Below, one piece after another: positions 1 through 64,000 of a stretch of 64,000 nucleotides of DNA. Positions within the stretch are counted from its first letter, which is position 1. Each line of letters opens with the position of its first letter. The stretch lies in NCBI GenBank assembly GCA_000690595.2, contig JHUT02000001.1:372001-436000 (forward strand). Reading direction: 5' to 3'. The notes below the pieces were generated by a model. That model had not been told where the DNA came from and ran no database searches. It saw only the letters and a list, made by a program, of their open reading frames with translations. A program made the position numbers and the translations under genes. This DNA is from Natrinema mahii. GTDB taxonomy: Archaea > Halobacteriota > Halobacteria > Halobacteriales > Natrialbaceae.

Positions 1-336
1 GCGGACGTCCAGGAGGAGACCCGCATCGAGAACGAGGCCGAGTACATCGACGAACTCACGCGGCGCATCGCGGACGGTGCCAAGGCGGCCTACGGCCCCG
101 AACAGGTCGAGAAGGCCGCCGAGTTCGGCGCGATCGAACACCTGCTCGTCCTCGACGACCGCTTACAGAAAGAACGCGGCCCCGACGGCGAGTGGTCGAT
201 CAGCGTCGACGAGGTCATCCGGACGACCGAACAGAAAGGCGGCGAGGTGACGGTCTTCTCGAGCGAGTTCCCACCCGGCCAGCAGCTGTCGAACCTCGGT
301 GGGATCGCCGCCCTGTTGCGGTATCGCCTCGAGTGA
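1..336 (+). CDS. pelA: mRNA surveillance protein pelota (3' part)
   Basis: The gene enters from the left edge, so only the last 111 residues are present. The fragment is the third (eL30-like) domain of pelota/Dom34, the release-factor-like protein that rescues stalled ribosomes together with an aRF3/Hbs1-type or ABCE1 partner. Recognisable family features are the [20 protein letters not shown] helix-strand segment and the C-terminal [12 protein letters not shown] ending. aRF1 has a related third domain but ends differently, so pelota is preferred. The next gene converges on it and its stop lies 25 bases downstream. Confidence 0.85.
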
Positions 337-361
337 GTTCGTCGGCTTCGCCAACGGGCGC

Positions 362-1114
362 TTAGTCGCCCCTGACCTCGTCGCTGGCTTCGATGAGTTG
401 GATCAGCACCGAGGCAAACACCGACTCCGAACTCCAGATCGCCGTCTCGCCGCTCTCCCCGCCGAGGACGCTCAACAGGATGCTGTCGTCGTCGGCGACG
501 GCGATGCGTCCGGAGCGTTGGTCGTCCGCCCGGTGGCCCGGTGGGGTGTCGACGACGATCCCCTCGTGGTCGGCGAACCGCTCGTGGATCGCCGGCGTCC
601 GGCTGACGATGACGACCGACACGCCGGCCGCCGCCCGCTCGGAGAGGGTCCGTTCGATCGAGTCGGTCACCAGTTCCGGGAGGCGCGTCCCGAAGATGAT
701 CCGGTCGTCGGCCTTCGAGATGAGTTCGACGGTCCGGTCGGTGACGCGGTCGCGACCGCGGACCGTCCAGATGTCCTCCTGGGTTTCCTCACCCGAGGGT
801 TCGTTCTTGACCGTTTCGACGTACTCGAAGGCGCGGTCCTGTTCGTGTTCGAACTGATCCCGGAGCGTCTCCCGGGCGGTGTCGACGCTGACCGGCCGGT
901 ACCGGATCGGGTTCGACTGCTGGACCTCGAGCAGGCCCTGTTCCTCCAGGCTCTCGGCGACGCTGTAGACCTGCGAGCGGGGAACGTCGGTGACGTCGGC
1001 GACGTCGCGGGCGGTCCCCGCGCCCAGTCGGTGCAAGGCGATGAAGACCTTGGCCTCGTAGCTGGTCAGCCCCAGCGTTTCGAAGGCGTCGACGGCCGCG
1101 TTCTCGTCGCTCAC
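362..1114 (-). CDS. TrmB-family winged-helix transcriptional regulator
   Basis: A 250-residue protein with an N-terminal TrmB-type winged helix (about residues 5-75; the segment LGLTSYEAKVFIALHRLG is typical) followed by a linker and a C-terminal PLD-like effector domain with the RIIFGTRLP and GVSVVIVSRTP segments. TrmB proteins are archaeal DNA-binding regulators that often respond to sugars; the ligand here is unknown. I chose the GTG at 1112-1114 because it overlaps the TGA of the upstream RND gene (GTGA). A longer in-frame start would lie inside the RND gene and give an arginine-rich, non-family leader. The coupling suggests it regulates the exporter operon. Confidence 0.88.
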   Translation of the reverse strand: MSDENAAVDAFETLGLTSYEAKVFIALHRLGAGTARDVADVTDVPRSQVYSVAESLEEQGLLEVQQSNPIRYRPVSVDTARETLRDQFEHEQDRAFEYVETVKNEPSGEETQEDIWTVRGRDRVTDRTVELISKADDRIIFGTRLPELVTDSIERTLSERAAAGVSVVIVSRTPAIHERFADHEGIVVDTPPGHRADDQRSGRIAVADDDSILLSVLGGESGETAIWSSESVFASVLIQLIEASDEVRGD

Positions 1115-4110
1115 TCGTCGGTCCCTCCGTCGCCGTCGGTCGGTTCGCCGCCGTCGCTGGCGGTCGGTGCGGGGCCGGTGGCGCCGGCCGTGTCGAACGA
1201 GACGTCCGGGCCGAAGTACCGCGTCCACAACACGAGCAGCGACGGGAGGACGACGACGCTCGCGAGGAACGCGTACGTGATCGTCAGCCCAGTGATGATC
1301 CCGAACTGCTGGAGGGCGGGGAGGATCGCGAACGCCAGCGTCCCGAACCCGCCGACGGTCGTCGCCGCGCTGCCGAGCAACGCGCCGCCGGTACCGGTGA
1401 CGGTCGTCCGCAGCGCCGACCAGACGTTGCCCTGGCGCTCGAGTTCGAGCCGGTAGCGTTCGCTGATGTGGATGCTGTAGGCGACCCCGAGCCCGACGGT
1501 GAGACTCGTGATCATCCCCGTGAGGACGTTAAACGGCATCCCGATGAGATACATCGTGCCGAGGATCCAGGCCACGGAGAACGCAACTGGGAGCAGGGTG
1601 ACCGCCCCCAGCGACGCGCTGTTGCCGGCCAGCCAGTAGGCGGCGGTGAGGAACAGGAACACCGCCACGAGCGTGATCAGCAGGCTCTCGAGGACGGTAT
1701 CGAGCAGGTCCTGTTCGACGATGTAGTTGACGATCGGATCGCCGGTCGCGATGGCGCTCCACTCGCCGTCGCCCCGGTCCTCGAAGTCGCCGGCGATGGT
1801 CCGCATCTCTTCGGTCGTCTCCGCGCTTGAGGCACCGCCCTGAACGCCGACGATCAGCCGCGCGGACTCGTACTCGCCGCCGTCGGTCCGGTGGATGACC
1901 TGGCTCGCGGCGTCTTCGTCGATCTCGAACAGCTGGTCGTACAGCGCCGAGACGTTCTCGTCGGGGACGCCGTCGTCGTCGGTGTCGGCCGCGGTGAACG
2001 ACTCGTTGAACGACTCGTTCTGGCCGGCAACTTGTTCCATCGTCGAGAGCGGCCCCTGGATGTCGGCGTCGCCGGTCGCGAGCGTGTAGGCGACGCCGCC
2101 TTCCGCGGCGGCCTCCTCCTGTGCCTGCGCGGTCGCGTTGAGGAACTCGTCGTCGGCGACGTCACCTTCGACGAGAATCTGTGCCTGACTGTTCTCGGGC
2201 TGGAAGTGTTCGTTGACGTACTCGAGGTTGTCCTTGGCGTGGTACTCGCCGGGAGCCATCCCGCCGGGGAGGTTCTTCGTCCACTCCGGTGGGCTGTCGG
2301 CGAGGAAGTCCTCCTGCTGGAAGCTGGTGTCGACCTGCGTCGCCCCATAGGCGCCGCCGGCGGTGATCAGCGCGACGACCAGCAGGACGGCGATCGGGAA
2401 CCGACGCGCGGCGGTCGAGCCGACCGTCAGCACCTCGCTGAAGCGGCCGCCGCCGGTCCCGAAGGCCCGCTTGCGGCGGTCGAAGCCGCGGGACTCGAGG
2501 AACTCGTCGATCTCGACCTTGGCGGCGGGGATCAACGCGCCGAAGACGATCAGCGCGGCGACGATACCGACGGAGCTGACGACCCCGAACTCGCGGATGG
2601 GGCCGATCGGACTGACGAGGTTCGAGAGGAACCCGATGACAGTCGTGGCCGTCACCCAGACGAGGGCGGCGCCGACGCCGGCCAGCGCGACCGTCATCGA
2701 GCCGCGAACGGTCCCCTCGGTGCCGTCGGTCTCCCGCTGTTCACGGTGGCGCATGAAGACGTGGATCGCGTAGTCGATCGAGAGCCCGATCAGCAACACC
2801 GGGACCGCGACGAACATCTGGTTGAACGCGATATCTGCCCAGCCCATGAAGCCGAACGTCCAGACGAGGACGGCGACGATGCCGGCGACCCCGAGGACGA
2901 TGTCGAGCAGGTCGCGGTAGGCGACGAGCAAGGCGACGACGACGAACAACAGCGCGAGCGGGCCGACGATGGCGAGGCTGTCGCCCATCGAGCGGTCGAT
3001 CTCGTCGGTGATGATGCCGGCACCGAAGACGAGGTAGTCCTGCTCGTGTGACTCCGCGATGTCGCGGATCTCGAGTTGGCTATCGAGGATTTCGTCGCTG
3101 ATCATGCCGCCTTCGATCCCGCCCGCACTGTCACCCGCGGTCGACTGCGTGATCGCCGTCATTCGCGTTTCGGCCTGCGTCGAGCCGGGTTCGTACGACG
3201 ACGGCATGAATCCGATCGCCAAGCTGTCCTCACTCTCGCCCGACAGCGTCGATTCGAGGGTCCGCTCGTACTCCTCGTCGTCGAGGCCCTCGAGGGCCTC
3301 GATCTGATCCGCGAGCGGCGGTTGCTCGCTGCTCTGGAGGGCGGCGTACTCGGCCTCGAGGACGCCGGCGGTGCCGTTCCGATACGCTTCCTGGCGCTCC
3401 GCGGAGAGTCGCTGGTACTCGGGGTCTTCCTCGGGCGTCTCCGTCTGGGAGCGGATCTCGTACTGCTGTGACTCGATCTCACGGACGTCCTGGACCGCAG
3501 CCTCGTACCGCGCGGTCTGGGTCTCGGTGAGGCCGACCGTCGCGTTCTCGACGGTCGCGTTGAGCTGGGCCTCGAGTTCGGCCGCCTGTCGCTGGTACTC
3601 GGGGTCCGACTCGTCGTAGGACTCGTTCAGTTGCTCGTACTGTCGCTGGATCCCGACGGTCGTGTTGAGCCCGTCGCTGAGCCGCGACTGCGTCTCGTTG
3701 AGTTCGGCCGCCTGTTCGTTTCGGATCACCGACGTCGCGATGAGGTTCTCGACGCCGACCATCGACTGGTTCTCGACCAGCGTCTCGTTGATCGACTCGT
3801 CCTCGCGGAGTTCCTGTTGTAACTCCAGGGAGTCGATCAGCGACGCCTTCGTGAGAACGTTGTCGTCCTCACCACCCCGAACGATCAGTTGGAGGGTCGT
3901 CGCGTTTTCCCGTTGCTCACTGGTGAAGTTCTCGTCGATGCGCTCGAGGGCTTTCGCCTCGTCGGACTCGCCCTCGAACTGGGAGAGCGAGGAGTCGTCG
4001 TCGACCATCGGCATGCCCGCACCGACGAGCGCCGTCGCAAGCAGGAGGACGACGAGAACGATTCGCGTGTGGGACATGAGGGCGTCCGCGAGCCGATCGG
4101 GAAGGCTCAT
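1111..4110 (-). CDS. RND/MMPL-family membrane transporter
   Basis: A 999-residue RND-superfamily transporter of the MMPL/HpnN type. There is one membrane segment near residues 15-35, then a long extracellular Gln/Glu-rich region (about 40-330) containing coiled-coil-like DPEYQR repeats, then five grouped membrane helices with the GLSIDYAIHVFMRHRE signature, a second extracellular domain (about 600-800), and a second helix bundle with GLGVAYSIHISERYR. Such proteins use the proton or ion gradient to move lipids or hydrophobic compounds; the substrate here cannot be told. It is first in an operon with the TrmB-like regulator, which starts inside its stop codon. Confidence 0.9.
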   Translation of the reverse strand: MSLPDRLADALMSHTRIVLVVLLLATALVGAGMPMVDDDSSLSQFEGESDEAKALERIDENFTSEQRENATTLQLIVRGGEDDNVLTKASLIDSLELQQELREDESINETLVENQSMVGVENLIATSVIRNEQAAELNETQSRLSDGLNTTVGIQRQYEQLNESYDESDPEYQRQAAELEAQLNATVENATVGLTETQTARYEAAVQDVREIESQQYEIRSQTETPEEDPEYQRLSAERQEAYRNGTAGVLEAEYAALQSSEQPPLADQIEALEGLDDEEYERTLESTLSGESEDSLAIGFMPSSYEPGSTQAETRMTAITQSTAGDSAGGIEGGMISDEILDSQLEIRDIAESHEQDYLVFGAGIITDEIDRSMGDSLAIVGPLALLFVVVALLVAYRDLLDIVLGVAGIVAVLVWTFGFMGWADIAFNQMFVAVPVLLIGLSIDYAIHVFMRHREQRETDGTEGTVRGSMTVALAGVGAALVWVTATTVIGFLSNLVSPIGPIREFGVVSSVGIVAALIVFGALIPAAKVEIDEFLESRGFDRRKRAFGTGGGRFSEVLTVGSTAARRFPIAVLLVVALITAGGAYGATQVDTSFQQEDFLADSPPEWTKNLPGGMAPGEYHAKDNLEYVNEHFQPENSQAQILVEGDVADDEFLNATAQAQEEAAAEGGVAYTLATGDADIQGPLSTMEQVAGQNESFNESFTAADTDDDGVPDENVSALYDQLFEIDEDAASQVIHRTDGGEYESARLIVGVQGGASSAETTEEMRTIAGDFEDRGDGEWSAIATGDPIVNYIVEQDLLDTVLESLLITLVAVFLFLTAAYWLAGNSASLGAVTLLPVAFSVAWILGTMYLIGMPFNVLTGMITSLTVGLGVAYSIHISERYRLELERQGNVWSALRTTVTGTGGALLGSAATTVGGFGTLAFAILPALQQFGIITGLTITYAFLASVVVLPSLLVLWTRYFGPDVSFDTAGATGPAPTASDGGEPTDGDGGTDE

Positions 4111-4180
4111 GCGGTCACCTCTCGACTCGGCCGTTGGGATTCGCGTTGGACCATTCTGTTGTTACGATCCTACAAACTCG

Positions 4181-4190
4181 ATAGTATAAA
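4181..4190 (-). promoter_or_regulatory. TATA box for the RND-trmB operon
   Basis: On the minus strand the sequence reads TTTATACTAT, an archaeal TATA element about 75 bases ahead of the RND start, predicting transcription from near 4160 and a leader of about 50 bases. The rest of the 4111-4313 gap holds no gene I can support. Confidence 0.55.
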
Positions 4191-4313
4191 CGTGTTCGGG
4201 ATTCTTGTCAGCGGACTCGCCAGTCGTCAGTCGTCCTGAAAACACCGATCGTCGATAGCCGTCCGAGGCGTTGCACGGAGTCGCGCGACGCCGTCACGAC
4301 CGTCGGCCGGTCG

Positions 4314-5048
4314 TCACTCGATCGAGATCGTCTGGAGATCTTCGGCGAACCGAACGTCGCCGTCGTAGTGGCTCCCGATCGACTCGAGCATTTCTTCGTG
4401 ATGGCCCTCGGTGTGGGGGTAGAGATGAGTCAGGTAGACCCGGCCGATCTCCCGGCCGGCCAGCGCGCGGCCGAGACTGTCCGGCGTCGGGTGGTTCGAG
4501 ACGTCGACGTCGTCGGGGAACGAACAGTCGTGGGCGAGGATCGCCGACCCCTCGGCGAAGTTGGCCAGTCCCGCGAAGGCCTCGCTGTCGCCGCTGAAGG
4601 TAAACCGATCGTCGAACCGGTAGGCCAGACACGGCAGCGAGTGGCGCGTCTCGTAGGCCGAGACGTCGAACCCGGCGACCGAGAACTCGCCGGGGACGAC
4701 CTCCCGGACCCGCAGGTCGATCTTGTCCTGCATGTACTCGTGGACCGCGAGCAGGTCGTCGAGCAACGCCTTGGTTCCCTGCGGCCCGACGACCTCGAGG
4801 TGGTCCTCGCCGGCGAGCCAGCGGGCCTTCACCAGCGGGAGCAGGTCGGACACGTGATCGAGGTGGTGATGGGTCAACAGCACGGTCGAGACACCCTCGT
4901 AGCCGACGCCGGACTGCTGGAGTCGCTGGAGGGCCCCGGCACCGCAGTCGATCAGGACGGTCCGGCCGTCCTCCTGAACGAGGATGCCCGACTGAAACCG
5001 TTCGCCGGTAGGCAACGCCGAGCCCGTTCCGAGAAAGGTGACACGCAT
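4314..5048 (-). CDS. MBL-fold hydrolase, RNase Z-like
   Basis: A 244-residue metallo-beta-lactamase-fold protein. The N-terminus MRVTFLGTGSALPTGERFQ is characteristic of the RNase Z/ElaC-like branch. The THHHLDH zinc motif follows at about residue 62, and further ligands are visible in YETRHS, FSGDSE, LAHDCSF and LTHLYPH. It is shorter than canonical tRNase Z (about 300 residues) and lacks an obvious exosite arm, so it may be a related phosphodiesterase rather than the tRNA 3' processing enzyme. The ATG at 5046-5048 was chosen because the family begins exactly at this methionine. Confidence 0.85.
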   Translation of the reverse strand: MRVTFLGTGSALPTGERFQSGILVQEDGRTVLIDCGAGALQRLQQSGVGYEGVSTVLLTHHHLDHVSDLLPLVKARWLAGEDHLEVVGPQGTKALLDDLLAVHEYMQDKIDLRVREVVPGEFSVAGFDVSAYETRHSLPCLAYRFDDRFTFSGDSEAFAGLANFAEGSAILAHDCSFPDDVDVSNHPTPDSLGRALAGREIGRVYLTHLYPHTEGHHEEMLESIGSHYDGDVRFAEDLQTISIE

Positions 5049-5190
5049 ACGCCGACGTGGAACGCCCGCCCCGATAAGGATACCTCTCGCGAGCGTGCCG
5101 GCCGGTTCCGAACGGGTCGCCGCGACGACCGGCGACGCGAACGCCATCGACGCCGTCGCGCGTTCCGATCCTGACTGAGAGCGGGCCGAC

Positions 5191-5200
5191 TCTTTAAGTA
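5191..5200 (+). promoter_or_regulatory. TATA box for the DUF655 gene
   Basis: TCTTTAAGTA is centred about 27 bases before the ATG at 5224, the spacing expected for a leaderless haloarchaeal transcript. Confidence 0.6.
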
Positions 5201-5223
5201 CGACGTGGACGTACCGAAACCTA

Positions 5224-5820
5224 ATGAGCGAAGCCGATGGCGACGAGACGGACGTTCGGCGCGCGGTCGTGTTGGATTACCTCGCCCACGGGCTGTCTGA
5301 CGACGGCCGACCGCAATACGAGAAGTCACCGGCAGGGTACGCCGTCGGAATCGAGGACTTCCAGCTCTATCAGGTCGCCTTCGACGAGAACGAGCGGCTC
5401 ACGATCGGCAGCGAGGTTGTCGTCGAACCGGCCGCCGAGCGCGACATCGTCACCGAGTGCCACCGCGTCGAGTACGAGACCCTCTCCTCGGGCGCGCAGT
5501 CGGAACTCGAGTACGTCGTGGCCGACCTGGTCGAGGAGAACGAGGAGCGGTTCGTCGACTTCTACAACGACGCCCAGCCGATTACGCTGCGGCTCCACCA
5601 GCTGAACCTGCTGCCGGGCATCGGGAAGAAGCTCCGCAACGGCATCCTCGACGAGCGAAAGCGCAAGCCCTTCGAGAGCTTCGAAGAGCTGTCCGAACGC
5701 GTCTCGGGGCTGCACGATCCCGACGAAATCCTCGTCGAGCGCATCCTCGAGGAGTTGCGCGACGACGATCTCAAATACCAGACGTTCGTGGGCCGACGCG
5801 AACAGGAGCAAAACCAGTAA
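5224..5820 (+). CDS. DUF655 family protein (helix-hairpin-helix RNA/DNA-binding)
   Basis: A 198-residue protein of the archaeal DUF655 family. The N-terminal half (about 1-110) is a beta-rich domain beginning with VVLDYLAHGL. The C-terminal half contains a helix-hairpin-helix segment, LNLLPGIGKKLRNGILDERK (about 130-150), which normally binds nucleic acid without sequence preference. In other archaea this gene commonly sits near ksgA and tRNA/rRNA maturation genes; that neighbourhood is not visible here. Its exact function is not established. The start is supported by a TATA box 27 bases upstream. Confidence 0.85.
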   Translation: MSEADGDETDVRRAVVLDYLAHGLSDDGRPQYEKSPAGYAVGIEDFQLYQVAFDENERLTIGSEVVVEPAAERDIVTECHRVEYETLSSGAQSELEYVVADLVEENEERFVDFYNDAQPITLRLHQLNLLPGIGKKLRNGILDERKRKPFESFEELSERVSGLHDPDEILVERILEELRDDDLKYQTFVGRREQEQNQ

Positions 5821-5953
5821 GCCTGGACGGTTGGTTCTGTGGGGCGATCACCGCCTCGAGTCGTCGTGAGCGGACAAGCGCCCTCGCGTCTGCACCCGAC
5901 TGCGAGCAACGGCGTCCACAACAGTGATCCGACCGCGGGGCACTCGTAGGAGT

Positions 5954-7120
5954 ATGGACGACGACCACGACCGTCGGATCGAGACCAGATCCATCCACGC
6001 CGGTCAGGAACCCGATTCCGACACGGGCGCACTGATGACGCCGATTCACGCGAACTCCACGTATAAGCAGGACGCCCCGGGGGACCACCGCGGCTACGAG
6101 TACTCCCGCACCGGGAACCCCACGCGCACCGATCTCGAGGAAAACCTCGCGAGCCTCGAGAACGCCGAGTACGGCCGGGCCTTCGCCAGCGGGATGGCCG
6201 CGATCAACACCGTCCTGAACCTGCTCGAGGCCGGCGACCACGTCGTCACCGGCAACGACGTCTACGGCGGGACCCACCGCATCTTCACGCAGGTCTACGA
6301 GGACTACGACCTCGAGTTCTCCTTCGTCGATATGACCGACCTCGACGAGATCGAGGCCGCGTTCCGCGAGGAGACGGCACTGCTCTGGCTCGAGACGCCG
6401 ACGAATCCGCTCATGTCGATCGTCGACATCGCGGGGGCGGCCGAAATCGCCCACGACCACGACGCCCTGTGTGCGATCGACAACACGTTCGCGACGCCGT
6501 ATCTCCAGCGGCCGCTCGATCTGGGCGCGGACATCGTCTCCCACTCCCTGACGAAGTACCTCGGGGGCCACTCCGACGTCGTCGGCGGCGCCCTCCTGAC
6601 CAACGACGAGGCACTCGACGAGCGACTGGGCTTCTACCAGAACTCCGTCGGCGCGACGCCCGGCCCCTTCGAATCCTTCCTCGTCCTCCGGGGGACCAAG
6701 ACCCTCCCCGTCCGGATGGACCGACACTGCGAGAACGCGCGACAGATTGCGGAGTGGCTCGACGACCACCCCGACGTCGACCGGGTCTACTACCCCGGCC
6801 TCGAGTCCCATCCCGGCCACGAGATCGCCGCCGAGCAGATGGACGACTTCGGGGGCATGCTGAGCTTCGAACTCGATGCGAGCCTCGAGCAAGCGAGCGA
6901 CGTCGTCTCGAACACCGAGGTCTTCACGCTCGCGGAGAGCCTCGGCGGCGTCGAGAGCCTGATCGAACAGCCGGCGCCGATGACCCACGCCGCCATTCCG
7001 CGGGAGGAACGGCTCGCGGCCGGCCTCTCGGACAGCCTGATTCGCGTCTCGGTCGGAATCGAACACGTCGACGACCAGATCGCCGACCTCGAGGGCGCGA
7101 TCGACGCCGCGCTCGACTGA
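5954..7120 (+). CDS. Cystathionine gamma-synthase/lyase family PLP enzyme
   Basis: A 388-residue Cys/Met-metabolism PLP enzyme that catalyses gamma-replacement or gamma-elimination in trans-sulfuration. Family features in order are the N-terminal ETRSIHAGQEPD, the substrate-arm segment YEYSRTGNPTR, the phosphate-binding ASGMAAI, the cofactor aspartate in CAIDNTFATPYLQRP, and the Schiff-base lysine in SHSLTKYLGGHSD (about residue 201). SLGGVESLIEQPAPMTHA near the C-terminus is also typical. Synthase, lyase and O-acetylhomoserine sulfhydrylase activities cannot be separated from sequence alone. I chose the ATG at 5954 because the conserved region starts there; an in-frame start 30 bases upstream is possible. 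Confidence 0.9.
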   Translation: MDDDHDRRIETRSIHAGQEPDSDTGALMTPIHANSTYKQDAPGDHRGYEYSRTGNPTRTDLEENLASLENAEYGRAFASGMAAINTVLNLLEAGDHVVTGNDVYGGTHRIFTQVYEDYDLEFSFVDMTDLDEIEAAFREETALLWLETPTNPLMSIVDIAGAAEIAHDHDALCAIDNTFATPYLQRPLDLGADIVSHSLTKYLGGHSDVVGGALLTNDEALDERLGFYQNSVGATPGPFESFLVLRGTKTLPVRMDRHCENARQIAEWLDDHPDVDRVYYPGLESHPGHEIAAEQMDDFGGMLSFELDASLEQASDVVSNTEVFTLAESLGGVESLIEQPAPMTHAAIPREERLAAGLSDSLIRVSVGIEHVDDQIADLEGAIDAALD

Positions 7121-7142
7121 GACGGTCCGCTGTCACTGTTTC

Positions 7143-7178
7143 CCGGAGCGACCGCGAGCCGTCCTGCGGTCGCTCCGG
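7143..7178 (+). terminator. Hairpin after the cystathionine enzyme gene
   Basis: A perfect 13-bp inverted repeat (CCGGAGCGACCGC at 7143-7155 with its complement at 7166-7178) forms a strong hairpin with a 10-base loop 22 bases past the stop. No long T-run follows, so termination is a guess; it could equally be a 3' stability element. Confidence 0.5.
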
Positions 7179-7207
7179 AAATGACTCACAGCGGCCCGTA
7201 TGGACCG

Positions 7208-7279
7208 ATAGTAGCCGCTGAAAGTCATTGATCGCACGACGGCGCTGCGATCAGTGTGAATCGTTTCAGCGACTACTAT
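7208..7279. repeat. Dispersed palindromic repeat, copy A
   Basis: The outer arms ATAGTAGCCGCTGAAA (7208-7223) and TTTCAGCGACTACTAT (7264-7279) are complementary with one mismatch, and an inner pair TGATCGCA/TGCGATCA is perfect. A diverged second copy lies at 31875-31959. It sits between the 3' ends of two convergent genes. It resembles a non-autonomous palindromic element; no transposase is nearby. Confidence 0.7.
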
Positions 7280-7289
7280 ATTCCTCGAC

Positions 7290-8279
7290 CTAGGTCCCTC
7301 GCGCGAGTTGCGAGCGAAAGATCGGCTCGAACCCCTCGAGGTAGGCGCGCGCGTCGAACGACTCGGCGTCGCCGCAGGCGTCGAGCGCGGTCTCGAACTC
7401 GCGGTCCCACCGTTCGACGAAGGCGGTCTCGATGCCGGACTCGCGGATCCGCTCGATCGCGGGCGCGACGGCCGCGTCGGTCGGCTCGTCCCGGATCGCC
7501 CGAAGCTCCGCGGGCGAGACGATCCCGGACTCGAGGGCCCGGACGGCGACGCCGGAGCTGTAATCCCCCTCGGCGAGTTCTCGCTCCCAGGTGGCGAGCC
7601 AGTTGCCGATCCGGGCCATCCGCTGGCCGTGAGCGACGACGGTCCGGAGCGTCGCGAGGTCGCACGGATCGAACGCGCTCGCGTTGGCGATATCGATGTC
7701 GGCGAACGGGAAGAGCATCATGTTGTAGACGTCGTAGGTCAGGAGTTCGCGCTCGCTCGCGAGGCCGGGATGGCGGGCCAGCAGCGCCGAGTAGTCGACC
7801 GACTGCAGCGCCTGCCGAACGTCGAACCGGAACAGGGCCCCGAACTCCTCGGCGCGCGGACCCGCCCGAAACTGCTCGCAGAGCGCGTCCCAGAGGTCCT
7901 GCTGGAACCGGACGTAGTCGCCGTCGACACCCGCTCGCGTCGGATCGGCCGCCTGGCCGTCGAACGGCACGAGGCGGAGTTCCTCGAGGGTCGCGCGGTC
8001 GCCGTGGCGTTCGGCGACGTCGTCGATGACCGTGATGAACATCGTCGCGAGGACCTTCGCGTCGTGGACGCGCTGGCCGGCTCCGTCGTCGACACAGGAC
8101 AGTCGGAACGCCGGTTCGACCGCGTCGAACCACAGCCACGTCGACCGGTCACGGTCGCCGATCCGCTCGTCGTAGGCGTCGGCCAGCGGCCGAATCGTCT
8201 CCGAAAGGGTCCGCTGTGGCGCGTTCGAGAACGGGTCCGATTCGACCTCGAGAGCGGACGCCATCGTCTCTCGTGACAT
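7290..8279 (-). CDS. Putative class I terpene-synthase-fold protein
   Basis: A 329-residue, all-helical, soluble protein. Three positions fit the class I terpene synthase plan: an aspartate-rich DDVAE at 86-90, an arginine (R177, in SERELLTYDVY) where the diphosphate-sensing arginine is expected, and an NSE-like triad N226-x3-T230-x3-E234 in NWLATWERE. The 140-residue distance between the two metal motifs and the total length match bacterial cyclases. A clear C-terminal RY motif was not found. By family knowledge such enzymes ionise prenyl diphosphates with Mg2+; substrate and product are unknown. The ATG at 8279 is favoured over the GTG at 8288 because a TATA-like element lies about 28 bases upstream. 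Confidence 0.62.
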   Translation of the reverse strand: MSRETMASALEVESDPFSNAPQRTLSETIRPLADAYDERIGDRDRSTWLWFDAVEPAFRLSCVDDGAGQRVHDAKVLATMFITVIDDVAERHGDRATLEELRLVPFDGQAADPTRAGVDGDYVRFQQDLWDALCEQFRAGPRAEEFGALFRFDVRQALQSVDYSALLARHPGLASERELLTYDVYNMMLFPFADIDIANASAFDPCDLATLRTVVAHGQRMARIGNWLATWERELAEGDYSSGVAVRALESGIVSPAELRAIRDEPTDAAVAPAIERIRESGIETAFVERWDREFETALDACGDAESFDARAYLEGFEPIFRSQLARGT

Positions 8280-8303
8280 TGTCGACACTCACCGCTCTGC
8301 CCT

Positions 8304-8341
8304 GAAATATTTTATTGCTAATTATTGCTAATTAGAATTTA
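8304..8341. promoter_or_regulatory. Divergent AT-rich promoter with tandem 10-bp repeat
   Basis: This short AT-rich block separates the terpene-synthase-like gene (minus) from the MBL gene (plus). It contains TTATTGCTAA twice in direct tandem (8312-8321 and 8322-8331) and a minus-strand TATA-like TAAAATATTT. The one-helical-turn spacing suggests a protein-binding site. Confidence 0.5.
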
Positions 8342-8399
8342 CTGCGTCGATCGGGGAGAGACGAACAGCCCTTTCGTGGTGGCCGTCGAGGACTCGCGT

Positions 8400-9086
8400 A
8401 TGACGACGGAGGAACGCGACGCGGGTGTCCACGTGCTGCCGCTGACAGTGGAGTACGGCGGTCGGGAAATCACCATCACGCCGACGCTCGTCGAGACCGA
8501 GCGCGGCCCGATCCTGATCGACACCGGCCCGGAGGGGGCCCGCGAGGGGATTCGGACGCACTTGCGGTCGCTGGGGTACGAACTCGAGGACATCTGGCTG
8601 GTCCTCGTCACGCACCACGACGGCGATCACGCCGGTGGCCTCGCGGCCCTGCTCGAACACGTCGATGCAGTCGTCGCGACACACCGCGAGGAAGCGCCGT
8701 ACCTGACGGGCGACCGGGAGCCGATCAAGGGCGACGGCGACCGGTACCCGCCGGTCGACGTCGACATCGAACTGGCCGACGGCGTTCGGTTTCCGACGCT
8801 GGCCGGGCCGATGGAAGTCGTGGCGACGCCGGGCCACGCCCCCGGCCACGTCTCGCTGTCTCTCCCCGAGGGGAACCTGCTGATCGCCGGCGACGCGCTC
8901 GTCGCGGACGGCGACGAGCCGCTGGCCGGGCCGAAGCCCCACTTCACGCCGGATATGGAGCAAGCGACCGACTCGGTCGGCCGGCTGGCCGACCGCGAGA
9001 TCGACCACGTAGTATGTTTTCACGGCGGCTACGTGGAACGGGGCACCGAACGGCTTCGGGAGATCCACGAGGAACTGCGAGCGTAG
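8400..9086 (+). CDS. MBL-fold metallo-hydrolase
   Basis: A 228-residue metallo-beta-lactamase-fold hydrolase of the glyoxalase II-like branch. THHDGDHAGG (about residues 66-75) is the HxHxDH zinc motif, TPGHAPGHVSL carries the next histidine, and LIAGDALV the bridging aspartate. A late VCFHGG supplies a last histidine. The substrate is not predictable. It is divergently transcribed from the terpene-synthase-like gene through a shared promoter region, which may or may not mean a functional link. The ATG at 8400 was chosen because upstream in-frame sequence runs into the promoter. Confidence 0.85.
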   Translation: MTTEERDAGVHVLPLTVEYGGREITITPTLVETERGPILIDTGPEGAREGIRTHLRSLGYELEDIWLVLVTHHDGDHAGGLAALLEHVDAVVATHREEAPYLTGDREPIKGDGDRYPPVDVDIELADGVRFPTLAGPMEVVATPGHAPGHVSLSLPEGNLLIAGDALVADGDEPLAGPKPHFTPDMEQATDSVGRLADREIDHVVCFHGGYVERGTERLREIHEELRA

Positions 9087-9181
9087 GGCGATCGCGTCGG
9101 AACGCGGCTCGCGGTCGGTGCGCGGGGTCTCGAGGGACCGAAGCGGAATTCTCATCGGTGTTGCTCGCGTAGGGACGCCCA

Positions 9182-9616
9182 ATGCGACTCGAACTCCGCG
9201 TCTGCCAGCATTGTCTCGACGGCGATCACGGCAACGAGAAGCGGACGGCCCTGCTCAACGACATGGTAAACTGCGCCGAACAGATCAAGAAACACAAGGA
9301 CGTCATCGACCTCGAGGCGGTCCACATCCGCAAGGTCAAAGACGACGAACCGGGCAAGCCCGCGGCGCTGCCGGTCGTCTCGGCGACGATCCAGAACGAT
9401 CAGGTCGTGTTGAACGACACGCAACTCGTCGCGGAGGGCCAGGACGGGAACATGCTGCTCTATGCGAACCCCGACGACGTGTTGACCGTCCTCGCGGGGA
9501 ACCTAGACGAGATCAGCAAGGCCGTTACCGAGGACGTGACCGTCGACCTCTCGCCGATCGGCGCGGAGATCGTCTCGGAGGCCGATCTCGGTGCGAACCG
9601 CGAGCAAGAGCAGTAA
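9182..9616 (+). CDS. Conserved haloarchaeal hypothetical protein with CxxC
   Basis: A 144-residue acidic, soluble protein that I do not recognise. It opens with MRLELRVCQHCLDGDHGNEK, giving a CxxC pair at residues 8 and 11 followed by a histidine, a possible metal or redox site, and then a mixed alpha/beta body with no membrane segment. It is a single-gene unit facing the aEF-1 beta operon. The reading frame has strong haloarchaeal codon bias (G/C in third positions), supporting a real gene. Confidence 0.7.
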   Translation: MRLELRVCQHCLDGDHGNEKRTALLNDMVNCAEQIKKHKDVIDLEAVHIRKVKDDEPGKPAALPVVSATIQNDQVVLNDTQLVAEGQDGNMLLYANPDDVLTVLAGNLDEISKAVTEDVTVDLSPIGAEIVSEADLGANREQEQ

Positions 9617-9653
9617 GCGGTCGAACCCGGCACTAGCGCTGCTCCGCTGGCGT

Positions 9654-9672
9654 CCGTTTTCACGCCGTTTTC
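9654..9672 (+). terminator. Oligo-T terminator candidate
   Basis: Two CCGTTTTC tracts lie 40-55 bases past the stop of the preceding gene, matching the U-rich intrinsic terminators of archaea. Confidence 0.45.
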
Positions 9673-9744
9673 GCCGGCGTCGGCTCGAGCGTTGCCGGTC
9701 CCCGTCACGGACGAAGCAATCGACGGCCCCGTGGCTCACGACTG

Positions 9745-9766
9745 ACGAAAACAGCCGAAAATCGGC
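9745..9766 (-). terminator. Oligo-T terminator candidate for the aEF-1 beta operon
   Basis: On the minus strand, GCCGATTTTCGGC followed by TGTTTTCGTC combines a small hairpin with T-tracts 10-30 bases after the aEF-1 beta stop. Confidence 0.45.
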
Positions 9767-9775
9767 AGTGACCGG

Positions 9776-10042
9776 TTATATCCGGCCGACGTTTTCGACT
9801 TCGACGCTTTCGACGCCGTCGACGTCACCGAAGTTCTCCTCGACGGTCTCCGTGCCGCCCGAACCGTCGGGGACGATCACGGTGGGGTAGAGCGCGACGA
9901 GCCCGAACGCGACGTCGTCACGTTCGACGCCGTTGATCTTCGCGCCCTCGGGGAGGGCACTCTCGAGGCGCTCCTGGAGCGCGTCCAGGTCGATTTCGGG
10001 GCTGTCCGGCATGACCTTGATTTTGGCGGCTACTTTCCCCAT
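9776..10042 (-). CDS. ef1b: Translation elongation factor aEF-1 beta
   Basis: An 88-residue protein of the usual archaeal length. aEF-1 beta is the guanine nucleotide exchange factor that recharges aEF-1 alpha with GTP during elongation. The [20 protein letters not shown] start, the [19 protein letters not shown] core and the ending that covers [15 protein letters not shown] are typical. It follows the zinc-finger gene with a two-base gap, so the two are one transcript. In-frame sequence upstream belongs to that other gene's shadow and was not used. Confidence 0.95.
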
Positions 10043-10044
10043 TG

Positions 10045-10224
10045 TTATGGACCCATGAACCCGCAGTCGGGGCACTCGTAGAGGTTGCTCTGCTTGCGAC
10101 ACTTGGCACAGCGGTAGATCTGCTCGCCGCAGTCGGGGCATTTGAACGCGGCGGCGTTCGTGCCCGCGATGTTGAGCCCACAGGAGACGCAGGAACGCGT
10201 CTCTCGGTCGTCGGTCGTACTCAT
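10045..10224 (-). CDS. Zinc-finger micro-protein, HVO_2753 family
   Basis: A 59-residue protein with four CxxC-type knuckles: CVSC, CPDC, CAKC and CPDC, enough for two zinc sites. It ends in CGFMGP. The length and cysteine pattern match HVO_2753 of Haloferax volcanii, a 59-residue zinc-finger protein reported to be needed for normal swarming and biofilm formation (knowledge, not shown here). It is the first gene of an operon with aEF-1 beta. The ATG at 10224 is preferred because a TATA box is centred 27 bases upstream; another ATG lies two codons earlier. Confidence 0.9.
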
Positions 10225-10246
10225 ACCCATCCTTTCCCGCCCGCAG

Positions 10247-10256
10247 TTTTTAACGG
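10247..10256 (-). promoter_or_regulatory. TATA box for the zinc-finger/aEF-1 beta operon
   Basis: The minus strand reads CCGTTAAAAA, centred about 27 bases ahead of the ATG at 10224, consistent with a leaderless message. Confidence 0.6.
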
Positions 10257-10338
10257 TTGTCTTTCCGCATCCCTCCCACTGTCGAGCGGTAGCAGGACAC
10301 ATGGGGGCGGCTCGAGACGGCGTCCGACCACAGCCGCG

Positions 10339-10361
10339 GCGTTTTCCGACTCTGAAAACGC
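10339..10361. promoter_or_regulatory. Palindromic operator candidate (site 1)
   Basis: An inverted repeat with half-sites GCGTTTTC and GAAAACGC around CGACTCT sits 10 bases ahead of the TATA box at 10371. A near-identical core occurs at 53410-53429 ahead of a stress-protein gene. The location directly upstream of TATA suits an activator site. Confidence 0.45.
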
Positions 10362-10370
10362 ACTGGCGGC

Positions 10371-10378
10371 TATTTTAT
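10371..10378 (+). promoter_or_regulatory. TATA box candidate upstream of nreA
   Basis: TATTTTAT lies in the 307-base gap 10225-10531. It predicts a transcript starting near 10398 and a leader of about 135 bases before nreA. A weaker ATTCAAA lies near 10500 and could give a leaderless nreA message instead. Confidence 0.4.
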
Positions 10379-10400
10379 GTCCCCGTGTGATGGTTGGGAT

Positions 10401-10433
10401 GAGGTTCGGTTACTCGACGCCCGACCGAACCTC
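10401..10433 (+). ncRNA. Hairpin in the nreA leader or small RNA candidate
   Basis: GAGGTTCGGT (10401-10410) and ACCGAACCTC (10424-10433) form a perfect 10-bp stem with a 13-base loop. It falls at the 5' end of the transcript predicted from the TATA box at 10371. It may be a leader structure, a small RNA or an operator; nothing in the sequence decides. Confidence 0.35.
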
Positions 10434-10531
10434 TGCCTCTGACATTCTGTCCGGACTCGCCTCCGAGAGCGGTGCCGATCGACGGCGGGAACGACGAACA
10501 TTCAAACCGGTGCCGTTCCTACGTGGACTGA

Positions 10532-11833
10532 ATGCGCCTCGACGACTACATCGAGGAGTTAGAGCCCGACGAGGAGGCCGAGCGCCGCCGCCTCGCGAAG
10601 GAGAAATCCTACGCGATCACGGACCACTTGGCGGAGTTCGAACGGAAGTTCGACGACGCCCTCAGTGGCGAGACGCTCGTCGGCTCGACCGCGCCCTCGA
10701 TCTTCGTCGGACGGTCGAACTACCCCGACATCCCCGTCGGACTGCTCTCGCCGGTCGGCAACGAGAGCGATGCCGAGGAGTACGTCACCGACGGCGACTG
10801 GTACCGGCAGGGGTACGCGATCGACGACGTCCTTCAGCGCCGGACCGGCCTCCTGAACTCCAACAAGCGGGCCAACGTCGACTCGCCGTCGATCGCGAGT
10901 CGCCTGACGCCGTCGGTCCACGACACGTGGGACGGCTTCGTCGGCGTCCAGCGGGAGGTCGCCATCGCCGACCGCCCGGTCGATCTCGAGATCGGGCTGG
11001 ACGACACCCCCGATCTCGGACTGGACGCGGGGACGGACGTGGCGACGCCGCGGGGTCCCCGGGCGAACGCCCGCAACGCGGACCTCACCGAGAACCCCCA
11101 CGTCCCGCGGGCGGTCAAGAAGACCTTAGAGGACGACGACTGGCAGGCCGAGGGGGCGATGACCTACCTCTATCGCCGGGGCTTCGACGTCTACGAGATC
11201 AACTCGATCCTCTCGGCGGGCGCGCTCGGGCAGACGAAACAGCGCCGACTCGTCCCGACCCGGTGGTCGATCACGGCCGTCGACGACACCGTCGGGAAGT
11301 TCCTCCGCGGGCGCATCCGGAACGCGCCCAGCATCGACGAGGTACAGGTCTGGGCCAACGAGTACGTCGGCAACCGCTACTGGATCGTCCTCGCGCCGGG
11401 CAACTGGGAGTTCGAACTCGTCGAGATGAAAGCGCCGGGCAGCATCTGGAACCCGAACCCCGAGGACGACCTCTGGATGGCCAGCGCCTCGGAAGGGTAC
11501 GAGGGCCGCTCGAGCTACGTCGAGGAGACCGCCGGTGCCTACTACGCGGCCCGACTGGGCGTGCTGGAGTACCTCGAGTCGATCGGCCGCCAGGCGAAGT
11601 GTCTCGTCTTGCGGGAGGTGAGCGACGACTACTGGGCCCCCGTCGGCGTCTGGCAGGTCCGCGAGAGCGTCCGTAACGCCTTCGAGGGCCAGTACGGCGA
11701 GGCCGAGACCTTCCACGACGCGGTCTCGGAGGTCGCGACGCAGTTGCCGGTGTCGCTCGCCCGGTTGCGCCGCAAATCCGAACTCGCGGCCGGGCTCCAG
11801 TCGAACCTGAGCGCCTTCGCGAGCCGGAACTGA
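10532..11833 (+). CDS. nreA: Archaeal DNA repair protein NreA
   Basis: A 433-residue member of the archaeal Nre family. Family blocks visible are the APSIFVGRSNYPDIPVGLL region (about 51-69), PHVPRAVKKTLEDDDW, FLRGRIRNAPSIDEV and YYAARLGVLEYLES. The last residues contain QSNLSAF (423-429), a PCNA-interacting (PIP) motif of the QxxLxxF type, as known for Nre proteins. In Haloferax volcanii Nre proteins contribute to resistance to DNA-damaging agents; the biochemical activity is unknown. I see no N-terminal cysteine cluster. It is transcribed alone. Confidence 0.9.
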   Translation: MRLDDYIEELEPDEEAERRRLAKEKSYAITDHLAEFERKFDDALSGETLVGSTAPSIFVGRSNYPDIPVGLLSPVGNESDAEEYVTDGDWYRQGYAIDDVLQRRTGLLNSNKRANVDSPSIASRLTPSVHDTWDGFVGVQREVAIADRPVDLEIGLDDTPDLGLDAGTDVATPRGPRANARNADLTENPHVPRAVKKTLEDDDWQAEGAMTYLYRRGFDVYEINSILSAGALGQTKQRRLVPTRWSITAVDDTVGKFLRGRIRNAPSIDEVQVWANEYVGNRYWIVLAPGNWEFELVEMKAPGSIWNPNPEDDLWMASASEGYEGRSSYVEETAGAYYAARLGVLEYLESIGRQAKCLVLREVSDDYWAPVGVWQVRESVRNAFEGQYGEAETFHDAVSEVATQLPVSLARLRRKSELAAGLQSNLSAFASRN

Positions 11834-12019
11834 CCGCCCGCCGGCGCGGTTCACGGTCCGCAGTCGGCCGCAGTCGATTTCTCGTACCGGTGCGAGCGAG
11901 CGCACGCGATCCCACTCGCGATCTCCCGTCCCGAAAGTGATTGTGAGATTGACTATCAGCTGTGGCTGAATGTGGCCGTTGCTACCGCGAAACATGCTCT
12001 GTGGTAATGAATCGTTCAG

Positions 12020-12027
12020 TTTTTATG
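12020..12027 (+). promoter_or_regulatory. TATA box for nhaC
   Basis: TTTTTATG lies 27 bases (centre to start) before the ATG at 12050, the leaderless spacing. Confidence 0.6.
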
Positions 12028-12049
12028 CTCTAAATGCATATCGCGACCA

Positions 12050-13486
12050 ATGACGTTCGACTTCACACCGACGACGATCGACGACATCGCGCCCGAACGG
12101 CGGCCGTCGTTCGCGCTCGCGCTCGTTCCGGTCCTCGCTGTCGTCGCCTTCCTCGGGGTCGGATCGGCCGTCCTCGGACTCGATCCGCACGTCCCGCTGC
12201 TGTGGAGTATCGTCTTCGTCGGCGCGTTCGGCATCTATCTCGGATACGACTGGCCCGAACTCTCCGACGGCGTCGCTAACGGCCTCCTGATGGGGATCCA
12301 GGCGCTTTTGATCATCTTTACGATCTACGCGCTGATCGCCACCTGGGTCGAGGCGGGAACGATCCCGGCGATGATGTACTACGGCCTCGAGTTGCTCACG
12401 CCGTCGGTCTTCCTGCCCGTCGCGGCGATACTGGCGGCCGTCGTGGCGTTCTCGATCGGCTCCTCGTGGACCACGGTCGGGACGCTCGGGGTCGCGTTCG
12501 TGGGAATCGGTGCGGGGCTGGGCGTCCCCGCACCGATGACCGTCGGCGCGGTCATCTCGGGTGCCTACGCCGGCGACAAGCAGTCTCCCCTCTCCGATAC
12601 GACCAACCTCGCGGCCGGCGTGACGAACACGCCGCTGTACGACCACATCCGTCGCATGCGAACGGGCACGGCCGTCGCCTTCGGCCTCTCCGTGGCCGGG
12701 TTCGCCGTTCTCGGACTCCGGGCGGCCGGCGAGATCCCGACCGACCGCGTCGCCGAGATCCAGACCGCGCTCGCGGGCACGTACGATCTCTCGATCCTCG
12801 TCTTCCTCCCGCTGGTGGTCACCTTCGGGCTCGCGCTCTATGGCTTCCCCGCGCTCCCGACGCTCGTCGCCGGCGTCTTCGCCGGCGTCATCACCTCGAT
12901 CGCAGTACAGGGCACCGGCTTCGTCGCCGCCTGGGAAGTCTTCATGAGCGGAACCGCGCCCGAGACCGGCACCGACCTCGTAAACGACCTCCTCGCGACC
13001 GGCGGGCTCACCGGCTCGGCCTGGACGATCACCGTCGTCGTCGCCGCGCTCTCGCTTGGGGGCCTCCTCGAGCGAACCGGCGTCCTCGCGGTGCTGGCCC
13101 ATCGCCTCTCGCAGGGCGTCCGCAGCTCCGGGAGCCTGATCGCCGGCACCGGCGCGTCGGCGATCCTCGTCAACGTGCTGACCGCCCAGCAGTACATGAG
13201 CATCGTCCTGCCGGGGCTGACGCTGCGCAACCTCTACGAGGAGTTCGGCCTCGACAGCGACGAACTCTCGCGGGCCGTCGAGGCCGCCGGGACACCGACC
13301 GGTGCCTTGCTCCCTTGGCACGCCGGCGGCGTCTTCATGGCCTCCGCGACCGGCGTCCCGACCCTCGAGTACGCGCCCTTCTACCTGTTCGGGCTGCTGT
13401 CGCCGCTCGTGCTGTTCGCGATGGCGTTTTCCGGGCTGGGCGTGCCGACGACGAGTCGGCGTGAACAGCCACAGTACGCCGACTAA
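12050..13486 (+). CDS. nhaC: Na+/H+ antiporter, NhaC family
   Basis: A 478-residue integral membrane protein with about 12 hydrophobic segments. The NhaC signature regions are SIGSSWTTVGTLGVAFVGIG, GAYAGDKQSPLSDTTNLAAG, and the late TGASAILVNVLTAQQYMSIV. It exchanges cytoplasmic Na+ for H+ in the cell membrane, a main need of a halophile; related family members exchange organic acids, so the substrate is not certain. A second NhaC paralogue lies at 50346-52043. The gene converges on the AI-2E-like gene with a six-base gap. Confidence 0.9.
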   Translation: MTFDFTPTTIDDIAPERRPSFALALVPVLAVVAFLGVGSAVLGLDPHVPLLWSIVFVGAFGIYLGYDWPELSDGVANGLLMGIQALLIIFTIYALIATWVEAGTIPAMMYYGLELLTPSVFLPVAAILAAVVAFSIGSSWTTVGTLGVAFVGIGAGLGVPAPMTVGAVISGAYAGDKQSPLSDTTNLAAGVTNTPLYDHIRRMRTGTAVAFGLSVAGFAVLGLRAAGEIPTDRVAEIQTALAGTYDLSILVFLPLVVTFGLALYGFPALPTLVAGVFAGVITSIAVQGTGFVAAWEVFMSGTAPETGTDLVNDLLATGGLTGSAWTITVVVAALSLGGLLERTGVLAVLAHRLSQGVRSSGSLIAGTGASAILVNVLTAQQYMSIVLPGLTLRNLYEEFGLDSDELSRAVEAAGTPTGALLPWHAGGVFMASATGVPTLEYAPFYLFGLLSPLVLFAMAFSGLGVPTTSRREQPQYAD

Positions 13487-13492
13487 GCCCGT

Positions 13493-14569
13493 TTAGCGCT
13501 CCGTCTCGGTGATCGGGGACTCCCGTTCGATCTCGGTTCCGGACTCGGTCGGGACCGGCTCGAGACGGCGGTTCGCGACCCGCAACGCAGCGACGAACGC
13601 CCCGAGGAGCACCGGGCCGACGAACAGCCCGACGATCCCGAACAACGAGATCCCACCGATGACGCCGAGCAGGGCCAGCGCCGGATGGAGCCCGGACCGG
13701 CGATCGACGAGGATCGACCGCAGGTAGTAGTCGGCGACAGCCAGCACGACGAGTCCATAGCCGAGCAGGACGACCCCGCCCGTCGGCCCGACCGCAGCCG
13801 CGTGAGCGACCGTGACCGGCCCCCAGACGAGCCAGACGCCGACCGTCGGCAAGAACGACGCGAACACCAGCACGACCGCCAAGGCGGTGGCAGAGGGCAC
13901 GCCGAGCAGGGCCAACCCGAGACCACCGAGCGCCCCCTGCAACACCGCGACGAGAACGTGACTGCGGAGGACTGCCCACGTGACCGCGTGGACCTCCGCG
14001 AACAGCTCGTCGAGAACGGCCGCCTCGAGCGGGACGGTCCGGCGCAGCCAGGCGAGCAACGCGGCCCCGTCGACGAGCAGGTAGTACAGCAGGAACACGA
14101 ACGCGACCGTTCCGATCGCCACGTCGACGGCGGCCGAGAGGAGCCAGACCGACTGCTCGAACGAGACGTCCACGACGGTCGATACCGTCTCCTGAACCCG
14201 TGTCTGCAGTACCGATTCGACGGCTGCCATCGACTCCTCCTCGATGCCGAGTTCGGTGCGCGCCACATCGCTCCCGTACGCCGTGAGCCCCTCGAGCGAG
14301 ACCGTCTCGAGGGTCGAGGCGGTCGTTCGAACGACGACGAGCGAGACGAGCGCGAACGGAACCACGCCGGCGACGACGACGAATCCGGTCAGTGCGACCG
14401 CCGCGGGGCGCTCGCCGAGTCGCGGTGCCAGTCGTTCGAACGCGGGTCGGAGGACGACCGCGAGCAGGCAGGCACCGAGGACGTACTCGAGCAGCGGGCG
14501 GACCAGCAGGGCGGCGACGCCGGCGAGGACACAGACGAGGAGGGCGAAAAACGACGTCCGGGCGTCCAT
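13493..14569 (-). CDS. AI-2E family transporter (PerM-like permease)
   Basis: A 358-residue membrane protein with paired N-terminal helices, a middle soluble stretch (about 85-175) and five or more C-terminal helices. LLSAAVDVAIGTVAFVFLLY, the LQGALGGLGLALLGVP region and GLFVGPVLLGAFVAALRVA are typical of the AI-2E/PerM family. The name does not prove autoinducer export; some members are Na+/H+ antiporters. The ATG at 14569 is chosen because the first membrane helix follows directly; the longer frame has a polar leader unlike the family. Confidence 0.88.
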   Translation of the reverse strand: MDARTSFFALLVCVLAGVAALLVRPLLEYVLGACLLAVVLRPAFERLAPRLGERPAAVALTGFVVVAGVVPFALVSLVVVRTTASTLETVSLEGLTAYGSDVARTELGIEEESMAAVESVLQTRVQETVSTVVDVSFEQSVWLLSAAVDVAIGTVAFVFLLYYLLVDGAALLAWLRRTVPLEAAVLDELFAEVHAVTWAVLRSHVLVAVLQGALGGLGLALLGVPSATALAVVLVFASFLPTVGVWLVWGPVTVAHAAAVGPTGGVVLLGYGLVVLAVADYYLRSILVDRRSGLHPALALLGVIGGISLFGIVGLFVGPVLLGAFVAALRVANRRLEPVPTESGTEIERESPITETER

Positions 14570-14772
14570 ACGCAGACCTCGCGGCTGGCGGCCATAAGTG
14601 TTGATGTTCTGTACTGTTAGCCGCGGCGAAACCTCGGCGGACACGCCGACCCCGGTGTCGGCGACCACCGCGCGCTCGGCGGGTCGGATCGATGGGAAGC
14701 GACGACGCCGGCGTCGGGAGTCCCCTCACGTGGCGACGCCCCGGGATCGGCGAGACCTGCCGCCGTGACCGC

Positions 14773-15468
14773 TCAGAGCGGGAGCGGCAGCGCCTCGAGG
14801 ACGTTCAGGACCGGGGCCGGATCGAACAGCGGGTCGTGGAGGACGAGCCAGTCCAGGAAGACGAGCCCGCCGCCGTGGGCGACCACGGAGGGGAGAATCG
14901 AGTCGGAGGTGTAGTCGACGGCCCCGAACAGCACGTCGGTCGGCCCCGACAGCAGGAACTCGATCGGCGGCTTCGAGGTGTGGTGAAGCATGTAGACGAC
15001 GGGACTGATGAACACCGCGCCGAAGCCCAGTTCCCGGACGCCGACACACAGCAGGCCTCGGTAGTAGGTCTCGGCGGCCAGCGCGAGGACGAAGAGCTTG
15101 ATCGCGTGGGGGACGAACGCGGCCGGCGCGGCCGACGTCTCCCAGATCGGGTAGTACGCGCGGATCGTCGGCAACGTCGAGCCGACCAGATAGAACGGCA
15201 ACACGAACAGCCCGAGCAGGACCGCGTTCCGAACCGCGACCCGGTCGGCCCGCCAGCCGACGCGTCGCCCGTGGGACAGCCCCAGCGCGAGCGGGCCGCC
15301 GATCAGGAGGACGCCGTCCACGAGGAGCCGATCGTCTAGCCCGTCGGGGACGAACCGCATCCACAGCACCGTCAGGAGAGCCCCCAACAGTAACGATTTC
15401 TGTACCCAAGAGAGACCCAGCCGCTGGCGAAGCCAGCGCACGGCGCGTCGATCCGGCTCGGACGCCAC
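14773..15468 (-). CDS. CPBP-like intramembrane protease homologue, motifs degenerate
   Basis: A 231-residue membrane protein with about six hydrophobic segments, GTG start. AAETYYRGLL corresponds to CPBP (Abi) motif 1, EExxxR, but the first glutamate is alanine. VYMLHH matches motif 2 (FxxxH) loosely, and VVAHGGGLVFLD corresponds to motif 3 with the usual Asn/Asp displaced. CPBP proteins are glutamate proteases or inactive scaffolds; this one may be inactive. It starts four bases past the stop of the DUF5789-type gene and is co-transcribed with it. Confidence 0.65.
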   Translation of the reverse strand: MASEPDRRAVRWLRQRLGLSWVQKSLLLGALLTVLWMRFVPDGLDDRLLVDGVLLIGGPLALGLSHGRRVGWRADRVAVRNAVLLGLFVLPFYLVGSTLPTIRAYYPIWETSAAPAAFVPHAIKLFVLALAAETYYRGLLCVGVRELGFGAVFISPVVYMLHHTSKPPIEFLLSGPTDVLFGAVDYTSDSILPSVVAHGGGLVFLDWLVLHDPLFDPAPVLNVLEALPLPL

Positions 15469-15472
15469 GGTG

Positions 15473-15760
15473 TTACTCGTCGGCGGTCGGAATCGGGCCG
15501 GTCCCGATCACGTCCCGGACGTGACCTTCGAACTCCCGTTTGCGCTGGAAGTACGTCTCGTCGACCGACTCGAGGATCGCCGATAGCTCGCGGGGACCGT
15601 CCGGCGTTCGAACGACCGTCTCGCCCTCCATGCGCTCGACCTCGCTCTGTTCCTTGGGCCAGGTCAGACGCGAACTCACGCGGGCCAGCGGTGCGCCCTC
15701 GACGGGCGTGTGTGATCCGAGTTCGACGGCCGGCTCCGCGTCCTCGTCGTCGTCGCTCAT
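15473..15760 (-). CDS. DUF5789-like small acidic protein
   Basis: A 95-residue, acidic, soluble protein resembling haloarchaeal proteins labelled DUF5789. The conserved centre is LTWPKEQSEVERMEGETVVR followed by a TPDGPRELSAIL stretch and a basic FQRKREFEGHVRDVIG end. Function is unknown. The ATG at 15760 is chosen because the family starts with a short acidic leader; longer in-frame sequence upstream is arginine/proline rich and looks non-coding. It is upstream of, and probably co-transcribed with, the CPBP-like gene. Confidence 0.75.
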   Translation of the reverse strand: MSDDDEDAEPAVELGSHTPVEGAPLARVSSRLTWPKEQSEVERMEGETVVRTPDGPRELSAILESVDETYFQRKREFEGHVRDVIGTGPIPTADE

Positions 15761-15997
15761 GGAAGTGCGTTTGCGAGCGCGGTGATTCAAGCTTTCGCTT
15801 CCGCGGATCGCGGGAGCGGGTAGCGCGGCCGTGATGCGAGAGACTGCCCGAACGCGGTGGATCGGGCCGGCCTCTGGTACCCGGACTGGGTCCCCACCCC
15901 GTCCACCGCCCGCCGCTCCGTCTACGGTCCTCGATCCCTCTACGATCCGAAAGGTGTCTGACGTATCGTTTTGTGATAGGGCATCGAACGGGCCCGT

Positions 15998-16972
15998 ATG
16001 ACTAGCCTGACGGATGTCTACGACGGAACCGCATCGGGGGTGACGAGTCGCCGGCTGTACGCCGGGACGACGCTCGTGGTCCTCGGTGCGATCTTGGCCG
16101 TCGTGGCCGTCCTCGCGGCGACGACCGACCTCGTCGGCGGATACGCGGTCGCCCTCTCGAACGGGATGGCGGCCAAGTTCGCGACCGTCCGCGCCGCGGG
16201 GGTGTTGGCCGGGCTCAGCGTCCCGACGGCACTCGTCGGCGTCTTCGTCGTATTGCCGGCCGGCCGTCGCGTACAGGCCGCAGCAGCGATCAGCGCGAGC
16301 CTCTGTCTGCTCGGCGTCGCGCTCTTCTGGCACGCCTACCCCAAGCACTGGCGGGGGTACGGGCAGGAGCTGACCTTCGAGGTCTCGGCGGTCTACCTGC
16401 TCGGGCTCCTCCCGGCGATCTGGTGTCTGTTCGCCGCCGTCGCCACGTTCAAACGACGCAACGATCCCGGCGGCAACCTCGAGATGAACGTCACCCGGCA
16501 CAACAAGACCGTCCTCGAGGTCGAGGAAGAGAGCGACGAGGGGGGCCTGGGCGGGATCGGCTTCCTCGGCGGAACGCCCGACGGCGATGTCGAGACGCAG
16601 ACCAACGCGGACGCCGATGCGGGCGGTACGTCGTTATCCTACGACGAGGGCACGGTCGACGGCCGGACGACGGGACGATCGGCCGCGTCGTCGCGGTCGA
16701 CCGGCACGTCGACTCCCGGACGGACCGTGGGTGCCGCGACCAGCGACGGCGGCTCGGCGGCGTCGGACATCTCCTCGCCGCTCGAGGGGGGCGACGCCGA
16801 GATCGTCGAATCCGAGTCCGACGGTCCGACGGAGCCGACCGACCGCTACTGCGGGAACTGCGAACACTTCGAGTACGTCCGTTCCTCGGAGGGGATGGTC
16901 CCCTACTGCGCCCGCCACGAGACGGCCATGGACGACATGGACGCCTGCGAGGAGTGGACGCCGAACCGGTAG
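15998..16972 (+). CDS. Membrane protein with C-terminal cysteine cluster
   Basis: A 324-residue protein I cannot name with certainty; it resembles haloarchaeal proteins annotated only as DUF-type permeases. Residues 1-150 hold four hydrophobic segments. Residues 160-275 are a polar, Gly/Ser/Thr/Asp-rich linker that is probably disordered. The C-terminus (about 285-324) carries CGNCEHFEY, PYCARHE and DACEEW, a four-cysteine plus histidine pattern likely to bind zinc. The order suggests a membrane anchor with a cytoplasmic metal-binding tail. Its start is the first ATG after the gap shared with the DUF5789-type gene. Confidence 0.7.
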   Translation: MTSLTDVYDGTASGVTSRRLYAGTTLVVLGAILAVVAVLAATTDLVGGYAVALSNGMAAKFATVRAAGVLAGLSVPTALVGVFVVLPAGRRVQAAAAISASLCLLGVALFWHAYPKHWRGYGQELTFEVSAVYLLGLLPAIWCLFAAVATFKRRNDPGGNLEMNVTRHNKTVLEVEEESDEGGLGGIGFLGGTPDGDVETQTNADADAGGTSLSYDEGTVDGRTTGRSAASSRSTGTSTPGRTVGAATSDGGSAASDISSPLEGGDAEIVESESDGPTEPTDRYCGNCEHFEYVRSSEGMVPYCARHETAMDDMDACEEWTPNR

Positions 16973-17042
16973 TTCGCTCCCGGTCCGACGCGCCGTCCGA
17001 GAACGGAAGCTATACTCACGGCCGCTCGATACCTTCGATGGC

Positions 17043-17366
17043 ATGTCGTGGTCCCTCCTGTTCGTCGCCGGCTGTTTCGAGATCGCGTGGGCGATCGGGC
17101 TCGCGTACTCCGACGGCCTCTCGCGGCCGGTGCCGACGCTCGCGACCGGGCTCGCGATGCTCGTCAGCGTGGTTCTCCTCGCGCGGGCCGTCGAAGAACT
17201 TCCCGTCGGGACGGCCTATGCGGTCTGGACGGGCATCGGAGCCGTCGGGACCGCGTCGCTCGGCATCGTGTTGTTCGACGAGCCGGCGACGCTCGCCAGA
17301 ATCGGGTTCATCGGCCTGATCGTCGTCGGGATCGTCGGGCTTCATTTCGTCAGCGGCGGACCGTGA
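17043..17366 (+). CDS. gdx: SMR-family exporter, guanidinium (Gdx/SugE) type
   Basis: A 107-residue four-helix SMR transporter that works as a dual-topology dimer. Residues that line the substrate site in the guanidinium exporter Gdx are all present at the same numbers: E13, W16, S42, Y59 and W62 (from GCFEIAW, VSVV, GTAYAVW). This separates it from the EmrE-type polyaromatic drug exporters. The predicted role is proton-coupled export of guanidinium. The gene stands alone; no guanidine-processing gene or recognisable riboswitch lies next to it. Confidence 0.85.
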   Translation: MSWSLLFVAGCFEIAWAIGLAYSDGLSRPVPTLATGLAMLVSVVLLARAVEELPVGTAYAVWTGIGAVGTASLGIVLFDEPATLARIGFIGLIVVGIVGLHFVSGGP

Positions 17367-17387
17367 CGGCGGGACGGAGCGAGACCG

Positions 17388-17873
17388 CTACAGCCCGAGT
17401 CCCTGTCGGCCCAGCTCGAACCCCCACTGTGGCACCCGGAAGACAACCAGCGCGACCAACGCGAGTTCGGCGACGGTGACGACCACCATCATGAGGTCGG
17501 CGCGCTTGCTGCTGACCGCGACCCCGATCGGCAGTCCGAACTCCTTCTTCCAGAGCGGGTAAAACAGCGCGATCCCGCGCTTGCTCCCCGCCACGTCGAG
17601 GACGTAATGGGTGAGGACGCCGACCCAGACGTACTCGAGGTTCCCGAAGACGTACGGAAAGGCCAGAAAGCCAAGCAGGATCGGCAGGTTGTGCAGCGTC
17701 TTCCGGTGTTTGCCGAAGGCGGTGTCGACGTCCGGAAAGAGCGCCCCCAGCGTCACCGGCACGCCGATCATCACGATGGTCCTGAACGTCTCCAGACTCC
17801 CCGAGGGCTCGAGCAGATACCCCAGCCCGATGCTCAACAGCACGGCGTTCAACACGTGTCCCTTCTTGTTCAT
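17388..17873 (-). CDS. YdjM/DUF457-type membrane-bound metal-dependent hydrolase
   Basis: A 161-residue membrane protein with three to four helices. HVLNAVLLSIGLGY at the start, GALFPDVDTAFGKHRKTLHN (about 43-62) and LTHYVLDVAGSKRG (about 87-100) provide the conserved His/Asp residues of the DUF457 (YdjM-like) family. Members are called membrane-bound metal-dependent hydrolases, but the reaction is not established. It converges on the SMR gene. Confidence 0.82.
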   Translation of the reverse strand: MNKKGHVLNAVLLSIGLGYLLEPSGSLETFRTIVMIGVPVTLGALFPDVDTAFGKHRKTLHNLPILLGFLAFPYVFGNLEYVWVGVLTHYVLDVAGSKRGIALFYPLWKKEFGLPIGVAVSSKRADLMMVVVTVAELALVALVVFRVPQWGFELGRQGLGL

Positions 17874-17984
17874 TCACCCGACTCTGGGGGGTCGACCCGG
17901 GAATAGCTTTCTCTCGAGACTGTCAGGTTTGCGAACCAATCGCCCGTCGGTTCGGGGCCGCGGCGGAGGCGATCCGCGGCCGGC

Positions 17985-18497
17985 TCAGTTCGCCTCGAGT
18001 TCGGCGAGCAGGTCCTCGAGGGCTCGATCGACGGTCTTCGAGCGGACGTCGGCACGATCGCCGTCGAAGACGTACCGGGAGACGGTGGTGTAGGAGTCCC
18101 CGCTGTCCCACGGGGCGGCGTGGGCGACGCCGATGTAGACCGTTCCGACCGGGTTCGCCTCGGTCCCGCCAGTGGGGCCGGCGACGCCGGTCGTCGCGAC
18201 GCCCCAGGTGGCGTCGGTCACGTCCCGAACGCCCCGAGCCATCTCGCGGGCGACGGGTTCCGAGACCGCGCCGTGGTCGTCGAGCGCCTCGCGACTGACG
18301 CCGAGGTGGCGGCGCTTTGCGCCGTAGGCGTAGGTCGTCAACCCCGAATCGAAGTAGTCGCTCGCGCCCGGCACGGCCGTGATCGCGGCCCCGATCAGCC
18401 CGCCGGTACAGGACTCGGCGACGGCAAGCGTCTCCTCGCGGTCCCGCAGCGCGTCGCCGACGGCCATCGGCAGGTCGCGGTCGATGTCGTCGTTCAT
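17985..18497 (-). CDS. pncC: CinA C-terminal domain protein (NMN amidohydrolase)
   Basis: A 170-residue stand-alone CinA/PncC domain, which deamidates nicotinamide mononucleotide for NAD recycling. LAVAESCTGGLIGAAITAVPGAS (quoted in part), YAYGAKRRHLGV and ATTGVAGPTGGT are the family blocks, the last providing the catalytic-site glycine loop. The molybdopterin-binding CinA N-domain is absent. The ATG at 18497 is chosen because further in-frame sequence enters the divergent promoter region shared with the aminotransferase gene. Confidence 0.88.
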   Translation of the reverse strand: MNDDIDRDLPMAVGDALRDREETLAVAESCTGGLIGAAITAVPGASDYFDSGLTTYAYGAKRRHLGVSREALDDHGAVSEPVAREMARGVRDVTDATWGVATTGVAGPTGGTEANPVGTVYIGVAHAAPWDSGDSYTTVSRYVFDGDRADVRSKTVDRALEDLLAELEAN

Positions 18498-18606
18498 GTC
18501 CGAGTCGACGGGCCCGGCCGTTGTGAAAGCGAGGGTCCGGCACGTCCCCTCGAGTCGCCCGGCGGAAACGGAAAGACAAACGACGGTCGTCACCCCAGGA
18601 ACCCGC

Positions 18607-19707
18607 ATGGACTACGAGACGCCGCTTTTCTTCCACGTGATGGAGTACGCGGACGCGGCGGACCGCGACGTGGTCGACATGGTCAGCGGCAACCCCGACT
18701 GGGAGCCCCCGGAGGCGCTCCGCGAGGGACTGCGCGAGTACGCCGACTTCGAGCCCGACCGGTTCCAGTATCCGGCCAGCGAGGGGCTGCCCGAACTGCG
18801 CGAAGAGATCGCCGCCCGGCGCGGCGTCGACGCCGACCAAGTCGTCGTCACCAACGGCGCGGGCGAGGCCAACTACCTCGCGATGGCGCGGGCCCTCGAG
18901 CGCGACGCTGGCGACGAGATCCTGCTGACCGACCCCGTCTACCCCTACTACCCCGGCAAGACGACGATGCTCGGGGGAACCCAGCGGTACGTCGCGGCCG
19001 ACGACGAGGGCCAACTGGATCCCGCCGACGTCCGCGCGGCCGCGAGCGACGATACCGCCGCGATCGTCGTCAACACGCCGAACAACCCCACCGGCGCGGT
19101 CTATCCCGCCGAGACGATGCGGGAACTCGTCGCCGTCGCCGAGGACCACGACGCCGTCCTCGTCAGCGACGAGGTCTACGACCACTACGACCTCGCCGGT
19201 GAGTTCGCGAGCGCGCTCGAGATCGAATCGACCCACCGGATCGTCACGAACGCCGTCTCGAAATCGATGGCCGTCACCGGTCTCCGGGTGGGCTACGCGA
19301 TCTTCCCGCCGGAACTGGTCGACGACGCCAGGAGTCGCCACATGCTGGTCAACGTCGCCACGACCCGGCCCGGCCAGTACGCGGCCCTGAAGGCCTTTCG
19401 CGAGACGGGGCCCGAGTACTACGAGCGTAATCGCGAGTTGCTCCGCGAGCGCGTCGACACCTTCACCGACGCGCTCGAGGCGGCCGATGCCGAGTACACG
19501 ACACCGCGGGGCTCGTTCTACGTAATGGCTCGCTTCGACGGCTACCCCGGCACGCTCGCGAACGTCGAGCGGCTGATCGACGAGGCCGGCGTCGCGGGGA
19601 TGCCCGGCGAGGCCTTCGGCGACTCCCGGGCCGACTGGCTGCGCTTTGCCCTCGTGACCCCGCGCGTCGAGGAAGCCGCCGAGCGGTTGGCGGCGTACTT
19701 CGACTGA
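18607..19707 (+). CDS. Fold-type I PLP aminotransferase
   Basis: A 366-residue class I/II aminotransferase of the aspartate aminotransferase superfamily. Conserved points are MVSGNPDWEPP, the phosphate-loop NGAGEANYLA, NTPNNPTGAVYP, the cofactor contact SDEVYDHY, and the Schiff-base lysine in NAVSKSMAVTGLRVGYAI (about residue 219). The substrate specificity (aspartate, tyrosine, histidinol phosphate or other) is not readable. The start at 18607 follows a short divergent promoter region. Confidence 0.9.
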   Translation: MDYETPLFFHVMEYADAADRDVVDMVSGNPDWEPPEALREGLREYADFEPDRFQYPASEGLPELREEIAARRGVDADQVVVTNGAGEANYLAMARALERDAGDEILLTDPVYPYYPGKTTMLGGTQRYVAADDEGQLDPADVRAAASDDTAAIVVNTPNNPTGAVYPAETMRELVAVAEDHDAVLVSDEVYDHYDLAGEFASALEIESTHRIVTNAVSKSMAVTGLRVGYAIFPPELVDDARSRHMLVNVATTRPGQYAALKAFRETGPEYYERNRELLRERVDTFTDALEAADAEYTTPRGSFYVMARFDGYPGTLANVERLIDEAGVAGMPGEAFGDSRADWLRFALVTPRVEEAAERLAAYFD

Positions 19708-19843
19708 GGTGTCGACCGATCGGCGGCGGCGATCGTCCGGCCGAAATACCGATACGTCGGGCGACTACCGTCTGACTCGAGGGCGGCGCGACCGTTCGCG
19801 CGAGACCGACGAATACTCCTGTGGGGACCGGGAACGGCGGCGT

Positions 19844-21046
19844 ATGAGCGGCATCGACGTCGAACCGGTCGACGAGGAGGAGCGAAGCGAGAGCGACGAC
19901 GGCGGCCACACCATCGAGGTGACGCCGACGGACTCCGTCGGCGACGAGGAGCGCGAGACCGTCGACGTCGAACCGTCCGACGAGCCGATCGACGGCCCCG
20001 ACTACGTCCTCTACGGCGGGAAAGGCGGCGTCGGGAAGACGACGATGGCGGCCGCGACGGCGCTGGACAGCGCCCGCGGCGGCACGTCGACGCTAGTCGT
20101 CTCGACCGACCCGGCCCACTCGCTGTCCGACACCTTCGAGACGGAGATTCCGGCCGAACCCGGCCGAATTCGGGACGACATCCCGCTGTACGCGGCCGAG
20201 ATCGATCCCGAGACCGCGATCGAGGAGGGAGACACGCCCTTCAGCGCGGGCGAGGGCGCGGACGACACGGACCCCTTCGCGGACGGTGAGGCGGGCGGCT
20301 CGCCATTCCCCGGCGAGGGGGCCGAGGGCGGGCCGCTCGGCGGTCTCGGCGACATGCTCGGCGGCGAGTCGCCGATGGACGCCCTCTTCGGCGGCGCGAT
20401 GCCCGGTGCCGACGAGGCCGCCGCCATGCAGCTGCTGCTCGAGTACATGGACGACCCGCGCTTCGAGCGGGTCGTCGTCGACACCGCGCCGACTGGCCAC
20501 ACCCTCCGGCTCCTGCAACTCCCCGAGATCATGGACACGATGATGGGCCGCATCATGAAACTCCGCCAGCGCCTCGGCGGGATGCTCGAGGGCGTCAAGG
20601 GGATGTTCGGCGGCGACGCGCCCGACGACGGCGACGACCTCGAGGACCTGGAGGTGCTTCGCGAACGCATCGAGCGCCTCCGAGCGGCCCTGCGCGATCC
20701 CGCGCGGACGGACTTCCGGATCGTCATGGTCCCCGAGGAGATGAGCGTCGTCGAGTCCAAGCGCCTGCGGGCACAGCTCGAGGAGTTCGGGATCCCGGTC
20801 GGGACCGTCGTCGTCAACCGGGTGATGGAACCCCTGTCGAACGTCACCGACGACGTCCGCGGCGAGTTCCTCCAGCCGAATCTGGACGACTGTGCGTTCT
20901 GTCAGCGGCGCTGGGACGTCCAGCAGAGCGCCCTCGCGGAGGCACAGGAACTGTTCCGCGGCACGGACGTGCGACGCGTCCCGCTGTTCGCCGACGAAGT
21001 CCGGGGCGAGGGGATGCTCGAGGTCGTCGCGGCCTGTCTGCGGTAG
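19844..21046 (+). CDS. Get3/ArsA-family (TRC40) ATPase
   Basis: A 400-residue P-loop ATPase. After an acidic, probably disordered 50-residue leader comes GGKGGVGKTT (about 58-67), the deviant Walker A, then STDPAHSLSDTF and DTAPTGHTLRLLQLP. A Gly/Asp-rich insert (about 135-190) precedes the methionine-rich helical region, as expected for a tail-anchored-protein-binding groove. CAFC near residue 350 matches the Get3 zinc CxxC, which favours Get3/TRC40 over the arsenite pump ArsA. No ars genes are nearby. It stops two bases before the convergent UspA stop. Confidence 0.87.
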   Translation: MSGIDVEPVDEEERSESDDGGHTIEVTPTDSVGDEERETVDVEPSDEPIDGPDYVLYGGKGGVGKTTMAAATALDSARGGTSTLVVSTDPAHSLSDTFETEIPAEPGRIRDDIPLYAAEIDPETAIEEGDTPFSAGEGADDTDPFADGEAGGSPFPGEGAEGGPLGGLGDMLGGESPMDALFGGAMPGADEAAAMQLLLEYMDDPRFERVVVDTAPTGHTLRLLQLPEIMDTMMGRIMKLRQRLGGMLEGVKGMFGGDAPDDGDDLEDLEVLRERIERLRAALRDPARTDFRIVMVPEEMSVVESKRLRAQLEEFGIPVGTVVVNRVMEPLSNVTDDVRGEFLQPNLDDCAFCQRRWDVQQSALAEAQELFRGTDVRRVPLFADEVRGEGMLEVVAACLR

Positions 21047-21047
21047 C

Positions 21048-21503
21048 TCACTCCACGGGGACGACCGTCACTGGCCAGTCGCTCCCGAGGACGACCGACT
21101 GAGCGACGCTCCCGAACAGCGCCTTGCCGACCGGCGATCGACCCTCGAAACCGAGGACGAGCAGATCGCTGTCGTACTCGGCGGCCGCCTCGAGGATCCG
21201 GTCCGCCGGATCGCCGGTCGCGGTCCGGACGGTCCAGTCGACATCGCTCGCCTCGAGGGCGTCGACGGCCGTCTCGACCGACGCCGGGAGCGCGTCGTCG
21301 CCGGCGAGTCGTTCCATCTCGGCGGCGTACTCCTCGGCGAAGCCGCCGGCCGCCCACTCGGCGTCGGGCCCCGACTCGCCCTCGTCGACGTGGAGGACGT
21401 CGACCGAGACGGTCGTCGCCGCGCTCGGCAGGTCGCAAACGGCGTTCGCTTGCGCCCGCGCTCGAGACTCGGTTTCGTCGACCGGGAGCAGGACGCGGTA
21501 CAT
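21048..21503 (-). CDS. Universal stress protein, UspA family
   Basis: A 151-residue Usp-fold protein beginning MYRVLLPVDE, with an insert of acidic residues and the ATP-binding signature GFEGRSPVGKALFGSVAQSV (G-x2-G-x9-GS). Usp proteins bind ATP and modulate stress responses in ways that are poorly defined. It converges with the Get3-like gene and is transcribed alone. Confidence 0.9.
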   Translation of the reverse strand: MYRVLLPVDETESRARAQANAVCDLPSAATTVSVDVLHVDEGESGPDAEWAAGGFAEEYAAEMERLAGDDALPASVETAVDALEASDVDWTVRTATGDPADRILEAAAEYDSDLLVLGFEGRSPVGKALFGSVAQSVVLGSDWPVTVVPVE

Positions 21504-21572
21504 ACGGACGACTTCGGGCGCGAGACGGATAGTGGTTTCAGCGGCAGTCCGGTTCGTCGACCCGGAACGGAG

Positions 21573-21962
21573 TTACTCCGTGTCCTCGCGCTCGCCGTCC
21601 CACTCGCCGCCGACGCGGTCGACGCCCATCATCGACTCGCCGGGGTGTTCGGTGAAGACGATCTTCATGTTCTCGTCGGGAACGCCGAGGGTATCGCCGA
21701 CGTACGCCATGGTAGCGAGCCCGAACGCGCGCTTTCGCTCGAACGGCCGGCCGCGACGGATCTCGGCGTCCAGAAAGCACAGCGGGCCGTCGACGGCGCG
21801 CCCGAGGTGGAGGTCGGCCGCCCCGCGCTCGCGGATCGAAACGGCGACGTGGCCCGCCGTCGTCGCCATCTCGGTCGTGTACAGCTCCGTTACTCGCTCG
21901 GCGAGGGCGGTCTTTTCCTCGTCCGAGAGCGACAGCGTCGTCTCGAACTGTAACAGCGGCAT
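21573..21962 (-). CDS. Tautomerase-superfamily protein (MIF/4-OT-like)
   Basis: A 129-residue protein starting MPLLQFETTLSLSDEEKTAL, with proline directly after the initiator methionine as needed for the catalytic amino-terminal proline of the tautomerase superfamily. The length and the HVAVSI strand with a later TEHPGESMMGV suit MIF/5-carboxymethyl-2-hydroxymuconate isomerase-like members. The substrate is not predictable. The start at 21962 is fixed by the Met-Pro requirement; further upstream in-frame sequence is not protein-like. Confidence 0.8.
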   Translation of the reverse strand: MPLLQFETTLSLSDEEKTALAERVTELYTTEMATTAGHVAVSIRERGAADLHLGRAVDGPLCFLDAEIRRGRPFERKRAFGLATMAYVGDTLGVPDENMKIVFTEHPGESMMGVDRVGGEWDGEREDTE

Positions 21963-22063
21963 TACCTCGAGTCGGCCGGCCACCGGCTTGGGCGTTCCGG
22001 CGGACGAGGGGCGGTCGCTCGTCGCCGGGAGGCGTCCCCGCCGGCGGCCCTGTAAGCGACCAC

Positions 22064-22072
22064 TATTTATAC
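22064..22072 (+). promoter_or_regulatory. TATA box for the DASS symporter gene
   Basis: TATTTATAC lies 31 bases before the ATG at 22099. A Shine-Dalgarno-like GGGAGGT at 22083-22089 lies 9 bases before the start, unusual among the mostly leaderless neighbours. Confidence 0.6.
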
Positions 22073-22098
22073 GCCTGTCCGTGGGAGGTCTCGAGACC

Positions 22099-23925
22099 AT
22101 GGGAGCCGAACGCGAGCGGGACGCTCGATCGGTGACGGGGCGGCTGTGGCGGTCCCTGTGGCGCGTCAACGCCCGAACGAAGGCGTATCTGACGCTCGAT
22201 GCGCCGGCCATGATCGCGGACATGGACGACCTGACAGCTGAGGAACGGCGGCTCGCGCGGCGGGTGTTCGCCGACGGCGGGCGCGACCCGTCCGGGACCG
22301 ACGACGCCGAGTCCGATCGGAAACGCGAGTCCGATCCGGGCGGCGGTTCCGGCGGTGATCCCCGCTCTGACAGCGGCGACGACGGCTCGCCGTTCGACGT
22401 TGGCGGCACCTACGGCCGCCGACAGCAGGTGGGGTTCGTCCTCGGACCGGTCCTGTTCGCCCTGATCTTCCTCTCGCCGACGCCGGACGGCCTCTCGGCC
22501 GCGGGGAAGGCGGTCGCCGCCGTCACCGCGTGGGTCGCGGTCTGGTGGATGTCCGAGGCGATTCCCATCCCCGCCACGTCGCTGCTCCCGATCGTCCTCT
22601 TCCCGCTGACCGGCGCGCTACCGGTCGCGGACACGACGCCGTCGTACGGCCACCCGCTGATCTTTCTCTTCATGGGCGGCTTTTTCCTCGCGATGGCGAT
22701 GCAGCGGTGGGGGCTTCACCGCCGGATCGCGCTCCGGACGATCAAGGCCGTCGGCACCGAACCCTCGCGGCTCATTCTGGGGTTCATGCTCGCCACCGCC
22801 TTCCTCTCGATGTGGGTCTCCAACAGCGCGACCGTGATGATGATGGTCCCGATCGCGCTGGCTGTTATCTACCAGACCGCCGATCTGGTCGACGAGACCG
22901 GCCTCGAGGTCGACACGAGCGAGGGAAACTTCTCGTTCGGGATCGCGCTGATGCTGTGTATCGCCTACGGGGCCTCCGTCGGCGGCGTCTCGACGCTGAT
23001 CGGGACGCCGCCGAACGTCCTCTTCGCCGGACAGGCCGACGCGCTGTTCGGTCAGTCGGTCTCCTTCGCCGAGTGGATGCTCTACGGCGTCCCCATCTCC
23101 GCGGTCGGCCTGGTGGCGGTCTATACCTACGTCACGCGGGCCGTCTCGCCGCAGTTCGCGGAACTGCCCGCCGGCGCGGACACGATCGACCGCGAACTCG
23201 AGCGGCTCGGTCCCATGAACCGACAGGAGAGATGGGGCGCCGTCGTCTTCGTCGGGATGGCGACGGCCTGGATCGGCTCGAGCCTGCTCGATCCCCTCCT
23301 CGGAATCGCGCCGCCCGAGGACGCCGACACCATCGTCGCGATCGGCGGCGCGATGGTGCTGTTTACGCTGCCGACGACGACCGCCGACGGCGACCGGACC
23401 TTCTTGCTCGACTGGACCAACGCCGTCGACATCCCCTGGGGCATCATCCTCCTGTTCGGTGGCGGGCTCGCCATCGCCAGCGGCTTCGGCGACACCGGGC
23501 TCGCGGCCTGGATCGGGGAACGGCTCGAGTTGCTCGCGGGGGTCCCCATGATCGCGATCCTGTTCGCCGTGGTCGTGATGACGATCTTCCTGACGGAAGT
23601 CACCTCGAACACGGCGACGACGGCGATGCTGATGCCGATCCTCGCGGGCGTCGCGGTCGGGATCGGCGTTCACCCGTTCGGGTTGATGATCGCGGGCGCG
23701 ACCGCCGCGTCGTTCGCGTTCATGCTGCCGGTCGCGACGCCGCCGAACGCGATCGTGTTCGGTAGCGGCTACATCACGCTGCCCCAGATGGCAAAGATCG
23801 GGTTCGGCCTCAACGTCATCGGAATCATACTGATTACGCTGGTCGCGGTGGGCTGGCTCCCGATCGCGTGGGGGATCGAGATCGGCACGCTCCCGACGGA
23901 GTTCGCGGACGCGTTCCAGGGGTGA
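22099..23925 (+). CDS. DASS (SLC13) family sodium/dicarboxylate symporter
   Basis: A 608-residue membrane protein. Residues 1-105 are an unusual hydrophilic leader, first basic (RLWRSLWRVNARTKAYL) and then Asp/Ser/Gly rich. The transporter core follows with about 11 helices and the two DASS hairpin signatures: VSNSAT with GTPPNVLFAG in the first half, and TSNTAT with VATPPNAIVFG in the second. These SNT and TPPN motifs bind Na+ and the carboxylate. The family imports succinate, malate, citrate or sulfate; the substrate here is open. Confidence 0.92.
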   Translation: MGAERERDARSVTGRLWRSLWRVNARTKAYLTLDAPAMIADMDDLTAEERRLARRVFADGGRDPSGTDDAESDRKRESDPGGGSGGDPRSDSGDDGSPFDVGGTYGRRQQVGFVLGPVLFALIFLSPTPDGLSAAGKAVAAVTAWVAVWWMSEAIPIPATSLLPIVLFPLTGALPVADTTPSYGHPLIFLFMGGFFLAMAMQRWGLHRRIALRTIKAVGTEPSRLILGFMLATAFLSMWVSNSATVMMMVPIALAVIYQTADLVDETGLEVDTSEGNFSFGIALMLCIAYGASVGGVSTLIGTPPNVLFAGQADALFGQSVSFAEWMLYGVPISAVGLVAVYTYVTRAVSPQFAELPAGADTIDRELERLGPMNRQERWGAVVFVGMATAWIGSSLLDPLLGIAPPEDADTIVAIGGAMVLFTLPTTTADGDRTFLLDWTNAVDIPWGIILLFGGGLAIASGFGDTGLAAWIGERLELLAGVPMIAILFAVVVMTIFLTEVTSNTATTAMLMPILAGVAVGIGVHPFGLMIAGATAASFAFMLPVATPPNAIVFGSGYITLPQMAKIGFGLNVIGIILITLVAVGWLPIAWGIEIGTLPTEFADAFQG

Positions 23926-24035
23926 CGGAAGTTGATAGCCACCGTTTACGACCGCGAGCGCCGGCGGCGCGAGCGGGCCGACGACTGACCCGAAACGAAC
24001 GAAGTGAGTGAAGGGGAGGGAGGAGTGCTTTTGAT

Positions 24036-24086
24036 CGAAATTTTACCGAGAGCGCGGCGAAGCCGCGCTCGCAGAGTAAAATTTCG
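24036..24086. terminator. Long inverted repeat between convergent genes
   Basis: CGAAATTTTAC (24036-24046) pairs perfectly with GTAAAATTTCG (24076-24086), and inside it GCGCGGC-GAA-GCCGCGC forms a second perfect stem. It directly abuts the purF stop codon and can end transcripts from both sides, with T-tracts on either strand. Confidence 0.65.
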
Positions 24087-25559
24087 TTAGTCGTCCGCAG
24101 GGAGCTGCTGGCCGCCCAGATCGGGCCGGCTGACGTCGCGGTCGGTCTCCTCGCCCTCGATGTCGTAGGGGTACTCGCCGGTCACACAGCCCAGACAGAG
24201 GTCGATGCGCTCTTTCCCGAGCACCTCGGCGACGGCGTCGGTCGAGAGGTAGGCGAGGCTGTCGGCGGCGATCTCGTCGCGGATCTCGCCGACGGACTTG
24301 TCCGAGGCGATGAGTTCCTCGCGGGTGGCCATGTCGATCCCCATGTAGCAGGGGGCGACGATTTCGGGCGCGCCGATGCGGACGTGGACTTCTTCGGCCC
24401 CGCAGTCCTTGAGCAGTTGGACGAGCTGGGTCGACGTGGTGCCGCGGACGATCGAGTCGTCGATGACGGTGACGGTCTTGCCCTCGATCGTCGACTTGAT
24501 CGGATTGAGCTTGAGCCGCACCGCGCGCTCGCGCTCGTCCTGGGTCGGCATGATGAACGTGCGGCCGACGTAGCGGTTCTTCATCAGGCCCTCGGCGAAC
24601 TCGACGCCGTCGTCGTCGGCGTCGCGCGGCTCGCCGTCGGCGGTCGTCTCACCCGCCGCGTCCGCGTAGCCGGAGGCGAAGGCCCGGCCCGAGTCGGGGA
24701 CCGGCATCACGACGTCGGTCTCGACGCCGCTTTCCTCCCAGAGCTTGCGGCCGAGGTTCCGGCGGGCCTCGTAGACCAGCGTGTCGTCGATGACGCTGTC
24801 GGGGCGGGCGAAGTAGACGTGTTCGAAGAAACAGTGGGCGGTGTTTTCGTTCTCGACGAGCTGGTAAGAGTCGAAGCCCTCGCCGTCCTCCTGGAGGACG
24901 ACCAGTTCGCCGGGCCGTACGTCGCGAACGAGGTCCCCATCCAACGTGTCGATCGCCGCCGACTCCGAGGCGAGGATGTAGCCGTCCTCGAGTTCCCCGA
25001 TACAGAGCGGGCGATTGCCCTGCGGGTCGCGCACGCCCAGCACGGTATCGTCGTGGGTGATCGTCAGCGAGTACGAGCCGTGGATCCGGCCCATCGTGCG
25101 CTTGACCGCGCGGACGAGGTCCTCCTCGAGGAGGTTGCGCGCGAGGTCGTGGGCGATGACCTCGGTGTCGCCGTCGCTGGTGAAGGCGTGACCCGCGGCG
25201 GCGAGTTCGTCGCGGATCTCGTCGGCGTTGACGAGGTTACCGTTGTGGCTCAGGCCGAGCGACCCGCTCTTGAAGGAGACGGAGAACGGTTGGGCACACG
25301 AGGAGTCGACCGAGCCGGCCGTCGGATACCGGACGTGGCCGATCCCCGCAGCGCCGGCCAGCGAATCGAGATCGTCCTCGCCGAAGGCGTCCCCCACGAG
25401 CCCCATTTCGACGTGGCTGTGTTGCTGGAACCCGTCGTGGGTGACGATTCCAGCGGACTCCTGACCGCGGTGCTGGAGCGCGTACAGCGCGTAGTACAAC
25501 GGTCGTGCCGCGTCCCGACCGTCGAGTGAGACGCCGACGACGCCGCACTTTTCGGTCAT
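24087..25559 (-). CDS. purF: Amidophosphoribosyltransferase PurF
   Basis: A 490-residue enzyme for the first committed step of purine synthesis: PRPP plus glutamine to phosphoribosylamine. CGVVGV gives the catalytic cysteine (residue 5, exposed after removal of MTEK), with ALYALQHRGQESAG, the LSHNGNLVN glutaminase loop, the PRPP-binding VIDDSIVRGTTS, and cysteines in NTAHCFF, APCYMG and CLGC that match the Fe-S ligands of the Bacillus-type enzyme. An ATG at 25598 would lengthen the propeptide by 13 residues and is nearly as likely. Confidence 0.95.
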   Translation of the reverse strand: MTEKCGVVGVSLDGRDAARPLYYALYALQHRGQESAGIVTHDGFQQHSHVEMGLVGDAFGEDDLDSLAGAAGIGHVRYPTAGSVDSSCAQPFSVSFKSGSLGLSHNGNLVNADEIRDELAAAGHAFTSDGDTEVIAHDLARNLLEEDLVRAVKRTMGRIHGSYSLTITHDDTVLGVRDPQGNRPLCIGELEDGYILASESAAIDTLDGDLVRDVRPGELVVLQEDGEGFDSYQLVENENTAHCFFEHVYFARPDSVIDDTLVYEARRNLGRKLWEESGVETDVVMPVPDSGRAFASGYADAAGETTADGEPRDADDDGVEFAEGLMKNRYVGRTFIMPTQDERERAVRLKLNPIKSTIEGKTVTVIDDSIVRGTTSTQLVQLLKDCGAEEVHVRIGAPEIVAPCYMGIDMATREELIASDKSVGEIRDEIAADSLAYLSTDAVAEVLGKERIDLCLGCVTGEYPYDIEGEETDRDVSRPDLGGQQLPADD

Positions 25560-25668
25560 TCCTGTTCGCCGGGGAGTCTCGCCCCGCCCATCAGTCATGG
25601 GAGTTCGTAGGGCACCGAGCCGATAAAAATCCCCGTGTTTGTGGTGCTTCGACTCCCCACTGACCAGA

Positions 25669-25678
25669 ATTATATACG
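25669..25678 (-). promoter_or_regulatory. TATA box for purF
   Basis: The minus strand reads CGTATATAAT, predicting initiation near 25645 and a leader of about 45-85 bases depending on the purF start used. It lies in the 378-base gap 25599-25976, which otherwise holds the lactate dehydrogenase promoter and no gene I can support. Confidence 0.55.
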
Positions 25679-25903
25679 CGTTTGTGGATATGTCGTGGGA
25701 GACCGTGTGATAGCGACGTTCCGTCACGGCAGGAGCGGCTACCGGGGCCGAGGTCCCCTTCTCGGTGACAGTGTCTCCGGCCAGCTGCTCGATCGAGGCG
25801 ATTCGGGGGACGCCGCCCGCAAGTACGTGAACAACCGGGATCGACGCCGCCGGTATCGCGACCGTCGGGCCCAGTCGTGTCCGGCTCGCAACAGCTTTCC
25901 GAT

Positions 25904-25932
25904 CGAACCGATCGGTGGTTCGAACGCTTTAT
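25904..25932 (+). promoter_or_regulatory. Operator-TATA unit ahead of the FAD/Fe-S dehydrogenase gene
   Basis: An inverted repeat with arms CGAACC and GGTTCG (25904-25922) abuts a TATA-like CTTTATC (about 25926-25932). Initiation would fall near 25955, 20 bases before the ATG. The arrangement suits regulated expression. Confidence 0.45.
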
Positions 25933-25976
25933 CGTTGAGAAACGTGTGATGGACCAATCAACGTGTTCAGCTGAGG

Positions 25977-28900
25977 ATGACTGCAAGCTCTAACACGACG
26001 TTCGACGACGGGGCCGAAACCGGTGACCGGCGGGCCGACTACGATTTCGTCTCCGACGACGTCGCGCAACCGGCGCTGGTCGACGAGATCCGCGACCGCG
26101 TCGCGGGGGACGTTCGCTTCGACACCTACACGCGACAGCTGTACGCGACCGACGCGAGCGCGTACGAGCTAACGCCGATCGGCGTCGTCTATCCGAAATC
26201 GACCGCCGACGTCGCCGCGACCGTCGCCTACTGCGCCGACCGGGGGATTCCCGTCCTCCCGCGCGGCGGCGGGACGAGCCTCGCGGGACAGGCCGTCAAC
26301 GAAGCCGTCGTCCTCGATTTCACCCGCCACATGGACGGCGTGGTCTCGATCGATCCCGCGGACCACCGGGCGCGCGTCGAGGCGGGGACGGTCCTTGGCG
26401 AACTCAACGACGCGCTCGCTCCCCACGGCCTGAAGTTCGCGCCCGACCCCGCGGCCGGCGACCGCAGCGCGATCGGGGGCGCGATCGGGAACAACTCGAC
26501 GGGCGCACACTCGCTGGTCTACGGCAAGACCGACGCCTACGTCGAGGAGTGCGAGGCGGTGCTTGCCGACGGCACGGTCACCACGCTCGGCGAGATCGCC
26601 GTCGAAGACCTCCGCGAATCCGCCGATCCCGAGGGCTCCTCGCTCGAGCGGATCCACGCCGAAGTCGTCCGGATCATCGACGAGGAGAGCAACGAAGTCC
26701 GGGAGCGGTTCCCGGACCTGAAACGCAACGTCTCGGGCTACAACCTCGACGTCCTCATCGAGGAGGCCGAGACGGGGACGGTCAATCTCGCGCGCCTGCT
26801 GGCCGGCAGCGAGGGGACGCTGGCGGTCATCACCGAGGCGACCGTCTCGCTCGAGCCGGTGCCCGAGACCAAGGCCGTCTCCCTGCTGTTCTACGAGAGC
26901 GTCCTCGAGGCCGTCACCGACGTCCAGCACGTCCTCGAACACGAGCCGGCGGCGGTCGAACTCATCGACGACGTGTTGCTGGGGTTGGCCCGGGACACGA
27001 CGGAGTTCGAGGAAGCGGCGTCGCTGGTCCCCGACGCGGCCGACGCGGCGCTGCTGGTCGAGTTCTACGCCGAGGACGACGACCACGGGCGGGCACAGAC
27101 GGCCGGCCTGCTCGCCGACAGGGTGCCGGAGCCCGACACCGAGGCGGCCCCGCCCGCCGAGCGGCCTGCGATCGACGAGACGATCGCGTTCGACGGCCTC
27201 GAGGCCCACGACGAGGGCGAGCGCGAGACCTTCTGGACGCTGCGCAAGGCCGGCCTGCCGATCCTGCTCTCGCGGACCTCCGACGAGAAACACATCAGCT
27301 TCATCGAGGACTGTGCGATCCCGCCGGAGCACCTCCCCGAGTTCGTCGATCGGTTCCAGTCGCTGCTGACCGAGAAGGGACGGGACGACGACGCGGCCTT
27401 TTACGCCCACGCCGGCCCGGGCGTCCTCCACGTCCGGCCGCTGGTCGACACGAAGGCCGACCGCGACCGCGAGGAGATGGTCGCGATCGCCGACGCGGTC
27501 ACCGACATGGTCGTCGAGTTCGGCGGCAGCGTCTCCGGCGAACACGGCGACGGTCGCGCGCGCACCCAGTGGAACCACAAGCTCTACGGCGACGACCTCT
27601 GGCAGGCCTTCCGCGACCTGAAGACCGCGTTCGACCCCGACTGGCTGCTCAACCCCGGCAACGTCTGTGGCAACCACGACATGAGCGAACACCTCCGGTA
27701 CGACGACGACTACGAGTACGACGCCGGACTCGAGCCGTCGCTGCACTGGGACAACGAGAACGGGATGCAGGGGATGGTCGAACTCTGTCACGGCTGTGGC
27801 GGCTGTCGCGGGAGCCAGGAGACGACCGGCGGCGTGATGTGTCCGACCTACCGGGCCGCCGACGAGGAGATCACGGCCACCCGCGGCCGGGCGAACCTCC
27901 TCCGGCAGGCGATGAGCGGCGATCTGCCCGACGACCCGACCGGCGACGAGTTCGCCGAGGAGGTGCTGGACCTCTGTATCGGCTGTAAGGGCTGCAAGCG
28001 CGACTGTCCGAGCGGCGTCGACATGGCCAAACTCAAGACCGAGGTCATGCACGAGCGCCATCAGGAGGAGGGCGCGAGCCTCCGCGACAAGCTGTTCGCC
28101 AACTTCGATACGCTCGCGGCCGTCGGCAGCGCGCTGGCCCCCGTCTCGAACCTCGCCCAGTCGCTGCCCGGCTCGGGAACGATCGCCGAGAAGACGGTCG
28201 GCATCGCGAGCGAGCGGTCGCTACCCGAGTTCGAGCGCGAGACGTTACAGGACTGGTTCGAGGGGCGAGGCGGCACAGCCGCCTCGAAAAAGCGAGCGGC
28301 AGCGGCGCGAGCAAAGCGAGGCGGCTCGCGCGTTTCGGAAGCCGACGCCGAACGCAAGGCGGTCCTCTTCGCGGACACCTACACGAACTACAGCCACCCC
28401 GAGGTCGGCAAGGCGGCCGTCCGCGTCCTCGAGGCCGCAGGCGTCCGCGTCGACGTGGCCGACCGGACCGACAGCGGCCGGCCGGCGCTGTCGAAGGGCT
28501 TTATCGATACCGCCCGCGAGGCGATCGAGGCGAACGTGGCCGAACTCGAGCCCCGGATCCGCGACGGGTGGGACGTCGTCGTCGCCGAGCCCTCCGACGC
28601 GGTCATGTTCCAGTCCGACGCGCTTGACCTGCGCTCGGGGACGGCCGTCGAGCGGTTCGCCGCCAACTCCTACGGCCTCTGTGAGTACCTCGACACCTTC
28701 CGGCTCGACGAGAACGTCGACTGGACGGCGCCCGACGAATCGGTCGTCTACCACGGCCACTGCCACCAGAAGGCCGAGAAGAAAGACCACCACGCGGTGG
28801 GGGTCCTCCGGCGGGCCGGCTACGCCGTCGACCCGCTCGACTCGGGCTGTTGTGGCATGGCCGGCACGTTCGGCTACGAGGCCGAACACTACTCGCTGAG

Positions 28901-29105
28901 TCAGTCGATCGGCGACATCCTCGTCGACCAGATCGAAGACAGCGGTGCCGACGTCGTCGCCGCGCCGGGCACCTCCTGTCGGACCCAGCTCGGCGACAGC
29001 CGGGTCGAGCCGGTCCCGGCCGACAGCTCCCTCGCCGGCAGCTCGCTGGACGGCGAGTCGCCGCCGACGCCGATCGAACTGCTCGCACACGCCGTGGCGC
29101 GGTAA
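25977..29105 (+). CDS. FAD-binding and Fe-S dehydrogenase fusion (D-lactate/glycolate oxidase type)
   Basis: A 1042-residue fusion. Residues about 68-250 are a PCMH FAD domain (LPRGGGTSLAGQAVNEAVV), followed to about 560 by the FAD-oxidase C domain (GEHGDGRARTQW). A ferredoxin-like region has CHGCGGCR with MCP (about 604-625) and CIGCKGCKRDCPSG (about 667-680), enough for two 4Fe-4S clusters. The GlpC-type cysteine-rich domain ends with DSGCCGMAGTFGYE (about 955). It oxidises D-lactate or glycolate and passes electrons to the respiratory chain. A basic stretch at about residues 763-784, coded by a palindrome, is atypical (see findings). Confidence 0.9.
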   Translation: MTASSNTTFDDGAETGDRRADYDFVSDDVAQPALVDEIRDRVAGDVRFDTYTRQLYATDASAYELTPIGVVYPKSTADVAATVAYCADRGIPVLPRGGGTSLAGQAVNEAVVLDFTRHMDGVVSIDPADHRARVEAGTVLGELNDALAPHGLKFAPDPAAGDRSAIGGAIGNNSTGAHSLVYGKTDAYVEECEAVLADGTVTTLGEIAVEDLRESADPEGSSLERIHAEVVRIIDEESNEVRERFPDLKRNVSGYNLDVLIEEAETGTVNLARLLAGSEGTLAVITEATVSLEPVPETKAVSLLFYESVLEAVTDVQHVLEHEPAAVELIDDVLLGLARDTTEFEEAASLVPDAADAALLVEFYAEDDDHGRAQTAGLLADRVPEPDTEAAPPAERPAIDETIAFDGLEAHDEGERETFWTLRKAGLPILLSRTSDEKHISFIEDCAIPPEHLPEFVDRFQSLLTEKGRDDDAAFYAHAGPGVLHVRPLVDTKADRDREEMVAIADAVTDMVVEFGGSVSGEHGDGRARTQWNHKLYGDDLWQAFRDLKTAFDPDWLLNPGNVCGNHDMSEHLRYDDDYEYDAGLEPSLHWDNENGMQGMVELCHGCGGCRGSQETTGGVMCPTYRAADEEITATRGRANLLRQAMSGDLPDDPTGDEFAEEVLDLCIGCKGCKRDCPSGVDMAKLKTEVMHERHQEEGASLRDKLFANFDTLAAVGSALAPVSNLAQSLPGSGTIAEKTVGIASERSLPEFERETLQDWFEGRGGTAASKKRAAAARAKRGGSRVSEADAERKAVLFADTYTNYSHPEVGKAAVRVLEAAGVRVDVADRTDSGRPALSKGFIDTAREAIEANVAELEPRIRDGWDVVVAEPSDAVMFQSDALDLRSGTAVERFAANSYGLCEYLDTFRLDENVDWTAPDESVVYHGHCHQKAEKKDHHAVGVLRRAGYAVDPLDSGCCGMAGTFGYEAEHYSLSQSIGDILVDQIEDSGADVVAAPGTSCRTQLGDSRVEPVPADSSLAGSSLDGESPPTPIELLAHAVAR

Positions 29106-29210
29106 CGCGGGTTCGGCGCTGTCCCCGTCGGCGCGTTCACCGCGGTTCTGCGGCGGGGCTCGAGCCCGCGAGGCGCAGTGTTCAAGACGGTCGCCCCGAG
29201 TCACCACCGT

Positions 29211-30986
29211 ATGCGACTCGAGGAGTACTGGGGCGTCGGCCCGAAGACGCGCGAGCGACTGGTCGACGAACTGGGGACGGAAGCGGCGGTTCGGGCGATC
29301 GAGAACGGCGACGTCCGGGCGCTCGCCGACGCCGGGCTCGCCCGCGGTCGGGCGACGCGGATCCTCCGGCGGGCGACCGGCGGCGCTGGCATGGACATTT
29401 TGGCGACCAGCGACGCGCGGTCGGCCTACAAGGAACTGCTGGATCTCGCGGTCGAACACGCCGTCACGCAGCGGGCTGCGGACCGAATCCGGGTACTGAC
29501 CCCGCTTGCAACCCGCGAGGCGATGGACGACCGTCTCGACGACGTAATCGCGGCTCGCGACGCGTGGGCCGCCCTCGACGAGGCCGACCGCGAGGCGGTC
29601 CTCTCGGCCTACGAGCGCTACGACGAGCGCGAGGGCAGCGAGTACGCCGCCGTCGAGGCCGCGCTGGCGCTGCGCGAGGCCGGCGTCGACGCCGGGCCCT
29701 TCGCCGCGATTGCCGACCTCGAGCGCGACCAGCTGGCCGACGCCGCCGACGCGCTGGCGGCGCTGGACGGGAGCCGGGTCCGGGAGGGGGCCGACGACGA
29801 ACTCGATCGGCTCCGGGACGCGCTGGGAGCGATCGAGGACATGGACGCGAACGCCCTCGAGCTGATCGAGGAGTTGCGCTCGGAGGGGGTTCGCGACGTC
29901 GAGGACTTTCGCCAGTCCTTCGAGGACCACCTGTTGACCGAGACCGACGTGACGATCGATCGCGTTCGGGACGCGATGGCGACCGACGCCGCCGACGCGA
30001 CGGACTTCGTCGGGGGGACGCTGCGGACCCTTCGAACCGACCTGACCGAAGCGGTCGACGAGCGCGAACAGGCCGTCGCGAGCGACCTCGAGGAGACCCT
30101 CGCCGACGCCCGCGAGGCCGTCGACCGGGCCGTCGAAGCGGTCGACGACATCGCTTTGCACCTGTCGCTGGCCCGCTTCGCGCTCGAGTACGACTGTACG
30201 CGCCCGGTTTTCATCGAGGGCGACGACGCCGCGGTCTCGGTCGTCAACGCGCGCAACCTCACGCTCGCGGCCCGGGACGACGAGTCGGTCCAGCCGGTGA
30301 CCTACGGACTCGGTGACCACGGCGTCGCGAGCGTCCCCGAGGGCGTCGACTCGGTCCCCGGCCGGCAGCGGGTCGCGGTCCTCACCGGGGCCAACAGCGG
30401 CGGAAAGACGACGCTGCTCGAGACGCTGTGTCAGGTCGTCCTGCTGGCGGCGATGGGGCTGCCCGTCCCGGCCGATCGGGCCGAGGTGACGCCCGTCGAC
30501 TCGCTGGTCTTTCACCGCCGGCACGCGAGTTTCAACGCCGGCGTCCTCGAGTCCACGCTCAAGTCGATCGTCCCGCCGCTCTCGACCGGCGGGCGCACGC
30601 TGATGCTGGTCGACGAGTTCGAGGCGATCACCGAGCCCGGCAGCGCCGCGGACCTGCTACACGGGCTGGTCACGCTCTCGGTCGACCGCGAGGCGCTGGG
30701 CGTCTTCGTCACCCACCTCGCGGACGATCTGGAGCCGCTGCCGCCCGAGGCCCGCGTCGACGGCATCTTCGCGGAGGGGTTGAATCCCGACCTCGAGTTG
30801 CTCGTCGACTACCAGCCCCGCTTCGACACGGTGGGCCGGTCGACGCCGGAGTTCATCGTCTCGCGGCTGGTCGCCAACGCGGACGACCGCGGCGAGCGGG
30901 CCGGCTTCGAGACGCTCGCGGAAGCGGTCGGAAACGACGTCGTCCAGCGGACGCTCGCGGACGCCCGCTGGACGACCGGCGAGTAA
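29211..30986 (+). CDS. MutS-related ATPase with N-terminal helix-hairpin-helix
   Basis: A 591-residue protein. The N-terminus (1-60, EEYWGVGPKTRERLVDELG) is a helix-hairpin-helix-like DNA-binding segment. A long helical, coiled-coil-rich middle (about 90-330) resembles MutS lever/clamp arms. The C-terminal MutS ATPase has GANSGGKTT (about 393-401) and LMLVDEFEAI (about 463). MutS domains I-III for mismatch reading are absent, so it fits the archaeal MutS5-like group rather than MutS1. Its cellular role is unsettled. The ATG at 29211 starts the conserved HhH region directly. Confidence 0.87.
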   Translation: MRLEEYWGVGPKTRERLVDELGTEAAVRAIENGDVRALADAGLARGRATRILRRATGGAGMDILATSDARSAYKELLDLAVEHAVTQRAADRIRVLTPLATREAMDDRLDDVIAARDAWAALDEADREAVLSAYERYDEREGSEYAAVEAALALREAGVDAGPFAAIADLERDQLADAADALAALDGSRVREGADDELDRLRDALGAIEDMDANALELIEELRSEGVRDVEDFRQSFEDHLLTETDVTIDRVRDAMATDAADATDFVGGTLRTLRTDLTEAVDEREQAVASDLEETLADAREAVDRAVEAVDDIALHLSLARFALEYDCTRPVFIEGDDAAVSVVNARNLTLAARDDESVQPVTYGLGDHGVASVPEGVDSVPGRQRVAVLTGANSGGKTTLLETLCQVVLLAAMGLPVPADRAEVTPVDSLVFHRRHASFNAGVLESTLKSIVPPLSTGGRTLMLVDEFEAITEPGSAADLLHGLVTLSVDREALGVFVTHLADDLEPLPPEARVDGIFAEGLNPDLELLVDYQPRFDTVGRSTPEFIVSRLVANADDRGERAGFETLAEAVGNDVVQRTLADARWTTGE

Positions 30987-31003
30987 GGCGGTTCGATCCC
31001 GGC

Positions 31004-31663
31004 TCAGCCCCCATCACCGCCCTCCTCGCCGTCCCACCCGTTCCCCTCGTCACGCTCGCTCTCGCCGGTTCCGTCCCCGTCAGCGCCGCCGTTCCCGTCG
31101 GCTCCCTCGAGTCCGTCCGCGCCCCCGAGCCACCGGTCGAGGGGCGGGTCGTAGCCGCCCGCGGGATCGTCGGCCGGCGCGTCGCGGTAGGTGTAGCATC
31201 GGCCGTCGAACTCCTCGCAGACGCGGGCCTCGAGGTAGGTCTGGGCGGCCCGCCGCGAGAGGACGCCCATCTCGACGGCGTCGGCCAGCGCGGTCTTGGT
31301 CGCGCGAAACCAGACCCTGACGGCGCGGTCGTCGGCCGGTTCCGTCGCGACGATCGCGCCCCGGCCGCCGTCGCGGCCGTCGCCCCACTCGAGCCAGCAG
31401 ACCCGATAGGGATCGACCGCGTAGCCGGCGTCGGGATCGACCAGGTACAGCGCCTCGTGGACGCGCGGATCGAGGTGGTCGGTCAGGATCCGGTCGCGGC
31501 TGATCGAGTCCGCGAGCAACGCGGCGTCGACCGCGCCGTCGGCCAGCGGCGTCCGCGGCGTGATCGCCGCGGCGAAGTCGAGGGTCTCGCCACCCCAGTG
31601 ACTGTACCGCAGGTCGTAGAGCCGGTCCGGTCGCCGGTAGGCGACCAGCGCTCTATGTCCCAT
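31004..31663 (-). CDS. Haloarchaeal conserved protein (DUF6735-like)
   Basis: A 219-residue protein starting MGHRALVAYRRPDRLYDLRY, resembling haloarchaeal proteins labelled DUF6735 (recognition is tentative). Residues 1-165 look globular, with LYLVDPDAGYAVDPYRVCWL and WFRATKTALADAVEMGVLS as likely conserved blocks. The last 55 residues are Gly/Asp/Glu rich and probably disordered. No catalytic motif is evident. It converges on the MutS-related gene. Confidence 0.72.
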   Translation of the reverse strand: MGHRALVAYRRPDRLYDLRYSHWGGETLDFAAAITPRTPLADGAVDAALLADSISRDRILTDHLDPRVHEALYLVDPDAGYAVDPYRVCWLEWGDGRDGGRGAIVATEPADDRAVRVWFRATKTALADAVEMGVLSRRAAQTYLEARVCEEFDGRCYTYRDAPADDPAGGYDPPLDRWLGGADGLEGADGNGGADGDGTGESERDEGNGWDGEEGGDGG

Positions 31664-31874
31664 GCGCGTCCCTCGCTGGCGGACTCGGGGCGGTTCGATC
31701 GCGGCTCGAACGACATCGTGTCGGGCGGGTCACGGCGAGCCTCGCCGCCCGTCCGTACTTGAACCCTCGCCGCGGCACCGAAACGGGCTTCCGACGGGGC
31801 CACCGCGCCGACGACGACCTCCCCGTCGAGCCGACACACGAGATCGAATCGCTCGCGTCGCCGTCGGCGTTCCT

Positions 31875-31959
31875 CTATAGTCGCCACTGAAAGTCATTCA
31901 CACCTGATCGCACGACGGGGTTGCGAGCAGCGCGTGATTCGTTTCAGTGGCTGCGATAG
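31875..31959. repeat. Dispersed palindromic repeat, copy B
   Basis: The second, longer copy of the element at 7208-7279. Arms CTATAGTCGCCACTGAAA (31875-31892) and TTTCAGTGGCTGCGATAG (31942-31959) pair at 15 of 18 positions. It shares CTGAAAGTCATT and GATCGCACGACGG with copy A and retains seven extra bases (CACACCT). Its right arm supplies the stop codon and last codons of the SRPBCC gene. The remainder of the 31664-31943 gap has no supported gene. Confidence 0.7.
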
Positions 31960-32396
31960 GCGGCGACCCGCCGCTCCGCCCGGGTCGCGATCGCGTCGTT
32001 CATCGCGACGAAGGCCCGCTCGAGGCGCGCCTCGTCGAACGCCAGGCCGGCGAGCGCTCCCCGGACCGTCTCCCGCTGGAGTAGCCGGGTGCGGCGACCG
32101 TCGCCGATCGGCTCGAGGTGGAACTCGTGGTAGCGATCGAACGCGAACGGCACGACGAGCCGATCGTGCCAGGCGAGCCGTCGCGGCGGGTCAGCGGCGA
32201 CGACCGTCGGTCCGACGGGCCGGGGGCGGTACGCGAACGCGTCGCTCCGTTCGGGGCCGCCCGTCGCGTCGACGGCGATTCCCTCGATCGTTCGCGTGAC
32301 CGGATTCCACTCCGGATAGGTGTCGAACGCTAGGAGCGCGTCCCAGACGGCGTCGGGCGGCGCGTCGATCTCGACGAACGCCTCGATCTGATTCAT
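31944..32396 (-). CDS. SRPBCC (START-like) family protein
   Basis: A 150-residue protein with the SRPBCC helix-grip opening VEIDAPPDAVWDALLAFDTYPEWNPV and a matching C-terminal helix (FDEARLERAFVAMNDAIATR). These folds bind lipids or other hydrophobic ligands in a deep cavity; ligand and role are unknown. The ATG at 32396 is chosen because the fold starts there. The last residues and stop lie inside repeat copy B, so the end of the protein may have been changed by the repeat. Confidence 0.82.
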   Translation of the reverse strand: MNQIEAFVEIDAPPDAVWDALLAFDTYPEWNPVTRTIEGIAVDATGGPERSDAFAYRPRPVGPTVVAADPPRRLAWHDRLVVPFAFDRYHEFHLEPIGDGRRTRLLQRETVRGALAGLAFDEARLERAFVAMNDAIATRAERRVAAYRSH

Positions 32397-32451
32397 GCGA
32401 CCATATACCACGCCGAGACGGATGGCGCTGCCGGTCGCCGGCGCGTCTCGA

Positions 32452-33111
32452 CTACGCGCTGTCGTTGAACCGCCGGTTCGTCGAGAGCGGCGCGTCGCCG
32501 GGCTCGCCCCGGACGAAGTGACCCGCCGGGTTGATCTCGCCGTCCCGTTCCATCGAGAGGAGTTCGACGAACCACGCCTCGTGTTCGATCTCCTCCTGGA
32601 GAATGCGCGAGGCCATGTCGTAGGTCCGAGGGTCTTTCCCGTGTGTCATATCGCAGACCTCCGACCACGTCCGGATGGCACAGCGTTCTGCCTCGAGCAG
32701 CACCTCGAGGATGCCCTCGGCGTCGAGCGACTCGGTGTCGAAGCTCCCGTCGCCGGCCATCGGGGTCGGTACCTCGGCGTCGGGACAGGAGGCCCGATCG
32801 GCGAAGTCCCGAATGTCGTTGGGGAGCGCGCCGCCGAGTTCGTACACCCGCGGCGCGACCAGTTCGAAGTGGGCCCGGTCCTCGAGGCGGGCGTCCTCGG
32901 TGATCTCCTTGTAGTCCTCGTGGCCGGCCAGATGCATCCGCAGGTTGGTGTAGTAGTAGTAGGTCGTGAACTCGGCACCGATCGCGTCGATCAGTTTCTC
33001 GCGCAGTTCCTCGGGCTCGAGCCCGCGTTCGCGAAGCACGGCCATCCCGACGCGCTCGCTCGTGTCTCCCGCGTCGACGTCGCCTGCCGCGTGTGGTTTC
33101 TCGTCGGACAT
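32452..33111 (-). CDS. Dps-like ferritin-superfamily protein
   Basis: A 219-residue ferritin-like four-helix protein. Candidate iron ligands are E47 (AEFTTYYYY), the EDRAH segment (77-81), E142 and EEIEHEAW (173-180). Cysteines C109, C144 and C153 recall the thiol pair of archaeal Dps-like (DPSL, thioferritin) proteins. The expected role is iron storage with peroxide consumption and DNA protection. The start at 33111 (MSDEKPHA) is preferred; two further in-frame starts lie within 30 bases upstream. It is divergent from a peroxidase-like gene, which fits an oxidative-stress pair. Confidence 0.8.
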
Positions 33112-33202
33112 CCACCGGTCCACTCCCATAACTCGGCGCATGAAGCTTTGCTTGCAACTGCCGAGGGTCGGTGACGATCCCGGCGAAGGTTCAGCGGACG
33201 GA

Positions 33203-33214
33203 CCACAATATCCT
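33203..33214 (+). promoter_or_regulatory. TATA box candidate for the Tat-exported peroxidase-like gene
   Basis: CCACAATATCCT lies about 32 bases before the ATG at 33241 in the 129-base region shared with the divergent Dps-like gene. Confidence 0.4.
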
Positions 33215-33240
33215 TAGTCGTCAGCACCCCAGAGTCGTGT

Positions 33241-34524
33241 ATGGACAGGTCGGACCGGGGACTCTCGCGTCGCGGATTCGTCAAGAGCGCCGTCGCCGTC
33301 GGCGGTGCGGCCGCGCTCGCCGCCTGCCTCCAGCGCGAGGAGACCGAGGACGTCCCGCAGGCCGTCCGCTCGCCCGACGAACTCCCGACCCGACAGCACG
33401 CCTGGAACGAGTTCCTCGCGACGGACGACCACGGCAACGACGTGCCGCCCCGCCACCACCTCCTGCTGGCCCTCGAGTACGTCGGCGACGGCCCCGCCGA
33501 CGTCGCCGACGAGCGCGACCAGCTCGAGGCCGCGTTCCGGACCCTCGAGCGGGCCTACAAACGGGGCAACGAGGGGCTCGCCTTTACCGTGGGCTATGGC
33601 CCCGCGTACTTCGATCGCTTCGAGGCCGACCTCGAGGGGGTCGAACTGCCCGAGCCCGAGCCGCTGACCGAACTGGAGGATCCCGCCCTCGACGAGTACG
33701 ATGCGCTGGTGCATCTGGCCAGCGACTACGGCCACGTCACCTTGAGCGCCGAGGAGGCGTTGAAAGGCGAACTCGAGGAGCTGAACGGACTCGCGGTCGA
33801 GGGCACGCTCGAGGGGGTCTTCGAGATCGCCGAACGCCGGACGGGGTTCATCGGCCGCGGGCTCCCGGCGGAGAACCAGTCGGGCGTCGCCGGCATCCCC
33901 GACGGCGAGCCGGTCCCCGAGGACGCGCCGATGTTCATGGGATTCAAATCCGGCTTTCGACGCACGCAGGCCAGCGAGGACCGCGTGACGATCGACGAGG
34001 GACCGTTCGCCGGCGGAACCACGATCCACCTCTCGAAGCTCCACCTGCATCTCCAGCAGTGGTACGATCAGGACAGCCGCGAGCAACGCGTCGCCAAGAT
34101 GTTCTCGCCGACCCACGCCGACGAGGGCGTCGTCGAGGGGGCCGGCCACAACCTCGGCGACTCGAGTCGGGTGGCCGAGGTCGCGGACGCGGCCGACGAG
34201 GCCGCCCGAACGAAGGGGACGGTCGGCCACGCACAGAAGACCGCTCGCGCCCGCGAAGACGGCGAACCGATCATCCTCCGGCGGGACTTCGACTCGACCG
34301 ACGACGACCGGGCCAGCCTTCACTTCCTCTCGTTGCAGCGCTCGATCGCGGACTTCGTAAAGACCCGCGAGGCGATGACCGGCGGCGACCTCACCAAGGG
34401 GTCGGTCGGCCGGCGAACGAACAACGGTATCCTCCAGTACATCACCGTCGGGAACCGGGCGAACTACCTCGTGCCGCCCCGGGAACGGCGGGCCTTGCCC
34501 GAGCCGACGGCGACGTCTGAGTGA
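33241..34524 (+). CDS. Tat-exported Dyp-type peroxidase-like protein
   Basis: A 427-residue protein with a Tat signal: LSRRGFVKSAVAVGGAAALA followed by a lipobox-like AAC (cysteine about residue 29), so export as a lipoprotein is likely. The mature part resembles the Dyp/chlorite-dismutase superfamily; the late block HAQKTARARED with IILRRDF and RASLHFLSLQRSIADFVKTR is like the C-terminal heme-binding half of Dyp peroxidases. The classic GxxDG motif is not clear. I infer a heme peroxidase-like role at the outer cell surface; haloarchaeal relatives often carry only a DUF label. Confidence 0.62.
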   Translation: MDRSDRGLSRRGFVKSAVAVGGAAALAACLQREETEDVPQAVRSPDELPTRQHAWNEFLATDDHGNDVPPRHHLLLALEYVGDGPADVADERDQLEAAFRTLERAYKRGNEGLAFTVGYGPAYFDRFEADLEGVELPEPEPLTELEDPALDEYDALVHLASDYGHVTLSAEEALKGELEELNGLAVEGTLEGVFEIAERRTGFIGRGLPAENQSGVAGIPDGEPVPEDAPMFMGFKSGFRRTQASEDRVTIDEGPFAGGTTIHLSKLHLHLQQWYDQDSREQRVAKMFSPTHADEGVVEGAGHNLGDSSRVAEVADAADEAARTKGTVGHAQKTARAREDGEPIILRRDFDSTDDDRASLHFLSLQRSIADFVKTREAMTGGDLTKGSVGRRTNNGILQYITVGNRANYLVPPRERRALPEPTATSE

Positions 34525-34551
34525 GAACGCGAGCGAACGGTGGGAATTTGA

Positions 34552-34992
34552 TCAGCGCGAATCGGACGGAGCGTGCGTCCGACCCGCGCTTGCTGCGAGG
34601 TCGTCGAACATGGCCGCGGCGTCGTCGGCCATCGGATAGGCGTCGTGATAGGGGTCGATCTCGCGGTCAGTCCCCGAGACGACCCGCACGGCGTCCGCGA
34701 GTCGCTCGTAGGTCTCGCCGACGATGTCCCGAACCAGCACCGGCATCCCCGCCCGCTCGCAGAGTTCGGTCGCGGCCGCACGGCCCGCCCAGACGGTCTC
34801 GGCCTCGCAATCCGCGAAAAAGAGCGCGAACGGCGTCTCGCCGAACTGTGCCTCGAGGAACCGCTGTGCCGCCGGCTCCGACCACGCGACGACGCCGACG
34901 GACTCGAGTTGGCGCACGGCGGTCGAGGCGGCCGAACAGAACGGGCAGTCGCCGTCGGAGAGCAGGACGCCGGTGAACCGCGGCTCGGTCAT
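34552..34992 (-). CDS. DCC-family thiol-disulfide oxidoreductase (DUF393)
   Basis: A 146-residue protein with DGDCPFCS near residue 13, the DxxCxxC hallmark of the DCC/DUF393 thioredoxin-like family, followed by FLEAQFGETPFALFFAD. Such proteins are predicted thiol-disulfide oxidoreductases; partners are unknown. It faces the peroxidase-like gene and lies upstream in a run with the 2Fe-2S ferredoxin, all redox-related. Confidence 0.85.
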   Translation of the reverse strand: MTEPRFTGVLLSDGDCPFCSAASTAVRQLESVGVVAWSEPAAQRFLEAQFGETPFALFFADCEAETVWAGRAAATELCERAGMPVLVRDIVGETYERLADAVRVVSGTDREIDPYHDAYPMADDAAAMFDDLAASAGRTHAPSDSR

Positions 34993-35067
34993 ACCCGAGC
35001 GTCGGTCGCGGGCATCGAAAACGTTCGGCGGGCAGTCGCCGGTGCCGGTCGGCTCGAGCGGGGAGGT

Positions 35068-35442
35068 CTAGCCGAGTTTCGACCGCCCCGGCGGCCTGTC
35101 GTGGTCGGCCCGATGGCGGAGCAGTTCGTCGTACTGTTCGACCACGATGACGCAGTCGGCGCGGGGCCGAGCGACGCAGGTCAACACGAAGTTCTCGGCC
35201 TCGTCTTCGGGGTAGTACCGCTTCGCGTTACTGTGGTCGAGTTCCCCCTCGAGCAGTCGCGCGCCGCAGGTGATACACCACCCCTGCTGGCAGTCCGCGG
35301 AGAGCCACAGCCCCGCCCGGCGGGCCGCCGCGAGGATCGCCTCGTCCGCGCGGACATCGATAGTCCGTGACTCGCCGGCGGCCTCGAGGTCGGCGTCGTC
35401 GGGCACGCGGAGTTCGACCTCCCACGTCGTGGGCGCTGTCAC
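35068..35442 (-). CDS. 2Fe-2S plant-type ferredoxin
   Basis: A 124-residue ferredoxin, GTG start. The cluster-binding pattern is CQQGWCITC with a further cysteine in VLTCVARP (CX4CX2C...C). There is an acidic N-terminal extension typical of halophilic ferredoxins, but the protein differs from the main haloarchaeal ferredoxin by its short insertion and basic tail. It carries single electrons for soluble oxidoreductases. A 75-base gap separates it from the DCC gene. Confidence 0.88.
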   Translation of the reverse strand: MTAPTTWEVELRVPDDADLEAAGESRTIDVRADEAILAAARRAGLWLSADCQQGWCITCGARLLEGELDHSNAKRYYPEDEAENFVLTCVARPRADCVIVVEQYDELLRHRADHDRPPGRSKLG

Positions 35443-35477
35443 GGGTACACCTACGGCCGACGGCGAAAAAGGGCTGG

Positions 35478-35808
35478 GTCGGCGGTCCCAAGCCCCTCGA
35501 CGTCGCCGCCTGCGCGATCAACCGCCACGACCGCTGGATCCTCGAGGGGGATTCGGCGATGGTCGACGCCGACGACCTGCCGTTCGTCACGGGGCTGGAC
35601 GCGACATCGCGAGCCTCTTTCTGGGTCACAAGCAGATCGTCGGCTCCACGAGTGGACCCAGGACGACCTCCGGCGGCTCGTCGAGTTGACCGCCGACGGC
35701 GAACTCGCCCCCGAAATCGACGAGACCGACGCGCTCGCGGACACCGACGCGGCGTTCGCGGCGATGCAAGACCGGGAGAGCGTCGGCAATATCGTCGTCG
35801 AGCCGTAA
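35478..35808 (+). pseudogene. Zinc-type alcohol dehydrogenase remnant
   Basis: Two pieces of one MDR alcohol dehydrogenase remain. The first reads VAACAINRHDRWILEGD and then DADDLPFVTGLD (35478-35599), the N-terminal zinc-domain start. At about 35600 it jumps in another frame to RDIASLFLGHKQIVGSTSG, the region near residue 270 of such enzymes, so about 200 codons are missing. One further frameshift near 35655 precedes LRRLVELTADGELAPEID and ends NIVVEP with TAA at 35808. No initiation codon fits. It is a deleted, decayed gene. Confidence 0.75.
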
Positions 35809-35868
35809 TTCGCGACCCCGACGACCGCCGCGTTTCTGCCGCCCTACTTGTCTATCGCCCGGGCGGGA

Positions 35869-35985
35869 ATGAAAGGGGCTCGCGCTCTGGACGAACCCGG
35901 GCGACGCAAGCACCGCAGGGAGTGAGCGAAGCGAACGACCGAGGCGCACAGCGAGTCCTGGGAGTCCAGAGCGTGAGGGGCTTTC
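35869..35985. repeat. Inverted-repeat element beside the pseudogene
   Basis: GAAAGGGGCTCGCGCTCTGG (to AC at 35892) and GTCCAGAGCGTGAGGGGCTT (from 35964) are inverted repeats with a perfect GTCCAGAGCG core. The interior is rich in gagtgagcgaagcgaac-type sequence. It looks like a small non-coding mobile or recombination-prone element; no transposase is present. Confidence 0.5.
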
Positions 35986-36095
35986 AGGATCGTCGCGTCG
36001 GTGCAGATCAAATAGAACCACCGGTCGCAGGCACACACGGCTAAGCAAGAAGACGCCGGCCCGACCTATTTTGCGCCGGTCACCGTCGCTTCCGT

Positions 36096-36872
36096 ATGAC
36101 GACCATCGCCATCACCGGCGCGGCGGGCAACGTCGGCCGGGAGGCAATCGCCGCGTTCTCCGACGGCGATCACGACCTCGCGTTGTTTACCCACAGTGAG
36201 ACCGACGACCTCGAGTCCGAAACCCTCGAGATCACCGATCGCGAGGCGTTTCTCGAGGCGCTCGCGGGCCAGGACGTCCTGCTCCATCTCGCGGCCAACC
36301 CCTCCCCGCGGGCCGCGTGGGACGAGGTGCGCGAGCCCAACGTCGACGGCGTCTACAACGCCTTCGAGGCGGCGGCCGCAAACGACCTCGAGCGGGTGGT
36401 CTTCGCGAGTTCGAACCACGCGGTCAACATGCAAAACGCCGTCTCGGGGATCCGGCCGGAGTCGACGGTCGGCAAACCGGAGATCGTTCGGCCGGGCGAT
36501 CCGACCGACCCCGACACCTACTACGGCGTCACGAAGGTCTTCGGCGAGGCGATGGGGTCGTACTACGCGGCGCGCCACGGGCTCGAGGTGGTGAACCTGC
36601 GGATCGGCTGGCTGCTCAGCCGCGACGAACTCCGCGCGGAGTGTCGCGAGCGCGACGGGGCCGGCGAGCGCTACGCCCGCGCGATGTGGCTCAGTCCCGG
36701 CGACTGTCGACGGTTGCTCGAGGCGGCCGCGACGGCAACGCTCGAGGACTCGCCGCTTATCGCACACGGCATCTCCGACAATTCGGAGCGGTTCCTCTCG
36801 CTGTCCGAGACCATGCAGGCGCTTCGGTACCGGCCGCAAGACGACGCCGAGGCAGTGCTGGACGGCGAGTAG
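36096..36872 (+). CDS. NAD-dependent epimerase/dehydratase, Azf/uronate dehydrogenase-like
   Basis: A 258-residue short-chain dehydrogenase of the extended type. ITGAAGNVGREA is the nucleotide-binding glycine motif, FASSNHAVN carries the catalytic serine, and YYGVTKVFGEAMG the Tyr-x3-Lys pair. AMWLSPGDCRRLLEAA and HGISDN near the end are shared with haloarchaeal glucose-6-phosphate dehydrogenase Azf and with bacterial uronate dehydrogenases. It is therefore a sugar (C1) oxidising NAD enzyme by inference; which sugar is open. It is followed 62 bases later by a small membrane-protein gene. Confidence 0.82.
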   Translation: MTTIAITGAAGNVGREAIAAFSDGDHDLALFTHSETDDLESETLEITDREAFLEALAGQDVLLHLAANPSPRAAWDEVREPNVDGVYNAFEAAAANDLERVVFASSNHAVNMQNAVSGIRPESTVGKPEIVRPGDPTDPDTYYGVTKVFGEAMGSYYAARHGLEVVNLRIGWLLSRDELRAECRERDGAGERYARAMWLSPGDCRRLLEAAATATLEDSPLIAHGISDNSERFLSLSETMQALRYRPQDDAEAVLDGE

Positions 36873-36934
36873 AACGACCGGCGAGGACCCGCCGAATCGA
36901 AAGACCGAACACCGATACGTTCGTACCGACCCAT

Positions 36935-37273
36935 ATGTCAGTCAAGGTGTCCGAGTCGACGGGGTACGGGCCCAACACCCAGATGTCCCTGTTCGGCTAT
37001 ATCATGGCCGCGGTACTCGTGATCGTCTTGCTTCCGCTGATCCCGGTCCTGATTCCGGTCTGGATCCTCTGGAAGGTGTTCGTCGCCGAGGAGGAGTTCG
37101 GCCACAGCTTCGAGGACTGGCGGCGCGACACCGGCCGTACCCCCGATGACCGTGCGGCCGCCGCCGCCGAGGCGGAATCCGCGGCCGCCGAAGCAGAGGC
37201 CGCCGAGGGCGACGACGCGGCGGACGACGCCGAGTCCGAGGACGAAACCGAACAGGCGGCTGCGGAGTCCTGA
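36935..37273 (+). CDS. Small membrane protein with acidic Ala-rich tail
   Basis: A 112-residue protein of unknown function found, as far as I recall, only in haloarchaea. Residues 18-48 (LFGYIMAAVLVIVLLPLIPV region) form one or two membrane helices. The segment EEEFGHSFEDWRRDTGRTPDD follows, and the last 45 residues are an Ala/Glu/Asp-rich low-complexity tail, probably cytoplasmic. It may be co-transcribed with the upstream dehydrogenase. Confidence 0.72.
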   Translation: MSVKVSESTGYGPNTQMSLFGYIMAAVLVIVLLPLIPVLIPVWILWKVFVAEEEFGHSFEDWRRDTGRTPDDRAAAAAEAESAAAEAEAAEGDDAADDAESEDETEQAAAES

Positions 37274-37306
37274 CGCGAGACCGTTCTACTGTCGCTCGAG
37301 GACGAT

Positions 37307-38317
37307 CTAGTCGTCGGCGCTGGCGGCCGCGACCAGATCCGACGGCGGACCGCCGGGGAGGGCGTCGCGGTCGTGTGGTTTCTCGAAGTCCAAATCGGGT
37401 CCGCGGGCGACGATCCGGTGGGGGTTGACGTCCGGGTGGGTCGTGTAGTAGTGTTCCTTGATGTGAGCCATGTTCACCGTCTCGGCGACCCCCGGCGTCT
37501 GATAGAGGTCCCGCAGGTACGGCCAGAGGTTGTCGTACTCGCGGATGTACTGGACGTTACACATGAAGTGCGTATGATAGATGTTGTCGAACCGGACGAG
37601 CGTCGTGAACATCGCGATATCGGCCTCGGTCAGCCGGTCGCCGGCGAGGTAGCGCTGGTCTTCTAGCACCTCGTCCCAGTGGGAAAGCGCCGCGAACAGG
37701 TCGTCGACCGCCTCGTCGTAGGGGCCCTGCTTCGTCGCGAAGCCGGCCCGGTAGACGCCGTTGTTGATCGGCTCGTAGATGTCGTCGATGATCCGGTCGA
37801 CCTCGTCGCGATAGCCCTCGGGATAGAGATCGACGTCCCGCCGAGCGTAGTCGTCGAACTCGGTGTCGAGCATCCGCATGATCTCTTCGGACTCGTTGTT
37901 GACGATGGTCTCTTCCTCTTTGTCCCACAGCACCGGCACCGTCACGCGACAGGTCGCCTCCGGATCCGCCGCGACGTACAGTTCCCGGAGGTAGTCGGCG
38001 TCGCGGACATGATCGCGCGTACAGCCCGCCTTCTCGGGCGAGAACTGCCAGCCGTCCTCGTCCCGGAAGGGATCGACGATCGAGACCGAGATCGCGTCCT
38101 CGAGGCCCTTCAGCGCCCGCGTCACGAGCGTCCGGTGGGCCCACGGACAGGCGTAGGAAACGTAGAGGTGATACCGGCCCGCCTCCGGCTGGAACCGGGC
38201 GTCTGGGGCGTCGCGGACTCGGTCGCGGAACGGCGTCGTCTGGCGCTCGAACGAGCCGTCGTCGTCCGTCGACTCGTACGCGTCGGTTCGCCACTCGCCG
38301 TCGACGAGCATGTTCAT
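37307..38317 (-). CDS. Xi-class glutathione S-transferase family protein (YqjG/ECM4-like)
   Basis: A 336-residue protein of the glutathionyl-hydroquinone reductase family. SYACPWAHRTLVTRALKGLE contains the CPWAHRT active-site motif with the catalytic cysteine at about residue 57. The C-terminal helical GST domain has YLAGDRLTEADIAMFTTLVRFD. Haloarchaea use gamma-glutamylcysteine rather than glutathione, so that thiol is the likely cosubstrate. The ATG at 38317 is preferred; two other in-frame ATGs lie at 38311 and 38344. Confidence 0.9.
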   Translation of the reverse strand: MNMLVDGEWRTDAYESTDDDGSFERQTTPFRDRVRDAPDARFQPEAGRYHLYVSYACPWAHRTLVTRALKGLEDAISVSIVDPFRDEDGWQFSPEKAGCTRDHVRDADYLRELYVAADPEATCRVTVPVLWDKEEETIVNNESEEIMRMLDTEFDDYARRDVDLYPEGYRDEVDRIIDDIYEPINNGVYRAGFATKQGPYDEAVDDLFAALSHWDEVLEDQRYLAGDRLTEADIAMFTTLVRFDNIYHTHFMCNVQYIREYDNLWPYLRDLYQTPGVAETVNMAHIKEHYYTTHPDVNPHRIVARGPDLDFEKPHDRDALPGGPPSDLVAAASADD

Positions 38318-38407
38318 ACTCACATTCAGGGCCGGATCCCTCATATGCCCTCGCTAACACTCGTGTCACCCGACTCGAGGCGCGTCGATCCGCGACGCCG
38401 CGCGGCG

Positions 38408-39397
38408 TCAAAAGAAAGCGCTGACGATCCAGTAGCCCGCGCCGGCCGCGACGAGGGCGGCCCCCTCGAGGCGGGTCAGCCGCCGGCCCGTCGCGAGGAC
38501 GACCGTTGCGAACGCGGTCAGGGCGGCGAGCCACCCGAGCGCGAGAACGACCGCCGGATCGACGGCCAGCGGGCGGACCGCGGCGGCCAGTCCCAGTACC
38601 CCGAGGACGTTGAAGACGCTCGAGCCGACGACGTTGCCCGCGGCGATCCCGGTGTCGCCCCGGCGGGCGGCCACGACGGAGGTCACTAGCTCCGGCAGCG
38701 ACGTGCCGGCTGCGACGATCGTCGCGCCGACGACCCATTCGGAGATCCCCGCCGAGAGGGCCAGTCCGACCGCGGCGTCGACCAGCACGCGCCCGCCGAC
38801 GATCACGATCGCGAGCCCCGCCACGGTGCGGCCGGCCTCGAGGCCGAGGCGGACTGCTCGCCCGTCGCCGTCGCCCGTGACGGACGAGGCCGCGTCGTCG
38901 GTTCCGTCGCTCGAGTCGCCCGTCGGCTCGCCTGCCTCGTTCCCGCTCCTGACCGCGATCACGAGCGCGCCGAGATAGCACGCGAGCAGCGCGAGGAGGA
39001 CGGCCCCCTCGAGCCGCGAGACGAGGGCGTTCGCGAGGACGGCGACCGCGACGACCGTCGAGGCGGCCATCGCCAGCACGTCCCGCCGGAGCAGCGGCTC
39101 GGAAACGCGAAACGGTGCGATGACGGCGACGAGTCCAAGGATCACGCCCAGGTTGAACACGTTCGAGCCGACGACGTTGCCGACCGCCACATCGCCCTGA
39201 CCCTCGAGGGCGGCCCCCGTCGAGACGACGACCTCTGGCGCGGACGTGCCGAAGGCGACCACCGTGAGCCCGACGACGAGCGCCGAGATCCCGGCCGCAC
39301 CCGCGAGTCTCGCGGCACCGGTCACGAGGAAGCGAGCGCCGACCCAGAGCGCGAGGACGCCGACGGCCAGCGAGACGGCGTCTCCGAGGGGGACCAT
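38408..39397 (-). CDS. Calcium/sodium antiporter (CaCA family, YrbG-like)
   Basis: A 329-residue membrane exchanger with ten helices in two inverted halves. The two alpha-repeats are FGTSAPEVVVSTGAALEGQG with GNVVGSNVFN, and AAGTSLPELVTSVVAARRGD with GNVVGSSVFN. An acidic cytoplasmic loop (about 150-185) separates the halves. It moves Ca2+ against Na+ across the cell membrane. It is divergent from the DNA methyltransferase gene. Confidence 0.92.
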   Translation of the reverse strand: MVPLGDAVSLAVGVLALWVGARFLVTGAARLAGAAGISALVVGLTVVAFGTSAPEVVVSTGAALEGQGDVAVGNVVGSNVFNLGVILGLVAVIAPFRVSEPLLRRDVLAMAASTVVAVAVLANALVSRLEGAVLLALLACYLGALVIAVRSGNEAGEPTGDSSDGTDDAASSVTGDGDGRAVRLGLEAGRTVAGLAIVIVGGRVLVDAAVGLALSAGISEWVVGATIVAAGTSLPELVTSVVAARRGDTGIAAGNVVGSSVFNVLGVLGLAAAVRPLAVDPAVVLALGWLAALTAFATVVLATGRRLTRLEGAALVAAGAGYWIVSAFF

Positions 39398-39479
39398 CGT
39401 ACCGGACCCCTTCGGACGGGGCCGCCAAAAACGACGGGGACGGCCCCCCGGCGCTCGAGCGGGCGAGTCGCGAAAGGAG

Positions 39480-39488
39480 TATTTAAAC
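39480..39488 (+). promoter_or_regulatory. TATA box for the DNA methyltransferase gene
   Basis: TATTTAAAC is centred 27 bases before the ATG at 39511, consistent with leaderless transcription. Confidence 0.6.
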
Positions 39489-39510
39489 GGGTCGCGCGAT
39501 CACTCGAGGT

Positions 39511-40605
39511 ATGGCAGACGACGGGGACCGGCACCGCCAGAGCCGGCTGTTCACGGACGACGACGGCGGGTTCGACGCCGAGCGCGCACGCGAGGAGTCC
39601 CTGCCCGTCGAGGACGGCGAGGTGATCGACACCGACGAACTGGCCGATCACCAGACCTACCTCGAGGGCCGCGGGATCTACGACGAGCGCAACCGGGTCA
39701 ACGACCTCACCGGCAAGGAGTGGAAGTACGCCACCAAGTCCGTGATCCCCGAGGGGTACCCGCCGGACCTCCAGCACGATCTCCGGGGCGAACACGGCGG
39801 GCAGAAACCCCCGCGACTCTGCGCGGAGTTGATCGGCCGGTTCAGCAAGGCCGGCGACACCGTCCTCGATCCCTTCGCCGGCGTCGGCGGCACCTTGCTG
39901 GGCGCGAGCCTCTGTGAACACGAGGGGACCGGCCTGCGGGAGGCCATCGGCTTCGAGCGCACGCGCCGATGGGTCGAGATCTACGAGACGGCCCTCGTCC
40001 GGGAAAACGAGGAGCGACGCGAGCGCGGCGACCCGCCGCTGGCCGAGCAGGACATGCGCCACGGCGACTGCGCCGAGCTGATCGAGGGGGTTCCCGACGA
40101 CTCGGTTGATCTCCTGTTGACCGACGTCCCCTACTGGCACATGGACGAACTCGAGCAGACGCGCAACGAACGCCGGACCCGCGAGAGCAGCCTGGGTTCG
40201 TTCGGCGGACCGACGGCCGACGATGCGAACGGCGAGAGCGGCGACGGCGACGCGGACTCCGCGTCCCACAAAGCGGGGGCGGCCGACGGCGAGTGGGAGA
40301 CGAAAGCCGACTGGCTCGACGATATGGCCGCGAAGTTCGACCGCTTTGCGGACGCGGTCGCGCCGGAGGGCCACGTCGTCGTCTTCATCGGCGACATGTA
40401 CCGCGACCAGTCCTACGAGTTCCTCTCCGCCGAACTCGCGCAGGCGATCGAGGCCGCCGCACCGCTGACGCTGGCGGCGACGCTGATCTGGTACGATCCG
40501 ACGAAGGACCTCCACGTCTACGGCTACCCGTTCTCGTTCGTCCCGTCGATGGTCCACCAGAACGTCCTCGTCTTCCGACCCGCCGACGATTCGGACGCGA
40601 CCTGA
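39511..40605 (+). CDS. Orphan amino-group DNA methyltransferase
   Basis: A 364-residue N4-cytosine/N6-adenine-type methyltransferase. VLDPFAGVGGT (about 116-125) is the S-adenosylmethionine-binding motif, and LLTDVPYWHM (about 201-210) corresponds to catalytic motif IV, with TDVPYW in place of the common (S/D)PPY. An acidic variable insert (about 228-255) follows. No restriction endonuclease is adjacent, so it is an orphan enzyme. Its NDLTGKEWKYATKSVIPEGY block recalls the widespread haloarchaeal CTAG-modifying orphan methylase (Zim), but this is from memory. Confidence 0.78.
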   Translation: MADDGDRHRQSRLFTDDDGGFDAERAREESLPVEDGEVIDTDELADHQTYLEGRGIYDERNRVNDLTGKEWKYATKSVIPEGYPPDLQHDLRGEHGGQKPPRLCAELIGRFSKAGDTVLDPFAGVGGTLLGASLCEHEGTGLREAIGFERTRRWVEIYETALVRENEERRERGDPPLAEQDMRHGDCAELIEGVPDDSVDLLLTDVPYWHMDELEQTRNERRTRESSLGSFGGPTADDANGESGDGDADSASHKAGAADGEWETKADWLDDMAAKFDRFADAVAPEGHVVVFIGDMYRDQSYEFLSAELAQAIEAAAPLTLAATLIWYDPTKDLHVYGYPFSFVPSMVHQNVLVFRPADDSDAT

Positions 40606-40760
40606 CCGTCGTCAGTCGGTCGTCTGACGCAGTTTTATTGGGTTCGAATCCGTCGGAACGAACAGGCGCGCTGGCGGCCTCCCCACCCCTCCCCCATCCG
40701 TCCGTCCGCGCGCCTACTACCGTTCCTCTCCCCCCTTTTGAGCCGACCGCGACCGACGGG

Positions 40761-41423
40761 TCAAGCGCCTGCGGGCAACAGCGTCGAGCGGACGTCGGCC
40801 GCGCGATCGGTCTCGGTGATGACCGCGACTTCGTCGCCGACCTCGAGTTCGGTCCCGGGCAGCGGGATGGTCAGCGGTTCGCGGGCGCGCCCGTGGGCGT
40901 AGATCCGCGCGGCCTCGGGCAGGTCGAGTTCGCTCATCCGCTTGCCAACCGCGGGCGACCCCTCTCGGATCTCGAGGACGGTCAGCTGGAGGTTCGCCGC
41001 GAGGTCGGCGACGACGTTGAAGTCGCCGCCCAGAAGCGCCGTCTTCGCGCCCGCAGCGCCCAGCCGCTCGGGGTAGATGATCTCGTCGACCTCCGCGGCG
41101 TACTTCTCGTAGATGTCCTCGCGGTAGTCCTCATCGATCCGCAAGACGGTCCGACAGCCGTGGTGGGTCCCGACCATACAGGCCGCGAAGTTGGCGTTGA
41201 GATCGGGCGTGAACGCACCGATCGCGTCGGCGGTCTCGATCCCGGCCATAACGAGGACGTCCTCGTCGGCACCGTCGCCGTGTTCCGTCTCGAGACCGTC
41301 GTCACTGGCGCGCTCGATCCGGTCCATGTCGTCGTCGACGACGACGACGTCGTGACCTTCCTCCGCGAGGATGCGCGCGGTCCGGGAGCCGACTCTGCCG
41401 TACCCCACGATGACAAACCTCAT
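40761..41423 (-). CDS. TrkA family potassium-channel regulatory protein (KTN + RCK_C)
   Basis: A 220-residue protein with an N-terminal NAD-binding KTN domain (MRFVIVGYGRVGSRTARILA, acidic VVVDDD at the end of the second strand) and a C-terminal RCK_C domain (about 135-220; LTVLEIREGSPAVGKRMSEL). Such proteins gate Trk-type K+ uptake or other cation transporters by binding nucleotides. No TrkH or channel gene is adjacent. The ATG at 41423 is fixed by the nucleotide-binding motif. Confidence 0.9.
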   Translation of the reverse strand: MRFVIVGYGRVGSRTARILAEEGHDVVVVDDDMDRIERASDDGLETEHGDGADEDVLVMAGIETADAIGAFTPDLNANFAACMVGTHHGCRTVLRIDEDYREDIYEKYAAEVDEIIYPERLGAAGAKTALLGGDFNVVADLAANLQLTVLEIREGSPAVGKRMSELDLPEAARIYAHGRAREPLTIPLPGTELEVGDEVAVITETDRAADVRSTLLPAGA

Positions 41424-41616
41424 GTGAACGAGGTACACGCTCCGGGGTGAAATACGTTCGTCCGGCATCGCCGCTCGAGGCGGCGCGACACTGTGGCGCT
41501 CGAGGCGGGCATGGGGTCGGCGGGCCCGGGACCATATGCACGAACATGGCCATATTTCGCGTCGATCCGGACAAGAACGCTTAACTAACCCCTGTTGTTA
41601 TGCTCGAGCATCCAAT

Positions 41617-43053
41617 ATGGGGGCACTCGACTCGCTCGCAGCGTACTTCCGATTCGGCGACCACGAGACCGACCTCGAGACGGAATCGATCGCGGGACTG
41701 ACGACGTTTCTGGCGATGTCGTACATCATCGTCGTCAACCCGATGATCCTCGGCGAGGCGATTTCGCTCGAGGGCTACAGTTCGGGCGAGGTCACGCAGA
41801 TGATCACCGTCGCGACGATCCTCTCGTCGGTGGTCGCCATGCTGGTGATGGCGTTCTGGGCGAATCGGCCGTTCGGCCTTGCGCCCGGGATGGGACTGAA
41901 CGCCTTCTTCGCGTACACGGTCGTCCTCGGGCTCGGCGTCCCGTGGCAGGTCGCGCTCGCGGCCGTCTTCGTCGAAGGGATCGTCTTCATCGTCCTGACT
42001 GCGGTCGGTGCGCGCCGCTATATCATCGAACTGTTCCCCGAACCGGTCAAGTTCGCCGTCGGGGCCGGGATCGGCGTCTACCTGCTCTTTCTCGGCCTCC
42101 AGGAGATGCAACTCGTCGTCGACAACCCGGACACGCTCGTTTCGCTGGGTAACGTCGCGACCAGCGCCGTCGCGGCGCTGTCGGTCGCCGGGCTCGCGCT
42201 GATGCTTGTCTTACACGCCCGCGGTATCAGGGGTTCGATCGTCATCGGGATCCTCGCAACCGCCATTGCCGGCTGGCTCCTGACGGCTCTCGATGTCGTC
42301 TCGCCGGGGACGCTGACGCCGCCCGGAAGTTACGAGCAGTTCTCCAACGAGGGCCTGCTGAGCCTGATCGCGAACGTCCAGTACGACTTCACGCCGCTGG
42401 TCGCCGGCTTCGTCGACGGGCTCGGCATGATCACCGACGATCCGCTCGTCTTCGTGCTGGTCGTGTTCACGTTCTTCTTCGTCGACTTCTTCGATACGGC
42501 CGGGACGCTCATCGGCGTCTCACAGATCGGCGGCTTCCTCGACGAGAACGGCGACCTTCCCCAGATCGAGCGGCCGCTGATGGCCGACGCGATCGGGACG
42601 ACGGTCGGCGCGATGATCGGGACCTCGACGGTGACGACCTTCATCGAGTCCTCGACCGGCGTCGAGGAGGGCGGCCGGACCGGCTTCACCGCGCTCGTGG
42701 TCGGCGTCCTGTTTTTCCTGTCGCTGCTGCTCGTGCCGCTGATCAGCGCGATCCCGCAGTACGCTTCCTATCTGGCGCTGGTCGTCGTCGGGATCATCAT
42801 GCTCCAAGGCGTCACCGACATCGACTGGCAACACCCCGCGTGGGCGATTTCGGGCGGGCTGACGATCACGGTCATGCCGATGACCGCGTCGATCTCGAAC
42901 GGGCTCGCTGCCGGGATCATGAGCTACCCGCTCGTCAAGGGCGCGATGGGCGAGGCCGACGACGTCTCGGCCGGGCAGTGGGCGCTCGCGGTCGCCTTCG
43001 TCGCCTACTTCGCCGTCTACTTCGCCGTCGACGCTGGGATGCTCTCGTTCTGA
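41617..43053 (+). CDS. AzgA/NCS2-type purine permease
   Basis: A 478-residue permease with about 13-14 hydrophobic segments. AGLTTFLAMSYIIVVNP, RPFGLAPGMGLNAFFAYTVV, FFFVDFFDTAGTLIGVS and GTSTVTTFIESSTGVEEGGR are the AzgA-like signatures (the last three line the substrate site). The family imports guanine, hypoxanthine or adenine with protons. A preceding AT-rich stretch (about 41547-41590) contains the promoter. The ATG at 41617 is chosen because the family starts with a short leader ahead of FRFGDHETDLETE. Confidence 0.9.
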   Translation: MGALDSLAAYFRFGDHETDLETESIAGLTTFLAMSYIIVVNPMILGEAISLEGYSSGEVTQMITVATILSSVVAMLVMAFWANRPFGLAPGMGLNAFFAYTVVLGLGVPWQVALAAVFVEGIVFIVLTAVGARRYIIELFPEPVKFAVGAGIGVYLLFLGLQEMQLVVDNPDTLVSLGNVATSAVAALSVAGLALMLVLHARGIRGSIVIGILATAIAGWLLTALDVVSPGTLTPPGSYEQFSNEGLLSLIANVQYDFTPLVAGFVDGLGMITDDPLVFVLVVFTFFFVDFFDTAGTLIGVSQIGGFLDENGDLPQIERPLMADAIGTTVGAMIGTSTVTTFIESSTGVEEGGRTGFTALVVGVLFFLSLLLVPLISAIPQYASYLALVVVGIIMLQGVTDIDWQHPAWAISGGLTITVMPMTASISNGLAAGIMSYPLVKGAMGEADDVSAGQWALAVAFVAYFAVYFAVDAGMLSF

Positions 43054-43178
43054 CGGTCCCGCCGTTCCGTTCACGGTCCGCGTTTCGCCCGCGAACCGCC
43101 GTTTCCCCACCCGCCGCGGTTCCGGCAACCACTCGGTCGACCGGTGGGCTGATACGGCGTCCGGGCCACTAGTCGACC

Positions 43179-43433
43179 ATGGCAGACATCACGATGTACG
43201 AACTCCCCGGCTGCCCGTACTGCGCGAAGGTCCGCTCGAAGCTCGACGAACTCGACCTCGAGTACGACACCATCGAAGTGCCCCGCTCCCACGGCGAGCG
43301 CACCGAGGTCGAGAAAGTCAGCGGCCAGACGGGCGTGCCGGTCATCGTCGACGAGGCCAACGGGATCGACGGAATGAACGAAAGCGACGACATCGTCGAG
43401 TACCTCGAGGAGACCTACGGCGGCGCGGCCTGA
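43179..43433 (+). CDS. Glutaredoxin-like protein
   Basis: An 84-residue thioredoxin-fold protein: MADITMYELPGCPYCAKVRS holds the CPYC redox site (residues 12-15), GVPVIVD the cis-proline loop, and ESDDIVEYLEETYG the last helix. It reduces disulfides or mixed disulfides, probably with gamma-glutamylcysteine or thioredoxin reductase in this organism. It is transcribed alone, 125 bases after the purine permease. Confidence 0.92.
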   Translation: MADITMYELPGCPYCAKVRSKLDELDLEYDTIEVPRSHGERTEVEKVSGQTGVPVIVDEANGIDGMNESDDIVEYLEETYGGAA

Positions 43434-43501
43434 CCCCGACTCGAGCAACTGTTCTCATGGGATCGAGCGCGTAGCAGTCGTGTTACCGCCGGCGACATGG
43501 C

Positions 43502-43711
43502 TTATCTCTCCTGCCAGAACCGACTCGAGAGCAGACTGAACACCGTAAAGAGGGGGTAGCCGACGACGACGGAGACTGTGAGAAACAGAACCGCGTCGCC
43601 GGCCGTCGTCACGGTCGTGCCGAGGTTGAACACGAGTCCGAGGACGGCGAGGACCGCCACGGAGCGGGCACGGCGTTCGCTGACGAGATCGACGTGAGTA
43701 TCGAGTGCCAT
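43502..43711 (-). CDS. Small two-helix membrane protein
   Basis: A 69-residue protein of unknown function. After a short polar start (MALDTHVDLVSERRA) there are two membrane helices, SVAVLAVLGLVFNLGTTV and VLFLTVSVVVGYPLFTVFSL. It follows the COG1395 regulator by 42 bases on the same strand and may be its operon partner. The ATG at 43711 leaves the smallest polar leader; a start at 43741 is possible. Confidence 0.6.
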   Translation of the reverse strand: MALDTHVDLVSERRARSVAVLAVLGLVFNLGTTVTTAGDAVLFLTVSVVVGYPLFTVFSLLSSRFWQER

Positions 43712-43753
43712 CAGGGTGTCCGTGTTCGGAAGTGGCTCCAAGACGGCGGCCGA

Positions 43754-44719
43754 TCAGGCCGCTTCCTCGTAGTCGGCGCGTTCCCGGATGACGTCGCGGA
43801 GTTCGTCGGCGTTCCGGAGGTCGGCGAGTTCGTCGCGTTCGACCAAGGCGGTGCCGTCGACGTTGTCCTGTTTCGCGCGGTCGACGACGTAGACCGAGCG
43901 GGTGCGGGTCACGTGACCGATCGAACTCATGATCCGGGCACGTTTCTCCGCGGCTTTGGTGAACTCGGAGTGGCCGGTCAGGACGACGTCGCTGTCGTCT
44001 TCGTCCTCGCTGACCGCGGTAAACGGCGAACGGACCGTCGGATGGACGCTGTAGCCGGCCCGGGTGAAGACGGCGACGACCTGTTCGTCGTCCGGGTCCG
44101 CCTCGGGGTCGTCCGGCGTCGCCTCGCTCTCGTGGACGTCGTCGGCCCCCTCGAGGACGTCGACGGGGCTGGTCAGCGGCGCGTCGAAGAGGGTCTGGAG
44201 TTCCATCGCGACCTCGACGGAGGCGTTCATGCCGTCCTCGTACTTCGAGACGGTTCGGCGGGAGACGCCGAGTTCGCTGGCGAGTTGGCCGAGACTCCAG
44301 TCGCGGTCCTCGCGTTCGTCGGCCAACAGGTCGCCGTCGATGTTGACGTAGAGGCCGCCCGGGGCGGCGTAGATCAGCGGCGGGACCTCCTCGATGAAGA
44401 GGTTGTACGCCGTGTCGGGACTGAGGACGGGCACGCCGTGTCGGAAGTAGGTAACGTCTGGTTTCAGGTCCTCGTCGCGACTCCGCAGGCCGATGACCAG
44501 CGGCGTCGCCTGGAGGTAGGTCCCCAGCCGTCGCATCTCGTGGCCGGTCGCCTCGTTGAACGCGTCGATGTTCGCGAGGATTTTGAGCAACAGCAGGTCC
44601 TCGCCCCGGCGCGCGGCGATATCGAAGCTCTTCGGCCGGATCGCACACCGGTCGCTTACCACGAATCCCGCGTCCTCTAACATCGCGGTCACGTTGCCGA
44701 CCATTGCGGAGCGGGACAT
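43754..44719 (-). CDS. HTH transcriptional regulator, COG1395 family
   Basis: A 321-residue archaeal regulator. Residues 1-120 form an alpha/beta domain with a nuclease-like look ([20 protein letters not shown]). A Cro/C1-type HTH follows at about 135-165 ([20 protein letters not shown]). After an acidic linker comes a C-terminal domain (about 215-321). The family is universal in archaea and its targets are unknown. A TATA-like CTTATAG about 29 bases before the start on the minus strand indicates a leaderless message, divergent from tiaS. Confidence 0.88.
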
Positions 44720-44807
44720 AGGGGGTTGTAAGCGATTCCTCCTATAAGACGTTTTCCCCGATATGTCCGTGCCCCGTGTCGCGATTCGTCGCTGTATCAG
44801 GGGTATA

Positions 44808-44816
44808 CTTATATAC
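44808..44816 (+). promoter_or_regulatory. TATA box for tiaS
   Basis: CTTATATAC is centred at 44812. Normal spacing predicts initiation near 44838, at an in-frame ATG (44836) 66 bases ahead of the conserved TiaS start. Confidence 0.6.
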
Positions 44817-44901
44817 GTGGATCGGCCCGCGAACGATGACGAACATCCGACGACGACGCCGTCCCGAAAGGGGTTACTCGCTGCTCGGTCAAGGACCGCC
44901 G

Positions 44902-46203
44902 ATGACCGTCGTCGGGATCGACGATACCGACTCGCGCGAGCGCGGCATGTGTACGACCTACGTCGCCGCGACGATCGCGGATCGACTGCAACGGGACCAC
45001 GGAGCGGCGGTTTCCCGACTCCTCCTCGTCCGACTCAACCCCGCCGTCGAGTACAAGACGCGGGGTAACGCCGCCCTGGCGATCCACACCGACTGCGATC
45101 CCGACGCGGCGTTCGCCGTCGCCCACGACCGCCTCGAGGCGCTGTCCGAAACCGCCGACGAACGCACGAATCCCGGACTGGTCGTCGCGGATCACGACCC
45201 CGGCGACGTCCCCGCGGAAGTGAGCCGATTCTCGCGGGCGGCGATCCGCGACCACCTCGAGATCGGCGACGCCGCGGCGCTCGTCGACGACTGCGGCTAT
45301 CGGTCGTGGCACGCCGGCGACGGCCGGGGTCGCATCGGCGCAGTGGCCGCCGTCGGCGCGTGGACGGCCCTTTCGGAGTGGACCTACGAATACATCTCCT
45401 ATCGCGAGCCGGAACGGTGGGGAACGCCCCGCGACGTCGATCACGACAGCGTCTTCGCGGCGGCCGACCGGGGCTATCCCGCGGTCTGGGACACCGTCGA
45501 CCGCGGCGAGGACGAGACCGTCTGCGTCCCGCATACGCCGGGCCCGATCCTGCACGGGATCCGCGGGGACGATCCGGACGCGGTCCGGGCGGTCGCCGAC
45601 CGTATCGCGGCCGAACCGGCGGCCGCGAGCCAACTGTTCGTGACCAATCAGGGGACCGACGTCCACCTCCGGGACGGCTCGATCCCCGAGGCGAGGAACG
45701 GACGGGCCTACCGGCTCCCCGGCCGGGTCGCCAGCGCGCCCGAGACCCGCCGCGGCGGCCACGTCTTCGTCGACCTCGAGCCGCCCGAAAGCGGCGACGA
45801 CTCGGCGCGTACGGCCGACGAGCGACTCACCTGTGCCGCCTTCGAACCGACGAAGCGGTTCCGCGATCGGGTGCGGGCGCTCCGGGTCGGCGACCGTATC
45901 ACGGCCTGTGGCGAAGTGGCGGACGGGACGCTCAAACTCGAGAAGCTGGCGGTCCGCGACCTCGTCCGCACCGAGCGGGTGACGCCGACCTGTCCCGACT
46001 GCGACCGCCGGATGAAAAGCGCCGGCCGGAACCAGGGGTATCGCTGCCGGGACTGCGGGACGAGCCGGGACGAGAAGGCGACTCGACGCCTCGAGCGCGA
46101 CGTGGAACTCGGCTGGTACGAGGTGCCGCCGTGTGCCCGCCGCCACGTCGCGAAGCCGCTGGTCCGGGGCGGGTTCGACGCGCCGATTCACCCGGAACGG
46201 TAA
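44902..46203 (+). CDS. tiaS: tRNA(Ile2) 2-agmatinylcytidine synthetase TiaS
   Basis: A 433-residue enzyme that joins agmatine to C34 of tRNA-Ile2 using ATP, allowing the CAU anticodon to read [23 protein letters not shown] is the family start, with [10 protein letters not shown] and [12 protein letters not shown] further on, an OB-fold region (about 320-370) and a zinc ribbon with CPDC and CRDC near residue 375-400. The ATG at 44902 matches the family. An ATG at 44836, which the promoter spacing favours as a leaderless start, would add 22 basic residues. Confidence 0.93.
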
Positions 46204-46209
46204 GGGAGA

Positions 46210-46413
46210 TCAGCGGACGCTGATGCCGCGGCGGGTGAGAAACTCGTGGACGTCTCGGATCTCGACGGGACTGCCGATGATCCGACGGTGGTCCTCGCCG
46301 GCCGACGTGATCGTGACGGTGAACGCCTCGTCGAGCTGCGGCTCGAGGGACTCGAGGGTCTCCGCGGGAAGCACGATCTGGGTGCTGTCACGCAGCTGCG
46401 ACGCGTTCGACAT
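46210..46413 (-). CDS. Small conserved haloarchaeal protein (VNG_1110C-like)
   Basis: A 67-residue protein, MSNASQLRDSTQIVLPAETL at the start and GSPVEIRDVHEFLTRRGISV at the end, which I recall as the VNG_1110C family of haloarchaea (tentative). It has a strand-helix-strand look without cysteines or membrane segment. Function is unknown. It converges on tiaS with a six-base gap. Confidence 0.7.
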   Translation of the reverse strand: MSNASQLRDSTQIVLPAETLESLEPQLDEAFTVTITSAGEDHRRIIGSPVEIRDVHEFLTRRGISVR

Positions 46414-46591
46414 ACTCGAGGATTTCCCGCCGGTCGTTTAGGTGTATCGGAATTTCGTTGTGAATGGTAATTCAACTGGGTGGTAGTATCGATGACTATC
46501 GACCGACGCGGGCCGCACCCAGCGACGGCGATTCGACGGTCAGCGACGCGCGACGACGCCACACGGAGCCGTCGACCGAGGCGATCGAGCG

Positions 46592-48220
46592 TCAGTCCGT
46601 CCCGTGGACCGTCACCGTCCGCGTGTCGCTCGTGTGGGGCGATCGCACCGACACCGGGAACGTATCGTCGTTCGCGACCGGGTATGTGTCGTACCCCAGT
46701 CGGACCCTCGCGACCGAGGCGGGCGTGAGCCCGAGGTTTCTGGAATCGACCACCTCCGGCGAGTGGCCGACCACGAGTTCGACGTCGCCCGACCCCGCGG
46801 CCCCGCCGACGTTTTCGACGGTCGCGGTCACCGCGAGGAACTCGCCGCCCGTCACCGGCGCGTTCGTCCCGGTGATCGAGACGGCAAACTGCGCCTCGTC
46901 GCCGCCGTCGCCGCCGTCGTCGCGGCCGTACACGAGGACGGACCGCGAGGCGCTGTCGTCGCCCGTCCGCACGCGGACGGGGAACTCGTCGTCGTTCGCG
47001 ACGGGGTAAGTGTCATAGCCCATCGTGACCGTCGTCGTCTCGCCCGCACCGACGGCGACCGACCGGGCGTCGACGGTCGTCGGATCGTGTCCCACCACGA
47101 GTTCGACCTCGCGACCCGCCGGCCCCTCGTCCGTGTTCGAGAGCGTGGCCGTCACCTCGAGGAACTCGCCACCCGTGACCGGTGCGTTCGTCTCGAGGCC
47201 GGTCACCGCGAGGTGGCCGTGTTCGGCCGCGTCCTCGGTCCCGATGACGGTGACGTCGGTCTCCGCGGCGGCGTGGCGCGTCTCGACGCGGGCCGGGAAC
47301 GTCTGGGTGTTGCGGACCGTCGCAGTGGTGAACTCGAGGGAGACCGGCTCGGACTCGCCCGCGAACACCTCGACGGTGTCGCTGTCGACGCGGGTCGGAT
47401 CGTGACCGACGAGCAGCTCGACGGTCGCCTCGACGAACCCGTGATACGTCGAGTCCCCCTCGACTGCGACCGCGGCGTCGACGACGAGGTCCTCGCCCGC
47501 GCGAACCGGCGTGTTCGTCCCGGTGATCGAGACATCCCGCAGCGCCTCGACCGACGGGCCGTCGGTCCGGACGGCCCGCGTTCGGCCGTCGCGACAGACG
47601 ACCCACGCGATCATCGGGTAGCCGCCGATGAACCAGATCGCGTCGCCCCCGGTCGTGGCGTAGGTGACCGTCGCCGTCGATCCCGACAGGTCGACCCGCT
47701 CGAGGGACGTGGCGTTGCGCCCCTCCTGCCAGACGAGCCGGTAGAGGGTCCCGTGATCGTCGGTCGCCGTCGCGGTGACCTCGATCGACTCGTTCGGCGT
47801 GACGGTCGCGTCCGGTCCCGGCTCGCAGGTCACCTCGACGGACGGTGCGGGGGGCGCGTCGTCGGTGACGGTGACCTGCCAGGAGAGGGTCGCCTCGTCG
47901 ACGGCCACCGACACCTCGTAGACGCCGGGGTCCTCGAACCGGCCGTGGGCCGCCGGGTTCCCCGTCCGATACGTGTAACTCCAGAAGGGGGCCGCTCCCG
48001 CGAGATCCGCCGCTCCCGGACCGTCGACCGTCCACTCGGCCGTCGCCGGCTCGACGCCCGGCGTCGCCACCGCTTCGAACACGACATCCGCACCGGGCCT
48101 GACGCTCGTCGCGTCGTCGACCGGACAGCCTCGCTCGAGGGAGATCGACTGGGTGCCGATCCCCATCCCGAGCGCGCCCACGCTGCTTCCCACCGCCGTG
48201 ACGTAGTCTCGCCGTCGCAT
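46592..48220 (-). CDS. Repeat-built surface/exported protein with Ig-like domains
   Basis: A 542-residue acidic protein. MRRRDYVTAVGSSVGALGMG resembles a Tat signal, so export is likely. The rest is beta-rich: a PKD-like part (about 35-120), an Ig-like part (about 120-230), then three CARDB-type units each opening with ITGTN.PV or LETNAPV and containing VELxVGHxP. The last two units share GYDTYPVANDD followed by FPV, nearly identical also in DNA, pointing to recent duplication. No C-terminal anchor or PGF motif is visible, so it may be secreted or held by partners. Confidence 0.75.
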   Translation of the reverse strand: MRRRDYVTAVGSSVGALGMGIGTQSISLERGCPVDDATSVRPGADVVFEAVATPGVEPATAEWTVDGPGAADLAGAAPFWSYTYRTGNPAAHGRFEDPGVYEVSVAVDEATLSWQVTVTDDAPPAPSVEVTCEPGPDATVTPNESIEVTATATDDHGTLYRLVWQEGRNATSLERVDLSGSTATVTYATTGGDAIWFIGGYPMIAWVVCRDGRTRAVRTDGPSVEALRDVSITGTNTPVRAGEDLVVDAAVAVEGDSTYHGFVEATVELLVGHDPTRVDSDTVEVFAGESEPVSLEFTTATVRNTQTFPARVETRHAAAETDVTVIGTEDAAEHGHLAVTGLETNAPVTGGEFLEVTATLSNTDEGPAGREVELVVGHDPTTVDARSVAVGAGETTTVTMGYDTYPVANDDEFPVRVRTGDDSASRSVLVYGRDDGGDGGDEAQFAVSITGTNAPVTGGEFLAVTATVENVGGAAGSGDVELVVGHSPEVVDSRNLGLTPASVARVRLGYDTYPVANDDTFPVSVRSPHTSDTRTVTVHGTD

Positions 48221-48271
48221 GCGCTGACGTACGTTCGCTCGGGTCGAATAGCTAACAGAACGTTAACGATA

Positions 48272-48283
48272 CGAACCGGTTCG
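48272..48283. promoter_or_regulatory. Perfect 12-bp palindrome upstream of the surface-protein gene
   Basis: CGAACCGGTTCG lies about 52 bases ahead of the start and about 20 bases beyond a minus-strand TATA-like stretch (GTTAGCTATT). It may be an operator. Its half-sites equal those ahead of the FAD/Fe-S dehydrogenase gene. Confidence 0.35.
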
Positions 48284-48453
48284 AGGAAACGACTCTCGGT
48301 GGACGGACCATCTCGGTTCCGCTCCCGATCCGCTCGACCCTCGTGTGGGTTCGTCGTCACCCGACGCCCGTCGCCGGCGTCGTCGGTCGCCGTGTTCGTC
48401 CGCGAAACGGGGATACTCGAGGACGCCCGGAGCGATCGACGGTCGTCCCGACG

Positions 48454-48858
48454 TCACCTGACGATCACGACCGAAACGGGAGAGCGACGCGTCACGGTCT
48501 CCGCGACGCTTCCTAAGAGCACTCGCGAGACCCCCGACCGGCCGCGACTTCCCATCACGACGTACTCGATGTCCCGGTCCTCGATGTAGCCGAGGATCGT
48601 TCGCCCGACGTGGCCTTCGGCCATCGACGTCTCGATCGTCCGATCGGACTCGGCGGCGATCGTCTTCGCCTCCTGAAGGATCGTTTCGCCCCTCTCTCGA
48701 GCGTACTCGTAGGGCGACGTCCCCGGGTCCGACGGAATCCGAGTGACCTGAACGACGTGTACGACGTGAATCTCCGCGTCCGGAAACAACTCGAAGGCCT
48801 CCGTAAGCGCGGCGGTCGCCTGCTGGGATCCGTCGGTTGGGACCAGAACGCGAACCAT
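48454..48858 (-). CDS. Universal stress protein, UspA family
   Basis: A 134-residue Usp protein: VRVLVPTDGSQQATAALTEA at the start and the ATP-binding GSRGRSGVSRVLLGSVAETV near the end (G-x2-G-x9-GS). It is the most canonical of the three Usp-like proteins in the window. The ATG at 48858 is fixed by the fold's first strand; longer in-frame sequence is not family-like. It is divergent from the DRG GTPase gene. Confidence 0.92.
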   Translation of the reverse strand: MVRVLVPTDGSQQATAALTEAFELFPDAEIHVVHVVQVTRIPSDPGTSPYEYARERGETILQEAKTIAAESDRTIETSMAEGHVGRTILGYIEDRDIEYVVMGSRGRSGVSRVLLGSVAETVTRRSPVSVVIVR

Positions 48859-49090
48859 AGTCGTTAGAGACGCTGCACGGAGAAATTCCTTCCCCAACTG
48901 GACAGTATCCCGACCGTTTCCGGTCACGGTCCGCCGTCGATCGAAGCGAGGTGCAACTCGGATGCTCGCCCGCGGCGAAAGACGCTCGGTCGAGTCTCAT
49001 TCGGGGACGAGCAGGTCTCGCGGTCGATCAGCGATCGGAGGGCGACGTTCTCGAAAGGGTTTTTCCGCGCGGCCGGTTGTGTACGGGCAA

Positions 49091-50203
49091 ATGGGGCTCG
49101 AGGACGAGATCGAGGAGATCGAAGAGGAAATCGCCAACACGCCCTACAACAAGTCCACGGAGGCCCACATCGGCCGGTTGAAGTCCAAGCTCGCCGAGAA
49201 AAAGGAGAAACTCGAGAACCAACAGTCCGGCAGCGGCGGTGGCGGCGGCTACTCCGTCGAGAAACACGGCGACGCGACCGTCGCCTTGGTCGGCTTTCCC
49301 AGCGTCGGCAAGTCCTCGCTGCTGAACTCGCTGACCAACGCCGAGAGCGAGACCGGCTCCTACGAGTTCACGACGCTGGATGTCAACCCTGGGATGCTCA
49401 ACCACCGCGGCGCGAACATTCAACTGCTCGACGTACCCGGCCTGATCGAGGGCGCGGCGGCGGGGAAAGGCGGCGGCCAGCAGGTACTCGCAGTCGTGCG
49501 CAACGCCGACCTCATTATCTATATGCTGTCGGTGTTCGAACTCGAGCAGTACGATCGGCTCCAAGAAGAGCTGTACGACATCAACATCCGCGTCGATCAG
49601 GAGCCACCGAAAGTCACGGTTCGCCCAAAAATCAAAGACGGCATCAAGATCACCTCGAGTACCGACCAGGACCTAGACGAGGAAACGATCAAGCACGTCC
49701 TCCGCGAGCACGGCTACGTCAACGCCGACGTCAACCTCCAAGAGAACGTCACCATCGACCGGCTGGTCGACGGCCTGATGGAAAATCGCGAGTACATCCC
49801 CTCGATCACCTGCGTCAACAAGGTCGACCTCATCGACCCCGACTACAAGGAAACCGTCGACGAGCAGTTGCGCGAGCGCGGCCTCGACCCCGCGGAAGTA
49901 ACCTTCATCAGCGCCGAAGAGGAGAAGGGCCTCGAGGCGCTCAAGGACCGCCTCTGGGAGAACCTCGGGCTCATTCGGGTCTACATGGACAAACCCGGCC
50001 GCGGGATCGACTGGGAGGAGCCGCTGGTCGTCGAAGCAGGCGCGACCGTCGGCGAGGCCGTCGCGAAACTCGGCGGCGAGATGGAAGAGCGGTTCCGCTT
50101 CGCCCGCGTCACCGGCCCCAGCGCGGCCCACGATCAACAGCAGGTCGGGACGGACCACGTCCTCGAGGACGAGGACGTGCTGAAGCTGATTCTCCGGCGG
50201 TAA
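49091..50203 (+). CDS. DRG-family GTP-binding protein
   Basis: A 370-residue Obg/DRG GTPase. An N-terminal coiled coil (1-45, EEIEEEIANTPYNKSTEAHI) and a Gly-rich hinge precede the G domain: GFPSVGKSS (68-76), DVPGLIEGAA, NKVDLID. An S5D2L-like insert lies in the G domain, and a C-terminal TGS domain (about 295-370) carries GATVGEAVAKLG. DRG proteins bind ribosomes and act in translation; archaea usually have one. The ATG at 49091 matches the family start. Confidence 0.95.
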   Translation: MGLEDEIEEIEEEIANTPYNKSTEAHIGRLKSKLAEKKEKLENQQSGSGGGGGYSVEKHGDATVALVGFPSVGKSSLLNSLTNAESETGSYEFTTLDVNPGMLNHRGANIQLLDVPGLIEGAAAGKGGGQQVLAVVRNADLIIYMLSVFELEQYDRLQEELYDINIRVDQEPPKVTVRPKIKDGIKITSSTDQDLDEETIKHVLREHGYVNADVNLQENVTIDRLVDGLMENREYIPSITCVNKVDLIDPDYKETVDEQLRERGLDPAEVTFISAEEEKGLEALKDRLWENLGLIRVYMDKPGRGIDWEEPLVVEAGATVGEAVAKLGGEMEERFRFARVTGPSAAHDQQQVGTDHVLEDEDVLKLILRR

Positions 50204-50345
50204 CGACCCGCAGATATCCCGAACGACAAACGGGATCTACTCCGCGACCGCCGATTCATCGGGCTCGTTCGTGTCCGGGAATTGGTTGGATAGCGTTCGA
50301 ACCGGAACGGTGAAGAATATCCGGTGGCCGGACGACTAGGTAGAT

Positions 50346-52043
50346 ATGGCAACTTACGGCGCGCTCTCGCTCGTGCCGCCGCTACTGGCGATCGCCCTTG
50401 CGATCGCGACCCGTCGGCCGATGCTGGCGCTATTTCTGGGCATCTGGTCGGGTGCGGTCATCCATACCGGCGGCCACGGCATCGCACAGACCTTCGACTG
50501 GATCGTAGCCGCGATCATCGTCGACGACGGCTTCCACGTCCAGATCCTCGTCTTCACGCTGCTTCTGGGCTCCGGCGTCGCGCTCATCTGGCGGCTCGGG
50601 GGCGCGATCGCCGTCCGCAACTGGGCGACCGACCGCCTCGAGACCCAGCAGACAGTCGGGCTGACTACGTGGGGGCTCGGCATCGCCCTGTTCTTCGACG
50701 ACTACGCCAACACCGCCATCGTCGGCAGCACCATGCGGGAGATCTCCGATCAGTTGCGGATCTCCCGCGAGAAGCTCGCTTACATCGTCGACTCGACGGC
50801 CGCGCCCGTCGCGACGCTCGGCATCTCGAGTTGGGTCGCGTTCCAGCTGTCGCTGATCGGCAGCGCCTACGAGGAGATGGGCGTCGCGGGCGAGGCACCG
50901 ACGGCGTTCGCGACATTTGCACGCTCGATCCCGTACAACACCTACGCGCTGCTGGCGATCGTCATGGTCGGGGTCATCGTCTACACGGGCCGGGACTACG
51001 GCGAGATGCTCGACGCCGAACACCGCGCGCGGACGACGGGCGCGGTCAACCGCGAAGGGGCACAGCCGCTCCAGAAGGTCGAGGAGGACCTCGGCGAGCC
51101 GATCGACGACCGGCCGATGCTGCGGACCTTCTTCGCGCCCGTCGTCGTCCTGATCGCGGTCACGCTCGCGGGCGCGTTCTGGACGGGGTATCAGTCCTGG
51201 CAGTCGAGTCAGGCCGAGGCGGGAGCACCCACGGCGTTCGGTGCCGCCGTCGACGACGCGGGACTCACGCAGGTACTGATCGACGTCGTCGGGGCAGGCA
51301 ACTTCGCGACGGCGCTGATCTGGGGGTCTTTCGCCATGGTCGTAACCGCGATCGCGATCGGTCTCGCCTACGGCCTGTTCGACATCGGCGAGGGCGTCGA
51401 GACCGTCATCGACGGGTTCGGGATCATGCTGACGGCGGTGACGATCCTCGTCCTCGCGTGGACGATCAGCAGCGTTGCGGAGACGCTCGGCACGGGAGAA
51501 TACGTGGCGACCGCCGCCGAACCGTACCTCTCGGAGGCGTTGTTGCCCGTCCTCATCCTCTTCGTCGCCGCGTTCGTCGCGTTCACGATGGGGTCGTCGT
51601 GGGCGACAATGGGACTCGTCACCCCGATCGCGGTCCGGGTCGCCTACGAGTTCGGGAGCGGGTTCGAACTCGTGCCGGTCGCCGTCGGTGCCGTCTTCTC
51701 CGGCGCGATCTTCGGCGATCACGCGTCGCCGATCTCCGACACCACGGTCCTCTCGGCGACGTTCAGCGGCGCGGACCTGATCGATCACGTCCGCACGCAA
51801 CTGCCCTACGCGCTGACCGTCTTCCTCGTGGTCGTCGGCTGTTACCTGCTCAACGGCTACCTCGGCGTCCCGCCGATCGTCTTCCTGCCGCTCGGCGTCG
51901 TCGCCCTCGTCGGCCTCGTCGTCGGCCTCTCGGAACTCGACGCCGGTCGGAAGGGCCTCGAGCCGGTCGCGACGGAGCCGGCCGTCACCGGCTCCGAGCC
52001 GGAAAGAGAGATCGACGCGGATTCGCCGGACGGGGCCGAGTAG
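50346..52043 (+). CDS. nhaC: NhaC-family antiporter, long paralogue
   Basis: A 565-residue NhaC-type membrane antiporter, longer than the paralogue at 12050. Conserved stretches are WGLGIALFFDDYANTAIVGS, STAAPVATLGISSWVAF, FTMGSSWATMGLVTPIA and GDHASPISDTTVLSATFSGA. An extra cytoplasmic loop lies at about 210-260. Relatives annotated MleN or LldP-like exchange malate/lactate with Na+/H+, so a Na+-coupled organic acid exchange is an alternative. It precedes a VOC-protein gene by 48 bases. Confidence 0.9.
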   Translation: MATYGALSLVPPLLAIALAIATRRPMLALFLGIWSGAVIHTGGHGIAQTFDWIVAAIIVDDGFHVQILVFTLLLGSGVALIWRLGGAIAVRNWATDRLETQQTVGLTTWGLGIALFFDDYANTAIVGSTMREISDQLRISREKLAYIVDSTAAPVATLGISSWVAFQLSLIGSAYEEMGVAGEAPTAFATFARSIPYNTYALLAIVMVGVIVYTGRDYGEMLDAEHRARTTGAVNREGAQPLQKVEEDLGEPIDDRPMLRTFFAPVVVLIAVTLAGAFWTGYQSWQSSQAEAGAPTAFGAAVDDAGLTQVLIDVVGAGNFATALIWGSFAMVVTAIAIGLAYGLFDIGEGVETVIDGFGIMLTAVTILVLAWTISSVAETLGTGEYVATAAEPYLSEALLPVLILFVAAFVAFTMGSSWATMGLVTPIAVRVAYEFGSGFELVPVAVGAVFSGAIFGDHASPISDTTVLSATFSGADLIDHVRTQLPYALTVFLVVVGCYLLNGYLGVPPIVFLPLGVVALVGLVVGLSELDAGRKGLEPVATEPAVTGSEPEREIDADSPDGAE

Positions 52044-52091
52044 ACCACCGCCTTCGCCACGTTTTTGCCGTCTGCTGGCCTGTATTCGTGT

Positions 52092-52880
52092 ATGGACGGA
52101 ACGCTCGATCACACGATGATTCGCGTCGCCGACCTCGAGGAATCGCTCGACTGGTACGGGACCCACCTCGACTACGAGGAGAAGGACCGCCACGAGGGCG
52201 ACGGGTTCACCATCGTCTACCTCGGGCCCGAAGAGATGCACGAGGACGGCGCGATGCTCGAGCTCACCCACAACGAGGGCGAGGAGCCCGAACTGGGCGA
52301 CGCCTGGGGCCACATCGCAGTGCGCGTGCCGGAGGGCGAACTCGAGGATTACTACCAGCAGCTCATGGACGAGGGTGTCGCGGACTATCGGGACCCCGAG
52401 TCCTGCGGCGGGCGCTACGCGTTCGTGAAAGACCCCGACGGCCACGAGATCGAGATCGTCCAGCGCGAGACCGGCGCGCTGTGGTCGCTCGATCACACCA
52501 TGATCCGCGTCGAGGACGCCGACGAGGCGCTTGGCTTCTGGACCCGGAAGTTCGGCTACGACGAGGTCGGCCGCTGGGAGGCCGACACTTTCGCGAACTA
52601 CTTCGTCGAGCCCGCAGACGCCGCCGACGAGGCGATGTCCGTCGAACTCACCTACAACTACGACGGCCGCACGTACGACATGGGCGACGCCTGGGGCCAC
52701 CTCTGTGTCCGCCTCGACGACCTGCAGGACGACTGGGACCAGCTCATGACCCGGGAGGCCCCGGACTACCGCGACCCCGAGAGCTGCGACGACATGTACG
52801 CCTTCACCAAGGACCAGGACGGCCACGAGATCGAACTCATCGAGCGCGACCTCGAGGCCGACTCGCTGTTCCCGTTCTGA
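52092..52880 (+). CDS. VOC-family protein with two glyoxalase domains
   Basis: A 262-residue tandem of two VOC domains (about 1-135 and 136-262). Each starts LDHTMIRV and ends with DGHEIE, giving His and Glu metal-ligand candidates in both halves: H7 with E near 60 and H/E near 76 and 125, repeated in the second half. The duplicated GDAWGH and YRDPESC blocks show it arose by duplication. Glyoxalase I activity is possible, but ring-cleaving dioxygenase relatives also exist. Confidence 0.87.
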   Translation: MDGTLDHTMIRVADLEESLDWYGTHLDYEEKDRHEGDGFTIVYLGPEEMHEDGAMLELTHNEGEEPELGDAWGHIAVRVPEGELEDYYQQLMDEGVADYRDPESCGGRYAFVKDPDGHEIEIVQRETGALWSLDHTMIRVEDADEALGFWTRKFGYDEVGRWEADTFANYFVEPADAADEAMSVELTYNYDGRTYDMGDAWGHLCVRLDDLQDDWDQLMTREAPDYRDPESCDDMYAFTKDQDGHEIELIERDLEADSLFPF

Positions 52881-52955
52881 GCCCCGGGTGTTCTCTCCGT
52901 TTTTCGGGCCGTATCGAGCCGGTCGGCACTCGAGTCGTCGGCTACGAGGACAACG

Positions 52956-53339
52956 TTAGAGGTCCGGGATCGGCACGACGACGACCGGCCGGTCCGCATC
53001 CGCAAGCAATCCCCGCGTGGTCGAGCCGAGGTCGCGCGTCGCATCGGGATCGCCGCTGTGAACCCCGACGACGAGTTCGTCGGCCGCCGAGGCTGTAGCC
53101 GCGTCGCGGAGTTCCGCGACTGGGTCCCCGGTCCGGACCTCGGTCTCGACCTCACCCACCGTCGCGAGCCGAACAGGGGCGACGTTCAACGCCTCCTCGC
53201 AGTCCCGGCGCGCCGTCGGGTCGTCGGCCGGCGCGACGGCGACCACGGTGACGGCGTCGTCGCCGCTTGCCCGCCCCTCGAGGTAGTCACAGATCGCTGC
53301 GGTGGTGTGGACCGAGTCGGTCCCGACGAGATACTGCAT
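52956..53339 (-). CDS. Universal-stress-like protein
   Basis: A 127-residue alpha/beta protein starting MQYLVGTDSVHTTAAICDYL, with VTVVAVAP and a closing RPVVVVPIPDL strand typical of the Usp fold. The ATP-binding glycine signature is reduced (GVHSGDPDATRDLGSTTRGL), so nucleotide binding is doubtful. The start at 53339 is set by the first strand. A palindrome at 53410-53429 shared with the nreA region lies upstream. Confidence 0.78.
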   Translation of the reverse strand: MQYLVGTDSVHTTAAICDYLEGRASGDDAVTVVAVAPADDPTARRDCEEALNVAPVRLATVGEVETEVRTGDPVAELRDAATASAADELVVGVHSGDPDATRDLGSTTRGLLADADRPVVVVPIPDL

Positions 53340-53409
53340 GGTCGACAGCAGGGCGGCAGTCGACACAAACGTATGGGCTCGAGCGTCGGAAACGCGTCGG
53401 GCGAGCGGA

Positions 53410-53429
53410 TTTTCCGACTCGGAAAACGC
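53410..53429. promoter_or_regulatory. Palindromic operator candidate (site 2)
   Basis: TTTTCCGACTCGGAAAACGC is almost identical to the core at 10339-10361 and palindromic (TTTTCCGA/TCGGAAAA). It lies about 70 bases upstream of the minus-strand stress-protein start. Confidence 0.45.
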
Positions 53430-53460
53430 TCTCGGATCACTAATAGGAACGGGCCGATAG

Positions 53461-53519
53461 CGGGAAACGGGGGACGTGATAGGCAATCCCCGCACGCCTG
53501 CGTGGTCCCCCGCTTCCCC
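53461..53519 (-). terminator. Structured G/C-rich hairpin, terminator or small RNA
   Basis: CGGGAAACGGGGGAC (53461-53475) pairs with GTCCCCCGCTTCCCCG (53505-53520) apart from one A:C step, and an inner CACGC/GCGTG pair lies in the loop. It is downstream of the minus-strand regulator/membrane-protein pair that ends at 53647. The 307-base gap 53340-53646 contains this, site 2 and nothing else I can support. Confidence 0.4.
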
Positions 53520-53646
53520 GCATCCGATCATCCCACGGCCGCGACGCCTGCCCCACACGTCCCCGCGATCCCCCCTCGCGCGGAGACGTGCGGCGTCGGC
53601 CGTTCCCCTGAGCGTTGGTCCCTGCCGCTTCGGCCCGCCCGACAAC

Positions 53647-53958
53647 TCAATGCCGACCGTACAACGAGTACGTGATCGCGACCAGCCCGAGCAAGCGACT
53701 CACGTTCTCGAGCAGTGCGATGACGACCTGATCGGGATCGACCAGCGTCGTCACGAAGACGTTGAGCAGGAAGGGAAACACCGTCAACAGCAAGAGCCCG
53801 ATGGCCAGATAGAGCATCGACTGCGCGTCGTTGCGCCGGTACCCCCGGTACGCCTGATACGCGATAACCGCGCCGAACAACGCGACGAGGAAGAGACTCG
53901 CGACGGTCAACAGTTCGAACAGCGTCGCCTCGTCGATCCGGACGGCGTGCCGACTCAT
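53647..53958 (-). CDS. Three-helix membrane protein (DUF7521-like)
   Basis: A 103-residue membrane protein with helices at about 10-32 (LFELLTVASLFLVALFGAVI), 42-65 and 75-98, resembling haloarchaeal proteins labelled DUF7521. The ATG at 53956-53958 overlaps the stop of the upstream HTH gene (ATGA), so the two are translationally coupled. Such HTH-membrane pairs are common in haloarchaea, and the membrane protein may sense a signal for the regulator; this is inference. Confidence 0.8.
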   Translation of the reverse strand: MSRHAVRIDEATLFELLTVASLFLVALFGAVIAYQAYRGYRRNDAQSMLYLAIGLLLLTVFPFLLNVFVTTLVDPDQVVIALLENVSRLLGLVAITYSLYGRH

Positions 53959-54326
53959 CGCATCCCCTCCCACATCCGGGTGAACTTGTCGGCGACGTCT
54001 TCCTCGCGATACGTCAACTCGAGTTCGAACGATCCGTCCTCCAAGGACAGTTCGAGCTGGTCGAGGTTCGCACTATAGACGCTGTAGTGGTTGCCATCGG
54101 GTGCGAGTTCGGTCTCCTCGGTAACGAGGCGACACTCCTCGAGGCGATCGAGTCGTCGATAGATCGTCGGGAGGGAGGCATCACACCGTTCGCTCAGGGT
54201 ACTAGCAGACATGGGTTCGACGCTCGTGTGGGTGAGGATGTCCCGTGCGTACTCGTCGTCGAGAACCGAAAGCAGGGTCGACAGGTCAGTTTCCTCACTC
54301 ACTGGTATGGCAGTTCCTTCCGCCAT
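53955..54326 (-). CDS. Winged-helix (ArsR-like) transcriptional regulator
   Basis: A 123-residue regulator with a winged helix at about 12-80: LSVLDDEYARDILTHTSVEP, then MSASTLSERCDASLPTIYRR as helix-turn-helix and VTEETELAPDGNHYSVYSA as wing. The C-terminus (ELTYREEDVADKFTRMWEGM) is a dimerisation-like tail. It is coupled to the membrane protein downstream. An inverted repeat directly upstream (54346-54365) may be its own operator. Confidence 0.85.
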   Translation of the reverse strand: MAEGTAIPVSEETDLSTLLSVLDDEYARDILTHTSVEPMSASTLSERCDASLPTIYRRLDRLEECRLVTEETELAPDGNHYSVYSANLDQLELSLEDGSFELELTYREEDVADKFTRMWEGMR

Positions 54327-54345
54327 GGCTATCAAAAGCGGTCCG

Positions 54346-54365
54346 GTTTTTCTGGGTGAGAAAAC
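54346..54365. promoter_or_regulatory. Inverted repeat ahead of the HTH gene
   Basis: GTTTTTCT-GGGTG-AGAAAAC is an inverted repeat 20-40 bases before the HTH start, where the TATA region should be. The position suits autorepression. The remaining gap to 54669 (343 bases in all) is AT-rich and holds the kinase promoter but no supported gene. Confidence 0.4.
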
Positions 54366-54627
54366 ACTCCATCGTCGAACCCTCGCAGGGACCGGGGCAT
54401 ACGGGAGCCGAACGGATCGGGACGGGGTGGCAACACGACTGAGCAATCGCCCTCGAGGCCGAAACGGGGATCGGATGCCAACTGGCAGTCAGCACCCGTG
54501 TCTGGCATTCATATAGGTCTCCCGACAATACGCCAGATACGTAATATTTCCTACCAAACCTATTATCTATGTATTTGTCAGTATATTTCTGTAATTATTT
54601 CAGGATTCTTGCGCAACCTAGGGAAAA

Positions 54628-54635
54628 TTTTTATC
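54628..54635 (+). promoter_or_regulatory. TATA box candidate for the histidine kinase gene
   Basis: TTTTTATC in an AT-rich stretch predicts initiation near 54657, a dozen bases ahead of the ATG at 54670 and downstream of an in-frame GTG at 54637. Confidence 0.45.
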
Positions 54636-54669
54636 GGTGCGGATCGTAACAGCTTGTAAAAACAGATTA

Positions 54670-56364
54670 ATGAGTCTGCTAAATTACACAACTGCAATAT
54701 TATTGTTATACTTGAGCGCTCTCCCTGCACTGTACAGCGCCTATACAGTATACGATAAGCGACGGAAACCGGCAATTCAATGGTTTATCGTCTTCATGAT
54801 CCTCGCGGCCGCATGGGCGTTCATCTACGCCACGATGAATCTAGTCACATCTGTCGAACTGACGTACGCGATCGCGAACGTGTTTTGGGCGGTCGTGACC
54901 GCGACTGGTGGGGCGTTCTTTCTCTTCGCCTACGAGTTCGCGTACAAGCAGCCGCTATCGAACAAGACTGCCGTCCTTTTTTTCGTGCCTGCGATCGTCC
55001 TCTTTGCGTTTAGTTGGAGTAATCCGGGCGATCTCGTCTACACTGCCGAGTACACCGTTGGTGACAACGGCGTCCTCCAAGTCGGGTTCCCACAGGGAAT
55101 CCTCTTCGTTAGTGCCGTCCAAGGGTACGGGTATCTGATGACGATCGCGAGTACTGCGCTTTTCTTCGCGGAATCTATCCACTCGAGCGGGAAGCACCGC
55201 CGACGGGCGGCGACGCTTACGCTCTTTTTTATGGGCGTTCTGGCCGCGACGACGCTAACCATCGTCGATTATCTTCCGCCGTACTACGATGGAACGTCGC
55301 TGTTGTACGGTTTCGCGGGCATCTACTTCGCCCACTCCGTGAACCGACACGGGTTTATGGAGTTCACGCCCGTCGCTCGAGACCAGGCGTTCGATGCGAT
55401 TAATGAAGCAGTCTTCATTGTTAACTCCGAACGGGAAATCATCGACGGGAACGATACTGCTGCCGAAACGTTCGATGTGGACCTGAACTCACGGGAACGT
55501 ATCGGAGACGTGCTGCCGACCGACGCTGATACTGGCGAAATTACGGAGTTGTTCTCCCGGACGGAGTTCGAGGAACGCAAGTACTACACAACCCGGACAC
55601 AGCCGTTTGCGTACGGTCGCGGGTTGGCCGGTGAACTCATCGTCGTCGGCGAGATCACGGAGCTCAAAGAACGAGAAAAAGAACTCGAACAGATCAAGGA
55701 CGTTCTACTCAGGTTCTTTCGGCACGATATCCGTACCTCGATGCAAATCATTCTCGGTCAGTCGGAAAGCCTTCAGAAGGATCTCCCGGACGAAAATAAA
55801 ACCGATTTGACCAACATCGTGAACACGTCCGAAGATGTCGTGAACAAAGCTCACAAGATACGACTCATTGACACTATCATCGGTGAAGACGAGACGGTCG
55901 TTGCCAACCTTCCGAGTGTTATCGAAGACGGCATACGGAAAGCCGACGTTCCCCCGGAGACAGCTATCGACGTTTCGATCGACGATGTCAACGTTCAGTG
56001 TCATTCGAAATTCGCCTTCGCGGTGGAGGAGTTGATCGAGAACGCGGTCGAACACCGCCGCCGGGACGAGCAGATTACTGTGACGCTTCGGACCGAAATG
56101 GCGGACGACTCCGTCGCGTTGTTCGTCGAAGATAACGGGAGCGGCATCCCGGAAAACGAACTCAACGTACTGAGACAGGAGGGGGAAACCCAACTGAGCC
56201 ATCTCAGCGGGATCGGACTCTGGATCGTGAAGTATCTGACCGAAAAGGCAGACGGCGTTTTCGAGTGCAGAAACCAGGGCGATGGGGGAGCGCAGATTCT
56301 GATTACCCTTCCCGTTTCCGCCGAGTCCGAGACGGAGCCAGCCGAGACCGCTTCGGACAGATAG
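54670..56364 (+). CDS. Membrane sensor histidine kinase (7TM-PAS-HATPase)
   Basis: A 564-residue kinase. Residues 1-230 hold seven membrane helices of the 7TM histidine-kinase N-terminal type, 235-335 a PAS-like domain (AFDAINEAVFIVNSEREIID), then a phospho-acceptor helix FRHDIRTSMQIILGQSESL with H352, and the ATPase with EELIENAVEH, VEDNGSGIPE and GIGLWIVKYL. It autophosphorylates and passes phosphate to a response regulator, none of which is encoded nearby. Codons rich in A/T (TTA, ATA, AAT) differ from the neighbours. The ATG at 54670 is preferred over the GTG at 54637 on promoter spacing. Confidence 0.87.
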   Translation: MSLLNYTTAILLLYLSALPALYSAYTVYDKRRKPAIQWFIVFMILAAAWAFIYATMNLVTSVELTYAIANVFWAVVTATGGAFFLFAYEFAYKQPLSNKTAVLFFVPAIVLFAFSWSNPGDLVYTAEYTVGDNGVLQVGFPQGILFVSAVQGYGYLMTIASTALFFAESIHSSGKHRRRAATLTLFFMGVLAATTLTIVDYLPPYYDGTSLLYGFAGIYFAHSVNRHGFMEFTPVARDQAFDAINEAVFIVNSEREIIDGNDTAAETFDVDLNSRERIGDVLPTDADTGEITELFSRTEFEERKYYTTRTQPFAYGRGLAGELIVVGEITELKEREKELEQIKDVLLRFFRHDIRTSMQIILGQSESLQKDLPDENKTDLTNIVNTSEDVVNKAHKIRLIDTIIGEDETVVANLPSVIEDGIRKADVPPETAIDVSIDDVNVQCHSKFAFAVEELIENAVEHRRRDEQITVTLRTEMADDSVALFVEDNGSGIPENELNVLRQEGETQLSHLSGIGLWIVKYLTEKADGVFECRNQGDGGAQILITLPVSAESETEPAETASDR

Positions 56365-56405
56365 GTATTCGTTTGTTGTATTTTTCGACCGCGTCCCCTA
56401 GATAT

Positions 56406-56415
56406 CTTTTTATCC
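56406..56415 (+). promoter_or_regulatory. TATA box for the UbiA-like gene
   Basis: CTTTTTATCC lies about 55 bases before the ATG at 56465, predicting its own short-leader transcript separate from the kinase gene. Confidence 0.5.
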
Positions 56416-56464
56416 ACCCGCCATCCGAAAAGTTAAATTGCTGTAATCTCTCCGTACCGATACT

Positions 56465-57268
56465 ATGGATACGCGAACCGTTCATACCACTCTCCTACTG
56501 AATATCTGGCTCTGCATCGGAGCTGGCTTGCTGGTGATCATAACCGCACTAACGCTCGATGTCTCACTTTCGGCGATCGGTGTTGGATTACTTCTCCCCG
56601 CACTGGGCATCTACTTCATCTACGTCGAAGACCGGCGGCAGATCAGTCCAGAAGACCGAATCAATAGCACGTACAGGACAGCACTTGTCGAACGATTCGA
56701 CGAGCCATTGCGCTATACGAGCCTCGCTAGTCTCGTCGTCTATCAGGCCATCACTCTCTATTTTGCGATCGATCTTCCAGCGACGTCTCAGACGGTACTA
56801 GCGCTTCTCATCGCGCAACTGCCGTTGGTATTCGTCTATACGTATGACTATTCGAAGCGCTACCCTCTCATCGACTCCGCATACGTCGCAGTGGTCTGGG
56901 CAGTGCTGATTTCGTTTCCGATATTCCTCACCACGGCTCACCGGATCACTGTCTCGACGGTGGCGGTGTTCGTGGCCTGGTTCGCCATCATCTTTGCAGG
57001 AGTCGAGTCTAGAAATATAAGCGACGTCGCCGGAGATAACGAGGTAGATCGGGCGACTGTCGCGTCTATTCTCGGTCCGAAACGGACCGAATATCTGGTG
57101 GTAGCGTTAAAAGTCTCCGGACTAAGCCTCATCTATGGGTTCGGCGGAGCGCTCCCGGCACTCCTCACGGGCCTGTATCTGTTGTACTTGTCCCTGTTCC
57201 GCGAGCTGACACGGAGTATCACCCCACCGCAGGAGTACTCCCCCGATGATCTCTCGAAAAGAGACTGA
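56465..57268 (+). CDS. UbiA-like prenyltransferase family membrane protein
   Basis: A 267-residue membrane protein with eight to nine helices. The region IYVEDRRQISPEDRINSTYR (52-71) sits where UbiA enzymes carry the first Asp-rich motif, and ESRNISDVAGDNEVDRATVA with SILG (181-204) matches the second (D..GD...D). UbiA proteins attach prenyl chains to aromatic or lipid acceptors using Mg2+. The first motif deviates from NDxxDxxxD, so the substrate, and even activity, are open. It shares the low-GC character of the adjacent kinase gene. Confidence 0.65.
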   Translation: MDTRTVHTTLLLNIWLCIGAGLLVIITALTLDVSLSAIGVGLLLPALGIYFIYVEDRRQISPEDRINSTYRTALVERFDEPLRYTSLASLVVYQAITLYFAIDLPATSQTVLALLIAQLPLVFVYTYDYSKRYPLIDSAYVAVVWAVLISFPIFLTTAHRITVSTVAVFVAWFAIIFAGVESRNISDVAGDNEVDRATVASILGPKRTEYLVVALKVSGLSLIYGFGGALPALLTGLYLLYLSLFRELTRSITPPQEYSPDDLSKRD

Positions 57269-57418
57269 CGCGCTGAAGAGAATCGGTCGACTCTCACGTT
57301 CTGGAACCGCTCAGCCGGAATGGCCCGTCTGACGCCGTCCAGAAACGCATGTAGACGGGTGATATCGATACCGTCACCAGTTATCCGAACTCACGCCCAC
57401 GTACTCCAAGGAGCGATA

Positions 57419-57432
57419 TTCGATATATCGAA
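57419..57432. promoter_or_regulatory. Perfect 14-bp palindrome between convergent genes
   Basis: TTCGATATATCGAA is a perfect palindrome at the right border of the AT-rich segment, between two convergent gene ends. It might be a protein-binding or recombination site; the sequence does not decide. Confidence 0.35.
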
Positions 57433-57464
57433 ATTAGGTTTATTTCTCGGGGAGTGGGTCTGCG

Positions 57465-58211
57465 CTACCCCCGTTCGCCATCGACCCACGCGAGCCAGTC
57501 GAACAGCCGCTCGCGTAGTCGGTCCTCGGCCGCGCGCGAGAAGCGATGGCCCTCGCCCGCGAACCGCTCGAGGAGGACGTCGGTCTCGAGTCGCCGAGCG
57601 GCCGCGAAGCTGTCGGCGGGATCGACGACGTCGTCAGCCCCGCCGTGGAAGATCGCGACCGGGACCGCAAGCGATGCGACGACATCGTCGAAGGGGTGGC
57701 GATCCAGTGCCTCGAGAAACCGGCGGTCGATCCGTTCGCCGGTCTCGAACTGCACCGCCCCGTCGCGATCGATGGTGTCCCGATAGTCGTCGAACGTATC
57801 GGTAGTCGTCACGGGCGCGCGCGTCGCGACCGCCCGCGCCCGGTCGTCCGTCGCGGCGGCGTGGAAGGCCATTTTCCCGCCGAAACTCGAGCCAAAGAGG
57901 ACGTACGAGTCCGGGTCGAAGTACTCGATGACGGCCCGGAGGTCGGCCAGCCGGGCCTCGAGGGTGGCATCGACGAACGCGCCGTCGGACTCGCCACAGC
58001 CTCGGCAGTCGAACCGAACGGCGTTGTACCCCTCCCTGACTGCCCGCCGACACCGACCCTCGTAGCTTCCGGACTTGTCGCTGCGAAGGCCGTGACAGAA
58101 GACCAGCCAGTCGTCCGAGTCGGCCTCGTGGTGAACCGCGGCGACCTCGGGGGGCGACCCCGTCGCCGTCGCCGTTGCCGTTTCGATCGGGATCCTGTGT
58201 GCATCCGGCAT
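57465..58211 (-). CDS. Alpha/beta hydrolase
   Basis: A 248-residue alpha/beta-hydrolase of the serine aminopeptidase/lysophospholipase-like type. FCHGLRSDKSG supplies the oxyanion loop, GSSFGGKMAFHAA the nucleophile serine elbow (about residue 110), IFHGGADDVVDP the acid, and AGEGHRFS the histidine. It is cytoplasmic, with no signal peptide. The substrate is not predictable. High-GC codon use resumes here after the AT-rich segment. Confidence 0.88.
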   Translation of the reverse strand: MPDAHRIPIETATATATGSPPEVAAVHHEADSDDWLVFCHGLRSDKSGSYEGRCRRAVREGYNAVRFDCRGCGESDGAFVDATLEARLADLRAVIEYFDPDSYVLFGSSFGGKMAFHAAATDDRARAVATRAPVTTTDTFDDYRDTIDRDGAVQFETGERIDRRFLEALDRHPFDDVVASLAVPVAIFHGGADDVVDPADSFAAARRLETDVLLERFAGEGHRFSRAAEDRLRERLFDWLAWVDGERG

Positions 58212-58345
58212 GGTCCGAAACGACGACTGGCAGCGTCTTGATCCCGGCGCTGTTCTCGGGAGGGGGTCGCGGTGTCGGTGCCGACTCGAGCGCCCGAGCC
58301 CCGGCCGGCGAATCGTTTATCGCTCCCGGCGGGGTTGTCCCGTCT

Positions 58346-58510
58346 ATGACTCACACGACCTACCGGTGTCCGTGTGGTGCCCGCCTCGAGTTCAAGCAGG
58401 ACCTGCGGAAGGAACGCGGGACGCCGACGCCCGAGTGGAAATGCAAGGACTGTGGGACGCCGGTGCCGGGGATGACGGCCGAGAAGATCCGCCACCAGCA
58501 CCCGACCTGA
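58346..58510 (+). CDS. Zinc-finger micro-protein
   Basis: A 54-residue protein with CPCG (residues 8-11) and CKDCG (33-37), two CxC/CxxC pairs able to form one zinc site, and a C-terminal KIRHQHPT. It has the size of the many haloarchaeal zinc-finger micro-proteins; its role is unknown. A short GC-rich gap separates it from the divergent hydrolase. The following 285 bases (58511-58795) hold nothing I can support. Confidence 0.75.
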   Translation: MTHTTYRCPCGARLEFKQDLRKERGTPTPEWKCKDCGTPVPGMTAEKIRHQHPT

Positions 58511-58795
58511 TTCGGGCCGGTCCAGTCGACCACATGTCGATAAACTCCATTGCACGATATCGAATCGTTGCATCGCCGATCCGACTCGAGTTAGCTGTGT
58601 CCCCTGTGCGGTCTGTATCGGTGATACCGCGACCGACTGTCCAACGAAGTGCGGTATCGAACAGTTCTGGTACCCGCCGAAACGGGACGCGAATCCGCCG
58701 GAATCGGAAGCGATACCCACGACCCATTTTTCACGCGACGGCACAACGACCGATCGTGCGGTTCCGTCGACGGTCGCGGGGCTCGAGACCGAGAC

Positions 58796-60442
58796 TCACG
58801 GAATCGTATACTCCTCGAACGCACTCACCGCTCGCCGGTAGGAAACCGCCGAGACCGCGATCGCGAGTGCGACCGTTCCGACGAGCGACAGCAGACGAAC
58901 GGTCGGTATCGAAATCCCGAGTCCCGTCGCCAGCGGCTCGTTCACAGGCGAGAGATACCCCGTAAGCGCCGGAAGGCAGACGATCCCGACGAGTGTCATC
59001 ACGACGGCAAGCTTGAGAAACGACCGTCGACCGGTCTCCGAGTAGACGGTCGTGTCGACGAACGGAATCGGGACCGGGCGAAAGTCGCGATAGGACGCGT
59101 CCACGCCGATCGCTGCGGCGACGGTGACGCCACAGAGACAGAGGGGAACGCTCGCGAGAGCGGTCAGGATCGCTTCGAGGGGGCCGAGGGGACTCCCCAA
59201 TCCGACAACGGCGGTTATCGCTACCGTCACCGGCGCGCCGACTGCGGTTCCGGCGAGGACGGTCCCGCGGACGAACTGGCGACTCGAGGCGGCGGTAAGC
59301 GTCAGCGGGAGCGCGGGATACTCGACGCTGAGGAGTTCGATTCCAAACGCGAGGCCCGTCCCGACGGCGAGGACGAACGCGAGGAGAACCGGTGTCGCCG
59401 CCAGTATCTCGCCGGCGGCGAGAAGCGGGAGGTAGACGATCGGAAGGACCAGCAGCACGTACCCCGCCGCCAACAGGCCCCGGGGGACGCGCCGTTCCTG
59501 AAGCCATCGCTTTCGGGCGACGGTGAGGACGGGCCGAGAAATCCGGCCGCCGAACAGCCACCTCGCGCGTCCGGGTCCGAGAAGGGACCGGGAGCGGTGG
59601 ATCGTTCCGGAGCCGACCGGATCGGTATGCCAGACCCGGTCCGCGAGCCCGATCGCCGCGACTGTACAGAGCGGGAGGCCGACGCCGAACAGACAGACCG
59701 CGCCGACGGGACGAGGGCCGACCGGCTCGGACCCCGCCAGTCCGAGTAGGCCGAGATCAGCGATCCAGGTGATCGGAACGACCGGAAGCCACGAGACGAG
59801 GCGGTCCCAGCCGACGGCATCGCTGGCCAGTAGGAACCACGCGAGTACGAGGGCAGCGAATCCCGCCGCGTACAGGAGCGTTCTGTATCGGCGGAGTCGG
59901 GGCGACCGGAGGGCAACGAGTTCCCGGCCGAGGCTCAGCGTGACACCGATCAGCGCCGCCAAGACGACGCCGCCGAAAACGGCGACCAAGACGGTGACCG
60001 GCCCCGACAGGGATTGGTATCCGAACGCGAGTCCGACCGCGAAGCAGACGGCAGGTAGAGACAGCGGAACGGCGATCCCGCCGACGACCGTGGCGACGAC
60101 GCCGAGTGCGACCGTTCGGGGCGGAACGCTCGTGAGAAGCAACGCGGGTTCGATGCGTTCCAGTACCGTCGACGTTCGTCGAGCGAACACCCAGACCAAC
60201 GTGAGAAACCCCGAGACCGTGACGACGTAGATCGTCTCGAGGGGGAGAGCGGCGGTTCCGCGACGCAACGATCGGCCGACCTCGTACGCACCGGCCCCGA
60301 GGAGCGTGGAGACCAAGACGAACGTGACGGCGAGGACCGTACGCCACGCCGGCGATCGACCGAGTCGTCGCCGGGCACGCCGTCGCTCGACTCGTGCGAT
60401 TCGGAGGCTTTGACGGATCCGTGCGGTGATGGGGCGGGCCAT
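58796..60442 (-). CDS. Large multi-helix membrane permease-like protein
   Basis: A 548-residue membrane protein with about 12-14 helices and a basic start (RIARVERRRARRRLGRSPAW). The layout, with cytoplasmic loops such as LGRELVALRSPRLRRYRTLL and TVARKRWLQERRVPRGLLAA, resembles haloarchaeal ABC-2-like permeases that lack an adjacent ATPase gene. Substrate and energy source are unknown. The 145-base upstream gap has an AT-rich minus-strand promoter. Confidence 0.7.
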   Translation of the reverse strand: MARPITARIRQSLRIARVERRRARRRLGRSPAWRTVLAVTFVLVSTLLGAGAYEVGRSLRRGTAALPLETIYVVTVSGFLTLVWVFARRTSTVLERIEPALLLTSVPPRTVALGVVATVVGGIAVPLSLPAVCFAVGLAFGYQSLSGPVTVLVAVFGGVVLAALIGVTLSLGRELVALRSPRLRRYRTLLYAAGFAALVLAWFLLASDAVGWDRLVSWLPVVPITWIADLGLLGLAGSEPVGPRPVGAVCLFGVGLPLCTVAAIGLADRVWHTDPVGSGTIHRSRSLLGPGRARWLFGGRISRPVLTVARKRWLQERRVPRGLLAAGYVLLVLPIVYLPLLAAGEILAATPVLLAFVLAVGTGLAFGIELLSVEYPALPLTLTAASSRQFVRGTVLAGTAVGAPVTVAITAVVGLGSPLGPLEAILTALASVPLCLCGVTVAAAIGVDASYRDFRPVPIPFVDTTVYSETGRRSFLKLAVVMTLVGIVCLPALTGYLSPVNEPLATGLGISIPTVRLLSLVGTVALAIAVSAVSYRRAVSAFEEYTIP

Positions 60443-60587
60443 TCACTTCCGAATACCAGAAAATAATGATACGTGATACTTAATTCTGCATGTCGGGCCG
60501 TCAGACTCGGCCGTTCGAATACGTGGAAATCGGGGCCTCGACGACTGTCGACGGGAAAGAACAGCGAGTCACGAATCGGACGCGTCG

Positions 60588-62687
60588 TCAGTGATCACGG
60601 GCGAAGTGACACTTCGAGCGACCCGACTCGAGCCGACGCTGCTCGGGGTCGGTAGCCGCACATTTCGGCTCGGCCATCGGACAGCGGGTCCGGAAGACAC
60701 ACCCGCTCGGTGGATCAGTCGGGCTCGGCGGCGCGTCCTCGAGCGAGGGTCCCATCGACCCGTCGGGTTCGAGCGACGGAATCGCCTCGAGCAGTGCCCT
60801 CGTGTACGGGTGTGTCGGCCGATCGAATACCCTGTCGGCGGGACCGACCTCCATCAGGTCCCCGAGATACATCACAGCCACGCGGTCCGCGACGTGTTCG
60901 ACGACGGTCAGGTCGTGAGAGATGAACAGATAGGCGAGATCGAGGTCGGCCTGGAGGTCCGCGAGGACGTTGAGGAGGCGGGCCTGAACGGCGGCGTCGA
61001 GCGCGGAGACCGGCTCGTCGAGGACGACGAGCGAGGGATCGAGTGCGATCGCGCGCGCGATCGCGACGCGCTGGATCTGTCCCCCGGAGAGTTCGTGCGG
61101 GTAGCTCGTCGCCTGGTGTTCAGAGAGGCCGACGCGATCGAGCAACTCCCGGACGCGGTCCTTGCGACGAGGCCGGTCCCAGCCGACACTCCGCAGCGGT
61201 TCATCGATCGTTCGCTCGACCGTCAGTCGGGGGTTGAGACTCGAGCGCGGGTCCTGAAAGACGACGCCGACGTCGGTGAGGGTATCGGCATCGCGGTCGG
61301 CGACGCCGCCGACCGGCGTCCCGTCGATTCGGACCGTCCCGGACGTTGGCGTCTCGAGGCCGGTGATCAGCGAGGCCAGCGTGGACTTGCCACAGCCGCT
61401 CTCGCCGACGAGCGCGAGCGTCTCTCCGGCCCGGATCTCGAGGTCGACGCGGTCGACGGCCCGGAGCGTGTCGTCGGCGCCGAGGAAGCGTTCGATCGGC
61501 CCGCTCGCGAGCGAATAGCGCTTGGAAACACCCTCGAGTTCGACGATCGGGGACGGTCGGTCCGAGTCGCCGGGAGCCGATTCGGTGGCCGCGGTCGTTT
61601 CGGACCCAGCACCGGGAGCGCCCGTTCCCGAGGGCGGGGAATCCGACGCGAACCCGTTCGACTCGACACAGGTGACGCTTCCGCGGCCGTCGGGGAGAGC
61701 GACGCTCGGGATCTCCCCGTCCCGACAGGCGGCAGTCGCGTACTCACATCGGGGGGCAAACGGACAGCCCGCCCGATCGGCGGTCGGTTCGGGAACCGAT
61801 CCCTCGATCGTCGGGAGTCGGCTCTCCCGGTCGACGCGCTGGGGGAGACATTCGAGTAGCGCCTTCGTGTACGGGTGGCGAGGGTCCTCGAGGATGCGCT
61901 CGGTCGGGCCGGTTTCCATCACCTCGCCGGCGTACAGCACGACGACGCGGTCGCAGATCTCGGCGACGACGCCCAGATCGTGCGTGATCAGCAGGATCGC
62001 CGTCCCGCGCTCGGCGTTGTACTGACGGAATCGCTCGAGGAGTTGTGCCTGCGTAGTCGCGTCGAGTGCGGTCGTCGGTTCGTCGGCGATCACCAGCTCC
62101 GGGTCGGACGCGAGCGCGATCGCGACGCCGGCCCGCTGGCGTTGTCCGCCGGAGAGTTCGTGGGGATATGCGTCAACGCGGTCGGCCGGGCTGGCGATCC
62201 CGACCTGATCCATGAGGTCGATCGCCCGGTCGCGGTACTTGCGCCACTCCGACCGGCTACCGAACGGCGGGAGATGGAGGTACTCGAGCAGGCGCTGGGA
62301 GCCGGGTTCGTCGTGGACCTTGATCGATTCGGCGATCTGCTCGCCGACGTCGAAAACGGGGTTCAGCGTCTCAGTCGGGTCCTGAAACACCATCGAGACG
62401 GTGTCACCCCGGAGCCGGCGGAGCTGTCGGTCGGTCGCATCGGTCACTGCCACGTCGTCGAGGCGGATCGATCCCCGGACGATCTCGCCCGGGTCCTGCA
62501 GGCCGACGATCGAGCGTGCGGTCACGGATTTCCCGCTCCCGCTCTCGCCGACGAGACCGACGATCTCGCCTTCGTCGACGGTCATCGAGACGCCATCGAC
62601 CGCGTGAACGGGGCCCTCGCGGGTCCGAAACCGCGTGTGGAGGTTTTCGATCGAAAGCAGCGTGGAATCCGTCGATTGCTCAGTCAT
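60588..62687 (-). CDS. Fused oligopeptide-type ABC transporter ATPase (DppD-DppF)
   Basis: A 699-residue protein joining two ATPases. The first (about 10-330) has GESGSGKS, LSGGQRQR and VIADEPTTALD, then a Cys-rich oligo_HPY tail CPFAPRCEYATAAC. A disordered Ser/Gly/Pro/Asp linker (about 350-395) leads to the second (about 395-699) with GESGCGKS, LSGGQIQR, VVLDEPVSALD and the tail CVFRTRCPMAEPKC. It powers uptake of peptides, nickel or similar solutes through the DppB/DppC pore encoded upstream. The ATG at 62687 follows the dppC stop by seven bases. Confidence 0.93.
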   Translation of the reverse strand: MTEQSTDSTLLSIENLHTRFRTREGPVHAVDGVSMTVDEGEIVGLVGESGSGKSVTARSIVGLQDPGEIVRGSIRLDDVAVTDATDRQLRRLRGDTVSMVFQDPTETLNPVFDVGEQIAESIKVHDEPGSQRLLEYLHLPPFGSRSEWRKYRDRAIDLMDQVGIASPADRVDAYPHELSGGQRQRAGVAIALASDPELVIADEPTTALDATTQAQLLERFRQYNAERGTAILLITHDLGVVAEICDRVVVLYAGEVMETGPTERILEDPRHPYTKALLECLPQRVDRESRLPTIEGSVPEPTADRAGCPFAPRCEYATAACRDGEIPSVALPDGRGSVTCVESNGFASDSPPSGTGAPGAGSETTAATESAPGDSDRPSPIVELEGVSKRYSLASGPIERFLGADDTLRAVDRVDLEIRAGETLALVGESGCGKSTLASLITGLETPTSGTVRIDGTPVGGVADRDADTLTDVGVVFQDPRSSLNPRLTVERTIDEPLRSVGWDRPRRKDRVRELLDRVGLSEHQATSYPHELSGGQIQRVAIARAIALDPSLVVLDEPVSALDAAVQARLLNVLADLQADLDLAYLFISHDLTVVEHVADRVAVMYLGDLMEVGPADRVFDRPTHPYTRALLEAIPSLEPDGSMGPSLEDAPPSPTDPPSGCVFRTRCPMAEPKCAATDPEQRRLESGRSKCHFARDH

Positions 62688-62694
62688 GGCAGTA

Positions 62695-63603
62695 TCATAT
62701 CGATTTCTCGAGAGGTTCATCGTGGGTCGGATCGAGGACGTCACGGAGCCCGTCCCCGAGCAGGTTGAACCCGAGGACGGTGAGCATGATCGTCGCGCCC
62801 GGGGCGTTCGCGAGCCACCACGCCTCCCGGAGGTGGTGGCGGCCGGCCGAAAGCATCGTTCCCCACTCGGGCGTCGGTGGCTGTGCGCCGAGGCCGATAA
62901 ACGAAAGGCCGGCCGTGCCCAGTATCACCGTTCCGAGGTTCATCGTCGCGAGGACGACGAGCGGACCGACGACGTTCGGAAGGAGATGCCGGACGGCGAT
63001 GCGACGCCGGGAGACGCCCATCAGCCGGGCCGCCTGGACGAACTCGCGTTCTTTCGTCGAGAGGACGCTGCTGCGAACGAGACGGGCGTAGGACGCCCAG
63101 CCGACGACCGCGAGCGCGAGCATGACGTTTCGGAGGCTGGGGCCGAGGATGCCGGCGACGACGAGTGCGAGTACCAGCCCCGGGAACGCGAGCTGGACGT
63201 CGACGAGTCGCATCAGGAGTTCGTCGAGCCAGCCGCCGACGTAGCCCGCGAGCAGGCCGATCGCAGTCCCGAGGACGAGCCTGATCGCGGTGACGGCGAC
63301 GGCGATGCCGAGCGAGAGCCGGGCACCGTACAGCAGTCGCGAGAAGACATCCCGCCCGAGCTGATCGGTTCCCATCGGATGGGCCGGCGTCGGCGGCTGC
63401 AACCGGTTCACGAGGTCCTGGCTCGTCGGATCGTAAGGTGCGATGACGGGGCCGAACACGGCCGCGATCGACAGGACGGCGACGATCACGAGTCCGACGC
63501 CGTTGAGCGGGTTCGCGAAAAACGCCGCGGTCGTCCGGGACGTCCGAACCGCACGGTACCGTCGTCGAAGAGCCGCCACGACGGTATCGAGACCGGCGAT
63601 CAC
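62695..63603 (-). CDS. ABC transporter permease, DppC-like
   Basis: A 302-residue permease with six helices. The N-terminal oligopeptide-permease extension (FFANPLNGVGLVIVAVLS, then PTPAHPMGTDQLGRDVFSRL) and the EAA loop REFVQAARLMGVSRRRIAVRHLLPN (partly quoted) define it. It pairs with the DppB-like protein. The GTG start overlaps the dppB stop (GTGA), indicating translational coupling. Confidence 0.93.
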   Translation of the reverse strand: MIAGLDTVVAALRRRYRAVRTSRTTAAFFANPLNGVGLVIVAVLSIAAVFGPVIAPYDPTSQDLVNRLQPPTPAHPMGTDQLGRDVFSRLLYGARLSLGIAVAVTAIRLVLGTAIGLLAGYVGGWLDELLMRLVDVQLAFPGLVLALVVAGILGPSLRNVMLALAVVGWASYARLVRSSVLSTKEREFVQAARLMGVSRRRIAVRHLLPNVVGPLVVLATMNLGTVILGTAGLSFIGLGAQPPTPEWGTMLSAGRHHLREAWWLANAPGATIMLTVLGFNLLGDGLRDVLDPTHDEPLEKSI

Positions 63604-64000
63604 GCCGTCTCACCCCCGAGTCGGACGCGGGGATCGAGATACCGGTACGTGAGATCGACGACTAGATTCGTCGCGACGAAGACGACCGCGGTAACGAGGG
63701 TAACGCCCTGTACGACCGGGTAGTTGCGTTCGAACACCGCATCGACGAGCAACGTACCAAGCCCCGGCCGCTGGAAGATAATCTCGACGACGACTGCGCC
63801 GTTTAGCAGTGCCCCCAACTGGAGTCCGAGAACCGTCACGACCGGGACGAGCGCGTTTCGGAGCGCGTGTTTGTAGACGACGATCCGCTCGCGCAGTCCC
63901 TTCGATCGGGCGGTGTCGACGTACGCTTCGTCGAGGACTTCGAGCATGGAACTCCGGACGAGTCGCGTGACGACGGCCGCCATGCCGGTTCCGAGCGTGA
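63600..64000 (-). CDS. ABC transporter permease, DppB-like (5' end outside window)
   Basis: Only the C-terminal 132 residues are inside the window; the frame is open to the right edge (TLGTGMAAVVTRLVRSSMLE). The EAA-loop region LEVLDEAYVDTARSKGLRER and the final helices (LLVDAVFERNYPVVQGVTLV) are those of DppB/OppB permeases. The internal methionine at 63983 is not the start. The substrate-binding protein, which would define the cargo, probably lies beyond the edge. Confidence 0.92.
   Translation of the reverse strand, partial: TLGTGMAAVVTRLVRSSMLEVLDEAYVDTARSKGLRERIVVYKHALRNALVPVVTVLGLQLGALLNGAVVVEIIFQRPGLGTLLVDAVFERNYPVVQGVTLVTAVVFVATNLVVDLTYRYLDPRVRLGGETA

Follow-up and report, generated by a model that had tools for sequence, protein, structure and literature searches.

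Does a haloarchaeal gene whose product carries the two metal motifs of class I terpene synthases encode such an enzyme, and what would that enzyme make? Haloarchaea depend on isoprenoid chemistry for their ether lipids, carotenoids and retinal, and in the literature searched cyclic terpenes beyond carotenoid chemistry are hardly described in them. antiSMASH "terpene" clusters have been reported in haloarchaea (PMC8600319), without an established link to the synthase family described here, and in the literature searched such clusters are in silico predictions only. The same literature yielded no paper on the archaeal family itself; the work of Samusevich et al. (bioRxiv 2024.01.29.577750, title in PMC12797696) concerns, by its title, terpenoid biosynthesis in archaea. 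An earlier note had read the gene at 7290-8279 as terpene-synthase-like or otherwise prenyl-diphosphate-using, a reading to which the profile matches, motif conservation and superfamily-level fold matches presented below lend support.

The gene, its neighbours and its relatives

The gene lies in a window of 64,000 nucleotides, the whole stretch of DNA that was analysed, from a haloarchaeal genome of 3.79 Mb whose nearest named relatives are Natrinema. The gene and its two flanking genes are as follows.

7290..8279, minus strand: terpene-synthase-family gene, ATG at 8279, stop at 7290-7292, 329 residues, assigned from its open frame, its orthologues and PF19086
8325..9086, plus strand: metallo-beta-lactamase-fold hydrolase, divergent neighbour (PF00753, E 6.9e-29)
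5924..7120, plus strand: Cys/Met-metabolism PLP enzyme, convergent neighbour (PF01053, E 6e-154)

The open frame of 329 residues plus stop, for which the earlier note gave no strand, is intact and runs on the minus strand, with a GTG 9 bases upstream of the ATG. Of 61 relatives, 27 have orthologues with open frames (30-91% identity), and a tree groups the window protein with Natrinema. The dN/dS values, calculated against six relatives, were 0.24-0.37, from which we judge that the gene is under purifying selection. Since orthologues exist in Natrinema and beyond and dN/dS falls in this range, the frame is taken to be a real gene.

An AT-rich tract at ∼8305-8340 separates the synthase-family gene from the divergent hydrolase gene, for which a TTG upstream start is listed and ATG 8400 may be the true start. 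The hydrolase gene adjoins the synthase gene in 15 Natrialbaceae loci of those compared and the PLP enzyme gene lies near it in 10 loci; we treat both flanking genes as context only. Genes for a DUF655 protein and an EF1 exchange-domain protein, among others, are found farther away. By the Pfam annotation of its neighbours, the window copy has no isoprenoid gene beside it, and a terpene gene cluster around it was sought among its own neighbours and in the loci of relatives, with none found. Elsewhere in the window, positions 54001-58000 have a G+C content of 0.54-0.59 against ∼0.67 in their surroundings and hold a sensor histidine kinase-like frame (54637-56364) and a membrane protein gene (56465-57268); this tract is possibly acquired DNA.

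The family is present in 87 of 292 haloarchaeal genomes, covering 35 of the 77 genera of the class. Outside the class, full-length-looking members were found in two genomes (G333 and G559) and in 7 of the 12 genomes of a second family, and distant, partial or degraded members in four more (G438, G446, G448 and G401); from phylum, genome size and G+C we infer that these carriers are methanogens. No relatives were detected in viral contigs. In one low-GC locus, probably from a methanogen (L144:7160-8554), the synthase gene is divergent from a gene for a membrane protein of DUF92, which we take to be the family of the plant phytyl-phosphate kinase VTE6.

The neighbourhoods of relatives were clustered with a filter on acidic composition. 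A genome of the same genus carries a paralogue, 38-41% identical to the window protein, in a locus (L090, 274-12262) that also encodes SnoaL, a P450, UbiA, an FAD oxidoreductase, an O-methyltransferase, a class III aminotransferase and an alpha/beta hydrolase, and that, from its gene content, looks like a terpenoid biosynthetic cluster. P450 genes are also found near the sister loci L120 and L121. Because P450 genes are common in the class (254 of 292 haloarchaeal genomes), finding them close by at a few loci is suggestive without being conclusive.

Regulatory genes were observed at other loci. PAS/GAF/BAT/HTH_10 regulators, resembling the bacterio-opsin activator, were seen in the vicinity of family members at roughly twelve haloarchaeal loci (L091, L096, L101, L102, L103, L105, L106, L109, L115, L117, L138 and L139), HVO_A0261/FilR1-type regulators in approximately nine loci and PAS histidine kinases in two (L144 and L149). 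These are counts without a background rate, and much of the proximity may be inherited synteny.

Metal motifs, profile matches and predicted fold

Conservation was counted in an alignment of 66 family members, numbered as the 329-residue window protein. The codons of the two motifs and of two further invariant residues are positioned as follows.

8010..8024, minus strand: D86-D87-V-A-E90, aspartate-rich DDxxD/E metal motif
7692..7694, minus strand: D196, invariant (66/66)
7644..7646, minus strand: R212, invariant (66/66)
7578..7604, minus strand: N226-W-L-A-T230-W-E-R233-E234, NSE/DTE-type metal motif

In class I synthases, a Mg cluster held on the DDxxD/E and NSE/DTE motifs binds the diphosphate of the substrate with the help of basic residues (PMC10563020). 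DDVAE at 86-90 and NWLATWERE at 226-234 are both present as the earlier note described them, with their starts 140 residues apart, and the motif residues proved to be conserved in the orthologues. D87 is found in all 66 members, D86 is aspartate in 62 of them and position 90 is glutamate or aspartate throughout; in the second motif N226, W227, W231, R233 and E234 are invariant, and position 230 is threonine or serine in 66/66. The remaining invariant columns are W48, W50, V63, D196, R212, R223 and D239, the basic ones in the whole set being R212, R223 and R233. In conservation the six metal positions average rank 16 of 329, a value matched by 1 of 100,000 random sextets. Judged by this alignment, the motif pair is real and near-invariant among the 66 relatives and is not due to chance. 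The second motif follows the pattern (N/D)xxx(S/T)xxxE, but W227 replaces the usual aspartate at +1, and together with W231 it forms an invariant hallmark of the family.

Two relatives depart from this picture. A distant member (L148:5998-6771) is devoid of the DDxxD and NSE residues, and decay or a pseudoenzyme is possible; another (L143:5920-7857) diverges from the family in its C-terminal part past residue ∼285, possibly through a frameshift.

A profile search against terpene synthase families, proposed in the earlier note, returned Terpene_syn_C_2 (PF19086), the family of bacterial and fungal class I synthases that includes germacradienol/geosmin, pentalenene and selinadiene synthases. The match spans residues 80-253 of the window protein at 20.9 bits (E 3.3e-4), under the curated cut-off of 23.7 bits. 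The same profile matches 26 of 27 close relatives (best E 5.7e-8) and 49 of 61 diverse family members, and the cut-off was passed by 5 of the 10 members that were scanned individually (L138, 32.6 bits; L132, 27.7; L124, 26.9; L089, 25.0; L096, 23.9). A PF19086 scan of the whole genome did not pick up the window copy, and no control genome was matched either. The window protein has no match among the NCBIfam models, and across the family there are just scattered matches at chance level; annotation pipelines call the family hypothetical because there is no NCBIfam model for it, and plasmid-borne copies are annotated as "hypothetical protein". The window protein and its relatives have the metal motifs, their spacing, the overall length and the profile match in common with PF19086 synthases. 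Unlike these, the archaeal family has no conserved arginine 46 residues before the NSE asparagine (N-46) and no C-terminal RY pair, and its W227 and W231 are invariant.

A second type of gene was observed in two haloarchaea. Plasmid genes of Actinarchaeum halophilum (L064:5500-6891) and Halocatena marina (L065:5485-6924), carry the annotation "hypothetical" or "SRPBCC". Each has a canonical terpene synthase domain at its end, and a polyprenyl synthetase gene comes directly after it. These SRPBCC-fused synthases resemble the window family in being haloarchaeal and having a terpene synthase domain, but they are of canonical bacterial type, with ∼27% identity to geosmin synthase, and they form a second, separate lineage of terpene synthases in haloarchaea.

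When a profile of 61 family members was searched against the PDB, only two matches were obtained up to E 10, Sat1646 (E 0.036) and Stt4548 (E 1.3), both of them crystallized actinobacterial class I diterpene synthases (PDB 7e4n/7e4o and 7e4m, respectively). The sequence similarity is marginal. The features in common are a DDxxD-type and an NSE-type motif, an arginine three residues before the NSE asparagine on helix H, an arginine ahead of the motif's final acidic residue, and then ..GD... The alignment places RLSND../RLGND.. over the RIGNW.. of the family, so that the two synthases have ND where the archaeal proteins have NW. They are more apt structural comparators than the pentalenene and selinadiene synthases suggested in the earlier note. 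A single-protein phmmer search of the PDB gave no match, and a 27-member profile, in which chance matches to manganese transporters ranked over Stt4548, was discarded and superseded by the 61-member one. Comparison of profiles by hhalign against 16 canonical synthases put both metal motifs in register (E 8.5e-4, probability 24%, and only 24-39% across comparisons), while the control against polyprenyl synthetases gave E 0.93.

An AF2 model was built on six sequences, the window protein and five close relatives. It places DDVAE near the C-terminal end of a helix (67-92) and the NSE motif within another (205-236), as a class I synthase would lead one to expect. All 50 of the Foldseek matches listed for this weak model are of the class I isoprenoid fold, prenyl diphosphate synthases first, at E 0.02 or worse and none below E 0.001. 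The 50 matches listed by VIA-align (Z ≤ 9.4) consist of prenyl diphosphate synthases and related enzymes of the class I isoprenoid group, aristolochene synthase among them, and the absence of other families among these matches carries no meaning. A fold without relation to class I synthases, which the earlier note had named as a refutation, did not emerge, though the model is of low confidence (pLDDT 53.5, pTM 0.43). These matches support membership in the class I isoprenoid superfamily, and they specify neither the subfamily nor the geometry of the cavity.

A candidate diphosphate sensor

Three sites were considered for the sensing of the substrate diphosphate, with codons as follows.

7749..7751, minus strand: R177, conservation rank 280 of 329
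7719..7724, minus strand: N186-M187, candidate linker and effector at the helix-G break, by position only
7611..7613, minus strand: R223, in the helix of the NSE motif (N minus 3), put forward as diphosphate sensor

R177, which had been put forward in the earlier note as a class I hallmark, is arginine in only 15 of the 66 members, so it is no functional hallmark, and we rejected it as the sensor in favour of R223. A sensor arginine at N-46, its place on helix G in canonical bacterial synthases, was likewise rejected, as this position varies in the family and is invariant in the control alignment. The C-terminal RY pair, which the earlier note had rightly found missing, is absent from the window protein and present in 14 of 15 controls.

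In Sat1646 the sensor Arg220 lies on helix H, three positions ahead of the NSE Asn223, and the linker Asn182 and the effector Tyr183 are at N minus 41 and N minus 40; Arg236 of Stt4548 is placed likewise on helix H (PMC9814573). R223 occupies the position of both arginines and is conserved in 66/66 family members, while 0 of the 15 canonical synthases used as controls have an arginine at N minus 3. N186 (58/66) and M187 (60/66) lie at N-40 and N-39, adjoining the linker and effector positions of Sat1646. Given the invariance of R223, the lack of a conserved N-46 arginine and the placement of N186 and M187, a sensor on helix H is the best-supported proposal, and by analogy with the two actinobacterial enzymes R223 is likely to fill this role. 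R223 and R233, the basic residues predicted to bind diphosphate, are both plausibly positioned.

Substrate, product and alternative roles

Taken together, the motifs and the profile matches make it very likely that the protein carries out the metal and diphosphate chemistry of class I terpene synthases, and we predict that the gene probably encodes such a synthase, belonging to a divergent archaeal clade. The purifying selection, the paralogue in the L090 locus and the polyprenyl synthetase genes of the genome also favour this reading. Counting against it are the sub-threshold score of the window copy and its absence from the whole-genome PF19086 scan, the low hhalign probability, the weak model with prenyl diphosphate synthases as its best matches, NW in place of ND, the missing helix-G arginine and RY pair, and the lack of flanking isoprenoid genes. 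The diphosphate of a prenyl substrate would be bound by a Mg2+ cluster held on D86, D87 and E90 together with N226, T230 and E234. R223, in the helix of the NSE motif, would sense and grip this group together with R233, probably by way of the helix-G break residues N186 and M187. Ionisation would then give an allylic cation, which the enzyme would fold into a terpene, most likely a cyclic one; the prediction of a cyclic product is favoured, with less assurance than the assignment of the enzyme class.

The genome encodes three polyprenyl synthetases and two proteins of the squalene/phytoene synthase family, and no class II cyclase of the squalene-hopene (SQHop) type was found in it. Among the 292 haloarchaeal genomes, SQHop gave only two partial N-domain matches, each ∼100 residues long, whereas the synthase family is present in 87 of these genomes. 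Because haloarchaea have practically no SQHop-type class II cyclases, the substrate is likely to be a linear prenyl diphosphate. From what is generally known of haloarchaeal lipids, GGPP (C20) is the likeliest of these, and FPP or a C25 diphosphate is possible; whether GGPP is the main substrate we consider evenly balanced.

The metal motifs indicate diphosphate ionisation and not ring formation, and the protein could instead be a non-cyclising enzyme of the class I fold that uses a prenyl diphosphate, releasing an acyclic alcohol or alkene or transferring the prenyl group to an acceptor. Prenyl diphosphate synthases do lead the structural matches among those listed, and one gene among the canonical control relatives is annotated as an R-linalool synthase, with an acyclic product. 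The second motif, however, is of the NSE type found in terpene synthases, where prenyl diphosphate synthases have another Asp-rich motif, and the best profile matches are cyclases, which leaves this alternative unlikely. A copalyl diphosphate-type enzyme, supplied with a bicyclic substrate by a class II cyclase, is suggested by Sat1646 and Stt4548, which use copalyl diphosphate, are the nearest solved relatives by profile and have the helix-H sensor position in common with the family. We regard it as improbable in view of the SQHop results, even if a class II enzyme from another family is conceivable. A non-catalytic or regulatory relative that has retained the fold would be in keeping with the PAS/GAF/BAT or HTH regulators that often adjoin family members and with the distant member lacking the motifs, but few columns of the family alignment are as conserved as the catalytic positions, and such a role is thus very improbable. 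A trans-prenyl diphosphate or squalene/phytoene synthase would have the superfamily fold in common, but it is largely refuted by the motif set, since the window protein does not have the two Asp-rich motifs, gives no PF00348 or PF00494 match at E up to 10 and comes from a genome with separate true members of both families.

A broader picture can be sketched, which as a whole we hold only tentatively and consider rather doubtful. It combines a native archaeal lineage of terpene synthases, present in roughly one in three haloarchaeal genomes and in some methanogens, and marked by NWxxTWxRE and the helix-H sensor arginine; control of the family in several lineages by BAT and PAS regulators of the light/oxygen type; and cyclic di- or sesterterpenes not yet known from archaea, which in some strains would be tailored further by P450s. 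Many haloarchaea and a few methanogens may, going by their gene content, make cyclic terpenes that have not yet been looked for. If true, a whole archaeal class would have natural products, or terpenoids of membranes and signalling, that have so far gone unseen, and the invariant W227 and W231 together with the helix-H sensor would offer sharp, mutable predictions of how diphosphate may be gripped without the usual bacterial residues.

Follow-up and report, generated by a model that had tools for sequence, protein, structure and literature searches.

To our knowledge, regulator, operator, seed and target are all defined for few archaeal small RNAs, and in bacteria the redundant small RNAs of Qrr-type families converge on one regulator. 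As described in the parts of the reports at hand, sRNA162 of Methanosarcina mazei, which is processed from a longer RNA, masks the ribosome binding site of a second cistron encoding a transcription factor (PMC3510493), sRNA132 of Haloferax volcanii has a positive effect on phosphate transporter transcripts and heads a phosphate regulon (PMC6560208), and hvo_1211s of H. volcanii is an RNA under RosR control (PMC13286277). Within the accessible parts of the open-licence literature on RosR (including PMC5892119, PMC12482152 and PMC13286277) and on DUF7521, no report of a small RNA acting on rosR was found.

The window analysed here is the whole stretch of 64,000 nucleotides of Natrinema mahii DNA, and the features discussed below are collected in Table 1. 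We propose that one HTH regulator serves three promoters, two of them for small RNAs, and that one of these RNAs, A, represses rosR translation by antisense pairing, a reading to which we assign a probability of roughly two in three. The palindrome CGTTTTC-N7-GAAAACG would serve as operator for a small winged-helix (HTH_20) protein, self-regulated and co-encoded with a DUF7521 protein, and would act from a position about 10 bp 5' of the TATA box at the promoters of the HTH-DUF7521 operon, of element A and of element B. An operator placed just upstream of the BRE/TATA suggests that the regulator activates; this sign, together with transcription, binding by the HTH protein and RNA-RNA pairing, is what we infer. 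RNA A would consist of a short hairpin and, 3' of it, a tail, (G)UGCCUCUGACA, that pairs with the 5' end of rosR mRNA (AUGUCAGAGGCAC) across its start codon, which should block RosR translation, and RNA B would be a longer, C-rich RNA.

Set against the excerpted accounts of the described systems, A resembles sRNA162 (PMC3510493) as an archaeal RNA with a single-stranded region that is predicted to pair with the translation start of a transcription-factor mRNA. Unlike sRNA162, it would be a short hairpin with a tail and would act on a start codon, in an mRNA that probably lacks a leader, and it has a recognisable operator and a likely regulator. With sRNA132, for which a regulon is described, A shares an intergenic position, a haloarchaeal host and a promoter of its own (predicted in the case of A), but judged by the abstract the two have no palindrome, seed or target in common (PMC6560208). 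The hvo_1211s RNA is likewise a haloarchaeal regulatory RNA tied to RosR, with the direction reversed: there RosR acts on the RNA, whereas A would act on rosR (PMC13286277).

Table 1. Features of the window, followed by two related elements outside it; positions are those of the window unless a contig or locus is named.
Feature	Position	Strand	Remarks
Palindrome, promoter A (GCGTTTTCCGACTCTGAAAACGC; imperfect, 23 bp)	10339..10361	.	Score 41/42; kept 5' of A in relatives
TATA-like box, element A (TATTTTAT)	10371..10378	+	In 57/74 A elements, heptamer start is 10 bp past the 21-bp palindrome
Hairpin, element A (GAGGTTCGGT...ACCGAACCTC)	10401..10433	+	Pairing kept while sequence changes; predicted RNA
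Invariant tail of A, TGCCTCTGACA	10434..10444	+	Reverse complement of rosR mRNA start (AUGUCAGAGGCA)
nreA, neighbour of A	10532..11833	+	NF041387, DNA repair protein NreA; not a conserved target
Usp-like gene beside site B	52956..53342	-	PF00582; frame as searched, start approximate
Palindrome, promoter B (core TTTTCCGACTCGGAAAA at 53410-53426)	53408..53428	.	Score 39/42
TATA-like box, element B (CACTAATA)	53438..53445	+	Heptamer begins 9 bp after the palindrome in 41/61 B elements
First hairpin, element B (CGGGGGAC...GTCCCCCG)	53468..53512	+	z -3.95 for 53440-53650
Invariant 3' element of B, GCTTCGGCCC	53627..53636	+	Complementary to element D
DUF7521 protein, second gene of HTH operon	53647..53973	-	PF24365
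HTH_20 (ArsR-like) regulator, proposed palindrome binder	53955..54302	-	GTG start inferred from conserved block
Third palindrome, HTH-DUF7521 operon promoter	54346..54366	.	10 bp upstream of TATA-like box CTTTTGATA
Element C	L233:340-511 (own genome C11)		Also at L204, L206, L212, L221, L223, L226, L235
Element D, hyperconserved and RNA-like	G000:C2:222679-222782 (L453, L500)		Hairpin GACGCTTCG..CGAAGCGTC, loop with GGAGG

The sites, their spacing, conservation and co-occurrence, the moderately supported hairpin of A and the complementarity all come from sequence comparison. A first-pass annotation had pointed to two intergenic copies of TTTTCCGACTC[T/G]GAAAACGC and held a chance origin to be unlikely. 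Both copies are present, at 10342-10361 and 53410-53429, and their four strand matches compare with 0.01 expected from 100 dinucleotide shuffles, none of which reached four. A palindrome profile run over the window gave its third-best score (35/42) to a copy absent from that annotation, which lies about 0.9 kb from site B and ahead of the HTH_20-DUF7521 operon. The fourth-best score (33/42, 56256-56276) falls within the open frame 54637-56364, whose product looks by eye like a sensor kinase. Throughout the 3.8-Mb genome of the organism, TTTTCCGACTCGGAAAA with at most one mismatch occurs only at sites A and B, and two to three mismatches add six more sites (L004-L009), all within open frames of at least 150 codons.

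Conservation of the motif in relatives was borne out as well, since a scan of 121 family genomes found the degenerate form TTTTCNGANTCNGAAAA at 25 sites in 22 of them, as against one site for the reversed pattern used as control. Reading of 23 motif loci placed 9 on the nreA side, 12 just past the 3' end of the HTH/DUF7521 pair and 2 elsewhere (L011 and L028), adjoining neither. Among the matches listed in a motif scan of named genomes, which were mostly from unrelated bacteria, the locus of Natrialba aegyptia (L365) has the HTH pair, and those of Halorientalis (L362) and Thaumarchaeota (L361) gave no HTH, DUF7521 or NreA match. The A and B groups have a common layout in which the palindrome is followed after about 10 bp by a TATA-like box and, after a further 22-25 bp or so, by an RNA-like element.

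The first-pass annotation, which noted that both sites lie ahead of genes linked to stress or repair, had proposed one regulator with at least two targets, nreA and the Usp-like gene. One regulator with at least two conserved intergenic targets is indeed supported in outline, and the two positions are correctly described; it is the identity of the targets that does not hold, both genes being neighbours and not conserved downstream features. If the palindrome were a promoter element of nreA and Usp, with the segment between palindrome and nreA merely a 5' leader, one could cite that each gene adjoins a site in the window and that the nreA-side loci make up the 9 of 23 mentioned above. By contrast, the distance from palindrome to nreA ranges from about 166 to 624 bp among the motif loci read, and Usp adjoins only 4 of the 12 B-side loci. 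Element A lies past the HTH-DUF7521 pair, away from nreA, in three genomes (G033, G005 and G001), nreA has a separate conserved block of its own, AACATTCAAA, about 30 bp before its start, and nreA is nearly ubiquitous in the order (142 of 146 genomes), with A distributed more narrowly. On spacing, neighbourhood and phyletic distribution, nreA and Usp are thus unlikely targets, and we regard the promoter-element explanation as very improbable. The neighbours at constant spacing are the TATA-like box and the RNA-like element, and we reassign the targets to the HTH operon, which is probably autoregulated, and to two probable small-RNA genes. As far as sequence comparison goes, the palindrome is real and not a chance motif, but serving the promoters of nreA and Usp is not its primary role. 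The proposed link to stress may survive through rosR instead, the tail of A being antisense to rosR.

The protein that likely binds the palindrome is encoded beside site B. It matches PF12840 (HTH_20) with 36.9 bits against a cut-off of 27, and the copy of the palindrome at its own promoter scores at least 32/42 in 30 of 35 loci, compared with at most 30 in 35 control stretches; these 35 loci are those of at least 3000 bases among 76 B regions, which with 76 A regions form the collected subset of family genomes. When matches to an element-A model were compared with DUF7521 orthologues found in the same 122 family genomes, 81 had both, 29 neither, 11 DUF7521 only and 1 element A only (Fisher p 6e-18, with the relatedness of the genomes ignored). 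The sole A-only genome (G072) is 55% complete, and the 11 DUF7521-only genomes belong to genera g6 and g8, and five of the 11 have diverged A elements (G005, G033, G035, G067 and G095). Within genus g18, one genome (G043) is without both A and DUF7521, and two (G018 and G060) have both. An A-type tail is also found at the B position, adjoining DUF7521, in four genomes (G007, G014, G035 and G067), and in two of these loci (L169 of G067 and L171 of G035) the A-type element seems to bear two tandem seeds (GTGCCTCTGACAATCACCTCTGAC).

Since A occurs where the HTH-DUF7521 operon occurs, the HTH_20 protein is likely to be the self-regulated binder of the palindrome. Binding by this protein is predicted and linkage can have other causes, so that RosR or another general factor might be the binder in its place. 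Such a factor would have to account for a palindrome that tracks the HTH-DUF7521 pair in both presence and position, including the promoter of the operon itself, and rosR was found in 60 of 60 genomes searched (counting a weak paralogue in G160), some of them without palindrome elements. Binding by RosR or a general factor is in our estimate quite unlikely, and the HTH_20 protein is preferred.

Turning to element A itself, the segment between palindrome and nreA does not keep a reading frame among relatives and has its TATA-like box at fixed spacing. Its tail, the 11-mer TGCCTCTGACA, is exact in 69 of 72 pattern-matched A elements; these 72 come from a set of 76, and the four left unmatched by the pattern (G096, G016, G095 and G005) all have the tail on reading. 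Upstream of the tail, the hairpin varies in sequence by genus, with GAGGTTCGG/CCGAACCTC in the genus of the organism and GCGGCC/GGCCG in others. For the own-genus type, 93% of cells are paired in 40 distinct rows of this single hairpin type, a share that sliding the strands against each other lowers to 58% at most. A helix of at least 6 bp is formed in 22 of 27 distinct strands, to which 73 pattern-matched elements out of 81 were collapsed, as opposed to 33% with swapped and 40% with shuffled strands. Covariation is modest, with both sides changed in 2 of 10 pairs and 125 of 500 shuffles reaching the same, and 10380-10531 folds no better than its shuffles (z 0.20). Support for an RNA hairpin is thus moderate. 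In the predicted fold of a 64-nt A fragment, the 3' end of which was assumed, the tail is partly occupied, with a mean unpaired probability of 0.29.

Two other readings of element A were set aside. A C/D or H/ACA guide RNA came to mind from the CTGA and ACA in the tail, and no conserved partner box was found by eye. An opposite-strand micro-ORF beginning with MSEA, at which ATG and GTG alternate, was judged unlikely because the 11-mer shows no synonymous variation and because the window copy has a frame of just 11 codons. A search of Rfam 15 with the window gave no gathering-score match for A or B, only weak hits, and loci representing A (L063), C (L233) and D (L453 and L452) were without a match to these elements. 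The last of these, L452 of G017, contains a leuA-Halobacteria cis-regulatory RNA (RF03001, 70.7 bits, positions 445-497 on the minus strand), unrelated to the palindrome. Taken together, comparison among relatives suggests that element A is probably a small-RNA gene.

The tail points to a target, since its reverse complement is exactly the opening codons (ATGTCAGAGGCA) of the mRNA for RosR, a PadR-type regulator in oxidative stress. Its complement, TGTCAGAGGCA, was sought in 12 genomes and 30 places were read, of which, A apart, two kinds are recurrent: the rosR start and an element between proS and gltB, described below as element C. Two own-genome sites (L231 and L232) looked like chance. 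The target gene was identified as RosR by matches to the hsRosR structures in the PDB (6ez1, E 1.1e-45; 6qfd, E 6.3e-45) and by a PadR match (PF03551). Its start reads ATG TCA GAG GCA C, and the distance of about 25 bp between the ATG and a TTAAATA box upstream makes a leaderless mRNA probable. All 30 family genomes checked have the rosR 13-mer ATGTCAGAGGCAC unchanged. In a second sample of 30 genomes (10 from the family and 20 from the rest of the order) it is present in 24, the exceptions being G006, G208, G144, G123, G131 and G160, where the G160 match is a weak paralogue; the differing starts are ATGTCAGAGTCAC in G208 and G123 and ATGGCAGAGGCCC in G144. Codons 2-4 of rosR (TCA GAG GCA) are unusual synonymous choices kept across the order.

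With -21.0 kcal/mol, the duplex of tail and rosR beats all 1244 control start windows, the best of which reaches -16.3. Duplex energies computed for the whole of A fail to distinguish rosR, with equal or better values in 73 of 96 control windows. Since both the tail and its rosR target are invariant in the family, compensatory change has no variation in which to appear, and since the 5' end of rosR is conserved also in families in which neither A nor C was found, its conservation has another cause.

The 11-mer TGCCTCTGACA might act as DNA instead of as an antisense RNA seed, for instance as a RosR operator common to rosR, A and C, with A repressed by RosR. PadR-type proteins often autoregulate, and an inverted repeat, TGACAT-N10-ATGTCA, surrounds the rosR start, so that part of the conserved start may be operator DNA; this repeat is seen around the start codon in many families (loci L237-L266), possibly as an autoregulatory operator. 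The operator explanation is made less likely by element A itself, where only 51 of 72 copies have T as the base completing TGACAT and the mirrored half-site is missing. At rosR, conservation reaches codons 3-4, for which the upstream half-site has no counterpart, and the tail always comes after a hairpin, downstream of the TATA box and in antisense orientation. Moreover, the published RosR motif of H. salinarum, as given in the accessible part of the source, is TCGnCGACGAGnTCGnCGAC (PMC4287449), to which the palindrome CGTTTTC-N7-GAAAACG is also unlike by eye. We consider a DNA operator unlikely and continue with an antisense tail as the preferred reading.

Element C, the other recurrent place, consists of a hairpin unrelated to that of A (GUGGUGUUCAC..GUGAACACUAC) followed by the same GUGCCUCUGACA tail. 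It is present in 5 of 10 family genomes and in 0 of 19 others having the gltB locus, and its carriers include three genomes without A (G043, G002 and G010). Upstream it has a conserved block of its own (CCTAAT..TTTANCC) and no palindrome. C is probably a second anti-rosR RNA under different control. At three further loci (L201, L213 of G024 and L222 of G013), near position 1500, long inverted repeats that are near-perfect (CTCGCGG..CCGCGAG; GGTCTCAC..GTGAGACC) have TGCCTCTGACA in their loop, and these are possibly further RNAs with the same seed. As in Qrr-type families, several hairpin RNAs (A, C and the seed-in-loop candidates) would then bring one seed to one regulator. Unlike those families, they would be archaeal, with a probably leaderless target and with hairpins and promoters that are unrelated to each other.

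Element B, behind the second palindrome, is apparently a C-rich, noncoding region, a conserved reading frame not having been seen among the relatives compared. The plus strand of 53440-53650 folds better than 200 of 200 shuffles, and B is probably a small-RNA gene. In one locus (L015 of G073), part of B seems to be tandemly duplicated beside an assembly N. The complement of its 3' element occurs at 56 places in 3 genomes, one of which, element D (GACGCTTCGCTTGGAGGGCCGAAGCGTCAGCGGGGACCAATTCAGGGCGGCAAG), is the one clearly conserved intergenic place; a search for D gave matches in 120 of 122 family genomes, several of which have a PadR-type match about 1 kb or less away.

Pairing of B with D (GCTTCGGCCC to GGGCCGAAGC and TTGGTCCC to GGGACCAA) would complement the circuit proposed above and is not an alternative to it. 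It is encouraged by the presence of GCTTCGGCCC in 61 of the 76 collected B regions, with complementarity that runs to 10-14 nt, and by the conservation of D. In the comparison with D, which used 61 of the 76 B regions, the second stretch, TTGGTCCC, recurs as well, but because B is C-rich about 40% of shuffles match its length. D, moreover, has a GCTTCG strand of its own, so that the resemblance of B may be to the hairpin of D, and both RNAs are predicted. We rate the B-D pairing as possible, at slightly less than even odds.

More tentatively still, the elements can be joined into a single picture, in which the HTH_20 protein and its DUF7521 partner would switch on their own operon and two RNAs, one silencing RosR through its start codon and the other binding D, and in which RosR would be the point of convergence of several unrelated RNAs with one seed of 11-12 nt. 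If the proposed circuit is true, it would supply regulator, operator, seed and target together, and would give the uncharacterised HTH_20-DUF7521 gene pair a role. RosR would gain an RNA input, and the pairing of A with rosR would offer a simple test of start-codon masking for leaderless mRNAs, where leader-based regulation is impossible.
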